Assembly (NCBI GenBank): GCA_024653345.1 | Contig: JANLFV010000010.1 | Location: 1 to 49,770 of the forward strand | DNA: 49,770 nucleotides | Origin: Candidatus Acetothermia bacterium | Lineage (GTDB): Bacteria; Bipolaricaulota; Bipolaricaulia; RBG-16-55-9; JANLFV01 | Direction: 5' to 3' | In this document: piece by piece, positions 1 through 49,770 of the stretch | Layout of the letters: every line of letters begins with the position of its first letter | How positions within the stretch are numbered: position 1 is the first letter of the stretch | The notes under the pieces: generated by a model | Database searches by the model: none | What the model was told of the DNA's origin: nothing | What the model saw: only the letters and a program-made list of their open reading frames with translations | Position numbers and translations under genes: made by a program

Positions 1-1120
1 GATCGGCGTCGGTAACCGTCGGCTCGGTTCCGCCCCGGGCATAGCAGGCCGGGCCCGGGTCCGCGCCCGCGCTCTGTGGCCCCACATTGAGGGCTCCTCC
101 TTTGTCAATCCAGGCGATCGACCCTCCTCCAGCACCGACCTCTACTATGTCAACTACGGGGATCTTCAAAGGATAGCCGGCGGAGAGGGCTGTCTTCTCT
201 ATGTAATACTCTGTCTTAACCTGAATTTTCCCCTGCTCGACCAGCGAGGCTTTTGCGGTAGTTCCACCCATGTCAAACGCGATGATGTTATTCTCCTGGA
301 GAACTTCGCCCAGGATGGATGCCCCGATCACGCCACCGACAGGTCCGGATTCCACAAGATGTATGGGGAGCTCTCTTGCCTGGGCGAACGTCGTTGTTCC
401 ACCATTGGACTGCATGGCATACTTGATACCGCTGATGCCCTCCCGTTCAAGGCTCTCCCCAAGTGAGCGAAGATAACGCGCAGCTGAGGGCTTGACGTAG
501 GCGTTGAGGACAGCAGTGTTCGTCCGCTCATACTCGCGCCACTCTTGGATAATCTCGTGGGACAGCGTGACGTGGGCTTCAGGGTAAAGCTCCTCGATCA
601 GCGCTCTTACTCGTCGCTCGTGCGCCGGATTGGCGTAAGAGTGGATGAAGCAAACGGCGATCGATTCAAGTCCGTGTGCCTTGCACCTCTCGATTACCCT
701 CCTCACCTCAGCCTCATCCAACTCCTGGAGCACCTCGCCTCGATAATTCAGCCTCTCCGTCACCTCGAACCGGTGGCGGCGTGGAACAAAGGGCCGTGGC
801 TTCCTGTAGAAGAGGTTATACATGTCGGGCCGGCTAGCCCGCTGTATCTCCAAGACATCTCGGAAGCCCTTGGTAGTGATAAGTGCCACGCTCGCTCCCT
901 TTCGCTCAGCAATCGCATTGATCACCACAGTGGTTCCGTGGACGAACTGGGTGACTTCCTGCGGATCGACACGGCTCTTCCTAATGGTGTTGATCACGCC
1001 CTGTGCGAATTCGTGTGGTGTCGTGTCGTCTTTGCCCAGAATGACTGCCCCGCTTGCCTCATCGAGCGCCACGAGATCGGTGAAAGTGCCGCCAATATCG
1101 ATTGCTAGACGCTTGGTCAT
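1..1120 (-). CDS. hyuA: Hydantoinase/oxoprolinase subunit A (HyuA), second copy, 3' end cut by window edge
   Basis: The ATG at 1120 opens a frame starting MTKRLAIDIGGTFTDLVALD that stays open to the left edge, so about 373 N-terminal residues are visible. IGGTFTD is the phosphate-binding motif of the ASKHA-type HyuA/5-oxoprolinase family. FVHGTTVVINA, GFRDVLEI, SNGGTTT, DMGGTTAK, EVGAGGGSIAWID and PQSAGADPGPACY follow in family order. The protein would be the ATP-dependent half of a HyuAB-type enzyme opening a cyclic amide. A Shine-Dalgarno AAGGAAGGTGA lies just upstream. It is clearly paralogous to the complete HyuA at 14129-16162, and a partner HyuB may lie beyond the left edge. It is the last visible gene of the long minus-strand operon. 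The exact substrate cannot be read from sequence. Confidence 0.93.
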   Translation of the reverse strand, partial: MTKRLAIDIGGTFTDLVALDEASGAVILGKDDTTPHEFAQGVINTIRKSRVDPQEVTQFVHGTTVVINAIAERKGASVALITTKGFRDVLEIQRASRPDMYNLFYRKPRPFVPRRHRFEVTERLNYRGEVLQELDEAEVRRVIERCKAHGLESIAVCFIHSYANPAHERRVRALIEELYPEAHVTLSHEIIQEWREYERTNTAVLNAYVKPSAARYLRSLGESLEREGISGIKYAMQSNGGTTTFAQARELPIHLVESGPVGGVIGASILGEVLQENNIIAFDMGGTTAKASLVEQGKIQVKTEYYIEKTALSAGYPLKIPVVDIVEVGAGGGSIAWIDKGGALNVGPQSAGADPGPACYARGGTEPTVTDAD

Positions 1121-1128
1121 CTCAACGT

Positions 1129-1395
1129 TCACCTTCCTTGAGCGGTTCTGGCTGTCTTCACATCTTTCCGGCCAGGGCCTGCTTCGATTCCAGATCTGAA
1201 CGGGCGGATGTCCTGAAAAGCTGCGGCTTTCCAGGTAGTGACTGCAGAGTGGGACCGTCCAGAAGCCAAGTAGAGCATGTTCGGCTCCGCAGAGTCTCCT
1301 GTCCCCGGCTTGGCCATGCAGTTGTGTGACATTCTGTAAATGGATACGCACAGGCCTTGCTCCGTTGATAGACCGGGCTGTTTGGCGGTGATCAA
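1129..1395 (-). CDS. Possible 88-aa small ORF filling the gap before hyuA (doubtful)
   Basis: An open frame with a TTG start overlaps the TGA of the M29-like gene (TTGA overlap). It ends in a TGA 8 nt before the hyuA ATG, so the hyuA ribosome-binding site sits on its last codons. That fit is typical of coupled operon genes, and this is the widest gap in the operon. Against it: the start is TTG, codon use is not strongly biased, and the protein (mixed polar residues, no transmembrane segment) matches no family I recognise. It may be untranslated spacer or the remnant of a gene. Confidence 0.15.
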   Translation of the reverse strand: MITAKQPGLSTEQGLCVSIYRMSHNCMAKPGTGDSAEPNMLYLASGRSHSAVTTWKAAAFQDIRPFRSGIEAGPGRKDVKTARTAQGR

Positions 1396-2402
1396 AGCTC
1401 CTTACTCAGTTTCACTAACTGCTGCTGGACAAACCGGCCTTCGCGCTCTATCTCTTCTCCGTCGAGTAGGACGGTAGGCCGGAGTATTATGCCGTCAGTA
1501 TGAGCCTTTGCTCGGCCCACAGTTCCTTTGAACCGCGGCCGCTGTGAGCCCAGTCCTACCTCAATGCAGCCGAAGACGCGCTCGTCCTCTAGAATTCTTC
1601 CTGTCAGCCTTGCGCCAGGATTAAGGCCATAGCAGAGATGTGCGATCCTGAACATGCTAGGGTCGCCAAAGCTATCGAGCCATCTCTCAAATAGCTGTGC
1701 TTCCATGCCGCCGCGTATTTCTTTCACTGTGCCCGCCTCTATCTCCATCCGGATTGGGGCTCTGAGCAGTCCCAGTTCCTCCGGAGGCCAGACTGAGCCA
1801 TCGAAGACCATCACGCCGTTGATCGTCTCCTCCAAGGGGGCCCAGGCCACCTGGCCTCCGAGGAAGCTCTGCTCTCCCGGCTTCGAGATCACCCCGGAGT
1901 TGTGGAATACAGGCCTCCCGCCGATTCTAGATTCCAGACATGTCCCTGCTGGGCTCTCGATTCTCATCCGATCGGCATTTCGTAAAAGCTCTGCTATCAA
2001 GTCACCCAGCTCGACCATCCTGGCATAATCGATCCTCCCGATGCACCGGACCATCATCTCGGGGGTCATCCCGCTTAGACAGAGGTTGCGAGATCCTGCC
2101 TCGAGGGCTGCGTGATATGCCTCTGTATGGATGAGGTATTTCTCGGCCAGCTCGATCACCACATCCGCTGCCTTCATCGCTGCCGCCAAGGGCGCGGGCG
2201 GCTCCATGGCGACCTGGGGGCGCGTCTCATACCAGAGGACGGAGACGACACCTCCCTTCACATGGGCAGCCTCCGCAAGGCTCTCCACCACTTGTGCGCT
2301 GGCGCAGGTATCGGCGTAGATCAGCACGTTCTCCCCGGGCTTCAAGTTGCACATCCGCTCGATCACGGTGGCCGCGGCCTTCTTCAACTCCCAGTTATAC
2401 AT
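1392..2402 (-). CDS. M29-aminopeptidase / dihydroxypyridine-dioxygenase-like metalloprotein
   Basis: The 336-aa protein resembles the AmpS/PepS (M29) superfamily, which also contains the Fe(II) enzyme 2,5-dihydroxypyridine 5,6-dioxygenase (NicX). The N-terminal part (GENVLIYADT, then an alpha/beta sensing region) is family-like. The C-terminal half carries HLCYGLNPGARL and the metal-binding AHTDGIILRPTVLLDGEEI near residues 300-320, corresponding to the His/His-x-Asp ligands of the family. At 336 aa it is shorter than true M29 aminopeptidases (about 400), closer to the dioxygenase-like branch. It starts 17 nt after tatD in the peptide/cyclic-amide operon, so a ring- or peptide-cleaving step fits. 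The specific reaction is not determined. Confidence 0.8.
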   Translation of the reverse strand: MYNWELKKAAATVIERMCNLKPGENVLIYADTCASAQVVESLAEAAHVKGGVVSVLWYETRPQVAMEPPAPLAAAMKAADVVIELAEKYLIHTEAYHAALEAGSRNLCLSGMTPEMMVRCIGRIDYARMVELGDLIAELLRNADRMRIESPAGTCLESRIGGRPVFHNSGVISKPGEQSFLGGQVAWAPLEETINGVMVFDGSVWPPEELGLLRAPIRMEIEAGTVKEIRGGMEAQLFERWLDSFGDPSMFRIAHLCYGLNPGARLTGRILEDERVFGCIEVGLGSQRPRFKGTVGRAKAHTDGIILRPTVLLDGEEIEREGRFVQQQLVKLSKEL

Positions 2403-2419
2403 CTTGTCCCCCTCATGTC

Positions 2420-3223
2420 CTATCGCTTCCCCATGTGCAAGAGATTGACGAAGTTTCGATAGACTGCCTCGATCAGCTCTGCCATGTCCATCCTTCTAAG
2501 CATGGCGATTGTCTCCGCGACTCTAGCGACATTGGCCGGCTCGTTAGCTTCTGTCGGTTGCTGATAGAGAGGCATGTAGGGAGAATCGGTCTCCATAATG
2601 ATCCCCTCCAGTGGGATGCAGCGCACAGCCTCGTGCAGGCCGGTAGCGCTGGGATAGGTGATCATGCCCCCGAACGAGAGGAGGAAGTCCATGTCAAGCA
2701 GACGCTTCCCTACATCATCGCTGGCATCGAAGTTATGAATGACCCCTCCGACTCTTTGTGCTCTCTCCTCCTTCAGGATCCGCAATAGAGCCGGATAAGC
2801 GCCTCTACAATGTATGATGAGAGGCAGCTTCAGGTCGCAGGCTAGCCCGATCTGCTTTCTCAGCGCCGTCTCTTGGGCTAGACGTAGGGCTTGATTGTCA
2901 TGGTAAGTCACGCCGGTGAAGACATTGTCGACAAAGTCCAGCCCGACTTCACCGATGGCTACAGGTGGGTTGCGGCGTGCAAGGGCAGCTATCGCCTCTA
3001 GAGTGTCCTCAGGCGAACCTTCCGCTGCAATCCAGGGATGGAGGCCCACAGAGGCGAGGACATGGTCGTGACTGTTGGCGATCTCGACTGCTAATGCGGA
3101 TGAATGCGAATCCATGCCTGCAGTGACCATCCAGCAGACTCCCGCTCCGACAGCGCGCTGGAGAACGAGTAGTCTCTCTCCCGGCTCGTAACGATCTAGA
3201 TGGACATGGGCATCTGTCAGCAT
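2420..3223 (-). CDS. tatD: TatD-family metal-dependent hydrolase
   Basis: The 267-aa protein has a TIM-barrel amidohydrolase fold with TatD signatures in order: DAHVHLDRY (HxH metal pair, residues 4-12), SVGLHPW, AIGEVGLDF (bridging Glu), LIIHCRGA (metal His), VIHNFDAS (second His, with Asn replacing the usual Cys) and METDSPYMP (metal Asp). Family members are Mg/Zn-dependent nucleases or deaminase-like hydrolases. Membership here, between an ABC transporter and an M29-like protein in a catabolic operon, suggests an amide or peptide substrate rather than DNA, but that is inference. It lies 49 nt downstream of the transporter ATPase gene, in the same orientation. Confidence 0.88.
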   Translation of the reverse strand: MLTDAHVHLDRYEPGERLLVLQRAVGAGVCWMVTAGMDSHSSALAVEIANSHDHVLASVGLHPWIAAEGSPEDTLEAIAALARRNPPVAIGEVGLDFVDNVFTGVTYHDNQALRLAQETALRKQIGLACDLKLPLIIHCRGAYPALLRILKEERAQRVGGVIHNFDASDDVGKRLLDMDFLLSFGGMITYPSATGLHEAVRCIPLEGIIMETDSPYMPLYQQPTEANEPANVARVAETIAMLRRMDMAELIEAVYRNFVNLLHMGKR

Positions 3224-3272
3224 TGTTCCTGCACCTTTCTCTCCAACGCGTCATCCAATTCTAATGTGTGCC

Positions 3273-4241
3273 TCACGACCGGCGGGATAATAGGTGGCAT
3301 CTCGCGAGATGGTCAGGTTCAACCTCCACCATTTCCGGGTCAGCTTCTGAGCAGATCTCCATTTTCATCGGACAGCGCAGGTGAAAGCTGCAGCCCGGCG
3401 GAACATTGACGGGGCTTGGGATCTCCCCCCGAGATAGGATCTTTGCCGGCTTAAGCGCTTTTTCCTCTTCGGAAACGACAGGGATTGAGGATAGCAGCAT
3501 CTTGGTATAAGGGTGTAGCGGGTTGCGGAAGAACTCTACCGTGGGCGCGACCTCGCAGATCTTCCCAAGATACATGATAGCCACCCGTGTGGCGACGTTG
3601 CGCATGAGGCTGAGATCGTGGGTGATAAAGAGATAGGTCAAAGAGAGCTTTGTCTGGAGTTCTAGCAGCAAGTTGATGATCTTAGCCTGGACTGAGACAT
3701 CGAGAGCCGAGGTCGGCTCATCCAGGACCACGAAGGAAGGACTGGTCGCCAGCGCTCGGGCAATGGCTACCATTTGCTTCTCTCCGCCACCAATTGATTG
3801 AGGATACTTGTGAAGATACTCGTCTGGAGGAAGTTCTACCATCTCGAGCAAGTTTCTTATCATTGCCGTGCGACTGCGCCCGCGGGCGTTTCTGTGAACC
3901 TTCAGGGGCACACTTAGGATCTGGCTGATCGTCCTCTTAGGGTTGAGAGACGAGCCAGGATCCTGGAAGACGATACGAATCTCCCGCTTGAGATCCTTAG
4001 AGCGCTTTCTGAGCTCCCTGCTAATCGGCTGGCCCCTAAAGCGGATCTCGCCATCCGTGGGAGGGTAGATTCCCACGATGCACTGAGCCACGGTTGTCTT
4101 TCCTGAACCTGACTCGCCCACGAGGCCGATCGTCTCACCGGCTGCGACAGAGAGGCTGATCCCGTCGACGGCCTTCACGAGACCCAGTTTCGTGGGGAAG
4201 TGCTTCTTCAACCTTTCCACGCTCAGAATGGGGTCGGCCAT
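3273..4241 (-). CDS. dppF: Di/oligopeptide ABC transporter ATP-binding subunit (DppF/OppF type)
   Basis: The 322-aa cytoplasmic ATPase energises import together with the DppD-like subunit. It has Walker A GESGSGKTT (about residues 39-47), Q-loop VFQDPGSSLNP, Walker B FVVLDEPTSALD, D-loop and switch His in FITHDLSLM. The C-terminal oligopeptide-transporter extension contains the cysteines of PPGCSFHLRCPMKMEIC, which fit the Fe-S/CxxxC pattern of OppD/F proteins. The ABC signature reads QSIGGGEKQMVAIARAL instead of the usual LSGGQRQR, so Leu-Ser is replaced by Ile-Gly and the final Gln by Glu. The gene starts 5 nt after dppD, in one transcriptional unit. Confidence 0.95.
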   Translation of the reverse strand: MADPILSVERLKKHFPTKLGLVKAVDGISLSVAAGETIGLVGESGSGKTTVAQCIVGIYPPTDGEIRFRGQPISRELRKRSKDLKREIRIVFQDPGSSLNPKRTISQILSVPLKVHRNARGRSRTAMIRNLLEMVELPPDEYLHKYPQSIGGGEKQMVAIARALATSPSFVVLDEPTSALDVSVQAKIINLLLELQTKLSLTYLFITHDLSLMRNVATRVAIMYLGKICEVAPTVEFFRNPLHPYTKMLLSSIPVVSEEEKALKPAKILSRGEIPSPVNVPPGCSFHLRCPMKMEICSEADPEMVEVEPDHLARCHLLSRRS

Positions 4242-4246
4242 GGCTA

Positions 4247-5236
4247 TCAGCTCCTCTGATAAAGGAAGCAGGCCACCCTACGGTTGACCCCGGTGCTGAA
4301 CAGCGGAGGCCTTTCTTCCTCACATATTGGCATGGCATGTTCGCATCTGGGATGGAACCGACATCCCGAAGGTGGCTCCAGGTAGTTAGGAATCCGACCG
4401 GCGATCCCCTTGCTGATCCCCTCACCGGTCAGCTTGGGGACGCTCTTCATCAGTCCCTGGGTATAGGGATGGAGCGGGCGGGCGAACAACTCCTCCGTCC
4501 GCCCCTCCTCGACGATTGTCCCGGCATACATGATATAGACCCTCTCCGTCAGGTCCATGACTACCCCCAGAGAGTGGGTGATCATTAACACGGACATGCC
4601 CTTCTCCTCAACCAGCTCGTCGAGCTTTCTGAGGATCTGGTCCTGGATCGTCACATCGAGGTTGGTCGTCGGCTCATCGGCCAGGAGGAGCTTGGCTGAC
4701 TTAATCAAGGCTTCAGCGATGCAGACCCGTTGCCTCATCCCTCCGCTCAACTGGATTGGGTAGTTGGACATGATCCGCTCCGGATCAGGCATGCCCGTCT
4801 CCGCCAGAGCTTGAACGCACCGAGCAGTGATCTCCTTCCGGGTGAGCCGCTGGCCCGCCGCGGCGAGTGAGTCGAGCACGATGTCCCGGAGCTGGGTCCC
4901 CACGGTGAAGACAGGATTCAGGGCTTGCAGGGGGTCCTGGAAGATTGCGGTCAGCTCAGTCCGCCGGAGGTGGCGGACCTCACGGGGCTTCATCTTGAGG
5001 ATGTCCTGGGCGCGATAGAGGATCTCGCCGCCGTCGAGTCGTGCTGGAGGGATGGGAAGGACTCGGAGGACCGATTTGACAGTGGTCGTCTTCCCGCAGC
5101 CGGTCTCGCCCACTAGCCCGACCCGCTCGCCCTCGCCAATCGCCAGTTCTACACCGGCGAGGACCTTGAGAAGGCCATCGAAGATCTTGAACCCCACATG
5201 GAGGCCTCGGATCTCGAGGAGGGATGTCATGCCCAT
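4247..5236 (-). CDS. dppD: Di/oligopeptide ABC transporter ATP-binding subunit (DppD/OppD type)
   Basis: The 329-aa ATPase is the partner of DppF. Motifs are Walker A GETGCGKTT, Q-loop IFQDPLQALNP, canonical signature QLSGGMRQRVCIAEAL, Walker B LLLADEPTTNLD and switch His MITHSLGVV. It also has the C-terminal Opp/Dpp extension with cysteines in PSGCRFHPRCEHAMPIC. Two starts are close (MGMTSLLEIRG); the second Met lies in the more usual position, but I keep the first. It is followed after 5 nt by dppF and preceded by dppC with a 6-nt gap, typical of a dpp/opp operon. The ATP site with the normal signature belongs to this subunit, whereas the other subunit is degenerate. Confidence 0.95.
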   Translation of the reverse strand: MGMTSLLEIRGLHVGFKIFDGLLKVLAGVELAIGEGERVGLVGETGCGKTTTVKSVLRVLPIPPARLDGGEILYRAQDILKMKPREVRHLRRTELTAIFQDPLQALNPVFTVGTQLRDIVLDSLAAAGQRLTRKEITARCVQALAETGMPDPERIMSNYPIQLSGGMRQRVCIAEALIKSAKLLLADEPTTNLDVTIQDQILRKLDELVEEKGMSVLMITHSLGVVMDLTERVYIMYAGTIVEEGRTEELFARPLHPYTQGLMKSVPKLTGEGISKGIAGRIPNYLEPPSGCRFHPRCEHAMPICEEERPPLFSTGVNRRVACFLYQRS

Positions 5237-5242
5237 GTGCCC

Positions 5243-6139
5243 TCACACCTCCTCCACGGCGAAGACGTCCCGGAGACCGTCCCCGACGAGGTTGAAGGCC
5301 AGGATCACCATTACGATCGCCAAGGCCGGAAAGATCGTGCTCCACCACTCCGAGGGCAAGCGCTTGGCCCCATCCGCGAGCATCGTCCCCAGGTCCGGGG
5401 TGGGGGGCTGGGCCCCCAGTCCGATGAAGCTGAGCGAGGCCCCCATCAGGATCGCGATCCCCATGTCCAAGGTCACCTTGGTCATGATCGGGCCGAAGCA
5501 GTTCGGAAGAATTTCCTTGAACAAGATATGCATTCTGCTCGCGCCGGTCAGCTCAGCCTCCCGCACGAAGAATTGATTCCTCAGTGAGGCGGTGACGCTG
5601 TAGACCAGGCGGCAATACCAAGGCCACCATGACAGGGAGATCGCGATCATCGCGTTGAATAGATTTGGTGTTAGCATGGCAGCGATCGACATAGCCAGCA
5701 CTAGCGGGGGGACAGCAAGGAAGACATCGGTGATCCTCATGATCAGAACCTCTATCCAGGTTCCATTGTAGTATCCGCCGAGCAAGCCCAGGACCACACC
5801 TGAAGGGACAGCTAGGCTGAGCACGACAATCCCGAGGAGGAGGGAGAAACGGTAGCCAAAGATCACTCGACTGAGGACATCCCTGCCTACCCGATCAGTC
5901 CCGAAGAGATGGTCCTTACTGGGAGGGAGACCCGCCTCGCGGAAGTTTGTGTAGGCTGCGGCATGCTCGGGATATGGGGCGATATATGGGGCCAGGCCGG
6001 CCGTCAGACCGATCAAGACCAGCACAACTAGCCCCAACACGGAGAGGGAGTTCCGCGAATACTTATACCAGCCTTTGGCCAAACCCCGCCGCCTTCGCGC
6101 GAGCGCTGCCCAGATTCTGACCCCGTGTTCCGCTATCAT
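5243..6139 (-). CDS. dppC: Di/oligopeptide ABC transporter permease (DppC type)
   Basis: The 298-aa inner-membrane permease starts with a cytoplasmic Arg-rich leader, then a first transmembrane helix (LSVLGLVVLVLIGLTAGLA). The OppC/DppC periplasmic signature HLFGTDRVGRDVLSRVIFG follows, and then about five more hydrophobic helices. The EAA-loop region FVREAELTGASRMHILFKE contacts the ATPases and ILPNCFGPIMTKVTL follows it. It ends GDGLRDVF, typical of the family. Gaps of 3 and 6 nt to dppB and dppD show one operon. Confidence 0.95.
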   Translation of the reverse strand: MIAEHGVRIWAALARRRRGLAKGWYKYSRNSLSVLGLVVLVLIGLTAGLAPYIAPYPEHAAAYTNFREAGLPPSKDHLFGTDRVGRDVLSRVIFGYRFSLLLGIVVLSLAVPSGVVLGLLGGYYNGTWIEVLIMRITDVFLAVPPLVLAMSIAAMLTPNLFNAMIAISLSWWPWYCRLVYSVTASLRNQFFVREAELTGASRMHILFKEILPNCFGPIMTKVTLDMGIAILMGASLSFIGLGAQPPTPDLGTMLADGAKRLPSEWWSTIFPALAIVMVILAFNLVGDGLRDVFAVEEV

Positions 6140-6142
6140 CTC

Positions 6143-7162
6143 CTAGCCTCCTCTCCGCTGGATCCGAATCGCCGGGTCCAAGAATGTAATGATGGTGTCC
6201 ACCACCAGGTTTACCAGCGCGAAGGTCACCCCAATCACCAGGACTACGGCTACGATAGCGTTAAGGTCCTTGCTCAACATAGCGTTGACGGCATAGCGTG
6301 CGAAGCCGGGCCAGAAGAAGACAAGCTCCACCAAGAAGGCATTCGACATGAGGAAGGCGAAGTCTAGCCCCATCACCGTCACAGTCGGGATGATCGACGG
6401 CTTGAGCAGGTATTTGAAAACGAGCTTCGTCGGCCTGATCCCGTGGACCTCGTGTGCGATGATGTAGTCCTTCTGGACATTCTCGATGAGAGAGGAACGG
6501 GTGATCCGCCCTTCCTGGGCGATATGGATCACAGCCAGGCTGAAGGCGGGAAGGACAAGGTGTTTCAGTGCCAGGAGGGTGAGATCAGGTCGGCCGGCGA
6601 GCAGGCTGTCGATGATCATGAAGCCCGTGACGGTCGGAGGGGCCTTCACCATCAAAGGGAGCCGCCCAACACTGGGGGCCAGCTTCAGGAGTTGGCTGAA
6701 GATGAAGAGCAGAAGGATGGCTACGACAAACGATGGCGTGGCGACCCCGAGATAGGAGGCAAGCCGGGATAAGTTGTCGAACCAAGAGTTCCGAAAGTAA
6801 CCGGCCAGCACTCCCGTCACCTGGCCGAAGACGAGAGAGATGAGCGTGGCGAAGAGGATGAGCTCGAGCGTGGCAGGGATATACTGCCGGAGGTCAGTAG
6901 TGACGGGTCGCTGGGTATAGAGAGACTTGCCCAAATCCCCGCGGAGCATGGATTTCAGCCAGTAGTAATACTGGACGGCAAAGGGTCTGTCCAGATGCAT
7001 CTCCGCCCGGAGCTTCTGGACCTGCTCCTCGGTGGCGAGGTTTCCTAGCGCCACCCGGGCGGGATCACCGGGCACAACTCGGGCGATGAAGAAGATCAAG
7101 AGCGAGAGCCCGAAGAGGACGAAGATCGACTGCCCTAGCCTCAGAGCAATGTATTTAGCCAT
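6143..7162 (-). CDS. dppB: Di/oligopeptide ABC transporter permease (DppB type)
   Basis: The 339-aa inner-membrane permease opens with the family N-terminus (YIALRLGQSIFVLFGLSLLIFFIARVVPGDPARVALG) and the following LDRPFAVQYYYWL segment. About six transmembrane helices come next, with the EAA-like loop (HEVHGIRPTKLVFKYLLKPS) near the C-terminus. With DppC it forms the translocation pore. It is separated from the upstream binding-protein gene by 73 nt containing a stable hairpin (7187-7220), the usual way of lowering permease expression relative to binding protein. Confidence 0.95.
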   Translation of the reverse strand: MAKYIALRLGQSIFVLFGLSLLIFFIARVVPGDPARVALGNLATEEQVQKLRAEMHLDRPFAVQYYYWLKSMLRGDLGKSLYTQRPVTTDLRQYIPATLELILFATLISLVFGQVTGVLAGYFRNSWFDNLSRLASYLGVATPSFVVAILLLFIFSQLLKLAPSVGRLPLMVKAPPTVTGFMIIDSLLAGRPDLTLLALKHLVLPAFSLAVIHIAQEGRITRSSLIENVQKDYIIAHEVHGIRPTKLVFKYLLKPSIIPTVTVMGLDFAFLMSNAFLVELVFFWPGFARYAVNAMLSKDLNAIVAVVLVIGVTFALVNLVVDTIITFLDPAIRIQRRGG

Positions 7163-7186
7163 CTTGGTCCTTGAGCTCGAGACCGA

Positions 7187-7220
7187 GGAGGGCGAGAGCC
7201 AGAGAGAGCTCTCGCCCTCC
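7187..7220 (-). terminator. Hairpin between binding-protein and permease genes (attenuator/mRNA stabiliser)
   Basis: A perfect 13-bp inverted repeat (GGAGGGCGAGAGC and its complement around an 8-nt loop) lies between the stop of the binding-protein gene at 7236 and the dppB start at 7162. There is no T-run after it, so a partial terminator or a 3'-end protecting stem that raises binding-protein mRNA over permease mRNA is more likely than full termination. Confidence 0.6.
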
Positions 7221-7235
7221 CCTCCGATTCCTCAC

Positions 7236-8870
7236 TCAGCATCCGCCTGCCTTCTTGGCCAGGTTGATTCGCCAGTTGTGCATGTTCTCGGAAGGACCGA
7301 CCATGTTGGTCTTTTCCTTAGGACCGCTGATGTAGCACTGGGTAGCAAAGGGTGTGGGCTTTTGGTAGGGGTAGAAGGCCAGGGCATGCGCGGCGATCAT
7401 CGGCTGGAGCTGCTGGTAGATTTGGAGCCTCTCGCTGAAATCGACGGTCGCTCGGGTCAGCTCGAGCAAGCGAATGATCTCCGGGTCCTCGAAGAACCAG
7501 TGGGCTTCGAAGATCCAGCCGAGCCCATTAGGATGATACATGTTGAAGGTGTAGTAGTCATGTGGGGGAGCGACCTGAGGGGCGAAGAGGAAGATCGTCA
7601 TGTTCGGCGTGGTCTCTGGTGAGGAGCACTCGGCGGAATACTGCGGCCATGGTGGGCCCGCCACCTCAACTGTCAAGCCGAGCTTGGCCAAGTCAGCCTG
7701 CAATTGCAGGCCGATCTCCTCCTCAAAGGAAAGGCCGGCGCAGTAGTGGAAGACGACGGGCGGCACCGGTCCGGTGGCATACTTGGAGAGCGCGAGCTCG
7801 GCACGGGCCTTGGCCAGATCCTGCTGACGCGGCTGGGGCTCGATCCGGACATACCCGGCCATCGTCGGGAGGATGATCCCCGTCTCGCCATTCCCGAATT
7901 CTGCCCACGGCCCGACCACAGCCTCATAGTCGTAGGCGTAGAGGACTGCCTTCCGGAAGTGCTCGTCGTCGGTCGGCGGGCGCTTGGTATTCATCCAGAC
8001 TGTGACGTTCTGGGCCCAGACATACTCTAGTCTCAACTTTGGATCAGCTTTGATCTGCTGCAGCTGGGGCAACGTCCAGCCGCCGTTGATCTCGAGGTCG
8101 AGGTCCCCGCTCTTCAGCAGCGTCATCAGTGTAGTGTAGTCAGTTTCCATGATGAAGATTAGTCGCTCGATCGGGACCTCGTCGGGGCCCCAGCCGTCAT
8201 TGGTCCAGCCCTCGAAGTAGTCCGGGAACCGGACGGCCTCTAGGCTCTGGCCAGGGATATGGCTGACCATCATGTAGGGGCCGGTTCCGGCGTCGTGCGT
8301 TCCTAGCCATTCCTCACCGTAGTCTCCGAGCTCGCCGTAGCTCCCAGGCTTCTTGATGTTCGCGAGCACGAGTTCCTTCTCCACGGGGAAGAAGAGCGCC
8401 AGGGTCTCGGGGAAGATCGCGCTGGGCTTATCGAGAACAAAGTCTACCGTATCCTTGTCAACCACGGTCGCGGTCACCTTCCCCAAAGGCCCAGAATTAC
8501 CCCTTCCCATGGTGATGAACCTGGTCATCGACCAGGCCACATCCTCAGCTGTCATCTCGTTCCCGGAGTGGAACTTCACTCCCTGGCGGAGCTCGAACCG
8601 CCAGTGCGTAAGGTCACCACCCACCGGCGCCCAAGATGTAGCAAGGTGTGGCCGGACCGATCCTTCCGGCGTGGGGTAAACCAGTGGGCTGTAGAGGTTA
8701 TACATCACCTCAGTATCGTACCAGTCTGAAGCCACGGCCGGATCCGTCCAGATGACCGGGTACCCATTGATGACCGCCACGTTCTGCGCCGGTCCTTGGG
8801 CACCTACCCAGCAGCAGGCTCCGATAGCGAACAGCACCGCAACAACACCCAAGAGTCTCCAGATTCTCAC
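7236..8870 (-). CDS. dppA: Periplasmic substrate-binding protein, family 5 (DppA/OppA-like)
   Basis: A solute-binding protein of about 544 aa. The N-terminus (VRIWRLLGVVAVLFAIGAC) is a signal peptide ending in a possible lipobox IGAC, so it is probably a lipoprotein; cleavage after GAQ is the alternative. Family-5 hallmarks are visible: YSPLVYPTPEGSVRPHLATSW, the SBP_bac_5 core FELRQGVKFHSGNEMTAEDV, a TGPY motif in DAGTGPYMMVSH, FRKAVLYAYDYEAV, and late Trp/Tyr-rich segments. I choose GTG at 8870 because AGAGGTGAT precedes it at good distance; another in-frame GTG lies at 8879. It binds the peptide-like ligand for DppBCDF. The ligand itself cannot be predicted. Confidence 0.93.
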   Translation of the reverse strand: MRIWRLLGVVAVLFAIGACCWVGAQGPAQNVAVINGYPVIWTDPAVASDWYDTEVMYNLYSPLVYPTPEGSVRPHLATSWAPVGGDLTHWRFELRQGVKFHSGNEMTAEDVAWSMTRFITMGRGNSGPLGKVTATVVDKDTVDFVLDKPSAIFPETLALFFPVEKELVLANIKKPGSYGELGDYGEEWLGTHDAGTGPYMMVSHIPGQSLEAVRFPDYFEGWTNDGWGPDEVPIERLIFIMETDYTTLMTLLKSGDLDLEINGGWTLPQLQQIKADPKLRLEYVWAQNVTVWMNTKRPPTDDEHFRKAVLYAYDYEAVVGPWAEFGNGETGIILPTMAGYVRIEPQPRQQDLAKARAELALSKYATGPVPPVVFHYCAGLSFEEEIGLQLQADLAKLGLTVEVAGPPWPQYSAECSSPETTPNMTIFLFAPQVAPPHDYYTFNMYHPNGLGWIFEAHWFFEDPEIIRLLELTRATVDFSERLQIYQQLQPMIAAHALAFYPYQKPTPFATQCYISGPKEKTNMVGPSENMHNWRINLAKKAGGC

Positions 8871-8988
8871 CTCGATCACCTCTTTACAGGATTTTGGTTT
8901 TCGGCTGTCCCCTCAAGGTAATCCCACGCATCACCTCCTTCCCCGCTTTCTTTCATCACGGCACTTCTCATGTTAGCGGTCTTCGTTG

Positions 8989-10101
8989 TCATTCTACCAC
9001 CTGCAGCTCATGCGTGCAGTGATTCAGGCTCGCTGCTCCCTTCTCCCCGACTGTCACTATGTCCTCGATCCGAACGCCGAACTTGCCAGGCAAGTAGATC
9101 CCAGGTTCCAAAGAGAAGGTCATCCCCTGCTGGAGCTGTAGGGCGTTGCCTTCATTGATATATGGGCCCTCGTGAACTTCGAGACCGATACCATGGCCAG
9201 TGCGGTGGATGAAGCGCTCCCCATAACCGGCCTGGGTTATGCAGGAGCGCGCCGCTCGGTCGATTTCCTCAGCCGCAACCCCCGGTCTTATGGCCTGCGA
9301 TGCTCTCTCTTGAGCTTGCCTCACGATCCCGTAAACGGCCTCAATCTCTTTGGAAGGTTTCTGACAGACGACCGTGCGCGTGATGTCCGAGCAGTAACCC
9401 TGGACCCGGCAGCCGAAATCAAGGATGACTACGTCGCCCGGCTCGATCCTCCGTTGACCTGCTCGGTAGTGTGGCATGGCACTGTTCGGACCGGATGCCA
9501 CTAGTGTCTCGAATGCGACCCCCTCTGCTCCCCTCTGCCTCATCGCTTGCTCGAGGGCAGCAGCCACTTGCAGCTCAGTCAGCCCCGTGAAGTTCATTCG
9601 GCTAACCTCTTCAAAGGCCTCATCGGCGATAGAGCTGGCCTTTCTCATGTGGGAAAGCTCATCCGGGGACTTCTGCATCCGCAGGGGAACCATCACTTGC
9701 GAAGCCGGCGAGAAGTCCGCCTGCGGCAACGCCGTCTCCAGCATGAGGAGAAACATCGACCACATAGTGTCATCCACAAGGACGCCGGCCTCGTTCGGGG
9801 CCAACTCTGCCAACACCCGCCGGAGCAGGACTGTTGGCTCATCCGAGTCCTTCCAGACGCGAATATCTTGAACGGGCGAACTCTGCCTGATTTGGTCTGC
9901 GTACAGGGCAGGGGCAAGGAAGATGGGCTCCCCCTCCTGCGGGACGAAAAGGAGGAGCAGCCGCTCACTAGGCTCATCGTAGAAGCCGCTGAGATAGAGC
10001 ATATTGGCACTTGGGAATAGCACCAGAAGCTCGGAGTTGCAAGCCTTCATGCTCCGCTGAACCTTGGCAACCCGATGTTTGCAGATCCCTGCGGCTAGCA
10101 C
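8989..10101 (-). CDS. pepQ: M24-family Xaa-Pro aminopeptidase/dipeptidase (PepQ-like)
   Basis: The 370-aa protein has a creatinase-like N-terminal domain (NMLYLSGFYDEPSERLLLL) and a pita-bread metallopeptidase C-terminal domain. The five dinuclear metal ligands are in place: Asp in VVILDFGCRVQGYCSDITR (two Asp), His in HRTGHGIGLEVHEGPY, and the two Glu in FSLEPGIYLPGKFGVRIED. Start GTG at 10101 is supported by AAGGTGAT overlapping the stop of the DUF3830 gene four bases upstream. It would cleave prolyl peptides or related N-substituted amino acids imported by the adjacent transporter. Creatinase-like activity is an alternative within M24. Confidence 0.92.
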   Translation of the reverse strand: MLAAGICKHRVAKVQRSMKACNSELLVLFPSANMLYLSGFYDEPSERLLLLFVPQEGEPIFLAPALYADQIRQSSPVQDIRVWKDSDEPTVLLRRVLAELAPNEAGVLVDDTMWSMFLLMLETALPQADFSPASQVMVPLRMQKSPDELSHMRKASSIADEAFEEVSRMNFTGLTELQVAAALEQAMRQRGAEGVAFETLVASGPNSAMPHYRAGQRRIEPGDVVILDFGCRVQGYCSDITRTVVCQKPSKEIEAVYGIVRQAQERASQAIRPGVAAEEIDRAARSCITQAGYGERFIHRTGHGIGLEVHEGPYINEGNALQLQQGMTFSLEPGIYLPGKFGVRIEDIVTVGEKGAASLNHCTHELQVVE

Positions 10102-10105
10102 TCTA

Positions 10106-10546
10106 TCACCTTTCCAAGAGGGTCACGCTAACCTTCTCTATCCCGTGCTGCCATACCCGGAGGCCAACCTCTTCGATGATCTTCCATTGGGTCGAAGGCA
10201 CGCGAGCGAAGACATTGACCGGCAGGTAGCCGCGATGGTCTCTGACAACCTCTGCACCGTAGTAGATTGAGAGCGCTTCGGCAGCCTGAGAGCCGTCTTT
10301 CTCCCATTCTCTCCAGTAGATGACATCTCCCGTGTTCGTTTGAACCGTCTGATTCTCTCGGGGTATGTGCACTTTGCTCCTTACCGGCAGGTATATCTCT
10401 CGCCCACACCACCTGGTGTGATACACCGTTGCTTCCAAGGGTAGCATCTTGAGAACCGCCGCGGCGGTCTGCGGCGCGCTCTCCGCGAGCAGCTCCGCTA
10501 CCAGCTCACCTCCCCGCTCGAACCTGAAGGCGATCTTTGGCTGCAT
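10106..10546 (-). CDS. DUF3830 (cyclophilin-like fold) protein
   Basis: The 146-aa protein matches what I know of DUF3830: an N-terminal beta-strand KIAFRFERGGELVAELL, the segment ESAPQTAAAVLKMLPLEATVYHTRWCGREIYLP, a central GDVIYWRE motif and a C-terminal region ending in alternating hydrophobic strands. Members adopt a cyclophilin-like barrel and are often found beside hyuA/hyuB genes, but no reaction is established. It sits 3 nt after the second hyuB and 4 nt before pepQ, so it is almost certainly co-translated with them. A ligand- or product-handling role in the HyuAB pathway is inference. Confidence 0.82.
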   Translation of the reverse strand: MQPKIAFRFERGGELVAELLAESAPQTAAAVLKMLPLEATVYHTRWCGREIYLPVRSKVHIPRENQTVQTNTGDVIYWREWEKDGSQAAEALSIYYGAEVVRDHRGYLPVNVFARVPSTQWKIIEEVGLRVWQHGIEKVSVTLLER

Positions 10547-10549
10547 GTT

Positions 10550-12310
10550 TCACTTCCCACTTCGCTCGCGCATCTGCCGCCGCAGCTGCTTGGTGGCGTC
10601 AAGATCAATCTTCGGCGGCTGCCCATCCAGCACTACGCCATATTCTGCCTTTGCAGCTGCCAGGGACACATAACCGTTGATCACGTCCTGGAGCACCAGC
10701 TGGGGATCCCGCTCTAGGGGGGAGCCATAGCCTCCTCCGCCGCCGGTCTGGAAGCTTACTACGTCGTCGGGCTCGAGGGGTAGATTAGAGACCTTTCGCC
10801 AACGCTCCTCACGGCCGTCGCGGCGGTAGACCACGGTAATATTGGTCTTCGCCTCCTTTCCCCCGAACAGCCCCCACGGAGGGGTATAGTTCACGCGGTC
10901 TGTCGTCACCGTCAGCCCGGCCTTATGACCGATGATCCGGTAGTCTCGCCTGACCCCCAGGCCACCGCGGAACTTGCCCGGGCCGCCGGAGTCCTGGATC
11001 AGCTCGAAGCGCTCCACACGCCAGGGGTAGCGCACTTCAGCCACCTCGGCGGGGACATTGTAAGTATCGCCCAGATCCATGGAGAAGAGGGCCGATTCAC
11101 CGTCTTCGTAGGGCTTGCCGCCGTAGCCGCCCCCATCAGGTTCAGCGCAAACGTAGTATTTCCCCGTCCGGGGGTCAGTCCCGTAGATGAAATCGGCCAT
11201 GGAGTCACCGAAGTGTCCGGCGCGGACGCGATCGGGGATGGCAGGGGCGAGAACTTTGAGGATCACATCTGGAATCGTCGTCGTGGGTGCTGGCCACATC
11301 GCTGTGGCCGCCGGGAAGCGGGGGTTGAGGAAGCTCCCCTCTGGGACGATGATCTTGAGCGGGCGGAAGAAACCCTCGTTATTGGGCAGGTGGGGTGTAG
11401 TGACGATCTTGAACCCATATCTGGCGGAGGAGATCGTTGAGGGGAGAGGAACGTTCATTGGGCCGCGACACTGCCGATCCGTGCCGGTGAAATCGATGGT
11501 CATCTCCTCATTTTTAACAACTATGGTGACCTTGAGCCGCAGCTTCTCATCGAGAGGTGCATCGTCGTTCCCGTCACCGTCCAAGATAGCCTCGGCGGAG
11601 TAAGTGCCATTGGGAATGCGCCGGATGGCCGCTCGAGACATCCGTTCCCCCTGATCAAGGATCTCCCGGATTGCTCCCAAGGTGACGCCGAGGCCGTATC
11701 TCTCGATGACCTCACCCAGGCGCTTGCTCCCTGTGCGGACCGCGGCGATCATCGCCCGGATGTCCCCCAGCACGGCGTCCGGGACGCGGGTGTTCGCTCG
11801 GATCAGCCGCAGGACATCCTCATTCGGCCTCCCTCCCACCACCAACTTGACTGGCGGAAGCCGGAACCCCTCCTGAAAAATCTCTGTCGTATTGCTATAC
11901 CACCCACCAGGGTAAATCCCGCCCATATCGACCGTGTGGCCGCGGAAGGCTGCCCACCCGCGAATCTCTCCTTCAAAGAAAGTCGGGCAGAGCACGACGA
12001 TGTCCGGACAGTGCGTCCCGCCGCCATTATAGGGGTCGTTGCAGAGGATGATATCCCCAGGCAGCAGGTTCTCGCGCCCGATGGTAGCATAAGTGGCATT
12101 AACCGCGTCAGACAGATTGGCCAAGAAGATTGGCAGGCCGGGCGTCTCCGCGACGAGGTTAGCTTCACTATCCAGTATTCCGCAGCTGAAGTCCACGACC
12201 TCATAGAGGACTGGGCTGTAGGCCGCCCGCTCCACAGTCCTCCTGATGTCACGACTGGCTGCGATCAGCCGATTGCGGATAACTTCGAGGGTTATTGGAT
12301 CTACCTTCAT
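10550..12310 (-). CDS. hyuB: Hydantoinase/oxoprolinase subunit B (HyuB), tandem copy 1
   Basis: A HyuB-family subunit of about 586 aa. Conserved stretches are MKVDPITLEVIRNRLIAASRD at the N-terminus, NDPYNGGGTHCPDIVV and AFRGHTVDMGG around residues 90-130, the glycine-rich SGGPGKFRGGLGVRRDY, and the terminal QTGGGGGYGSPLERDP. HyuB pairs with HyuA to couple ATP hydrolysis to ring opening or carboxylation. The ATG at 12310 is preceded by GAGGT at 5-nt spacing; an upstream TTG at 12322 is less likely. By eye it is about three-quarters identical to the neighbouring copy at 12323-14119, so it is a tandem duplication. It lies 12 nt from that gene and 3 nt from the DUF3830 gene. Confidence 0.95.
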   Translation of the reverse strand: MKVDPITLEVIRNRLIAASRDIRRTVERAAYSPVLYEVVDFSCGILDSEANLVAETPGLPIFLANLSDAVNATYATIGRENLLPGDIILCNDPYNGGGTHCPDIVVLCPTFFEGEIRGWAAFRGHTVDMGGIYPGGWYSNTTEIFQEGFRLPPVKLVVGGRPNEDVLRLIRANTRVPDAVLGDIRAMIAAVRTGSKRLGEVIERYGLGVTLGAIREILDQGERMSRAAIRRIPNGTYSAEAILDGDGNDDAPLDEKLRLKVTIVVKNEEMTIDFTGTDRQCRGPMNVPLPSTISSARYGFKIVTTPHLPNNEGFFRPLKIIVPEGSFLNPRFPAATAMWPAPTTTIPDVILKVLAPAIPDRVRAGHFGDSMADFIYGTDPRTGKYYVCAEPDGGGYGGKPYEDGESALFSMDLGDTYNVPAEVAEVRYPWRVERFELIQDSGGPGKFRGGLGVRRDYRIIGHKAGLTVTTDRVNYTPPWGLFGGKEAKTNITVVYRRDGREERWRKVSNLPLEPDDVVSFQTGGGGGYGSPLERDPQLVLQDVINGYVSLAAAKAEYGVVLDGQPPKIDLDATKQLRRQMRERSGK

Positions 12311-12322
12311 ACTAGACCTCAA

Positions 12323-14119
12323 TTAAGTTTGAGCATGCTTCTGAACCGTGCACTTGCCCTGTCTAGGGAACCCTTCCCGTTTCTTACGTCTCATCTCGTT
12401 GGTAGCCTTGATGTCCACGATCATTTGATTCTCTTCGATTACGACTCCATATTCCTCTCTCGCTTTTTCCCCCGATACATACCCATTTATTACGTCTTGA
12501 AGAACCCTCTCCGGCGCGCGCTCCAATGGTGAACCATAACCCCCTCCTCCACCGGTCTCGAAGCTCACTACATCATTAGGGGCCAGTGGGAGGTTAGAGA
12601 TCTTCCGCCAGCGCTCTTCTCTACCATCGTTGCGATAGACCACGGTGATGCTCGGTCTCCCATCCTTTCCGCCAAACAGGCCCCAGGGAGGACAACAATT
12701 GACGCGATCCGTCGTCACTGTAAGCCCCGCCTGATGCCCGATGATCCAGTAATCTCGCCTGGCTCCCAAGCCCCCGCGGAACCGCCCAGCCCCACCGGAG
12801 TCCTGTATGAGTTCAAAACGCTCCACGCGCCAGGGGAATCTCACCTCTTCGACTTCAGCGGGCACGTTGTATGTATCCCCTAAGTTCATGCAAAACAGTG
12901 CGCACTCTCCATCCTCATCGGGCTTCCCACCGTAGCCGCCAGCATCACCTTCAGCACAGACGTAGTACCTGCCAGTCCTGGGATCTGTCCCATAGATGAA
13001 ATTGGCCATGCAATCACCGAAGTGCCCTGCCCTTACCCGATCGGGTATCGCCGGGGCCAATGCCTTCAGGACTAGGTCTGGAATCACGTTTGTCGGCGTC
13101 GGCCACATCGCACATGCAGCCGGGAATTGCGCCTTCAGTAAGCTGCCCTCCGGGATAATGATCTTCAACGGCCGGAAGAAGCCCTCATTGCTAGGTAGAT
13201 TCGGCGTGGTCACAATCTTGAACGCATACCGGGAAGCACAGATGGTCGATGGCTCCGGGACGTTCATCGGGCCACGAGACTGCTGATCTGTCCCCGTGAA
13301 GTCCAGAGTGATTTCGTCGTCCTCAACGATTACGGTGACCTTGAGCCGCAGCTCTTCGTCTAACGGCATATCATCATTGCCGTCGCCATCGAGGAAGGCT
13401 TCAGCGGAATAGATTCCATTGGGAATGCAGCGGATAGCTGCCCGGGACATGCGTTCCCCCTGATCGAGAATCTGTTGAAGGGCCCCCAGCATGACCCCGA
13501 GGCCATACTTCTCTATGGCCTCCAGGAAGCGCCTGCTTCCCGTCCGCACGGCAGCGATCATTGCCCGAATGTCACCTAAGACAGCGTCAGGAACACGACT
13601 ATTGGCCCCGATCAATCGGAATACGTCTTCGTTTGGCTCACCCTCTACTAAGATCTTGACTGGTGGAAGTCGAAATCCCTCTTGGAACACTGAGGTGGTA
13701 TTGCTATACCATCCTCCAGGGTAGATGCCCCCCATGTCCACGGTATGGCCACGGAAGGCTGCCCAACCATAGATCTTGCCCTCATAGAACGCCGGGCAGA
13801 GGACCACGATATCCGGGCAGTGGGTGCCGCCCCCGTTGTAAGGGTCATTACACAGGACAACATCGCCAGGCTTCAGTTTCTCGCGACCGATGGTATGATA
13901 TGTAGACTTAATGGCATAGCCCAAACTTCCGAGGAAGGAAGGAAGTCCTGGGGTCTCAGCGATTGTGTTCGCCTCGCTGTCAAAGATCCCGCAGCTGAAG
14001 TCAACCACCTCGTATAGCACCGGGCTGTAGGCAGCACGCTCCACAGTCCTGCGGATGTCCCGGCTTGCCGCGATCAGGCGGTTACGGATAACCTCTAGAG
14101 TAATCGGATCTACCTTCAC
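12323..14119 (-). CDS. hyuB: Hydantoinase/oxoprolinase subunit B (HyuB), tandem copy 2
   Basis: The 598-aa HyuB starts with GTG at 14119 behind GAGGAGGAAC. It shares MKVDPITLEVIRNRLIAASR, NDPYNGGGTHCPDIVVLCPAF, FRGHTVDMGGIYPGGWYSN and GGGGGYGSPLERAP with copy 1. The copies differ mainly at surface-type positions and at the C-terminus, where this copy ends KKREGFPRQGKCTVQKHAQT. It follows HyuA after 9 nt, so it is the most direct HyuA partner. Two HyuB genes with (at least) two HyuA genes in the same operon suggest two enzymes of related specificity, or a mixed complex. Confidence 0.95.
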   Translation of the reverse strand: MKVDPITLEVIRNRLIAASRDIRRTVERAAYSPVLYEVVDFSCGIFDSEANTIAETPGLPSFLGSLGYAIKSTYHTIGREKLKPGDVVLCNDPYNGGGTHCPDIVVLCPAFYEGKIYGWAAFRGHTVDMGGIYPGGWYSNTTSVFQEGFRLPPVKILVEGEPNEDVFRLIGANSRVPDAVLGDIRAMIAAVRTGSRRFLEAIEKYGLGVMLGALQQILDQGERMSRAAIRCIPNGIYSAEAFLDGDGNDDMPLDEELRLKVTVIVEDDEITLDFTGTDQQSRGPMNVPEPSTICASRYAFKIVTTPNLPSNEGFFRPLKIIIPEGSLLKAQFPAACAMWPTPTNVIPDLVLKALAPAIPDRVRAGHFGDCMANFIYGTDPRTGRYYVCAEGDAGGYGGKPDEDGECALFCMNLGDTYNVPAEVEEVRFPWRVERFELIQDSGGAGRFRGGLGARRDYWIIGHQAGLTVTTDRVNCCPPWGLFGGKDGRPSITVVYRNDGREERWRKISNLPLAPNDVVSFETGGGGGYGSPLERAPERVLQDVINGYVSGEKAREEYGVVIEENQMIVDIKATNEMRRKKREGFPRQGKCTVQKHAQT

Positions 14120-14128
14120 TGTTCCTCC

Positions 14129-16162
14129 TCAGCTAAGGGAGATGACTAGATTCCCGTATTGGTCGACAGAACATGTCTGGTCGCTCTCCACAACTGTGGT
14201 AGCTGTAGGCTCTTCGATGATCGCCGGCCCAGGGATCACGTTTCCGGCAAGAAGCCTGTCGCGCCGATAGATGCTGAATTCCTGATATCTGCCGTTCCCT
14301 ACATAGACTCGCCGCTTCCCTATCTTGGCCTGGGCGGCAGGGTTCTGTCGGCCGCGCTTAAGCGCTTGCAGGATAGGCTTCTTCACCTTACCGATCCCGA
14401 TGACCTTCAGCGAGACGATCTCTTTAGCCTCGTCCGGAGCGTTATGCCCGTATACCCGGTAATGAGCCTCATCGAAAGCCCTACCCAAGCCCTCCTTATC
14501 GGCGTCCGTCATCTTCGCCGGGGCCGGCACTCCCAGGGTATGCTCTTGACCTGAATAGCGCAGGTCCATTTCGTAAGTGAGCACTATGTTCTCATTCTCG
14601 ATGTTCTCGCGCTCAAAGAGTCCCTTGACCTGCCTCTCGAGATCCCTAAACATCTGGTTGATCTTGGTGGCATCGGCCCCGTTCAAGGGCTCAATGTAAG
14701 TGCGCGCGAAGTCATGACGCAGGTCGGCCATGAGCATTCCCCAAGCAGAGAAGACTCCTGGGAAGACCGGGACAATCACCGTGGGAATGCTCAGTTCTCG
14801 AGCGATGGCCGTGGCGTGTATCGGGCCAGCCCCCCCGAACGCGACCACGGCAAACTCGCGCGGATCGTAGCCACGCTTCACCGTCATCGATTGGAGCAAG
14901 CCCGCCATATTGGTGTTGACGATCTTGATAATGCCTAAGGCGGCCTCATCGGCCGTGAGGCCGAACCGCGAAGCGATCTTCTCGATCGCCTGTTGCGCCA
15001 ACTGGGGCGAGATTTCCATCTCTCCTCCCAGGAAGTATGCCGGATCGAGTATCCCGAGCTGGAGGTTGGCATCTGTCACCGTAGGCTCGCTCCCACCTGC
15101 CATATAGCAGGCCGGGCCAGGGTCTGCTCCCGCGCTCTGTGGCCCGACATGAAGCGCTCCCGCTTCATCGATCCAGGCAATGCTGCCCCCGCCAGCACCA
15201 ATCTCTCGCAGGTCGACCACTGGCAGGAGGAGCGGGCGCCCCTCGACGAGATATTGGTCGGTCGTCTCTGGCAAACCGCCCCTGATGATCGACGTTTTTG
15301 CCGTAGTCCCCCCCATGTCATAGGAGATTACGTTCTCGTAGCCGAGCAACGCCGCGAGCTGTGCCGCCCCGATTGCTCCGGCTGCTGGCCCCGACTCTAC
15401 CATGGCGATCGGGATCTCGCGCGCCACGGCCGAGGTCATCACGCCACCATTCGACTGCATGATCTGGAGGTCTCTGCCGAACCGGCGCTCTGCTAACTGC
15501 TGCTCTAGGCTCCGGAGGTAGGTTTGCACCACCGGCATGACGTATGCATTTTGAACTGTGGTGCTCGTCCGCTCATATTCATAGTAGCGCCTTGTAATAT
15601 TGTGTGACAGAGATACAGTTATCCCGGGGCAGTGCTCGCGCAAGTGCTGGCCGACCTGCTGTTCATGGTCCGGGTTGGCGTAAGCGTTGAGGAAGCAGAC
15701 GGCCACTGACTCGACGCCCTCACGGCGCAGCTGATCGATGATCATTGCAAGGTCATCGGCATTAAGGGGAACCAAGATCTCGCCGTCGGCCGCGATCCTC
15801 TCCGTGACCTCAAAGCGCAGGTAACGTGGAACGAGCGGCCGCGGCTTCCTATAGAGGGCGTCATACATCTCGGTGCGATTACTCCGACCGATCTCCAGCA
15901 CGTCGCGGAACCCCCTCGTTGTGATCAAGGATGTCTTCGCGCCTTTCCCTTCAATCAGGGCATTGATCACTACGGTAGTCCCGTGGACGAAGAACGAGAC
16001 TTCATCAAGAGAGATGCCAAACTTCTCGACGCTGCGCACCGTGCCGATGGCTGGATTCTGGGGTGTGGAGAGAACTTTGCTGACCGAAAGCGCACCGCTA
16101 TCTTCATCGAGCATGACCCCATCAGTGAAGGTCCCGCCAACATCCGTGCTTATCCTGAACAT
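14129..16162 (-). CDS. hyuA: Hydantoinase/oxoprolinase subunit A (HyuA)
   Basis: The complete protein of about 677 aa has an N-terminal ASKHA nucleotide-binding motif (DVGGTFTDGVMLDE), FVHGTTVVINALIEGKGAKT, GFRDVLEIGRSNRTEMYD, the metal/nucleotide region SYDMGGTTAK, IGAGGGSIAWIDEAGALHVG, GADPGPACYMAGG, and a C-terminal domain with the FGGAGPIHA motif and the final AIIEEPTATTVVES. It is the ATPase subunit of a HyuAB enzyme acting on a cyclic amide such as a hydantoin or 5-oxoproline. Start ATG at 16162 is preceded by GGAAG at 5-6 nt; an in-frame TTG lies at 16174. It is the first enzyme gene of the operon, 39 nt after the regulator gene. Confidence 0.95.
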   Translation of the reverse strand: MFRISTDVGGTFTDGVMLDEDSGALSVSKVLSTPQNPAIGTVRSVEKFGISLDEVSFFVHGTTVVINALIEGKGAKTSLITTRGFRDVLEIGRSNRTEMYDALYRKPRPLVPRYLRFEVTERIAADGEILVPLNADDLAMIIDQLRREGVESVAVCFLNAYANPDHEQQVGQHLREHCPGITVSLSHNITRRYYEYERTSTTVQNAYVMPVVQTYLRSLEQQLAERRFGRDLQIMQSNGGVMTSAVAREIPIAMVESGPAAGAIGAAQLAALLGYENVISYDMGGTTAKTSIIRGGLPETTDQYLVEGRPLLLPVVDLREIGAGGGSIAWIDEAGALHVGPQSAGADPGPACYMAGGSEPTVTDANLQLGILDPAYFLGGEMEISPQLAQQAIEKIASRFGLTADEAALGIIKIVNTNMAGLLQSMTVKRGYDPREFAVVAFGGAGPIHATAIARELSIPTVIVPVFPGVFSAWGMLMADLRHDFARTYIEPLNGADATKINQMFRDLERQVKGLFERENIENENIVLTYEMDLRYSGQEHTLGVPAPAKMTDADKEGLGRAFDEAHYRVYGHNAPDEAKEIVSLKVIGIGKVKKPILQALKRGRQNPAAQAKIGKRRVYVGNGRYQEFSIYRRDRLLAGNVIPGPAIIEEPTATTVVESDQTCSVDQYGNLVISLS

Positions 16163-16201
16163 GACCACTTCCAAGCGATCCCCGAAGCAGCGTCCTGCTC
16201 T

Positions 16202-16789
16202 TCACCTTGTCTCCTTCTCAAAGGCCCTCCTTCTTACCTCACTATGCCATTCAATGAACTTCTGGGTCGTGACCATCAAGACACGCGCCCCTTCCTTGGC
16301 GGATGTCTCATAGCCGTGAGGCTTTGAGGCGAGGAAGTGGTAGCTATCACCAGGCCCGAGTGGGTATTCCTCGTCACCTATGCGGAGGAGCAGATGACCT
16401 TCAAGGACATAGCCAAACTCCTCACCCCCATGAGGGGCGAGGGGGTGGCGATAGTTCGGGGGGAATTCGTTGATCAGTATCTCGTTCACCCGCTCGGGAA
16501 ATGCTCCGCTCAAATAGCGATAAGTGACAGCCGAGTTGGCGATCCGAATCTGGGGCTGGTCCATCTCTTTAGTGACGGTTGAAGGTTCCTTAGTGCTGGC
16601 AAAAACCTCTGGGATGGGGATCTCCAAGGCCTTGCATATAGAATACAGCGAGACAATCGACAATGAGGAGATGCCTCGCTCGACCTGGGAGAGGAAACCG
16701 ACGGACAAGCCGGAACGGGCGGAGAGCGCCTCGAGTGTCACGCCTTTCCGCTGCCTGATAGCGCGAATGCTCTTGCCGATGTCCTCCAC
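16202..16789 (-). CDS. XRE-family regulator with C-terminal cupin domain
   Basis: A transcription regulator of about 195 aa. Residues about 1-57 form an HTH_3 domain (EDIGKSIRAIRQRKGVTLEALSARSGLSVGFLSQVERG), and residues about 105-180 a cupin (FPPNYRHPLAPHGGEEFGYVLEG through YHFLASKPHGYET) that would bind the inducer. The GTG at 16789 (GTG GAG GAC ATC) gives the usual family N-terminus and lies just 10 nt after a consensus-like -10 box, so translation is probably (nearly) leaderless. Longer in-frame starts back to 16828 would lie inside the promoter. As first gene of the hyu-pep-dpp operon it probably autoregulates and controls the operon by sensing a pathway substrate. Confidence 0.92.
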   Translation of the reverse strand: MEDIGKSIRAIRQRKGVTLEALSARSGLSVGFLSQVERGISSLSIVSLYSICKALEIPIPEVFASTKEPSTVTKEMDQPQIRIANSAVTYRYLSGAFPERVNEILINEFPPNYRHPLAPHGGEEFGYVLEGHLLLRIGDEEYPLGPGDSYHFLASKPHGYETSAKEGARVLMVTTQKFIEWHSEVRRRAFEKETR

Positions 16790-16799
16790 TTTGACTTTC

Positions 16800-16828
16800 A
16801 CTATAGCACAAAGTTTTTCACTAGTCAA
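16800..16828 (-). promoter_or_regulatory. Sigma-70-type promoter of the regulator-hyu-dpp operon
   Basis: On the minus strand TTGACT (16828-16823) is followed after exactly 17 nt by TATAGT (16805-16800). The expected start of transcription is at about 16792, only a few bases before the GTG start of the regulator at 16789. Confidence 0.75.
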
Positions 16829-16882
16829 GGGGCGCGGGCAGAGGCTCTGGGAAAGCCATCCCGTGGCCCTGGCTGTGTGGGG

Positions 16883-16911
16883 TTGTCTTCTCGGCCACTG
16901 TTCTATATACT
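16883..16911 (+). promoter_or_regulatory. Sigma-70-type promoter of folB-folK-rng
   Basis: TTGTCT (16883-16888), 17-nt spacer, TATACT (16906-16911). The transcript should begin near 16918, leaving a short leader containing GGGGAGG before the folB start. The promoter is divergent from the regulator promoter at 16800-16828; the two share a 145-nt intergenic region. Confidence 0.7.
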
Positions 16912-16934
16912 TAAAATGGATGGGCTGGGGAGGA

Positions 16935-17288
16935 GTGAAGATCTTGGTCCATCATCTGGAGCTATTCGGCTGCCATGGGTTCACTGATGCCGAGCAGCAG
17001 CGCCTTCAGCCCTTTGCCCTGGACCTGGAGCTGGAGGGGGATTTCGGGCATGAGGACCGGCTGGAGGCGACGGCGGACTACAGCCAGGTGATCGCGAAGG
17101 TCGAGGAGATCAACGCGAACAACAGCTTCAGGCTGATCGAGACCTTTGCCTCCGCCGTAGCTGCGGGGATCTTGGAGGCCTTTCCCCAGGTCGAGCGGGT
17201 TCGCGTCCGGTTGAAGAAGCTCCACCCGCCGCTTCCGCCGGGGACGGCCGTTGGCTGGGTGGCTGCCGAGGTGGTCCGGGAGAGATGA
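16935..17288 (+). CDS. folB: Dihydroneopterin aldolase (FolB)
   Basis: The 117-aa protein catalyses cleavage of 7,8-dihydroneopterin to 6-hydroxymethyl-dihydropterin and glycolaldehyde in folate synthesis. The N-terminus KILVHHLELFGCHGFTDAEQQRLQPFALDLELE is characteristic (GxHG motif), as are DYSQV, the Glu of LIETFASAVA, and VRVRLKKLHPPLP near the C-terminus. Start GTG at 16935 sits next to GGGGAGGA and gives normal length. A TTG three codons later has better Shine-Dalgarno spacing. The stop overlaps the folK start (ATGA). Confidence 0.92.
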   Translation: MKILVHHLELFGCHGFTDAEQQRLQPFALDLELEGDFGHEDRLEATADYSQVIAKVEEINANNSFRLIETFASAVAAGILEAFPQVERVRVRLKKLHPPLPPGTAVGWVAAEVVRER

Positions 17289-17782
17289 GGGCCTTCATCG
17301 GGATCGGCGCGAACCTCGGGGAGCGCGAGGAGCAGATCGCGCGGGCGGTCGGGCTCCTTGCGCGCACGCCGGGGCTCGAGCTGCTGAGGCAGGCATCGCT
17401 CTACCTTACCGAGCCGGTCGGAGGGGTCGCTCAGCCTTGGTTCATCAACAGCGCCGTGGAGGTGGAGACGGAGCTCGGGCCGCAGGAGCTGCTCCGCCGG
17501 TTGAAGGAGATCGAACTGGAGGTCGGGCGCCGGGAGCGGGGCCGCTGGGGACCGCGGGAGATCGACCTGGACCTGCTCCTCTACGGAGAGCTGGTCTTGG
17601 AGGAGGACGGGCTGGTCCTGCCCCATCCCGAGCTCCATCGCCGGCGGTTCGTCCTCGAGCCGCTGGTCGAGCTCGCCCCGGCCCTGGTCCATCCCTGGCT
17701 CAAGAGGTCGCTGTGCGACCTACTCTCTGCCCTGGACGACCAGAAGAAGGTGATCCGGTTGGATTGGAAAAGGTCATCCTGA
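17285..17782 (+). CDS. folK: 2-amino-4-hydroxy-6-hydroxymethyldihydropteridine diphosphokinase (FolK)
   Basis: The 165-aa HPPK catalyses pyrophosphoryl transfer from ATP to hydroxymethyldihydropterin, the step after FolB. The start MRAFIGIGANLGEREEQI matches the family. The signature GPREIDLDLLLYG (residues about 91-103, with the catalytic DxD) and PHPELHRRRFVLEPLVELAP are typical. It overlaps folB by four bases and its last codons overlap the rng start, so the three genes are translationally coupled. Confidence 0.95.
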   Translation: MRAFIGIGANLGEREEQIARAVGLLARTPGLELLRQASLYLTEPVGGVAQPWFINSAVEVETELGPQELLRRLKEIELEVGRRERGRWGPREIDLDLLLYGELVLEEDGLVLPHPELHRRRFVLEPLVELAPALVHPWLKRSLCDLLSALDDQKKVIRLDWKRSS

Positions 17783-18984
17783 TTAACGCCTCCTCCCAAG
17801 AGACGCGGGTTGCGATCTTGGAGGACGGGAGGCTGATGGAGATCTATTATGAGGGTCCGACGCACGGGCGGACGGTGGGGAACATCTATGTGGGCGTCGT
17901 CAAGGATATCTTGAGCGGGCTCGGCTCGGCCTTCGTCGATGTGGGCCTAGACCAGAACCTCTTCCTCTCGCAGAAGGAGTTGAACGACGCCTTGCTCCAG
18001 AGCCAGGGCTTCCGCCGCGGCGCGGAGGTGCCGATCCAGAAGGTCCTCCGCCCGGGCCAGCGGTTGATCGTCCAGGTGAAGCGGGAGGGGATCGGGGCGA
18101 AGAACCCTCAGGGGACGACGCGGATCGCCCTCCCCGGGCGGTTCTGGGTCTTCCTCCCCAAGGACGGCCGGCTGGGGGTCTCCCGGCGGATCGAGGAGCG
18201 GCGGGAGATCCGCCGACTGAAGCGGATCGCCATGGAGCTGAAGCGGCCGCACGAGGGGCTGATCGCCCGGACCGCCTCCGAGGGGGCCGAGCGGAAGGAC
18301 CTCGAGCGGGACTTCAACTTCCTCCTCGGGACCTGGAAGGGGATCGAGGAGGAGGCCGAGCGCTCCTCTCGGCCGAAGCTCCTCCACGAGGGCCCGGGCC
18401 TCGTGAAGCGGATCATCCGCGACCGGTTGCTCGAGGATGTCTCTAGGGTGATCGTGGACTCCGAGGCCGTATACCGCGAGATCCTGGGCTTTCTTGACTA
18501 CATGTGGATGGGTGAATACAAAGATACAATCGAGCTCTACCGCGAGAAGCGCCCGCTCTTCGAGCAGTGGGATGTCGAGCGGCAACTCCGCGAGAGCCGG
18601 AGCCCCGAGGTGAAGCTCGAGGCCGGCGGGACCCTGGTGATTGCCGAGACCGAGGCCCTGACCGCGATCGATGTCAACACCCGCGGCGATGTCCACCATC
18701 GGAACCAGGAGGCGGCGATCCTCAACACGAACCTCGAGGCCGCGCGGGAGATCCCCCGCCAGCTCCGGCTGCGGAAGATCAGCGGGATCATCATCGTCGA
18801 CTTCGTGGACATGAAGAGAAGAGACTCCCTGGAGAAGGTGATCGCGCAGCTGAAGGAGGAGTTGAAGAAGGACCGTGTGACGACCGACTTCATCGATGTG
18901 ACCGCGCTCGGGCTGGTGGAGATCACGCGCAAGCGGGAGGAGCGGAGCCTCGCCGCGGCTCTGGAGGAGGAAGAAGACCTCTAG
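17764..18984 (+). CDS. rng: Rne/Rng-family endoribonuclease lacking zinc link and small domain
   Basis: The 406-aa RNase G/E-type protein begins at TTG 17764 (LEKVILINAS), with AAGGTGAT just upstream inside folK. An S1 domain follows (about 36-118, GRTVGNIYVGVVKDILSGLGSAFVDVG), then the 5'-sensor/RNase H-like region and the DNase I-like catalytic part. The two metal-binding aspartates fall at residue 303 (LTAIDVNTR) and residue 346 (IIIVDFVDM), the same numbers as in E. coli RNase E. The protein ends at EITRKREERSLAAAL plus an acidic tail, where the CPxC zinc link and small domain should start. Both are absent, so tetramer formation as in RNase E is not expected. Its stop shares CTAG with the convergent acyl-CoA synthetase gene. 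Confidence 0.93.
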   Translation: MEKVILINASSQETRVAILEDGRLMEIYYEGPTHGRTVGNIYVGVVKDILSGLGSAFVDVGLDQNLFLSQKELNDALLQSQGFRRGAEVPIQKVLRPGQRLIVQVKREGIGAKNPQGTTRIALPGRFWVFLPKDGRLGVSRRIEERREIRRLKRIAMELKRPHEGLIARTASEGAERKDLERDFNFLLGTWKGIEEEAERSSRPKLLHEGPGLVKRIIRDRLLEDVSRVIVDSEAVYREILGFLDYMWMGEYKDTIELYREKRPLFEQWDVERQLRESRSPEVKLEAGGTLVIAETEALTAIDVNTRGDVHHRNQEAAILNTNLEAAREIPRQLRLRKISGIIIVDFVDMKRRDSLEKVIAQLKEELKKDRVTTDFIDVTALGLVEITRKREERSLAAALEEEEDL

Positions 18985-21662
18985 TCCTCGAGGGCCTTAA
19001 CCCCCTTGACCACGTCCTCGGCCAGCTCCATCTGGAAGCCCCGCCGCCTCAGCATGGCGATGATCCGCTCGTTGTCCGGGAGCATCTCCGCGAAGACCCT
19101 CTTCACCCCGCGCCTCCGGGCGATCTCCAGGCAGTAGTCGGTGAGGAGCGTCCCGACCCCACGCCCCTGCCAGGGGTCCCCGACCACCACCGCCAGCTCC
19201 GCCTCCTCCTGGTTCGGCTCGCTGGTGAGCCGGCCTACGCCGATCAGCTTCCGTTCACCGCCCTCCTCCAGCTCGGCCACGATCGCCACCTCCCGCTCGT
19301 AGTCGATGAAGCAGTAGCGGGTGGCGAACTCGTGGGTGATCTCGCCGATGTGGTAGAAGAAGCGGAAGCGGATCGTCTCCTCGGAGAAGGTGGCGAGCAT
19401 CTTGTGCCACAGGGGCTCGTCCTCGGGCTTGATCGGGCGGAGCGTCAACGGAGCGCCGTCCTTCGTCTTCGTCCGCTGGACCAGCTCCTCGGGGTAGGGG
19501 CGGATGGCGAGGTGGCTGTAGGGCTTGACGCCGTAGGCTAGGGCTTCCTTATCGATCAGCACGCGGGCGTCGAGGGCCCAAGCCCCCTCCGGGCTGATGA
19601 GCAGCGGGTTGATGTCCATCTCCTCGATCTCGGGGTAGTCCACCACGAGGTAGGAGAAGCGGATCAGGATCTCCTTGAGGAGGTCGAGGTTGACCGGCGG
19701 ACGGCCCCGGAAGCCTTTAAGGACCCTATAGCTCCGCGTGGACTCGATCAGGCGCTGGGCCAGCCGCTCGTTGAGCGGCGGGAGGCCGACCGCGCGATCT
19801 TGGAAGACCTCCGCGGCGATCCCGCCCATCCCGAAGAGGATCACCGCCCCGAAGGTCGGGTCCTTCTTCGCCCCGAGGATCACCTCGTAGCCGTTCTCGG
19901 CCCGGATCATCTTCTGGACGGTCACCCCCTCGATCTGAGCCTTGGGCTCGGCCCGCCTCGCCCGGTCCACGATCTCTTGGAACCCCTTCCGAACGGCCTC
20001 GGCGGAGTGGAGGTCGAGCAGCACCCCGCCAACATCGCTCTTGTGGCTGATCTGGGGCGAGAGGAGCTTCAGGACCACGGGATAGCCGATCCGCTCGGCC
20101 AGGGCGATAGCCTCTTCGGGAGTCCGGGCCGGATAGGGCTTGGCGACGGGTATGCCGTAGGTCTCGAGCAGGGACTTCGAGATCGTCTCCGAGAGGAGCT
20201 CGCGCCCCTCCATCATGATCAAGTCGAAGATCTCCTTCACCCGCTTCCGGTCGAGGGCGAAGTCGACGCGGATGTCCTTGGGTGTCTCGTAGAGGAGCTC
20301 CAGGTTACGAGTGTAGGAATACATGTAGGAGAAGGTCTTGGCCGCCTGCTCCGGGGTGGAGTAGGTGGGAACGCCCATCTTGTTCAGCAGCTCGATCCCC
20401 TCGGCGACGCTCTCCCCGCCCATCCAGGCGGCCAGGACCGGCTTCGTCGACTCCTTAGCCACTTGGATCACTTGGCGCGCCACGCCCGTCGGGTCGGTCA
20501 TCGCCTGGGGGGTGAGGACGACCAGCACTCCGTCGACGGCCTTGTCCTGGAGCACGACCTCGAGGGCCTTAGCGTAGCGCTCCGGGGGAGCATCCCCGAG
20601 GATGTCCACGGGGTTTCCGTGGCTCCAGAAGGGCGGGAGGACCCCGTTGAGCCGCTCCATCGTCTCGGGGGAGAGCTCGGCGAGCTTCCCTCTGTAGGTG
20701 AGCAGGCCGTCGGTGGCCATCACCCCCGGCCCGCCGGCGTTGGTGATGATCGCCAGCCTGGGCCCCTTGGGGTTCCGCTGCTTGGCGACGATCTCGGCGC
20801 AGTCGAAGAGGTCCTCGATCTCCTCGACGCGGACGATCCCCGCCCGCTGGAAGGCCGCGTCATAGACGAGGTCCTCGCCCGCGAGCGCGCCGGTGTGCGA
20901 GGCCGCGGCCTTCGCCGCCTCGGGGAAGCGGCCGGACTTCACGACCACGATCGGCTTCGTCCGGGCAAAGGCCCGCGCGGCGCTCATGAACTTCCGGACA
21001 TTCGTGAGGCTCTCGATGTAGAGGATGATGGCCCGCGTCTGAGGGTCCGCGCCGAAGTAGTCGATCAGATCGCCGAAGTCCACATCGACCATGTCCCCGA
21101 TGGAGACGAAGTAGCTGAACCCCACCCCCTCGCGAGCCGACCAGTCGAGGATCGCCGTGCAGAGGGCGCCGGACTGGGAGATGAGGGCGAGATTCCCCGG
21201 CTGGGGCATGGACGCGGCGAAGGAGGCGTTCAGCCTCATCCGGGGCGCGATGACCCCGAGGCAGTTCGGGCCGATGATCCGGACCCCGTAGGGCCTAGCC
21301 CGCTTGAGGATCTCCTCCTCGAGAAGGCGGCCCTCCTCGCCGATCTCCTTGAACCCCGCGGAGATCACGATCACCCCCAAGATCCCCGCCTGCCCGCACT
21401 CCTCGATCAGGTCGGGCACGGTCTGGGCCGGAGTGGCGATGACCGCGAGGTCCACCTGCTTCGGGATCTCCTTCAAGCTGGGATAGGCCGCGATCCCCAT
21501 CACGCTCTCCCGCTTCAGGTTCACGGGATAGACCACGCCCGCGAAGCCGGAGCCGATCAGGTTCCGGAGGACCGTCTGGCCCACGCTCCCGGGGTCGTCG
21601 CTCGCCCCGACCACGGCGATCCGCTTCGGCGCGAAGATCTTCTCCAGGTTCCGCGTGCTCAT
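18981..21662 (-). CDS. ADP-forming acyl/acetyl-CoA synthetase fused to GNAT acetyltransferase
   Basis: The 893-aa protein starts with a CoA-binding Rossmann domain (PKRIAVVGASDDPGSVG, residues 12-110). Succinyl-CoA-ligase-like domains follow, with the phospho-His at about residue 256 (AASHTGALAGED), then an ATP-grasp domain (about 480-700, GYPVVLKLLSPQISHKSDVGGV). A C-terminal GNAT domain comes last (about 735-893, acetyl-CoA loop WQGRGVGTLL). This is the architecture of the lysine acetyltransferase Pat/YfiQ. In well-studied Pat proteins the synthetase part is considered inactive, but here the catalytic His is present, so ADP-forming acyl-CoA synthesis is possible. The start ATG has GGGAGGT upstream. 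The 3' end shares the bases CTAG with rng. Confidence 0.93.
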   Translation of the reverse strand: MSTRNLEKIFAPKRIAVVGASDDPGSVGQTVLRNLIGSGFAGVVYPVNLKRESVMGIAAYPSLKEIPKQVDLAVIATPAQTVPDLIEECGQAGILGVIVISAGFKEIGEEGRLLEEEILKRARPYGVRIIGPNCLGVIAPRMRLNASFAASMPQPGNLALISQSGALCTAILDWSAREGVGFSYFVSIGDMVDVDFGDLIDYFGADPQTRAIILYIESLTNVRKFMSAARAFARTKPIVVVKSGRFPEAAKAAASHTGALAGEDLVYDAAFQRAGIVRVEEIEDLFDCAEIVAKQRNPKGPRLAIITNAGGPGVMATDGLLTYRGKLAELSPETMERLNGVLPPFWSHGNPVDILGDAPPERYAKALEVVLQDKAVDGVLVVLTPQAMTDPTGVARQVIQVAKESTKPVLAAWMGGESVAEGIELLNKMGVPTYSTPEQAAKTFSYMYSYTRNLELLYETPKDIRVDFALDRKRVKEIFDLIMMEGRELLSETISKSLLETYGIPVAKPYPARTPEEAIALAERIGYPVVLKLLSPQISHKSDVGGVLLDLHSAEAVRKGFQEIVDRARRAEPKAQIEGVTVQKMIRAENGYEVILGAKKDPTFGAVILFGMGGIAAEVFQDRAVGLPPLNERLAQRLIESTRSYRVLKGFRGRPPVNLDLLKEILIRFSYLVVDYPEIEEMDINPLLISPEGAWALDARVLIDKEALAYGVKPYSHLAIRPYPEELVQRTKTKDGAPLTLRPIKPEDEPLWHKMLATFSEETIRFRFFYHIGEITHEFATRYCFIDYEREVAIVAELEEGGERKLIGVGRLTSEPNQEEAELAVVVGDPWQGRGVGTLLTDYCLEIARRRGVKRVFAEMLPDNERIIAMLRRRGFQMELAEDVVKGVKALED

Positions 21663-21740
21663 CAGGACCTCCCAGCGGATTTTACCCCATCTTGCCCTGC
21701 GAGGCTATGCCCGGGATCACGCAGGCCCTCCGCGCGAGGC

Positions 21741-21769
21741 TTGACTTAAGCCTGAGGCGGCGCTAAAAT
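21741..21769 (+). promoter_or_regulatory. Promoter of tRNA-Val
   Basis: TTGACT (21741-21746), 17-nt spacer, TAAAAT (21764-21769). The mature tRNA begins 9 nt after the -10 box, so the primary transcript would carry almost no 5' leader. Confidence 0.75.
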
Positions 21770-21778
21770 GAATTACGC

Positions 21779-21853
21779 GGGCGAATAGCTCAGTGGAAGA
21801 GCGCCTGTTTCACACGCAGGAGGTCGCAGGTTCAAGCCCTGCTTCGCCCACCA
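21779..21853 (+). tRNA. tRNA-Val (anticodon CAC), CCA encoded
   Basis: The acceptor stem GGGCGAA pairs with TTCGCCC. The D-arm (AGCTCAGTGG), the anticodon stem CCTGT/GCAGG with loop TTCACAC (anticodon CAC) and the T-arm GCAGG-TTCAAGC-CCTGC are all present. Discriminator A is followed by an encoded CCA at 21851-21853. Confidence 0.97.
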
Positions 21854-21936
21854 GGCGGTATTCAGCAACGGCGGTTGCACTCAGCGGGCCGCGCCTGATC
21901 TTTCTCCGCCCCCTATCGTGAGCGATTCCCTTCCGA

Positions 21937-21966
21937 TTGCAAACCGAGCTCCTATCTTGCTATGAT
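21937..21966 (+). promoter_or_regulatory. Promoter of the acyl-CoA dehydrogenase-ahcY-rpsI operon
   Basis: TTGCAA (21937-21942), 18-nt spacer, TATGAT (21961-21966). Expected initiation is near 21973, just before the ribosome-binding site GGAGGTGA at 21979. This rules out in-frame starts upstream of 21994 for the dehydrogenase. Confidence 0.65.
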
Positions 21967-21993
21967 CGCGCTGAGCCTGGAGGTGAATCGGAC

Positions 21994-23205
21994 TTGGAAA
22001 TGTATCCGATGTATTCGTTCTTCTCCGAGGAGCACCGGATCCTCAAGCGGATGGTCCGCCAGTTCGTGGAGGAGGAGCTGAACCCCCACGTCGACGAGTG
22101 GGAGGAGGCCGGGCTCGTCCCGCGTGAGGTCTTCAAGCGGCTTGGAGAGCTCGGCCTCCTGGGGATCAGGTTCCCCGAGGAATACGGCGGGGCCGGGGCG
22201 GACATGAGGACGACCGTGGCCTTCGTCGAGGAGCTCGCACGGTGCCGCTCCCGGGGGATCGTCATGGGGATTCTGGTCCATACCGACATGTCCTCCCCGC
22301 ACCTCGTCCGCTCCGGGACCGTCGAGCAGCAGCGGCGGTTCCTCCCCGAGATCATCTCCGGGAAGAAGATCTGTGCCATCGCCCTGACTGAGCCCGGGGC
22401 GGGGAGCGACCTGGCCGGGATCGGCACGACCGCCAGGCGGGAGGGGAAAAACTACATCGTGAACGGGAGCAAGGTCTTCATCACCAACGCCATCAACGCC
22501 GACCTCTTCTTCGTCCTGGTCAAGACCGCGCCGGAGCTCGGCCACCGCGGGATGTCGCTCCTCTTGATCGAGAAGGGAACCCCGGGATTCGAGGTCCAGC
22601 GGATGCCGAAGAAGTTAGGGATGCACGGCTCGGACACCGGCGAGCTGACCTTCGCGGACTGCCCCGTCCCAGTGGAGAACCTGATCGGGGAGGAGAACCG
22701 CGGCTTCTACCAGGTGATGAGCGGCCTCCAGATCGAGCGGCTCGTCTCCTCCGTGGCGATGGTCGGGCATGCCCAGCAGGCGATCGAGGACGCCATCCAG
22801 TATGCCCAGGAGCGAGAGCTCTTCGGGAGGCGGCTGGCCGACTTCCAGGTGACCCGCCACAAGCTCGCCCGGCTCCAGACGAAGCTCGAGGCGGCGAGGC
22901 AGCTCACCTACGCCGCGGCCCGGACGATCGATGAGGGGCTCGATGCTACCGCGGTCGTCTCGATGTGCAAGGCCTTCTGCGCCGATGTGGCCTGTGAGGT
23001 GGCCGACGAGTGCCTGCAACTCCACGGCGGCTACGGCTACATGGAGGAATACGATATCGCCCGGCTCTACCGCGACATCCGTTTGTGGAAGATCGGAGCC
23101 GGGGCCACGGAGGTGATGTATGAGGTCATCGCCAAGAAGATGGGCCTCCAGGAGCAGGAGCGGCGGGCCCCCTCCGAGCCGGTCCGGGCCGAAAGCGGGA
23201 GATGA
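21994..23205 (+). CDS. Acyl-CoA dehydrogenase
   Basis: The 403-aa flavoprotein oxidises acyl-CoA to enoyl-CoA and passes electrons to ETF. TTG at 21994 is chosen because GGAGGTGA lies 7 nt upstream; the ATG at 22000 is the alternative. Family signatures are visible: [17 protein letters not shown] near the N-terminus, [19 protein letters not shown] (FAD/substrate motif, about 125-143), [11 protein letters not shown]-type middle strand, and the C-terminal [22 protein letters not shown]. The catalytic Glu should lie near [16 protein letters not shown], as in butyryl/short-chain types (Gly-Ala-Thr-Glu), so a short- or branched-chain substrate is plausible. It overlaps ahcY by four bases. Confidence 0.95.
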
Positions 23206-24488
23206 GCGCCATGGCTGAAATCCCTGACCCTGGGCTCGCCAAGAGCGGCCGGCTCAAGCTCGAGTGGGCCTCCAATCACATGCCCCTCCTCGGGCGGATC
23301 AAGGAGAGGTTCGCCCGGGAGCGCCCGTTCGCCGGGGTGAAGGTCGGGATCAGCATCCACCTCGAGGCCAAGACCGCTTGCCTGGCCCGGGCCTTCCAGG
23401 CCGGGGGGGCCGAGGTGGCCGTCACCGGGAGCAATCCCCTCTCGACCCAGGATGATGTGGTCGCGGCCCTGGCCGAGACGGGAATAGCGGTCTTCGCCAG
23501 GCACGGCGTCCCCATGGAGGAGTATGAGCGCCACCTCAACCTCGTCTTGGATACAAAGCCGGACCTGATCATCGACGACGGCGGGGACTTAGTGCGGCTC
23601 CTCCATACGAGCCGGCAGGAGCAAAGGCCCCTCGGGGGCTGCGAGGAGACGACCACCGGGGTCCAGCGGCTCCGGGCGTTGGAGCGGGAAGGGCGGCTCC
23701 GCTTCCCGATGTTCGCGGTCAACGATGCCGAGATGAAGCGGCTCTTCGACAACCGCTATGGGACGGGCCAGTCGGTCTGGGACGGGATCATGCGGACCAC
23801 GAACCTCTCGATCGCGGGGAAGACCGTGGTCGTGGCCGGCTACGGCTGGTGCGGGAAGGGGATCGCCCTGCGGGCGAGAGGCCTGGGGGCGAATGTGATC
23901 GTCACTGAGGTCAACCCGATCCGGGCACTCGAGGCGGCGATGGAGGGCTTCCGGGTCGTGCCGATGCGGGAGGCGGCCAAGCTCGGGGAGATCTTCATCA
24001 CTGCCACGGGCTGCATCGATGTCATCGACAAAGAGAGCCTGGAGCTCATGAGGGACGGGGCGATCCTGGCGAACGCCGGCCACTTCGATGTCGAGATCAG
24101 CCTCCCGGCGCTAAAGGGGCTTGCGGTCGCCCGGCGCGAGGTCCGCCCGAATGTCGAAGAGTTTAAGCTGACCGACGGCCGGCGGCTCTACCTCTTGGCC
24201 CAGGGGCGGCTGGTGAATCTCGCCGCGGCCGATGGCCATCCGGTCGAGATCATGGACCTCTCCTTCGCCCTCCAGGCCCTCACGGGCGAGTATCTCTTGA
24301 AGCATCGTGCGGGGCTCGAGCCGCGGCTCTACCCCGTCCCGGAGGAGATCGACCAACTGGTGGCGGAGCTGGCACTCAGGGCGCTGGGCCTAGAGATCGA
24401 TTCGCTCAGCGAGGCCCAGCAGCGCTACATTGCAGCGAGCGCTCGAACTTGGTATATTACAGGCCGTGAACCTGACGGAGGTAAGTGA
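23202..24488 (+). CDS. ahcY: Adenosylhomocysteinase (S-adenosylhomocysteine hydrolase)
   Basis: The 428-aa enzyme reversibly splits S-adenosylhomocysteine into adenosine and homocysteine with bound NAD. Seen are [63 protein letters not shown], the NAD motif [19 protein letters not shown] (about 205-223), [16 protein letters not shown], and [12 protein letters not shown]. The C-terminus is short, as in thermophile and archaeal enzymes. The start overlaps the previous stop (ATGA). A second ATG nine bases later has better Shine-Dalgarno spacing. The stop overlaps rpsI. With mtnA further right, it belongs to methyl-cycle salvage. Confidence 0.97.
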
Positions 24489-24946
24489 TGGTTGAAGCAA
24501 AGCGCACGGCAGTCGAGGTCAGTCCGCGGCTCCCGAAGAAGGTCGACGGCCAGATCCACGCCGTCGGGCGGCGGAAGGAGTCGATCGCCCGGGTTTATCT
24601 GAAGAAGGGGAAGGGCCAGGTCATCGTCAACGGCCGCCCCGCGGAGGAGTATTTCGCGGCCGATCCCTTCATCAAGGAGCGGCTGGCGCGGGTGGCCCTC
24701 AAGCCGTTCGAGGTGACGGGGACGCTGGGGAAGTTCGACGTCAAGGCCCGGCTCACCGGCGGCGGGGTGACCGGCCAACTGGAGGCCCTCCGGCTGGGGG
24801 TCGCTCGGGCCCTGCTGGGGGTCGATGAGGGCTTCAGGAAGGTCCTGCGCGATCACGGCCTCCTCACCCGCGACCCGCGGATGGTCGAGCGGAAGAAATA
24901 CGGCCGCCACAAGGCCCGCCGGAGCGAGCAATACTCCAAGCGCTAA
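24488..24946 (+). CDS. rpsI: 30S ribosomal protein S9
   Basis: The 152-aa protein matches S9 over QIHAVGRRKESIARVYLKKG, NGRPAEEYF, LTGGGVTGQLEALRLGVARAL, RDHGLLTRDPRMVERKKYG and the basic tail ending SKR that reaches the P-site. An N-terminal extension of about 20 residues precedes the S9 core. ATG at 24488 has GGAGGTAAG upstream. Unusually, rplM (L13), the normal partner upstream, is absent; ahcY takes its place with a one-base overlap. Confidence 0.97.
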   Translation: MVEAKRTAVEVSPRLPKKVDGQIHAVGRRKESIARVYLKKGKGQVIVNGRPAEEYFAADPFIKERLARVALKPFEVTGTLGKFDVKARLTGGGVTGQLEALRLGVARALLGVDEGFRKVLRDHGLLTRDPRMVERKKYGRHKARRSEQYSKR

Positions 24947-24964
24947 GCCCGAACGGAGGCGTTG

Positions 24965-25168
24965 ATGAAGCCGAAGATCCACCCTGAGATGAAGCCTGTA
25001 GTGATCCGCTGCTCCTGCGGCGCGGAGTGGGAGACCCTCTCGACCCGGGACAACCTGCGGGTCGACATCTGCTCCAAGTGCCATCCCTTCTTCACTGGCG
25101 AGGAGCGGTTCGTCGATACCGAGGGGCGGGTCGAGCGGTTCCGCCGGAGATACGAGAAGGGGAAGTAG
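24965..25168 (+). CDS. rpmE: 50S ribosomal protein L31 (zinc-binding form)
   Basis: The 67-aa protein [19 protein letters not shown] is the C+ form: CSCG near residues 16-19 and [10 protein letters not shown] around 37-46 supply the zinc ligands. The start ATG has GGAGG at 5 nt. It lies 18 nt after rpsI and 2 nt before the YqhQ-like gene. Confidence 0.97.
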
Positions 25169-25170
25169 CC

Positions 25171-26055
25171 TTGGCTTTAGAGGCCGCGCTCCTCGCCCTC
25201 CCCGCCGAGCGGAAGCCCAACGTCGGCGGGCAGGCGGTGATCGAGGGCGTGATGATGCGGAACGGCGAGAAGGTTGTGGTGGCCGTCCGCCGGCCGGGGA
25301 GCGGGGAGATCGTGGTTCGGGAGCTCAGGCCTTTCCAGAGCTGGCGGAAGCTCTCCAAGGTCCCCTTCGTTCGCGGAGTCTACAACCTCTTCGATATCCT
25401 CGTGCTGGGAATCAAGGCCCTCAACCTCTCGGCCAATCTGGCCCTCGAGGAGCAGGAGGAGAAGTTCGGCCCGCTCGAGTTCACCGTGACCCTCGTCCTG
25501 GCCTTAGGGATCGCGATCGGCGGGTTCTTCATCCTCCCCCTGTGGCTGACGAACCTCTTTGCCAGCCAGTCCGCCGGGCTCCTCTTCGCCTTCCTCGAGG
25601 GGCTGATCCGGATCGCCATCTTCCTGGTCTATCTTTGGGCGATCACGCTCCTCAAGGACATCCGCCGCGTCCTGGAATACCACGGCGCGGAGCACAAGTC
25701 GATCTACACCTACGAGCGCGGGGAAGAGCTGACCCCGGAGAATGCCAAGAAGTATGAGACCCTCCACGCCCGCTGCGGGACATCCTTCCTGCTGCTGGTC
25801 GCGGTCATCGCGATCCTGGTCTTTTCCTTGGTAGGGAACCCGCCGCTGTTGTGGAAGATCCTCTCGCGCATCCTCCTCCTCCCGGTCGTCGCAGGGGTGG
25901 CTTACGAGGCAGTGCTGTTCAGCGGGCGGCACGCCGAGTCGAAGTGGCTGCGCCCGTTGATTGCCCCGGGACTGTGGCTGCAGCGGCTCACCACGCGCGA
26001 GCCGGACGAGGCCCAGCTCGAGGTGGCCCTCGTGGCGCTCAAGGCCGTCCTTTGA
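25171..26055 (+). CDS. DUF1385 / YqhQ-family membrane protein
   Basis: A membrane protein of about 294 aa starting at TTG 25171, right after rpmE, with AAGGGGAAG upstream. It begins with the family motif NVGGQAVIEGVMMRNGEKV and continues with FVRGVYNL. There are several hydrophobic segments (TVTLVLALGIAIGGFFILPLWL, FLEGLIRIAIFLVYLWAITLL, FLLLVAVIAILVFSLV) and the conserved EYHGAEHKSIYTYE and HARCGTSFLL between them. B. subtilis YqhQ belongs here. The His/Glu/Cys-rich loops suggest metal binding, but no reaction is established. Linkage to rpmE is common in other bacteria. Its 3' end overlaps convergent hisS by 17 bp. Confidence 0.9.
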   Translation: MALEAALLALPAERKPNVGGQAVIEGVMMRNGEKVVVAVRRPGSGEIVVRELRPFQSWRKLSKVPFVRGVYNLFDILVLGIKALNLSANLALEEQEEKFGPLEFTVTLVLALGIAIGGFFILPLWLTNLFASQSAGLLFAFLEGLIRIAIFLVYLWAITLLKDIRRVLEYHGAEHKSIYTYERGEELTPENAKKYETLHARCGTSFLLLVAVIAILVFSLVGNPPLLWKILSRILLLPVVAGVAYEAVLFSGRHAESKWLRPLIAPGLWLQRLTTREPDEAQLEVALVALKAVL

Positions 26056-27349
26056 GCCTGAGGATGGCCTCGGAGAGGGTGACCAACTCCTCCTTTCCTC
26101 CGACCATGTCACGCAGCTTTAGCTTGCCCTGGGCTAGCTCATCCGGGCCGATGAGCAGGACATAGGGGATGGCGTAGGCATTGGCGTATTCCAGGTTGGC
26201 GCTCACGCCCCGGCCGATGAGGTCCATATCGGCCCTGATCCCAGCCCGCCGGAGTTGTTGCAGGATCTTCCAGCTCTCCTTGACCTTGCCGATGGGGATC
26301 ACGAAGAGCTCGACCCGCGACTTCTTTCGCGTGTCGCGCTTGGCCTGGATTACCTCGGTGATCGGCTCGAGGCCGAAGGAGATCCCCACTGCAGGGATCT
26401 CCTCCCCCGTCCCGAGGAACTGGCCGATTAAGTTGTCATAGCGCCCGCCGGCAGCGAGGGAACCCTCGAACGAGCCATCGGCCAGGAAGACCTCGAAGAT
26501 CGTGCCTGTATAGTAGCCCAGGCCGCGGGCGAGCGAGGGGGTGAAGATGACGCGAGGATCATCGATGTAGCCGAGGAGTTCCTCGAGCTCATCCAGCCCC
26601 TGGCTCTTGCCCATCCGGGTTCGCAGCGCCTGGAGCTTCTCGAGATTCGTGGCCGCGGTGTTAGCCCCCAGGATATCGGTCAGCAAGTGCTGCACGAAGT
26701 AGAGCAAGCGGTCGGCATTTGAGGCAGGAATTCCCCTGGTGATCAGTTCCTCCCTCACGCCTTCGGGGCCGATCTTGTCCAGCTTGTCCAGGGCCAGAAT
26801 GGCCGAATCCGCCAGTCCGGGCGGGACCTCGGCCTGAGCTGCAAGCTCCTGGAGCAGCCGGCGGCTGTTCAGCTCAATTCTCACATCAAGTCCGAGTTGC
26901 TCAAAGAAGTCCAGTGTCAGCTCGAGCAGCTCGGCCTCGGCGAGGAGCGACTTGGCCCCGATCGTGTCGACATCGCACTGCCAGAACTGGCGCAAGCGGC
27001 CGCGCTTGATCGGGCCATCGCGAAAGACCGGGCCGATCTGATAGGCCTTGAACGGCCGCTTGAGCGTAGGGTTCATCCCGACAAAGCGCGCGAGCGAGGT
27101 GGTCAGCTCGAACCGCAGCCCGAGCTCCCTTCCTCCCTGGTCGCGGAAACCGAAGGTTTCCTTGAGGATCTCCTCCCCGCCGCCGTATTTCGCGGCCAGG
27201 ACCTCCCAACGCTCGACGACCGGTGTCTCCAGGGGGTTGAAGCCGTAACGCTCGAATATCTCCTTCAGCAGGGAGACGATCTCCTCCCGAAGGATCTTCT
27301 CTTCCGGAGGGTAATCCCGCATCCCGCGGGGGAGCTGGAGCTTGACCAT
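26039..27349 (-). CDS. hisS: Histidyl-tRNA synthetase
   Basis: The 436-aa class II synthetase charges tRNA-His. Motif 1 region LQLPRGMRDYPPEEKI, motif 2 QIGPVFRDGPIKRGRLRQFWQCDVD, the histidine-specific loop ARGLGYYTGTIFEVF and motif 3 PAVGISFGLEPI are present, then a C-terminal anticodon-binding domain (VELFVIPIGKVKESW...). Motif 2 and the loop (TGTIFE rather than NRTVFE) look more archaeal/eukaryotic than typical bacterial. No Shine-Dalgarno sequence precedes the ATG, and the -10 box ends only 9 nt upstream, suggesting a leaderless mRNA. Confidence 0.97.
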   Translation of the reverse strand: MVKLQLPRGMRDYPPEEKILREEIVSLLKEIFERYGFNPLETPVVERWEVLAAKYGGGEEILKETFGFRDQGGRELGLRFELTTSLARFVGMNPTLKRPFKAYQIGPVFRDGPIKRGRLRQFWQCDVDTIGAKSLLAEAELLELTLDFFEQLGLDVRIELNSRRLLQELAAQAEVPPGLADSAILALDKLDKIGPEGVREELITRGIPASNADRLLYFVQHLLTDILGANTAATNLEKLQALRTRMGKSQGLDELEELLGYIDDPRVIFTPSLARGLGYYTGTIFEVFLADGSFEGSLAAGGRYDNLIGQFLGTGEEIPAVGISFGLEPITEVIQAKRDTRKKSRVELFVIPIGKVKESWKILQQLRRAGIRADMDLIGRGVSANLEYANAYAIPYVLLIGPDELAQGKLKLRDMVGGKEELVTLSEAILRLKGRP

Positions 27350-27358
27350 GGCAAGGGT

Positions 27359-27387
27359 AACTTAGCACAGCCCGGCGGGGGTGTCAA
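27359..27387 (-). promoter_or_regulatory. Promoter of hisS, probably giving a leaderless mRNA
   Basis: On the minus strand TTGACA (27387-27382), 17-nt spacer, TAAGTT (27364-27359). Expected initiation near 27352 is within three bases of the hisS ATG at 27349. Confidence 0.75.
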
Positions 27388-27412
27388 TGATGCTCGGCGT
27401 GATCGGGCTGGA

Positions 27413-29034
27413 CTAGAAGCTCACCCCCGCCTCGACGGTCTGGACAAAGGAGTGGTCTTGAAGATCTAAGGCCGTATTGCTAGTGAGGCTGAGGCCCTTC
27501 CAGTTGCAGGCCAGCTGGAAGCGGATCAGAGAGAGTTGGAGCGGCACGCCGAGGGCCTCCTCCGCGGTCCAAACGAAGGAGCCGGTGAAAGTGAGCCCCT
27601 TGAGGGCCCGCCTGAGCCGCAGCTCCTGCCGGGCGAGGTGGGAAGCGGCGACCTTCTCGTTAGCCCCATCGCTATCGATGTCCCAAGGATCGGCTCGAAG
27701 GTGCTGGTGCTCCGGAGGTCGAGCTTATCGAGGGCGAACTCCAGGTAGACCTGGCGGCGCTTCAGCTCGAAGTGCTCCTCCTCGGCGCCGTCATCGTCGC
27801 CATCATACTTCAGAGGGCCGTAGTAGTCGTAGAGCCGGAAGAGGCCGTCGAAGGGGAAGGTGAGCCTGAGGGTGTAGTAGTCCAGCTCTAGCTCCAGCTT
27901 GTCGCCAGCGGCGATCAGGGCCTTGAGCGCAAGCGGGACCCCGAGAATGGTGGTGGAGTAATCGAGCTCCATAGAGATCCGCTGGAGTCCTACCTGGTTG
28001 AAAAGAGTAGTGCTGCGTATCAGCACCCCTTCGATGGAGAGGCCGCTGATCTGGAGGGAGCCGGAGTCGAAGGCCAGGGCCGAGTCCGAGGAGAACTTCA
28101 GTGCGAGCTTGGCCTTGATCCCTCCCGAGGTCTCGCCGTCAATGATGAGGGTATCACGGCTAGCGAGCGAGGGCGTCTGAGCCGGCCCGAGATCGTAGAG
28201 GCTGAAGTAGTTGGTGAGCTTGAGCCGCGGGTCTAGCATGGCCGAGGCGCTGAAGAGCATCGACTTGAAGGCCAGCTCGGTCCCGCCGGTGAAGATCAGA
28301 TCCTGGCTGAGCCTGGTTCTCGCCGGGATAGCGAGAGGTTGGAGGATGAGCTCGATCGCGTCGCTGAAGTCCAGGTCGGGGAAGAGCGCGGACCGGACCG
28401 TCCCCGTGATGGTGTAAGAACCCGGGGCGGCCTCAGAAGGGACATAGCCGATATACCTGATCTCCTCGCGAGCTCCCGGGGCTGCCAAGGTGACTGTCCA
28501 TTGAAGCGATTCCTTAGCGATCCTCACCCCCGGGGGCGCGATCGGCTCGATGGGCCAGCCGCGGGGGAGCTCCTCGAGCAGGGTGAACTCGACGCCCGGT
28601 GGGATCGGCTGTAAGGCCTCGATGATGATCGTCACCGCGAAGGCCTCGCCCGGGCGGACGGGGGAGGGGAAGGAGCGGAGGACCTTGACCCAATCGTTTG
28701 AGGCCAGCGTCCGCTTCATCGCCGCTGCTATGGCCTCTCCCATGGGGAAGGTCGCCTCCCAGCCGAGCCAGACCGTTCTCAGCCCCAGGTTGGAGAAGAA
28801 AAGTGTCCCGTCGAAGCCGAGGCCTTCGTAGTCCAACCCGAGGTCCAGTTGGGAGTAGAGCCCGAGGTCGAAGGCCGAGGTCTCGTAGCTCGTGGTCTGA
28901 GGGACCAGCTCGGCCCCGATCTCCCACCTGCCGGAGAGTTCCTCGCTCAGGGCAGGATAGGCCAGGACCCAGAAGGCAAGAGCGAAAATACCGACCTTGG
29001 ACGCTCCTCTGAGCAGTAACCCCAGCCCCGCCAT
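27413..29034 (-). pseudogene. Secreted/outer-membrane beta-rich protein, frameshifted near its 3' end
   Basis: The gene encodes about 540 aa if the frame is restored. The N-terminus has a signal peptide (GIFALAFWVLAYPALSEE), then short amphipathic strands, a CARDB/DUF11-like domain (about 105-235, VRPGEAFAVTIIIEALQPIPPGVEF, LPRGWPIEP), and a long series of alternating strands typical of a beta-barrel. At 27682-27684 a GGG run seems one G short. The given frame runs out at 27526 in Ser/Arg-rich nonsense, whereas adding one base gives ILGDIDSDGANEKVAASHLA and further good strands to TAG at 27413, ending VEAGVSF. A C-terminal Phe is the usual barrel-assembly signal, so the restored end is probably the real one. 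Sequencing error, slippage or decay are all possible. Confidence 0.75.
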
Positions 29035-29187
29035 CCTTGCCTCCGCGGGGATTCTACTGACAGGCCTGGCTGGTGAAAGTAATCTCCGTTACATAGCCTG
29101 CCCTCCAGCGTGGAAAGACCCTTGGGCTAGCAATGCATCCCTTCAAACCCTGTCAGGCAGGCCTAAGCTGTGCTCAATATCCGCTCC

Positions 29188-32100
29188 CTAGTCACACGGC
29201 CCACTCAGGGGGATCGTTGCCTCTACGGTCGTTGAGGCTCCCAGCTCGTCGGTCACCGTTAGAGTAACGGGAAGTTCTGCTGTCCAGTACCAGCCCGATG
29301 CCGAGTCCATTGTGCAAGACAATGCTCCTGTATCCACCCCGGAGAACTGGAAACTGCAAGAGCCCGATTGGCAGTAATCTCCCGTTGGGTCTTGACCGTG
29401 ATCAGTGTAGCCCGAGACTGGAGGGGGCGGTGGCTCGATGGGCTCGATGGGCACAGGACCACCGTAGGTGGGGACCGAGAACTCCCAGTCCCAGGTGACC
29501 TCATCGCCGTTGGGATCGGCGCTGCCATGCCAAGCCCCAAGGCCATGGAAGTCCATCCATTGTGTAACATTGACCATTGCTGAGAGAGTCACGGAGTAGG
29601 ATCTCTCCAAAACGAACTGGCCAGTGCCTTCAGAACTGAAGACATAGGTTGTGTTGATGCGATACGTGCCCAGCGGGCCCTCGTAGGGTGGATGCAATCC
29701 ATAAGAGATGCTGCTCTCTCCGGAGCAACTGGCCAGATCGATCGTGCCTCTCCAGTAATTCGGTCCTTGTTCGTCAACGTTGAGACAATCTCCCTGGACG
29801 CCGGAATACTCCCATCCCTCGGGCAAAGTCTCCGTTATCTCGAGCTGTCCGAACACTGACTCGACTTCAATCCTGACCAGGCCGTCGACCCAGGGAGCGA
29901 TGTTCGCGCCGCAATCGGGCGCTCCATTCACCCGATGGATCCAGTACCTTGAGGGGGGGCCTCCCGGCTTCACAGCTTCCAGGTGCACAACCTCATAGCA
30001 AGAAAAAGGATAAGCAGCCTCACTGCTACTCCCTAGATCCTCCCACTCGAAGGCGGCATAGGGCGGGATGTTGGCGATGGTGACCGTCTGGGTGGTGTTG
30101 GAAGAGGGATAGTCCTCGCCGCCCGCGTCGTCATCGTCCCAGACGGAGAGCTGAACTTCAAAGTCTCCGGCAAGGAGGTATCGTGGATGCCTAGGTCCTG
30201 GCCAACCGGGGTCTGGCACAGAGAGTCCTATTAGCTTCGGCTCGCCAACGCTGAGGCAGCCCTCCTCCGGTTCCCAGCAGGAAAGAAGAGGATTAGATAT
30301 CCATTCCCACTCGACAACCCGGGACCATTGCCCACTGTCATACGAGAGGTCCTCGAAAGCAATGACACCGGCGTCGGGCGGGATCTCCGGCTCCTGGCAG
30401 GCCAAGTTGCCAGCGCCTATTTCGGCGCAGCTTGGCAGCAAATCCGGCGGCTGCTCGAAATGCCAGGAGAAGTCGGCCACCGGCGGGACATTGAGCACTA
30501 AGAAAGGTCTTGTGATAGAGTCGCTGTTCCCCGAGGCATCCCAGACTGTTAGGGTCAGTTCGAAAAAGCATTCATCCTCAAACCAGGCCGTCGGATTCTG
30601 CTCCTCGGAGAAGAACGAGCAGTGGTATGGATCCCACCATGGGGGCGGCTCAGGCCCTGGCTCAAAGTGGGGGAAATACTCCGCCCCCTCCCACCGCCAG
30701 GTGACGATCTCCCCGCTCTCCACATCGGCCTCATAGGTTGAGATATCGCCGTCGTCATCAGTGACGGTGAGCGCGACATGATAGGTCCCGGCCTGTCCAT
30801 ATTAATGGGAGGGGTTCTGCTCCTCGGAGCTTTCTCCATCACCAAAGTCCCAATGCCAGCTTACGATTTGACCATCATGGTCGACTCCCGCTGCGGAGAA
30901 GTAGATCGCACCTGCACCAGAGCGGTCTTCAAAGAGGACATCATCCAGCTCAGTCGGGACATCGAATGGGACGTCGAGGCCGGCCATCAGCTCAGTCGGG
31001 TCAAAGCCGGGGGGATAGCTTCCGTGCGTCTCGCGGTCCACCGTCCAGGTGAAGTCCGCTCGAAGCTCTCCTGCCTCCCAGGTGAAGCTCGCCTCCGGCG
31101 GGACATTGAGGACGGTGATCTCCTTGATCACCTCGGCCTCGGCACCGTCATCGTCGGCCACGATCATGCGGACGGTGTAGATCCCGTCATCGGGGTATTG
31201 ATGGCCGAGCTGGTTCCGCTGGCCCGGCGGGCCGAACTCCCGCGCGCTCTCCCATTCCACGACCGTCCCATCCCCAAGCTCCCAGCGGACCAGGGCGATC
31301 TCCCCGTCTGGGTCCGCGAACTCCGGGGTGAAGAGGGCCTCTTCGAGGTCCGTCGGGGTCAAGGGAGCCCAGGTGAAGTCGGCCTCCGGCGGGCGGTTCC
31401 CCACTTCGACCATCCCCTCCGCGGTGGCGGTGCAGAAGTCGTTATCCACGACCGTGAGTGTGACGGTGTAGCGCCCTTTCCGGCCATAGCGATGCTCCGG
31501 CTCCCAGGCCCGAGAGGTATTCCCATCCCCGAAGGCCCAGCTCCAGGCGACAAGGTAGCCGTCGGGATCATGGGCACGGTTGATGAAGAAGATGAGCTCA
31601 TCGGTCAGGGGACTGGGATTAGAGAGCTCGAACTCCGCCAGTGGGAGCGTCCCCGGCAGGCATTCGTGGCCCTCCAGGCCTTCCACCGCCTCCGGCAGAG
31701 GCTTCTCGCCATACTGGATGGTGTAGTAGTCCTCGTCCACCGCCGCCTCTTTTGCTAGGGTCGAGGCCCCGGTCACATAGATCCGGCCGGCCGGGCTTGC
31801 GGCCACGGCATAGGGGATGTCGTCCCCCAGGCCGCCGTCGTAGCGGACCTCCCAGAGCTCCTCCCCTTCTGAGTTATACTTGACCGTCCGGTAGTCCCAG
31901 CCTGCCGCGCCCTTGTGGCCGCCAGTTACGACGATTTCATCCCCTTGGAGGGGCTCCTTCGCCGGGAGGGTCGCGACCCCTTGGGGCTCCCCGAGGAAGG
32001 GCTCCTGCCAGATGAGCCGGCCGGTAGGGCTATATTTGGCGATCCCACCCGAGCCGACGATGAGCACGCTCCCCTGAGAATCAAGGGCCACGCCCGTCGG

Positions 32101-32730
32101 CTCGCCCGGACAAGGAATCTGCCAGAGCCGCTCTCCAGCCTGGAGGTAATATTCCGCAATCCCGGCAGACCCGATGACTACAACTATGTCGCCGGAGCCG
32201 GCCAGGCCAGAGGGCTCGCCGGGGTAGGCCAGGCTCGCGAGCCTCTCCCCTGCGGGGCTGTAGACCTCGACGCCCGCGGGGCCACAGACGACGAGCCGAT
32301 CGCCTGCCATGGCCGCGACCTTATGAAACTCGCCAGCTACGGCCCAGAGCCGCTCCCCCGCGGAGGTGAGCTTGACCAAGCCGGCTGTGCCGGCCACGAC
32401 GATATCGGCCAAGGAGTCGGTCGCCACGCCATAGGCTATCCCGGCGTAGGGCGCTTCCCAGAGCTTCCGCCCCGCCTCAGAATACTTGATGATCCCTGAG
32501 GTTCCGACGACGACCACCTCTCCACGAAAGTCCACGGCCAGGCCGTAGGCGATATCCTCTGTGGCATTATGGCCGTCGCTCCATATCGCGAGCGGGACCG
32601 GGGGATAGGCCATCATCTGGGCGCTGGTCAGGTGATCCAAATGGCCGGGGAAGAGCAGGGTGAGCGAACCGATGATGGCCAACCCGATTGACCGGATGAG
32701 AAGAGAGCTAAACCCCTTCTGCGCCTCCAT
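29188..32730 (-). pseudogene. Secreted propeller-PKD protein split by an in-frame TAA
   Basis: One reading frame of about 1180 codons is interrupted only by TAA at 30804-30802. It starts with a signal segment, then a beta-propeller of repeated blades (SGGIAKYSPTGRLIWQEP, PAGVEVYSPAGERLASLAY), then at least four PKD domains (WSWAFGDGNTS, WHWDFGDGESS) and a Cys-containing C-terminal part. The TAA falls inside a PKD motif: NPSH, stop, then YGQAGTYHVALTVTDDDGD in the same frame. In a sister domain the corresponding position reads GHQYPDDGIYTV, so CAA to TAA (one C-to-T change) explains it. ATG at 32730 has GGAGGAAGGAGGG upstream. A c-di-GMP-I riboswitch precedes the gene, so the product is likely a signalling-controlled surface or adhesion protein. 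Confidence 0.8.
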
Positions 32731-32770
32731 CGTAAGACCCTCCTTCCTCCTTTTCGAGAGGGCCTACGCT

Positions 32771-32796
32771 GAAGGATGCGGTGACGAGCATCCTTC
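32771..32796 (-). promoter_or_regulatory. Switching hairpin (expression platform) downstream of the aptamer
   Basis: On the minus strand GAAGGATGC pairs with GCATCCTTC around an 8-nt loop (9 bp). Its 5' arm reuses the bases (32793-32787) that would close the aptamer P1 stem, so the two structures exclude each other. There is no T-run, so the output could be translational or act further downstream, near the ribosome-binding site at about 32740-32755. Confidence 0.55.
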
Positions 32797-32922
32797 CGCA
32801 GCCCGGCCGACAGGCCCCTGCACCTCTGCCGCAGCCCGCAGGGCTGCTCATATGGTGCAGGCGGAGCCTGCCTCGTGGCTTTGCGCCCTCACGTTCCCGT
32901 GAGTTTGCCCTTTCGGGATACC
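32787..32922 (-). promoter_or_regulatory. Cyclic di-GMP-I (GEMM) riboswitch aptamer
   Basis: The minus strand carries the two conserved GEMM core strands, GGGCAAAC (32910-32903) and GGCGCAAAGCC (32887-32877). They are joined by a 6-bp stem CTCACG/CGTGAG capped by a GNRA loop, GGAA. CCACGAGGC follows, as in family members, then two further hairpins (GCAGGC-TCC-GCCTGC and GCAGCC-CTGC-GGGCTGC). A P1 stem GGTATCC (32922-32916) with GGATGCT (32793-32787) closes it. The base matching the ligand-contacting G20 of Vc2 is G (A-GGG-C context), favouring c-di-GMP over cyclic AMP-GMP. The second half is longer than usual, so the 3' boundary is tentative. It lies between a good promoter and the propeller-PKD gene. 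Confidence 0.8.
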
Positions 32923-32928
32923 GGCTCA

Positions 32929-32958
32929 CTTATACCATATCCCTTGCAGCGGAGTCAA
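32929..32958 (-). promoter_or_regulatory. Promoter of the riboswitch-propeller-PKD gene
   Basis: TTGACT (32958-32953), 18-nt spacer, TATAAG (32934-32929), with a TG one base before the -10 (extended -10). Initiation is expected near 32922, exactly where the aptamer begins. Confidence 0.75.
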
Positions 32959-32977
32959 GGCCCGAGCTCGCTCATGC

Positions 32978-34015
32978 TCATACGGCACTGACCCAGAGGT
33001 CGGCGAGGGCGAGCCGCTTCCCCAGAAGTCGCTCGATCAAGGCCAGGTTTGTCCTCAAGTGCTCGGTGAGCCGGGGGGCGCGGAACCGCCCCCCGAAGAG
33101 GCCAATGAAGGGGATGATCTGGTCGGCCATGTAGCGGTCGAGTGTCGCCCCGCTCTCGAGGTCCTCGAGCAGTTGCTGGGCCGCCTCCTGGCCCACCTCC
33201 TCCGCCCGCTTCCCCCGCTCGCGAAGGGCGTCCCCGCCGAGGACGGTCTTCTCGAAGGTTGCGGCCAGAACGATCCCCGAGCCGGGAGAGCGCGTGTCGG
33301 CGTAGGCCGTGCTGATCTCCACCGGAGCATCAAGGCCCCGCAGCAGCGCTTTCGCGGCCTCGGCCTGCCGCTCGGCTACCCGCGCCTCCCGCAGGTAATG
33401 GGAGGCGATCGAGACCCCTTTGACCCGGAGGAGCCTCCCCCGCTCGCTCAGCTCCAGCGGGCCGGCGATCTTGGCTGGATAGAGGACCGCCTCAGCACGG
33501 GCCCCGCCCTTGGGGTAGAAGCCCTCCCGCTCGACCCGGACCTCTGCTTCGTAGCCGAAGCCCCTAAGGAGCGCGAAGTTGACGAGCCTGAAGTAAGGGA
33601 GCGGCGGAGCCCACTTCCCGAAGGTCCCGCCGCCCTCAATCTTGACCCTCACCGGCTGCTTGGCCCCGAGGCAGGCGAGCTGCAAGGTCTGGAGGACCAG
33701 CCCGACCGAGCCGGCGGTCTCGATCTCGAGCCTCAGTTGGGTCTTCTTGATCTCGCCGGGCTTGAAGAGGACCTCCTGGGAGCCGAGCTTGGCCCCCTCT
33801 AGTTCGGCCTCACATAGCTCCGCCACGGCCAGGAGCCCGGCGAGGTGCTGGGCCGCCAGCCCGGGATTGGGCCGGCTCTTCCGGATGTTGTAGATCCTGA
33901 CCGGCCTTTTCAGGGCCGCGGCCAGGCCGATTCCCAGCCTCAGGACCGAGCCTCCGCCGAGCGAGCCGTCGATCTCCAGGAGCGCTCTCTCCATCAGGTC
34001 GCTCAACTCCCTCAT
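32978..34015 (-). CDS. rtcA: RNA 3'-terminal phosphate cyclase (RtcA family)
   Basis: The 345-aa enzyme (start ATG 34015; TTG 34039 or ATG 33994 are alternatives) would convert RNA 3'-phosphates to 2',3'-cyclic phosphates via an enzyme-His-AMP intermediate. Family motifs are RIYNIRKSRPNPGLAAQHLAGL (the R/R/QH residues), KIEGGGTFGKWAPP, FYPKGGARAEA, DQIIPFIGLFGG, and LTEHLRTNLALIERLLG with the catalytic His. The usual N-terminal GEGGGQ loop is altered: DGSLGGGSVLRLG lacks the Glu and Gln. It is divergent from tilS, with no rtcB or rtcR in view. The role is probably RNA repair or end maintenance. Confidence 0.92.
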   Translation of the reverse strand: MRELSDLMERALLEIDGSLGGGSVLRLGIGLAAALKRPVRIYNIRKSRPNPGLAAQHLAGLLAVAELCEAELEGAKLGSQEVLFKPGEIKKTQLRLEIETAGSVGLVLQTLQLACLGAKQPVRVKIEGGGTFGKWAPPLPYFRLVNFALLRGFGYEAEVRVEREGFYPKGGARAEAVLYPAKIAGPLELSERGRLLRVKGVSIASHYLREARVAERQAEAAKALLRGLDAPVEISTAYADTRSPGSGIVLAATFEKTVLGGDALRERGKRAEEVGQEAAQQLLEDLESGATLDRYMADQIIPFIGLFGGRFRAPRLTEHLRTNLALIERLLGKRLALADLWVSAV

Positions 34016-34133
34016 TCGCACTCGCCCCAGCCAGATCAAGGGCTGGCTGCAAGAGGAAGCCGCCGCCGAGGATACAACCTCTTGACCTCCCTGACCAAGA
34101 GCCTATCGAACCGCGGCGAGCCAGGTCAGGCGG

Positions 34134-34162
34134 TTGAACCGGCGCGCATCGGGGAGCATAAT
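34134..34162 (+). promoter_or_regulatory. Promoter of tilS-rseP, probably giving a leaderless mRNA
   Basis: TTGAAC (34134-34139), 17-nt spacer, CATAAT (34157-34162). The tilS ATG lies 9 nt after the -10, with no ribosome-binding site between them. Confidence 0.6.
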
Positions 34163-34171
34163 CAAGATCGG

Positions 34172-35557
34172 ATGCGCGATAAGGTTCGACGGACCATCAG
34201 CCGCTATGGGATGCTCACGCCGGGGGAGCGGGTCCTCGTGGCCGTCTCCGGCGGGGTCGACTCCGTAGTTCTCCTCCGCCTGCTCTATGAGCTGCGGGGC
34301 GAGCTGGGCGTCTCTCTTGCTATGGCCCACCTCGATCACCGGATCCGCGGCGCGGATTCCGAGGCCGACGCGGCGTTCGTGGCCGCGGAGGCGAGGAGGC
34401 TCGATCTCCCTCTAGTGCTGGAGGCTCGTGATGTCCCGGCCTACGCCGAGGGGCGGGGCCTCTCGCTCGAGGAGGCGGCCCGCGAGGTCCGGTATCAGTT
34501 CTTGGAGGAGGCCGCCGCCAAGGTGGCAGCCGACAAGGTCGCCCTCGCCCACCAGCGGGACGATCTGGTCGAGACGCTCCTCCTCAACTTGATCCGCGGC
34601 GCAGGGCTGGCCGGCCTGCGCGGGATGGCCCCCGTCCGGGGCCGGCTCATCCGCCCGCTCATCAACTGCTCGCGAGCGGAGATCGAGCAGTTCGCTGGTG
34701 AGCAGGGGCTGGAATACCGGCAGGATCGGACGAACCTGGAGCTTCACCACCTGCGAAATCGGGTCCGGCTCGAGCTCCTCCCGCTGCTCGAGACCTATCG
34801 CCCCAACATCGCAGCCCGGCTGGCTCAGACGGCCCAACTGCTGGGCCAGGCTGCGGACTATCTCGAGGGGCTGGCTGAAGCTCGGCTAGAGCAGATGATC
34901 ATCTCTCGTGGAGCTGACGAGCTTCTCTTGGATCGACGGAAGCTGCTGGGGGAGGAACCGCTCCTCCAGTCCACCGTCCTCCGCGAGGCGGTCCGCCGGG
35001 TTCGGGGCACTCTGCGGGACCTGGAGTTCGGCCACCTCCAGAAGATGTTGGAGCTGAGCCGGCGGCCCCAGCAGCGACTAGAGCTCGATCTCCCCGGCGG
35101 GGTTCGCTTCCGGCGCGAGGGGGATAGGCTGATCTTGACCAAGGCCGGAAGAGAAGAGGCCGAGCCTCGGGGCTACGAATTCCCTCTCTCCCTGGGCAAG
35201 AACACCCTGGATGAGATCGGCTGGGAGCTCACCCTGGAGGAGGCCGAGCCGCCGGGAGTGTTCGCCGAGGAACGGTTGCAGGTGCTGGTTGATCGCGATA
35301 GAATAGCTGAGCCGCTAACGCTCAGGATTTGGCGGCCGGGCGACCGTTTTCGCCCGCTCGGGATGAGGGGGACAAAGAAGCTGCAGGACCTGTTCGTCGA
35401 TGAGAAGGTCCCTCAGCGCGAGCGCGGCCAGGTTCCGCTGGTCTGCGATCGGCGGGGGATCGTCTGGGTGGTGGGGCTGAGAATAAGTGAGGACTACAAG
35501 GTGACAGAGGCCACCAGGAGAGCCCTGAGGATCAGGGCAAGGAGGCTCGAGCGATGA
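34172..35557 (+). CDS. tilS: tRNA(Ile)-lysidine synthase (TilS)
   Basis: The 461-aa enzyme puts lysine on C34 of tRNA-Ile(CAU) so that it reads AUA. The N-terminal PP-loop ATPase has VAVSGGVDSVVLLRLLY (residues about 23-39) and MAHLDHRIRG. AHQRDDLVETLLLNLIRGAGL follows, where the family usually has HHxxDQ. The C-terminal TilS domain includes LRIWRPGDRFRPLGMRGTKKLQDLFVDEKVP. ATG at 34172 is just 9 nt from the -10 box. The stop overlaps rseP (ATGA), so the two are coupled. Confidence 0.96.
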   Translation: MRDKVRRTISRYGMLTPGERVLVAVSGGVDSVVLLRLLYELRGELGVSLAMAHLDHRIRGADSEADAAFVAAEARRLDLPLVLEARDVPAYAEGRGLSLEEAAREVRYQFLEEAAAKVAADKVALAHQRDDLVETLLLNLIRGAGLAGLRGMAPVRGRLIRPLINCSRAEIEQFAGEQGLEYRQDRTNLELHHLRNRVRLELLPLLETYRPNIAARLAQTAQLLGQAADYLEGLAEARLEQMIISRGADELLLDRRKLLGEEPLLQSTVLREAVRRVRGTLRDLEFGHLQKMLELSRRPQQRLELDLPGGVRFRREGDRLILTKAGREEAEPRGYEFPLSLGKNTLDEIGWELTLEEAEPPGVFAEERLQVLVDRDRIAEPLTLRIWRPGDRFRPLGMRGTKKLQDLFVDEKVPQRERGQVPLVCDRRGIVWVVGLRISEDYKVTEATRRALRIRARRLER

Positions 35558-36609
35558 GCGTGCTCGTCACCCTCATCGGCTTCTTGATCACGATCGGCTT
35601 CATCGTCCTGATCCACGAGGGCGGGCACTTCCTCCTCGCCAAGCTGAGCGGGATCTGGGTCCACGAGCTGGCGCTCGGCTTCGGCCCGGCGATCCTCCGC
35701 TTCCGGGGCAGGGAGACCCAATACTCCCTCCGGATCTTCCCCATCGGGGGGTATGTCCGGGTGGCGGGGGACGGCTCGGGCGGCGAGGAGGACGAGCGGG
35801 TTCCTCCCCAGAGGCTCTTCCTCAACAAGCCGCCGCTCACGAGGATGGCGCTCGTCCTCGCCGGGCCGACGATGAACATCCTCGCGGCGCTGGTGATCAT
35901 GGTGCTCGTCGTGGGCCTGATCAGGGTCCCCTACCTGCAAGTCGCGGACTTCCCTCCTGACAGCCCCTCACGCGGGATCTTGCAGGAGGGCGATCGGATC
36001 CTGAGTGCGGAGGGGCGGAGGATCTACTTCCTCGAGCAGTTCCAACGGGCAGTCCGCGAGCGGGGCGAGGCCGGCCTCCCGCTCACGGTCGAGGTCGAAC
36101 GGGGAGGCCAGCTCGAGCGGCTTACGATCCAGCCGAAGTTTGAGGAGGGGCGATACATCATCGGGGTCTACTTCACCGGGAGCGAGCTGACCCAGCGGGT
36201 CCCATTCCCCACGAGCCTCGGGGTTGGGCTGCTCTGGGTGAAGAACGTCGTCCTCGGCTTCTACACCGGGTTCAAGGGGCTGTTCACCGGGGCGATCCCC
36301 CCCGGGGAGGCCTTCACCGGGCCGGTGGGGATCGCCTCGATCATCGGCCAGAGCCTGGCCGAGGGGCTGCTCCCCTTCCTCACGCTCCTCGCCGCCCTCA
36401 GCCTGGTCGTGGGCGGGCTGATCAACCTCATCCCCTTCCCTGGGCTCGACGGCTCCCGCGCGGCCTTCATCCTCTACGAGCTGATCCGGGGCAAGCCGAT
36501 CCCCCCTCAGCGCGAGAGCCTAGTCCATTACATCGGACTCGTGATCCTCATGGGCCTAGTGCTCCTCATCACCTACAACGACATCCTCCGGCTCCTCCGC
36601 GGCCCGTAG
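35554..36609 (+). CDS. rseP: Site-2 intramembrane metalloprotease RseP
   Basis: The 351-aa inner-membrane zinc protease cuts anti-sigma factors or leftover signal peptides within the membrane. The HExxH motif is in FIVLIHEGGHFLLAKLSG (residues about 20-37). A PDZ domain is in the middle (LQVADFPPDSPSRGILQEGDRIL), and the third zinc ligand is in LINLIPFPGLDGSRAAF near residue 295. About four hydrophobic segments fit the family. It overlaps tilS by four bases. Its last 54 bases are antisense to ispF. Confidence 0.96.
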   Translation: MSVLVTLIGFLITIGFIVLIHEGGHFLLAKLSGIWVHELALGFGPAILRFRGRETQYSLRIFPIGGYVRVAGDGSGGEEDERVPPQRLFLNKPPLTRMALVLAGPTMNILAALVIMVLVVGLIRVPYLQVADFPPDSPSRGILQEGDRILSAEGRRIYFLEQFQRAVRERGEAGLPLTVEVERGGQLERLTIQPKFEEGRYIIGVYFTGSELTQRVPFPTSLGVGLLWVKNVVLGFYTGFKGLFTGAIPPGEAFTGPVGIASIIGQSLAEGLLPFLTLLAALSLVVGGLINLIPFPGLDGSRAAFILYELIRGKPIPPQRESLVHYIGLVILMGLVLLITYNDILRLLRGP

Positions 36610-37071
36610 CGTCGCCACGGCGTAGGCGGCGATCCCCTCGCCCCGCCCGAGCGCACCCAGCCCCTCCGGCGTCGTGGCCTTGATGTTGATCATGCCCTTC
36701 TCAATCCGTATGGCTCCCGCGAGCTGAGCGGCCATCTCGGGGAGATGGGGCGCGAGCCGGGGCTCTTGAGCCACGAGGCAGGCATCGATGTTGTTCACCC
36801 GATACTTGCGAGCGCGGAGCATCTGGAGGACCTCTCTGAGGAGGGCGAGGCTGGAGATGTCCTTGAACCTGGGATCGGTATCGGGGAAGTGCTGGCCGAG
36901 GTCCCCCAGGCCGGCCGCGCCGAGGAGGGCATCGCAGATCGCGTGCGTCAGGACATCGGCGTCGGAATAGCCAGCCAGGCCCCGCTCGTAGGGGATCTCG
37001 ACCCCCCCGAGGATCAACTTGCGCCCGGGCGCGAAGCGGTGGAAGTCGATTCCTAGGCCCATTCTGATCAT
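36556..37071 (-). CDS. ispF: 2-C-methyl-D-erythritol 2,4-cyclodiphosphate synthase (IspF)
   Basis: The 171-aa enzyme of the non-mevalonate isoprenoid pathway forms the cyclic diphosphate with loss of CMP. Zn ligands lie in GLGIDFHRF (Asp, His) and in SDADVLTHAICDALLGAAGLGDLGQHFPDTD (second His). INIKATTPEGLGALGRGEGIAAYAVATL is the conserved C-terminal part. The last 18 codons, EPEDVVVGDEEH and before, run into the rseP coding region on the other strand. No Shine-Dalgarno sequence; the -10 box lies 8 nt before the ATG. Confidence 0.96.
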   Translation of the reverse strand: MIRMGLGIDFHRFAPGRKLILGGVEIPYERGLAGYSDADVLTHAICDALLGAAGLGDLGQHFPDTDPRFKDISSLALLREVLQMLRARKYRVNNIDACLVAQEPRLAPHLPEMAAQLAGAIRIEKGMINIKATTPEGLGALGRGEGIAAYAVATLRAAEEPEDVVVGDEEH

Positions 37072-37079
37072 ATCGTGAA

Positions 37080-37109
37080 ATTCTAACGCTTCCCTCGCGA
37101 GATGGACAA
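37080..37109 (-). promoter_or_regulatory. Promoter of ispF, probably giving a leaderless mRNA
   Basis: Minus strand TTGTCC (37109-37104), 18-nt spacer, TAGAAT (37085-37080). The ATG at 37071 falls where transcription should start. Confidence 0.65.
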
Positions 37110-37153
37110 GCGGGCGTGGAGGGGCCCTCCCGGGAGTGTAGCCTTGATCACCG

Positions 37154-38158
37154 ATGGTGAACTACCTCGAGCTCGGGCTGTTGGCCTTCCTCCTCTCCCT
37201 GGTCGGGAGCTGGGCTTTTCTCCGTGTGGCCCGCCGCCTCCGGCTGGGCAAGCATATCCGCGAATACGGCCCGGAGATCCACGCCAAGAAGGAGGGGACC
37301 CCCACGATGGGGGGACTCGTAGTGCTGCTCGTTTTCGCTGCGACCTTGCTCGTGGCCTGGTCCTGGGAGGGCATCCCCTCGCCGCGGCTCCTCCTCTTGC
37401 TGGGGGCGACGCTCGGCTACGGCGGGATCGGCTTGCTCGACGACCTGCTCGCGCTGGCAAGGAGGAGGTCGCTCGGCCTGCTCATTCGCTATAAACTCCT
37501 GCTGCAGCTCGCGCTCGCCGGCACGCTCTTCTGGGCCCTGCGGCTCGCCGGCATCCCCGCTGAGGCGAAGGTCCCCTTCGCCCAGCTCTGGCTCGAGATG
37601 CCACTCTGGCTCCACGGCCTCCTCGCGATCCTGGTCTTGGTCTGCACGACCAACGCGATGAACCTCACCGACGGGCTCGACGGCTTAGCCACGGGCGTGA
37701 CCGTGATAGTGCTCCTCCCCTTCCTCTGGGTCCTCCGGGGCGAGCCCGCGCTGGACCTCTGGGGGGCCATCGTCATCTTCTCCGGCGCGCTCGGGGGCTT
37801 CCTCTGGTTCAACTGCTACCCCGCCCGGGTCTTCCTCGGCGATACCGGCTCGCTGGCCCTGGGGGGCTTCCTCGGGATGCTCGCGTTGCTCTCCGGGGCG
37901 AGCTTGGTCCTCCCGCTGCTCGGAGGGGTGCTGGTCGCCGAGGCCCTCTCGGTGATGCTCCAGGTGGCGAGCTACCGGCTCTTCAAGATAAGAATCTTCA
38001 AGGTGAGCCCTCTCCACCACCACTTCGAGCGGGCCAAGGGGGTCGATTATCGCTTCCTATTGCCGAACCGCGAGCTGGAGGAGCCCCAGATCACGGTCCG
38101 GTTCTGGCTCGCCTCTGGGATCTTCGCCCTCCTGGGGCTCTGGGCCTGGCTGGCCTAG
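37154..38158 (+). CDS. mraY: Phospho-N-acetylmuramoyl-pentapeptide transferase (MraY)
   Basis: The 334-aa, roughly ten-helix membrane enzyme makes lipid I from UDP-MurNAc-pentapeptide and undecaprenyl phosphate. Signatures in order: KKEGTPTMGGLVVL, IGLLDDLLAL (catalytic DD), NAMNLTDGLDGLATG, FLGDTGSLALGGFLG, and PLHHHFERAKG (the MraY-specific HHH). It stands alone, outside any mur/fts cluster. The final 68 bases overlap the 3' end of gatA on the other strand. I see no convincing Shine-Dalgarno sequence before ATG 37154. Confidence 0.97.
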   Translation: MVNYLELGLLAFLLSLVGSWAFLRVARRLRLGKHIREYGPEIHAKKEGTPTMGGLVVLLVFAATLLVAWSWEGIPSPRLLLLLGATLGYGGIGLLDDLLALARRRSLGLLIRYKLLLQLALAGTLFWALRLAGIPAEAKVPFAQLWLEMPLWLHGLLAILVLVCTTNAMNLTDGLDGLATGVTVIVLLPFLWVLRGEPALDLWGAIVIFSGALGGFLWFNCYPARVFLGDTGSLALGGFLGMLALLSGASLVLPLLGGVLVAEALSVMLQVASYRLFKIRIFKVSPLHHHFERAKGVDYRFLLPNRELEEPQITVRFWLASGIFALLGLWAWLA

Positions 38159-39566
38159 GCCCGAAGGCCCGCTCGAAGGCGTAGGCGGCCCGGAGGAGGC
38201 GCCCCTCCTGAAGATGAGGGGCGATGAGCTGGAGCCCGAAGGGGAGGCCCCCGACCTCACCCCCGGGGACCGAGATCGCCGGGAGGCCGGCGAGGCTGGC
38301 CGGGACGGTGTAGACATCGGAGAGATACATCTGGAGAGGGTCCGCGACCCGCTCGCCCAGCTTGAAGGCCGGGGTCGGGGAGGTGGGGGTGAGGACCAGC
38401 TCGACCTCCTGGAAGGCCCGCTCGAAGTCCTCCTTGATGAGCCTCCGGACCCGTTGGGCCTTCCCATACCACTGCTCGTAGTAGCCGGCCGCGAGGGCAT
38501 AGGTCCCGAGCATGATCCTCCGCTTCACCTCCGGGCCGAAGCCGCGGTCCCGGCTCGCGGAGTAGAGCTCCTCGAGGGACTCCTCGCTCGCCCTCGAGGT
38601 GTAGCGGACGCCGTCGAACCTTGCGAGGTTGGCGGAGGCCTCGGCAGAGGCGATCAGGTAGTAAGTGGGGATAGCATACTCCGTATGGGGCAAGGAGATC
38701 TCGCGTAGCTCGGCTCCCAAGTCCTTGAAGATAGCCTTCCACTCCTCGACCCTCGCCAGCGCCTCCTCCGAGAGCCCCTCTCGGAGGTATTCTCTCGGGA
38801 GGCCGATCCGGAAGCCACGGATCCCCTCACCCAGCTCGCGAGTGTAATCCACATTATCGCCGTCGATCGAGGTCGAGTCCAGGGGATCCCGGCCGGCGAT
38901 AATCGAGAGGAGGAGGGCCGCATCTCGGACATCTTTGGTGAGCGGCCCGATCTGGTCGAGCGAGGAGGCGAAGGCCACCAGGCCATAACGCGAGACCAGG
39001 CCGTAGGTCGGCTTCAGGCCGACGACCCCGCAGAGGGCCGCGGGCTGGCGGATCGAGCCGCCGGTGTCGCTCCCCAGGGCCGCGAGGGCCTCGTGGGCCG
39101 CCACGGCCGCGGCCGAGCCCCCGGATGAGCCGCCGGGGACCCGCTCGAGGTCGTGGGGGTTCCTCGTGGGGAAGAAGGCGGAGTTCTCGGTCGAGGAGCC
39201 CATGGCGAACTCGTCGAGGTTGGTCTTCCCCAGGATCGTGGCCCCCGCGGCCTTGAGCCGCTTGACGACGGTCGCATCGTAGATCGGCTCAAAATCGCGC
39301 AAGAAGCGGGAGCCGCAGGTGGTCCGAAAGCCCACGGTGGAGATGTTGTCCTTTATGGCGATCGGGAGGCCCCGGAGGGGCTTTGAGGCGTTGGCCCTGG
39401 CCTGGGCGAGCAGCTCCTCCCGGTCGGCGAGCTCGAGGTAGGCCCGGATGGAGTTATCTTTCTCCTCGATCGCCCGATAAAGATCGTGGATGATCTCCTC
39501 GAGCGAGGCCTCCCCGCGCTCGAGGAGCCCGATCAGCTCATGTAGTGAGCGCTCATTCAGGCCCAA
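38091..39566 (-). CDS. gatA: Glutamyl/aspartyl-tRNA amidotransferase subunit A (GatA)
   Basis: The 491-aa amidase subunit hydrolyses glutamine to feed amidation of Glu-tRNA-Gln/Asp-tRNA-Asn. The Ser-cisSer-Lys triad sits in LPIAIKDNIST (Lys), VPGGSSGGSAAAVAA (cis-Ser) and GSDTGGSIRQPAALCGVVGL (nucleophile Ser). KPTYGLVSRYGLVAFASSLDQIGP and DPLDSTS are GatA-specific. Start is TTG at 39566 (GLNERSLHEL), with GGAG upstream. gatB and gatC are not in the window. The last 20 or so residues are Arg/Pro-rich and antisense to mraY, so the true family C-terminus is at about AYAFERAFG. Confidence 0.96.
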   Translation of the reverse strand: MGLNERSLHELIGLLERGEASLEEIIHDLYRAIEEKDNSIRAYLELADREELLAQARANASKPLRGLPIAIKDNISTVGFRTTCGSRFLRDFEPIYDATVVKRLKAAGATILGKTNLDEFAMGSSTENSAFFPTRNPHDLERVPGGSSGGSAAAVAAHEALAALGSDTGGSIRQPAALCGVVGLKPTYGLVSRYGLVAFASSLDQIGPLTKDVRDAALLLSIIAGRDPLDSTSIDGDNVDYTRELGEGIRGFRIGLPREYLREGLSEEALARVEEWKAIFKDLGAELREISLPHTEYAIPTYYLIASAEASANLARFDGVRYTSRASEESLEELYSASRDRGFGPEVKRRIMLGTYALAAGYYEQWYGKAQRVRRLIKEDFERAFQEVELVLTPTSPTPAFKLGERVADPLQMYLSDVYTVPASLAGLPAISVPGGEVGGLPFGLQLIAPHLQEGRLLRAAYAFERAFGPRPARPRAPGGRRSQRRARTGP

Positions 39567-39643
39567 GCTCTTCGCTCCAGCAAGTCAGCCTTTCGAGTCG
39601 CGCATCCGCAGCTTCTCATCGGATGAGGATGTGTTGAACAAGG

Positions 39644-40777
39644 CTAGGGCGATCCCTGCGAAATCTGAAGCTGCCGATACCTTACCAGCCTTAATATCGG
39701 GCTCTGCACATCGCGGTCGGTCCAGACGAGATAAAGCTTGTCCCCCAAGCGGAAGAGGTGAGGGAAGGCCGCGAAGTCGCCCTCCAGGGCTTGCGGCTCG
39801 CTCCAGGACCTGCCGGAGAGATGGCTGTAGAAGAGCGGCCCCTCGGGGCAGCCGGCGGCCACCTGCCGGCCCCAGACGACATTCCCGTCCTCGACTGTGG
39901 GGAAGCTCCAATACCCGCTCTCGAGCCAGCAGCTCAGGCACTCCGGCTCGCTCCAGCCGCGCGCCCCGAGGGCGCGGTAGTAGATCGCATTCCCCGCGGC
40001 ATCGTAACGGGCGAACACCAGCTCGTATACCCGGAGATCGGGGTGATAGTCCAGCGCTGGATAGTGGGCATTGAGCAGCTCGCCCTCTTCTGGAATGGCG
40101 TCGACCTGCCAGCGTGAAGATTCTCGCCACGCATGGACGATCCGATGACGGAGACCGTCGACCTCCTCCTCCCAAACGAGGTGGACCCCGTCGGGCCCGA
40201 CCGCGAGGGACGGGAAGTAGAGCCCGCGGTCGCCCTCAGCGACTGTCTCAATCATCAACTGCTGGCTCGCCAGCTCTAGCTCGGCGTGCGCGATGGAGCT
40301 CCTCCCGCCGAGGTGGGCCTCCCAGGCCAGATGAACCCGGCCGGCCGCCACAGCGACCGCCGGGAAGAGGAGAGACCCCGGGGCCGAGCTGGTGAGGAGC
40401 AGCTCCGTCCCGCCGTCCTGTGCCATTCGCCGCAGGCGGAGCTCGTCCCGTTCGGCTAGGCGGCGGACGAATGCTATGTAGATCTCATCGCTCGCGAGCT
40501 CGAGCGCGATCGCCGGCCAGCGGCCCTTGCAGCTTGCGATCTCCCAGTTCTGACCGTCTCGGGAGCGAGCATAGGCAAAGAGGTCCTGCTCCGTGCCCGA
40601 GCCCAGCCGCTGCTGATAGACGATGTGGATCGTCCCGTCCGCGCTGACGACGATCTTCTGAGCGTTGTTCCAGCCTGTGGCGTCTGCGAGGTAGGTAAGC
40701 AATTCCCCCGACGCCGCCGACCCTGCTCCGACCTGGAGGAGCAAGAGCAGGGCGATCAGAGCTGCCTTAGGCCGCAT
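39644..40777 (-). CDS. Secreted beta-propeller (sialidase-like) protein
   Basis: The 377-aa protein has a signal peptide (RPKAALIALLLLLQVGAGSAASG) and about six blades of recurring form: DGTIHIVYQQRLG, DEIYIAFVRRL, GRVHLAWEAHLGG, DGVHLVWEEEVDG, VVWGRQ, DKLYLVWTDRD. The repeat resembles non-enzymatic sialidase/Asp-box or exo-alpha-sialidase-type propellers, but no catalytic Arg triad is evident, so binding or structure is likelier than catalysis. ATG at 40777 is preferred over TTG at 40783. It is 19 nt downstream of the slipin gene and 77 nt upstream of gatA, probably in the same transcript. Confidence 0.8.
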   Translation of the reverse strand: MRPKAALIALLLLLQVGAGSAASGELLTYLADATGWNNAQKIVVSADGTIHIVYQQRLGSGTEQDLFAYARSRDGQNWEIASCKGRWPAIALELASDEIYIAFVRRLAERDELRLRRMAQDGGTELLLTSSAPGSLLFPAVAVAAGRVHLAWEAHLGGRSSIAHAELELASQQLMIETVAEGDRGLYFPSLAVGPDGVHLVWEEEVDGLRHRIVHAWRESSRWQVDAIPEEGELLNAHYPALDYHPDLRVYELVFARYDAAGNAIYYRALGARGWSEPECLSCWLESGYWSFPTVEDGNVVWGRQVAAGCPEGPLFYSHLSGRSWSEPQALEGDFAAFPHLFRLGDKLYLVWTDRDVQSPILRLVRYRQLQISQGSP

Positions 40778-40796
40778 TGCCAAGGATTCGGAGAGC

Positions 40797-41687
40797 CTAG
40801 CCCTTTTCGCCCCCTCCTCCCGCGAAGGCCCCCTTGGCGAAGCCAGTGAGGGGCTTCAAGAACTCGGCGAACTCCATGGGGAAGATGAACTTGGTGGCCG
40901 GGCTCGCCCCGAGCGCCTTGAGCGCCTCCAGATACTGGAGCGAGAGGGTCTTGGCGTCGACCGTCTTGGCCACGGCGAAGATCTTGTCCAAGGCCAGCGA
41001 GAACCCCTCGGCCCGGAGGATCGCCGCCTGGCGGTCCCCCTCGGCCTTCAAGATCGCGGACTGCTTCTCGCCCTCTGCGACCTTGATCGCCGCCTCGCGC
41101 TTCCCATCCGCTTCGGTGACCATGGCCCGCCGGTTCCGCTCCGCCGACATCTGACGGGTCATCGCCTCCATGACATCCTTGGGGGGGAGGATCTCGCGGA
41201 TCTCGACCGAGGTCACTTTGACTCCCCAGCGGTCGGTGACCTCATCGAGCTTGGCCCGCAGCACATGATTGATCTCGTCCCGCTTGGCCAGGACATCGTC
41301 GAGGACGATGTCCCCGATCACCGCGCGGAGGGTGGTCGTGGCGATCCCCTGCGAGGCCCCGGCGAAGTTCGCCACCTGAATCACGCTGTCCCGCGGGTCA
41401 ACGACCTTCCAGTAGATGAGGAAGTCCACGGAGATCGGGGCGTTGTCCTTGGTGATGCAGGTCTGGGGCGGGATATCGAGGAACTGCTCCCGGAGATCGA
41501 CCCAGACCGGCCGATCGACGAAGGGGATCAGGAAGACGATCCCCGGCCCCTTGTCCTTGGCCAGTGCTCGCCCGAGCCGGAAGACGACCAAGCGCTGATA
41601 CTCCCGGACGATCTTGACCGCCATGGAGAGGATGATCAGCGCGAAGAGCGCAACGACCACGATCAGAACGACGCTACCCAGCTCCAT
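40797..41687 (-). CDS. SPFH/stomatin-like membrane protein (slipin)
   Basis: The 296-aa protein has one N-terminal transmembrane helix (SVVLIVVVALFALIILSMAV). An SPFH/band-7 domain follows (about 30-190: VVFRLGRALAKDKGPGIVFLIPFVDRP, DIPPQTCITKDNAPISVDFLIYWKVVDP), then a charged alpha-helical stretch (EADGKREAAIKVAEGEKQSA). It assembles on the membrane and typically partners NfeD proteases; the upstream NfeD gene overlaps it by 14 bp. The pair may manage membrane-protein quality or membrane order. The C-terminal GGGGEKG tail is flexible. Confidence 0.95.
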   Translation of the reverse strand: MELGSVVLIVVVALFALIILSMAVKIVREYQRLVVFRLGRALAKDKGPGIVFLIPFVDRPVWVDLREQFLDIPPQTCITKDNAPISVDFLIYWKVVDPRDSVIQVANFAGASQGIATTTLRAVIGDIVLDDVLAKRDEINHVLRAKLDEVTDRWGVKVTSVEIREILPPKDVMEAMTRQMSAERNRRAMVTEADGKREAAIKVAEGEKQSAILKAEGDRQAAILRAEGFSLALDKIFAVAKTVDAKTLSLQYLEALKALGASPATKFIFPMEFAEFLKPLTGFAKGAFAGGGGEKG

Positions 41688-42999
41688 CTCTACCTCCTTC
41701 TTCCTTGGCCCTTGCTACCTTTACCGTCAGCCCCTGCACTTCGACTATCCGCACCTCCTCGCCCTTAGCAATGGGCGGGTCGAGCGCCTCGGCGGACCAC
41801 TCCTCGCCCTCGGCCCAGACGACCCCGCGCGGGTTCAGGTCGGTCAAGGCCAGTCCGCGCGCGCCGAAGACGCGGGCCACGCCGCTCGTCACCCGCTCGC
41901 GATGGATCTGGACGACCTTGGCAATCACGAAGATGAAGAAGGCCCCGATTGCTAAAGTCGTCCCGGCCACGAGCCAGGGGTTGACCGCCAGCTCGGGGAG
42001 GGCCGGGGCGCGGACCCCGAAGGGGCGGAAGAGGAGGAGCGACCCCAGGGCGAAGGCGATCCCGCCGAAGACGCTCAGCACGAACCCGCTCACCTTGATG
42101 TCGAGGATGAAGAGGATCACTGCCAGGATGATCAGGGCGATCCCGCCCCAGTTCACCGGGAGGCTCCCGAAGGCGATGAAGGCCAAGATTAAGAGGATCG
42201 CGCCCGTGAGGCCGGGGAGGATCGCCCCCGGATGGTAGAACTCGGCGATGATCCCCCAGACCCCCAGAGTGAAGAGGATGTAGGCGATGTTCGGGTCGAT
42301 GATCCGGTGGATGAACCGCTCCGGGAAGCTCATCTCTATCCTGTGTATCTCCGCCCCGGCGGTCTTCAGGGTGAGCCGGCCCCAGGCGGTCTCGACCTCT
42401 CGCCCGTCCAGCAAGCGCAAGAGATCCTCAAGGTCGCTGGCGACCAGGTCGATCACCCCTTGCTTCAGGGCCTCCTGGGCCGTCAGTGAGAGGCTCTTCC
42501 GGACGGCGTCCTCGGCCCACTGGACATTCCTCCCGCGCCGCTCGGCGATCGTCCGGATGTAGGACGCGGCCTCGTTCACCACCTTCGTCTCCATCGTCTC
42601 GGGGAGCTCGCCCTCGATCGAGACCGGATGGGCCGCCCCGATGTCGGTGGCCGGGGCCATCGCCGCCACATGGGCTGCTAGGGTGATGAAGACCCCGGCG
42701 GAGGCCGCTCTGGCTCCCTCCGGGGCGACATAGACCACCACGGGGACGCGCGCGCCCATGATCTTCTGCACGATCTCCCGCATTGCCGAGTCGAGCCCCC
42801 CGGGGGTGTCGAGCTGGATGATCAGGCACTGAGCCTCGGCCTGCTCCGCCTGGGCGATCCCGCGGGCGATAAACCGGCTCATGATCGAGTCGATCACTCC
42901 CTCGGCCACCAGGAGCTCGATCCTTTCCCCTTGAGCCCGGGCAATGAGGGGAGCGAAAAGCCAAAGTGCCAACGCCAGCGGGACGAGCGCTCTTCTCAT
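41674..42999 (-). CDS. NfeD/ClpP-class membrane serine protease
   Basis: A protein of about 441 aa with a signal peptide (RRALVPLALALWLFAPLIARAQG). The N-terminal ClpP-like protease domain (about 25-230) has IIQLDTPGGLDSAMREIV, the catalytic Ser in GARAASAGVFITLAAH, and a Lys in METKVVNEAASYIR, matching the Ser-Lys dyad of the archaeal homologue PH1510. Four or five transmembrane helices follow, then a cytoplasmic or extracellular OB-fold NfeD domain (GVARVFGARGLALTDLNPRGVVWAEGEEWSA). ATG at 42999 has GGAG upstream; TTG at 43005 is the alternative. It is the first gene of a probable NfeD-slipin-propeller-gatA transcript. Confidence 0.94.
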   Translation of the reverse strand: MRRALVPLALALWLFAPLIARAQGERIELLVAEGVIDSIMSRFIARGIAQAEQAEAQCLIIQLDTPGGLDSAMREIVQKIMGARVPVVVYVAPEGARAASAGVFITLAAHVAAMAPATDIGAAHPVSIEGELPETMETKVVNEAASYIRTIAERRGRNVQWAEDAVRKSLSLTAQEALKQGVIDLVASDLEDLLRLLDGREVETAWGRLTLKTAGAEIHRIEMSFPERFIHRIIDPNIAYILFTLGVWGIIAEFYHPGAILPGLTGAILLILAFIAFGSLPVNWGGIALIILAVILFILDIKVSGFVLSVFGGIAFALGSLLLFRPFGVRAPALPELAVNPWLVAGTTLAIGAFFIFVIAKVVQIHRERVTSGVARVFGARGLALTDLNPRGVVWAEGEEWSAEALDPPIAKGEEVRIVEVQGLTVKVARAKEEGGRDGAG

Positions 43000-43016
43000 C
43001 GGCAACTCCGAGTTTG

Positions 43017-43022
43017 ATTATA
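43017..43022 (-). promoter_or_regulatory. -10 box of the NfeD-slipin operon
   Basis: A perfect TATAAT on the minus strand lies 17 nt before the ATG. No convincing -35 at 16-18 nt is seen; the nearest TTGCTC is 20 nt away. Confidence 0.45.
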
Positions 43023-43040
43023 CAGCAAAAGGCCGCAAGG

Positions 43041-43069
43041 TTGAGCAACGCGACCCAGCGGTGTAGATT
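43041..43069 (+). promoter_or_regulatory. Promoter of the radical SAM-mtnA-aldolase operon
   Basis: TTGAGC (43041-43046), 17-nt spacer, TAGATT (43064-43069). Initiation near 43076 leaves just room for GAGGAG before the ATG at 43086. The promoter is divergent from the NfeD promoter. Confidence 0.6.
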
Positions 43070-43085
43070 GAGCCTGTGAGGAGCA

Positions 43086-44231
43086 ATGGAGCGCTGCGAG
43101 TCCTGCGGCCGGGCGGGCCTGATCTCCAGTGAGATCGGCCTCTGCTACGAATGCCTCAAGTCCGCCGCCATGGAGCGGCTGCTCGCGCCGCACCGGCGGG
43201 TCCGGAAGGCCCTGGGCCTCCCGCCCGAGGTTCCTAAAGCTGGAGATGGACTCCCCTGCAGCCTCTGCAGCAACGGCTGCCTCATCCCCGAGGGCGGGCG
43301 GGGCTACTGCGGCCTGCGAGGGAACCGCGGTGGCAAGCTCGAGCAAGTCATGGACCTTGGCTGCGATGAGGCCCTCGCCCACACCTACTACGACCCGATC
43401 CCCACGAATTGCTGCGCCGCCTGGTTCTGCGAGCCCTGCCAGCGAGCTAGAACTGCGAGCTCAGCTTATAACCTCGCGGCCTTCTACTTCGGGTGCAACT
43501 TCGACTGCCTCTTCTGCCAGAATGCTCATCACAAGTATTTAAGCGGGGGAACCAAGATCGAGCTGGAAGAGTTCGTGAGCCTGGCCCTCCGGCCCAGGGT
43601 CCGCTGCATCTGCCACTTCGGCGGCTCGCCCGAGCCCCAGCTGCCATTCGCCCTCCGAGCGAGCGCCGCGGCTCTCGAGGCGGCCCGAAGCCGAGGGAGG
43701 GAGCTTCGAATCTGCTGGGAGTGGAACGGCTGCGGGCACCCCTCGCTGGTCCGGCGGGCGGTCGAGTTAGCCCTCGAGTCCGGCGGGATCATCAAATTCG
43801 ACTTGAAGGCCTGGCACGAGCGGCTGAGCCTGGCCTTGAGCGGGGTCTCGAACCGCCGGGCCTACGAGAACTTCGCGATGATCGCCCAGGAGTATCGGCC
43901 CCGAGCGAAGCATCACCTCCTCACGGCCACGACCTTGCTCGTCCCGGGGTATGTCGATGCGGAAGAAGTCGGAAGGATCGCGGAGTTCATCGCCGCGCTC
44001 GATCGGGGGATACCCTACTCGCTCCTCATCTTCCACGGCGACTTCGCGATGGCCGACCTCGAGGTCACCCCGCTGGAGCAGGCGATCCGCTGCTACAATG
44101 CCGCGCGGGCGGCGGGCCTGGAGATGGTGAATGTGGGGAACCTCCACCTCCTCGGGCTCTTTCGGATGGAGCAGTTTGCGGCCCTGGCCGGGGGTGTCAA
44201 AGGACTTCACAGCCCGAGGGCGGGCTCCTAA
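43086..44231 (+). CDS. Radical SAM protein, AmrS/PflA-activase-like
   Basis: The 381-aa protein has an N-terminal Cys-rich zinc-ribbon region (MERCESCGRAGL, CYEC). The conserved CSLCSNGCLIPEGGRGYCGLRGNRGG module (described in two parts: CSLCSNGCLIPEGG, then GYCGLRGNRGG) is seen in AmrS-type enzymes. The radical SAM cluster FGCNFDCLFCQN (CX3CX2C) binds the 4Fe-4S cluster and SAM. A TIM-like barrel with EWNGCGHPSLVRRA and FDLKAWHERL follows. Family members generate 5'-deoxyadenosine; the substrate is unknown. It lies 11 nt upstream of mtnA, whose pathway can recycle 5'-deoxyadenosine. Start ATG is supported by GAGGAG. Confidence 0.9.
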   Translation: MERCESCGRAGLISSEIGLCYECLKSAAMERLLAPHRRVRKALGLPPEVPKAGDGLPCSLCSNGCLIPEGGRGYCGLRGNRGGKLEQVMDLGCDEALAHTYYDPIPTNCCAAWFCEPCQRARTASSAYNLAAFYFGCNFDCLFCQNAHHKYLSGGTKIELEEFVSLALRPRVRCICHFGGSPEPQLPFALRASAAALEAARSRGRELRICWEWNGCGHPSLVRRAVELALESGGIIKFDLKAWHERLSLALSGVSNRRAYENFAMIAQEYRPRAKHHLLTATTLLVPGYVDAEEVGRIAEFIAALDRGIPYSLLIFHGDFAMADLEVTPLEQAIRCYNAARAAGLEMVNVGNLHLLGLFRMEQFAALAGGVKGLHSPRAGS

Positions 44232-44242
44232 AGTTGAGAGGG

Positions 44243-45283
44243 ATGATCACCCCGATCAGCTACCGCGACGGTGCGGTCGAGCTGCTCGACCAGACCAGGC
44301 TCCCTCAGGAGGCCGTGGTCCTGAAGATCCGGGAGTTCCGCGAGCTGGCCCGGGCGATCCGCGAGCTCAAAGTGAGAGGGGCACCGGCGATCGGGCTGGC
44401 CGCGGCCTACGGGGTGGTCCTGGGGCTCCAGAACCTGGAACTAGAAGATGAAGCCCAGCTCGACCGCCGCTTCCAAGAGGTGGTCGAGGAACTGAAGCGG
44501 ACGAGGCCGACGGCCGTGAACCTCTTCTGGGCGCTGGAGCGGATGGCCCGGGCCTTCAAGGAAAGCCGGGCCAAGGGCCTGGGCCTGGCCGAGCTGAAGC
44601 GGGCCCTCCTCGCCGAGGCCGAAGCGATCCACCGCGAGGACATCGAGGCCAACAAGAGGATCGGGCGGCTCGGGGCCGAGCTCCTCCCGGAAGGGGCCAC
44701 GGTCCTGACCCACTGCAACGCCGGCGCGCTCGCGACCGGCGGGTATGGGACGGCCCTCGGGGTGGTCCGGTCCGCCTGGGAGATGGGCCGCCTGAGGAAG
44801 GTCCTGGTGAGCGAGACCCGCCCGCTCCTCCAGGGGGCCAGGCTCACCGCCTGGGAGCTGGAGCAAGAGGGGATCCCCTACGAGCTGATCACCGACGGGA
44901 TGGCCGGCTGGCTCATGGCCCGCGGCGAGGTGGGGGCTGTGGTCGTCGGGGCGGACCGGATCGCTAGGAACGGCGATACGGCCAACAAGATCGGGACCTA
45001 CTCCCTGGCGGTCCTGGCCCATCACCACAAGATCCCGTTCTATGTGGCCGCCCCGAGCTCGACCCTCGACCCCGCCTGCCCGACCGGGAGGGAGATCCCG
45101 CTCGAGGAGCGCTCCCCCGAGGAGGTCACCACAATCCGGGGGGTGAGGCTCGCCCCCGCCGGGGCTTCCGCGCGGAACCCGGCCTTCGATGTGACCCCAC
45201 ACGAAATGATCAGCGCGATCATCACCGAGAGGGGTGTGCTCCGGCCCCCATTGGCCGAGGCGATCGCCGATGTGCTCCCCTGA
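44243..45283 (+). CDS. mtnA: S-methyl-5-thioribose-1-phosphate isomerase (MtnA)
   Basis: The 346-aa enzyme isomerises 5-methylthioribose-1-phosphate (and often 5-deoxyribose-1-phosphate) to the ribulose form. Evidence: VRGAPAIGLAAAYGV near the N-terminus, RPTAVNLFWALERM, catalytic Cys about residue 158 in VLTHCNAGALATGGYGTAL, ETRPLLQGARLTAWEL, and catalytic Asp in VVGADRIARNGDTANKIGTY. ISAIITERGVLRPP is the family C-terminus. ATG at 44243 gives a standard N-terminus. It overlaps the aldolase gene by 14 bases. eIF2B-like aIF-2B paralogues are the alternative, but the Cys/Asp pair favours MtnA. Confidence 0.95.
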   Translation: MITPISYRDGAVELLDQTRLPQEAVVLKIREFRELARAIRELKVRGAPAIGLAAAYGVVLGLQNLELEDEAQLDRRFQEVVEELKRTRPTAVNLFWALERMARAFKESRAKGLGLAELKRALLAEAEAIHREDIEANKRIGRLGAELLPEGATVLTHCNAGALATGGYGTALGVVRSAWEMGRLRKVLVSETRPLLQGARLTAWELEQEGIPYELITDGMAGWLMARGEVGAVVVGADRIARNGDTANKIGTYSLAVLAHHHKIPFYVAAPSSTLDPACPTGREIPLEERSPEEVTTIRGVRLAPAGASARNPAFDVTPHEMISAIITERGVLRPPLAEAIADVLP

Positions 45284-45839
45284 GGAGATAGTCAAGACGG
45301 CGCGAAGGATGGCCGAGCTCGGGCTGGTCCTAGGGAGCTTCGGGAATGTGAGCTGCCGCTCCGGCTCGGGCGAGAGGGTCTTGATCACCCCGACGAAGCT
45401 GGATTACTCTGCGATGGAGCCGGAGGACATCGTGGCGCTCGACCTTGAGGGGAGGAAGCTCGAGGGGAGGAGGGAGCCCTCTTCGGAGTTCAGAATGCAT
45501 CTGGCGATCTATCGCGCCCGGGAGGATGTCCGGGCGATCGTGCACGCTCACGGGGTCTTTGGCCTGGCCCTGAGTCTCGTTGCCTCGGAGCTGCCCGCGC
45601 TCACCGAGGAGATGGAGCACGGCCTCGGCGGGCCGGTCAAGGTCGCGCCCTACGCCCCCGCGGGCTCGCAGGAGCTCGCCGACCGGGCGGCCGAGCTCTT
45701 GCGGAGGGGCGGTAAGGCCCTGATCCTCGCCCGGCATGGGCTCGTGGGCCTGGGGAAGGACCTCGAGGAGGCGCTCTTCGTCTGTCGCCTGGTCGAGCGG
45801 GCTGCTCAGATCTATCTCTTGGCAAGGGCTGGAGAGTGA
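45270..45839 (+). CDS. Class II aldolase / MtnB-like protein
   Basis: The 189-aa zinc aldolase/dehydratase family protein has GLVLGSFGNVSCRSG (substrate phosphate loop), ITPTKLDYSAMEPEDIVALDLEG, SSEFRMHLAIYRAREDVRAIVHAHG (HxH zinc ligands plus catalytic Glu region), and third His in LARHGLVGLGKDLEEAL. It starts inside mtnA. It could be methylthioribulose-1-phosphate dehydratase (MtnB), or the aldolase of the DHAP shunt that splits the MtnA product into DHAP and an aldehyde. No mtnC, mtnD or mtnW is visible here, which leans toward the aldolase, but this is inference. Confidence 0.9.
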   Translation: MCSPEEIVKTARRMAELGLVLGSFGNVSCRSGSGERVLITPTKLDYSAMEPEDIVALDLEGRKLEGRREPSSEFRMHLAIYRAREDVRAIVHAHGVFGLALSLVASELPALTEEMEHGLGGPVKVAPYAPAGSQELADRAAELLRRGGKALILARHGLVGLGKDLEEALFVCRLVERAAQIYLLARAGE

Positions 45840-45841
45840 GA

Positions 45842-45873
45842 GCACCGGGGAGGCCCTTCGGCCTCCCCGGTGC
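45842..45873. terminator. Long perfect hairpin, bidirectional terminator-like
   Basis: GCACCGGGGAGGCC and its complement form a perfect 14-bp stem with a 4-nt loop, three bases after the aldolase stop. It also lies about 30 nt after the stop of the small minus-strand gene. Neither side has a strong T-run, so termination may need a factor. Confidence 0.65.
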
Positions 45874-45902
45874 GTTCAAGCCTCTTCCGGATTACCCTGA
45901 GC

Positions 45903-45974
45903 CTAGCCGCAACCGCCACCGGCAGGCTTCTTCGGAGTCTCCGGCTTCTTCGGGGTCTTCTTCTCCTTGAGCAT
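45903..45974 (-). CDS. Tiny 23-aa Lys/Pro-repeat peptide ending GGGCG
   Basis: A short gene below usual length limits. ATG at 45974 is preceded by GGAGGTGA at 5-nt spacing. A promoter (TTGACG, 17 nt, TATCAT) lies 61 nt upstream of the ATG (expected start near 46035). The hairpin at 45842-45873 follows the TAG. The peptide begins MLKEKK, contains a tandem hexapeptide TPKKPE/TPKKPA (encoded by an 18-bp near-repeat), and ends in a flexible tail GGGCG with a penultimate cysteine. It has no hydrophobic segment or signal peptide. I do not recognise the family. Possible roles are a nucleic-acid- or ribosome-binding peptide, a precursor for modification at the Cys, or a metal/thiol carrier; none is shown. 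Confidence 0.65.
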   Translation of the reverse strand: MLKEKKTPKKPETPKKPAGGGCG

Positions 45975-46041
45975 TCTGCTCACCTCCCTCCCCTGTTCAC
46001 GGGGTCGGAATGTCATCATTCGGACCACCCTGAGTCGGCGG

Positions 46042-46070
46042 ATGATAACACTGCCTCATGCCCTCGTCAA
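46042..46070 (-). promoter_or_regulatory. Promoter of the tiny peptide gene
   Basis: Minus strand TTGACG (46070-46065), exactly 17 nt, TATCAT (46047-46042). No other minus-strand gene starts in this 347-nt interval. Confidence 0.7.
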
Positions 46071-46137
46071 GGGTTGGCTTGCGGGAACTTCATCACCCGG
46101 CAGACTATAGGAGTCCGGGCTGTCCCCGGGCCTCCCT

Positions 46138-46166
46138 TTGCCTTCCGCGCACCCCCTTGCTAAGAT
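46138..46166 (+). promoter_or_regulatory. Promoter of the VWA-domain gene
   Basis: TTGCCT (46138-46143), 17-nt spacer, TAAGAT (46161-46166). Initiation is expected near 46173, just before GGAGGGTGAGAGG and the ATG at 46187. Confidence 0.6.
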
Positions 46167-46186
46167 TGTGCCGGAGGGTGAGAGGA

Positions 46187-47302
46187 ATGAACGAGAAGCG
46201 AATCTTGATGGCACTGCTGGTCGTGTTCCTCGGCATGGCGGCTTTCCTTGTCTACAAGGGTGCGGTCACCCCGACCGCGAGGGACATCTCCCAGCTCTAC
46301 GAAAAGTATCTGGAGGAGGTCCGGGCCACAAGCGAGACCATTGCCAGCCTCCGGGAGGAGGTGGATCGGCTCGCCAGCCGGACCGAGTCCAGCGAGAGCG
46401 CGGTCAAGGAGCTGCAGCTTAGTTTCGATGGCTCGCTAGCCTCCTTTGCTCATCTGGGGGATAAGCTCGAGGCGATGTTGACGGTCATGGAGGACCAGAG
46501 CGCACAGCCTGAGCAACTGCTCGAGCTGACCGAGATCAGGCGCGAGCTGGAGTCGATCAAGGCCGAGCTAGCTGATCCCAACTACGGCCTGGCCAGGGTG
46601 ACGGCCGACATCTCGACCCTCGAGGCCCGAGTGGAAAGGGTTGAGGTGAGCGGCGAGAAGCTCTGGAACTGCCTGAATGGGATGACCCTGGTCCTGCAGG
46701 ACCGCCCGGCGGAGGTCGAGCGCCTCCCGCTCGATGTGATCCTGGCGATCGACAGCTCCGGGAGCATGAGGGTGAACGATCCCGGCAGGCTGCGCATCAC
46801 CACCGCCAGGAAGTTCGTGGAGCAGCTCGACCCCTCGCGCGATCGGGCGGGGATCGTCAGTTGGGACAACGACATCGACTTCGTCCAGCCGCTGACGAAC
46901 GATCTAGCCCTGGTCGGCAAGCGCCTCTCGCAGATCGATGCGGACGGGGCGACGAACCTGAACGTCGGGCTCTCCGCAGCGATTGCGGAGTTGCTCCAGC
47001 ACGGGCGCGCGGAGGCCAAGACGGTGATCATCTTCCTCACCGACGGAGATGGGGCCTACATCTTCTCCGGGGAGGCCAACTCGCCCCTCGCGCCCGCGAG
47101 CGGGAAGGAGGTCAAGATCTACGCGATCGGGCTGGGGAGAGAGCCATCCGAGCTGAAGCTCCAGGACATGGCCGGCACGACCGGCGGGAGGATCTATCTC
47201 GCCCCGACAGCGGCAGACCTGCTGGAGATCTACGAGGAGCTCTCGAAGAGGCTCGTTGCTCCCGCGGAGCAGGTGTTCAAGATAACCTGTCCGGCGGACT
47301 AG
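46187..47302 (+). CDS. Membrane-anchored coiled-coil protein with von Willebrand A domain
   Basis: The 371-aa protein has an N-terminal signal anchor (ILMALLVVFLGMAAFLVY). A coiled-coil region of about 130 residues follows (RATSETIASLREEVDRLASR and later heptads), then a VWA domain (about 180-355). The MIDAS metal site is complete: DxSxS in VILAIDSSGSM, Thr in DGATNLNVGL, Asp in IIFLTDGDGAY. The domain would sit outside the cytoplasmic membrane on a coiled-coil stalk and bind a protein partner through a divalent metal. The next gene on the other strand is a secreted protein, 7 nt away tail to tail. GGAGGGTGAGAGG precedes the ATG. Confidence 0.9.
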   Translation: MNEKRILMALLVVFLGMAAFLVYKGAVTPTARDISQLYEKYLEEVRATSETIASLREEVDRLASRTESSESAVKELQLSFDGSLASFAHLGDKLEAMLTVMEDQSAQPEQLLELTEIRRELESIKAELADPNYGLARVTADISTLEARVERVEVSGEKLWNCLNGMTLVLQDRPAEVERLPLDVILAIDSSGSMRVNDPGRLRITTARKFVEQLDPSRDRAGIVSWDNDIDFVQPLTNDLALVGKRLSQIDADGATNLNVGLSAAIAELLQHGRAEAKTVIIFLTDGDGAYIFSGEANSPLAPASGKEVKIYAIGLGREPSELKLQDMAGTTGGRIYLAPTAADLLEIYEELSKRLVAPAEQVFKITCPAD

Positions 47303-47309
47303 GCGGCTC

Positions 47310-49770
47310 CTATCTCAAGACCACCAGCTTCTTGACTTCGCTCCTGATCATCCGGCCGTCGTAGCCCCGGGCGGTCACCACATAGAGGTAGACCCCGTTC
47401 GCGAGTGTCCGGCCTGCGCTATCCAGACCCTGGAAGGCCAGGCGATTCCCGGCCGTCCGCTGCTGGAAGAGGCGCCTCCCGGCGAGGTCGAAGACCTCCA
47501 GCTCGAGCCCGGCGATCCCTGAGCCCTGGACCTCAAATGTCGTGACAGCGCCGCGCGTTCGGCTGACGATGTTGTCTATCCGCAGGGGCTGTGGGACCGG
47601 AGAAACTCCGGCCCCGCTCACCGAGCCCCCGGAGATCCACAGCTCAATCAGCTTCAGCATCTCGGCGTCGCTGATCGTCTTCCCGCCTGTGCCTGGCACA
47701 GCTTCGCCCGAGATCCAGTATTGGATGGCCGTGAGGATCTCACTGTCTTCAAGGGTCCCGTTGCCGTTGGTGTCGAGGGCTTGGGCGATCGTCTCCTCAC
47801 CACTGGGCGGAGGCAGTGGGCCGATCTCCCCCTCCCAGATGCGCACAGAGGGATCGGAGCGATCGTAAGGTCTCGGAGCGGCGAACCTCCCGCCTTCTCC
47901 GAGAGATGTCTCATAACCCACCGGCAACGCTAAGACGGAGCCATCCGGCTGGATGATCTCCGGGCTTCCCTCGAAGTTGCGCACCGTGACATCCCCACTG
48001 GCGGCGATGGTCAGGCCCACCGTCGACCGCAATCTGAAAACGGCCCGGGCACTGGGGTTGCCGATCGGCGAGCCTTCGAACACGTCCAGGATGATTCCCA
48101 GAGGACCGCTGGCCTTCTTGCCGACCTTCTTGAAGAGCATCTCCAGGGTCTTATCGATCCCTTTGTCCTTGCCGATCTTCTCCACCATTAGGCGCGTGGT
48201 AGAGGCATCCTCCATCTGGTAGTCTCGCAGTTGTTGGAAATTCCACGGACCTAGAGTCAGCTCCCAGTATAGATCCGGGGAGCCGCTTTCATAGCCAATA
48301 GCATAAGCGGCTCCTGATAACTCCCTCATCACGACTCTGCATCCCTGGAAGAGTCTCAACTTATCCCCGAAATCCCCCTTGATCGCTTGATTGAGGGGGA
48401 GCGGATTGCCGTTCAGCGAGGGAGGCGTTGGTCGCCCATCCGGTCCTATTCCTTTGCTCGTTGCGTATACCGTGAAGGCCGCCTCGATGTTCACGGTGAA
48501 CGGCACCTCCCGCTCCTCCAATTCCCCGAGCTCGTTGACGACTTCTAGCAGGGCCATGAACCTCACAGCCTGCTTCTGCTCGATGAGCTTGACAACATAG
48601 AAGTCATACTGGGCGTCCTTCGTGCCGGGATAATTGTATTCAACGCGATTCAACGGGTCAGACGACGGCCTTGCGGGGTATCTGAAGAAGACTTCCGGCT
48701 GCTGCTTGCTGATGCTGATGCTTGCAATTCCTCTTATGAAAAGCGCCTCATCCTTGACTCTGAACCTGACCCGCAGTGCGACGGGCTCAGACTCACTCAT
48801 TGGCATATCGTATCCAAGTGTGTAAGAGACCTCGATCTCTTCGGAGACAACCTCGAAGAAAGTGCTCTCCTCATCAACGCCGCCGGTAGAGATGCACCTG
48901 GCTTGGACCTCATATGAGCCCGGCGCCGCATCGGCAGAGATGGCCCACTTGGTAGATTGCCACGCTTGGTTCTCTCCCGGAGAGATGGTGTGATCTGTTC
49001 CGACAAAGTTGTAGACCTCTTCTCCCGACGGATCGAGGATCACATACTCGACATGATAGTCTGCCGCTGCTGTCCCCGGATTGGTCAGCTCGTAGATCAC
49101 CTTGACGGTATCTCCGGGGGCGTAAGCCGACTTTCCCATCTCTAGCCTGACGAATTCGACTGCGACCCCGACAGAGATCTCTACACTATCTTCGGCCGTG
49201 CCTCCTTTGCCGTCGGAGACTACGACTCTTATGGTGTGTGTGCCGGTCTCAGGGTTGCGCCAGTTCACATTGGCGCTCGTGACGTTCTGTCTTATCCCGT
49301 TCACATACCACTCATAGGTCAGTGGGTCTCCATCGGGGTCGCTCGCATCTGTCGCGAAGTGGTAGATTACTTCCTCCGGGGTCGGGTTCTCAGTCCAGTA
49401 GGTCAACGAGGCCGTCGGCGGGTGGTTCTCACCGGGTGGAGGTGTGGTTTCACCTCTCAGGTATACTTCCCAGCGGAATGTTGCTCCAGAGTCCCTGTCT
49501 TTGACAACAAGGTAGAGGATGCAATTGCCAGGGGGGCGAGGGGGCATTCCAGTCACAGCCGGACATCCCGGAGGGGATATTCTCCTTCCAGGGCGGAGCC
49601 CAGACGCTACTCTTCCAATAGGAAGGCGCATCGTTATATATCTCATGGGGCTGCCATTCGCCTATCCCCAGGGGTTCGGTATAGAAATCGATCCAACCTG
49701 ATACACCTGTAACCCAGTGTAGTGGACCCCTCGGATTGGACACCTCTGTTAGGGAGGGGTAAGGTCCAAG
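47310..49770 (-). pseudogene. Secreted PKD/CARDB/dockerin-like protein, 5' end off-window, one frameshift
   Basis: The coding frame enters at the right edge (LGPYPSLTEVSNPRGPLHW) and runs as convincing protein to about 49540. There a run of six G (49531-49536) appears one base too long and the frame shifts; with five G it continues through PSPPGNCILYLVVKDRDSG. Then follow a PKD/cadherin-like domain (ASLTYWTENPTPEEVIYHF, TASDPDGDPLTYEWYVNG), a CARDB-like domain (SAYAPGDTVKVIYELTNPG), a large unrecognised middle part, and a dockerin-like Ca site (ALDTNGNGTLEDSEILTAIQ). A FlgD-like Ig/sorting tail comes last (VFDLAGRRLFQQRT, LANGVYLYVVTARG). The terminal module resembles C-terminal sorting or anchoring domains of secreted proteins. 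About 820 residues are visible. An intact gene with a sequencing error is quite possible. Confidence 0.75.

Follow-up and report, generated by a model that had tools for sequence, protein, structure and literature searches.

The c-di-GMP-I riboswitches (GEMM-I, RF01051) have Vc2 as their reference, and its numbering is used here for all aptamer residues. In this class, G20, A47 and C92 contact the ligand and C44 pairs with G83 between the helices, while the Vc2 structure places G14-C93 as the top pair of P1, stacked on the ligand and moderately conserved only (PMC3764141). The class c-di-GMP-I-GGC (RF03167) belongs to the same clan and has a similar core. Vc1 of Vibrio cholerae precedes gbpA and activates its expression, with neither a terminator nor an anti-Shine-Dalgarno to be recognised (PMC4744006), and Bc1 of Bacillus thuringiensis carries a long expression platform 3' of its c-di-GMP-I aptamer, with two Rho-independent terminators (PMC11218506).

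The locus compared with these systems lies in the window, the whole stretch of 49,770 nucleotides that was analysed, from a genome (G000) that is 92% complete; a genome of the same genus (G001, 73% complete) was used as the sister comparison. As in Vc1, a c-di-GMP-I aptamer is combined with a long 5' UTR, a gene for a secreted surface-binding protein and no intrinsic terminator, but Vc1 activates whereas repression is predicted for the leader studied here, which also differs from Vc1 in its explicit arrangement of P1, anti-P1 and Shine-Dalgarno hairpin (PMC4744006). With Bc1 it shares the long expression platform but not the two terminators (PMC11218506). Its core strands, GNRA-capped P2, P2/P3 core, ligand contacts and interhelix pair are those of RF01051 and Vc2, while a G at position 93, two G-U pairs in P1 and a P3 about 50 nt longer set it apart, and no 11-nt tetraloop receptor was seen; from c-di-GMP-I-GGC it differs in that its best match is RF01051. 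A probability of roughly 60% is given to the reading that this is a real c-di-GMP-I riboswitch which ancestrally turned translation off and is now orphaned and decaying in G000. The features, from the promoter to the second gene, are the following.

32929-32958, minus strand: promoter TTGACT-N18-TATAAG, read from the sequence, spacing kept in G001
32916-32922, minus strand: 5' strand of P1, GGTATCC, same letters in G001
32794-32919, minus strand: c-di-GMP-I aptamer (RF01051), 48.7 bits against a cut-off of 35
32888-32903, minus strand: P2 hairpin CUCACG-GGAA-CGUGAG, GNRA loop, from the cmscan alignment, same letters in G001
32810-32873, minus strand: extended P3 arm, exceeding that of G001 by about 50 nt, single copy, boundaries approximate
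32797, minus strand: position 93, G in place of C, which breaks G14-C93, from the count of 121 aptamers
32787-32793, minus strand: 3' strand of P1, GGATGCT, with two G-U pairs to GGTATCC (none in G001)
32771-32796, minus strand: anti-P1 hairpin GAAGGATGC / GCATCCTTC, 9 bp, 5' arm 32796-32788, 3' arm 32779-32771
32732-32767, minus strand: hairpin GTAGGCCCTC / GAGGGTCTTAC holding the Shine-Dalgarno AAGGAGG (32745-32739), equivalent in G001
30802-32730, minus strand: ORF of a propeller-PKD secreted protein, 642 aa (Pfam PKD_4, PQQ_2), ending at an in-frame TAA (30804-30802)
29188-30801, minus strand: continuation of the PKD gene in the same frame past the TAA; in G012 the ortholog forms one ORF of 1306 aa
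27526-29034, minus strand: partner gene, with a frameshift near 27684 by tblastn; its homologs end in ...SF

The promoter named in the preliminary description is present (TTGACT at 32958-32953, an 18-nt spacer, TATAAG at 32934-32929), and its equivalent in G001 is TTGACT-18-TATATT with identical spacing; a generic promoter scan did not call the window's boxes. Aptamer, 9-bp hairpin and purine-rich Shine-Dalgarno follow in this order, and the promoter begins, at the -35 box, 228 nt before the ATG at 32730, which corrects the 247 nt first given. Comparison with the homologous leader favoured the riboswitch: the PKD ortholog of G001 (70% identity) has a 67.6-bit aptamer 53 nt upstream, and its leader retains P1 and the competing hairpin. 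Over its first 46 nt the aptamer region agrees letter for letter between the two genomes; in the gene itself, 76% of nucleotides are identical, as are 69% of codons at same-residue positions. Codon conservation at the gene start was considered as evidence of RNA function and dropped, with 11/14 for the first 14 same-residue codons (p 0.33) and no excess, as was a short overlapping ORF from an ATG inside P1 (MLVTASFSV...), which is absent in G001 and hence not conserved. Because the orthologs of G012 and G006, which are more remote, have short leaders with no aptamer, the riboswitch is particular to the genus among the genomes examined.

The Rfam gathering search, with cut-offs of 35 bits for RF01051 and 59 bits for RF03167, gave a significant match to RF01051 at 32919-32794 on the minus strand (48.7 bits, E 1.4e-6, complete over model 1-87) and within the window otherwise only one tRNA. 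This match and the orthologous leader uphold the c-di-GMP-I riboswitch originally proposed, and the GNRA-capped stem described with it is P2, whose tetraloop is GGAA. The contacts G20, A47 and C92 are all kept in the window, as is A48; the strands GGGCAAAC and CGCAAAG are present along with C92, which shows no variation in a position-by-position count of 121 aptamers (G000 and relatives, 120 outside G000), and both letters of C44-G83 were found in the cmscan alignment. In folding, the leader and gene start were more stable than 200/200 shuffles (z -4.4). An 11-nt tetraloop receptor, a usual but not a defining feature of P3 in the class, was not seen in the window P3, with a crude pattern that also misses it in most short-P3 relatives. 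Class membership by these defining features is virtually certain; the sole tested feature that failed, G14-C93, is usual but not defining.

Position 93 is C in 117 of the 121 aptamers, U in three and G in the window only, and the ligand-stacking pair of P1 is therefore lost. The 7-bp P1 that closes the aptamer reads GGUAUCC/GGAUGCU in the window and GGUAUCC/GGAUACC, wholly Watson-Crick, in G001, with helix energies in a simple model of -8.6 and -10.3 kcal/mol, respectively. The second half of the aptamer had been called longer than usual, and this was accounted for by the P3 extension, which is private to G000, the G001 aptamer being 76 nt in all. Insertion of a repeated element into P3 was rejected, as the 67-nt arm occurs once in the genome. 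Since eight other aptamers also exceed 100 nt, the length of P3 alone is tolerated.

The enzymes of c-di-GMP metabolism were searched in G000 and its relatives. GGDEF was not detected in G000, whereas a search of 20 relatives found it in 18 and missed it in two genomes of 75% and 69% completeness; HD_5 (HD-GYP type) was found in 6/6 relatives searched and not in G000. EAL was found in none of four clade genomes and PilZ in none of eight, G000 among them in both searches. The pathway of G001 consists of two GGDEF genes and one HD-GYP gene. One of the former, flanked by era and a GNAT-like gene, encodes a GAF-PAS-GGDEF protein of 963 aa whose GGDEF motif is intact; this gene order is found in eight relatives (G001, G003, G008, G009, G010, G011, G012 and G013). 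In G000 the cyclase is missing, and only about 75 bp separate era from the GNAT gene on the same contig (L262 8779-8855, G000:C11). The second G001 cluster, composed of an HD-GYP gene, a tandem riboswitch gene, a histidine kinase, a response regulator and an Hpt-REC-GGDEF gene, is missing in G000, where the syntenic stretch gives way to an IS4/5 transposase fragment (L252 3257-3658) and unrelated genes. G000 appears to have lost the diguanylate cyclases and the HD-GYP phosphodiesterase, and another cyclase could sit in the missing part of this genome. Aptamers over the cut-off number one in G000 and nine in G001; two other riboswitch-controlled genes of G001 were sought in G000 and not found, which by itself proves little. 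A degenerate c-di-GMP-I-GGC-like site in G000 (G000:C25:164004-164079(-), L002 1500-1575), about 420 nt upstream of the gene for a secreted 447-aa protein, scores 26.3 bits to RF03167, below the cut-off of 59, with several core changes, and is possibly a second relic.

In the genus, the riboswitch would control a two-gene operon for the secreted propeller-PKD protein and an outer-membrane partner, the latter a probable barrel from the ...SF ends of its homologs. The large PKD surface gene of the preliminary description proved to be a PKD target by its domains but not a single intact large ORF, as the TAA interrupts a frame that stays open beyond it for more than 500 codons, to 29188. Relative to three homologs, the partner gene changes frame at 27685/27682 (tblastn). 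Neighbouring genes of the window, such as those for RNA 3'-phosphate cyclase and RseP, are open and match their families, so that the breaks cluster in the riboswitch operon. The breaks are taken as presumable real mutations, with assembly or sequencing error also possible because the G006 ortholog looks split as well. In G012 and G006, propeller-PKD and partner genes occur as tandemly duplicated pairs (L058 1244-12573; L059 818-9282), whose partner proteins have an aromatic residue at the C-terminus, like outer-membrane barrels. Elsewhere, the window encodes a secreted protein that has Ig/PKD-like domains and weakly matches the type IX secretion C-terminal signal (47310-49646), and genes like those for subunits of caprolactamase and acetophenone carboxylase, next to an ABC transporter operon of the peptide type (10550-16174).

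Orphaning and decay of the window riboswitch are likely: loss of the cyclases and of the HD-GYP phosphodiesterase would have left the switch orphaned and decaying, with both genes interrupted. Present-day control by c-di-GMP is doubtful because no GGDEF or HD-GYP was found and the aptamer and both downstream genes are damaged, and ligand binding itself may have been lost. Any decay would be recent or incomplete, because the 5' half of the aptamer is perfectly conserved. This identity with G001, together with the score over the cut-off, the retained promoter and the completeness of 92%, speaks for a fully working riboswitch, whose cyclase would lie in the unassembled 8% and whose gene breaks would be assembly errors. 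Such a riboswitch is unlikely, since the site that the ancestral cyclase has lost is syntenic and contiguous and not a gap, the HD-GYP gene is missing as well, no other of the 121 aptamers has G at position 93, and the breaks are clustered in the riboswitch operon among open neighbours.

The competition of P1 with a hairpin, as first proposed, was found again in the orthologous leader: the 5' arm of the 9-bp hairpin contains the 3' strand of P1, and the hairpin of G001 has 11 bp, that of the window 9 bp with two further pairs outside them. No G+C-rich hairpin with a U-run, and thus no terminator-like site, was found in the leader. The missing T-run, for which an unusual switching mode had been suspected, is explained by likely translational control without an exotic mechanism. 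Opening the region between the Shine-Dalgarno and +12 takes 20.5 (G000) and 21.1 (G001) kcal/mol when P1 is enforced, and 11.6 (G000) and 11.3 (G001) kcal/mol when anti-P1 is. In modelling, the ribosome-binding site is thus buried by an extra 9-10 kcal/mol upon P1 formation in both species, because the arm around GCAUCCUUC is released by P1 and can then pair across the start codon. The observed difference was reached by 4/100 (G000) and 3/100 (G001) shuffles of the downstream sequence, and by 0/100 (G000) and 11/100 (G001, a weak control) synonymous-codon shuffles; G000 and G001 are closely related and hence are no independent tests of the model. Anti-P1 is favoured over P1 by 6.2 kcal/mol in G000, and the two are equal in G001. 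The Shine-Dalgarno is largely paired in either modelled state, so that the extent of switching, and even its direction, are uncertain.

From this modelling, even odds are given to translational OFF as the ancestral mechanism. With ligand bound, P1 would form and release the 3' arm of the competing hairpin, and the released arm would pair over the start codon and extend the hairpin that already masks the Shine-Dalgarno; without ligand, the anti-P1 hairpin would occupy the 3' arm and the start would open more easily. In G000, with G14-C93 gone and P1 weakened, the balance would have shifted to anti-P1. Pairing of an anti-Shine-Dalgarno arm with the aptamer letters CGUGAGGGC is feasible on paper but was discarded, as the stable P2 would need opening.

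Activating c-di-GMP-I riboswitches of adhesion genes exist, such as Vc1 (PMC4744006), so a real switch of reverse sense, in which c-di-GMP turns the gene on, or one acting at the transcriptional level, for example through Rho, has some support. It is nevertheless an improbable account of this leader, in which the modelled P1 state hardens the opening of the ribosome-binding site in both species and no terminator is found, and translational designs are common among the relatives.

It is very unlikely that, after deletion of the cyclases, the aptamer was retained for a new purpose, with a changed ligand or as a constitutive, ligand-free structure in a cell without c-di-GMP. That the 5' half is strongly conserved although the genome lacks c-di-GMP enzymes, and that the P1 apex and P3 are altered, would fit such a role, but all direct c-di-GMP contacts (G20, A47 and C92) are unaltered and a recent loss accounts for the conservation. 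Resemblance to a riboswitch by chance alone is of negligible probability, as nothing was found in its support, the window match has E 1.4e-6 and a score over the curated cut-off, and the conserved orthologous leader with 67.6 bits already refutes it.

Other designs were observed at the aptamers of the relatives. An ATG that opens an ORF lies -1 to +7 nt from the aptamer end in 32 of 120 c-di-GMP-I aptamers, with a background of 2-10 per equal-sized window elsewhere; 28 of these 32 ORFs have a signal-peptide-like start, and most are without a normal Shine-Dalgarno (L003, L006, L010, L013, L016, L018, L019, L021, L054, L149, L188 and others). The start codon at these loci seems to lie in or against P1. 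Two anti-Shine-Dalgarno designs recur after other aptamers, namely CCUAAUGGU...ACCAUUAGGAGGU and CCUCCAAG...CUUGGAGGUG, at L012, L025, L161, L201 and L216 and at L030, L162, L163 and L176. Tandem c-di-GMP-I aptamers, 12-14 nt apart, precede single secreted-protein genes at L054 4931-5108, L055 429-607 and L169 151-330.

The aptamer class is already well known, and the novelty is the context, an apparently orphaned riboswitch in early decay beside a sister that keeps the pathway. G001, with the enzymes and nine aptamers, and G000, without the enzymes and with one aptamer, form a natural before-and-after pair, which allows a test of how a riboswitch and its genes decay after loss of the second messenger and which parts of the aptamer go first. 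With no PilZ in the eight genomes searched, riboswitches may be a main c-di-GMP effector in this clade.
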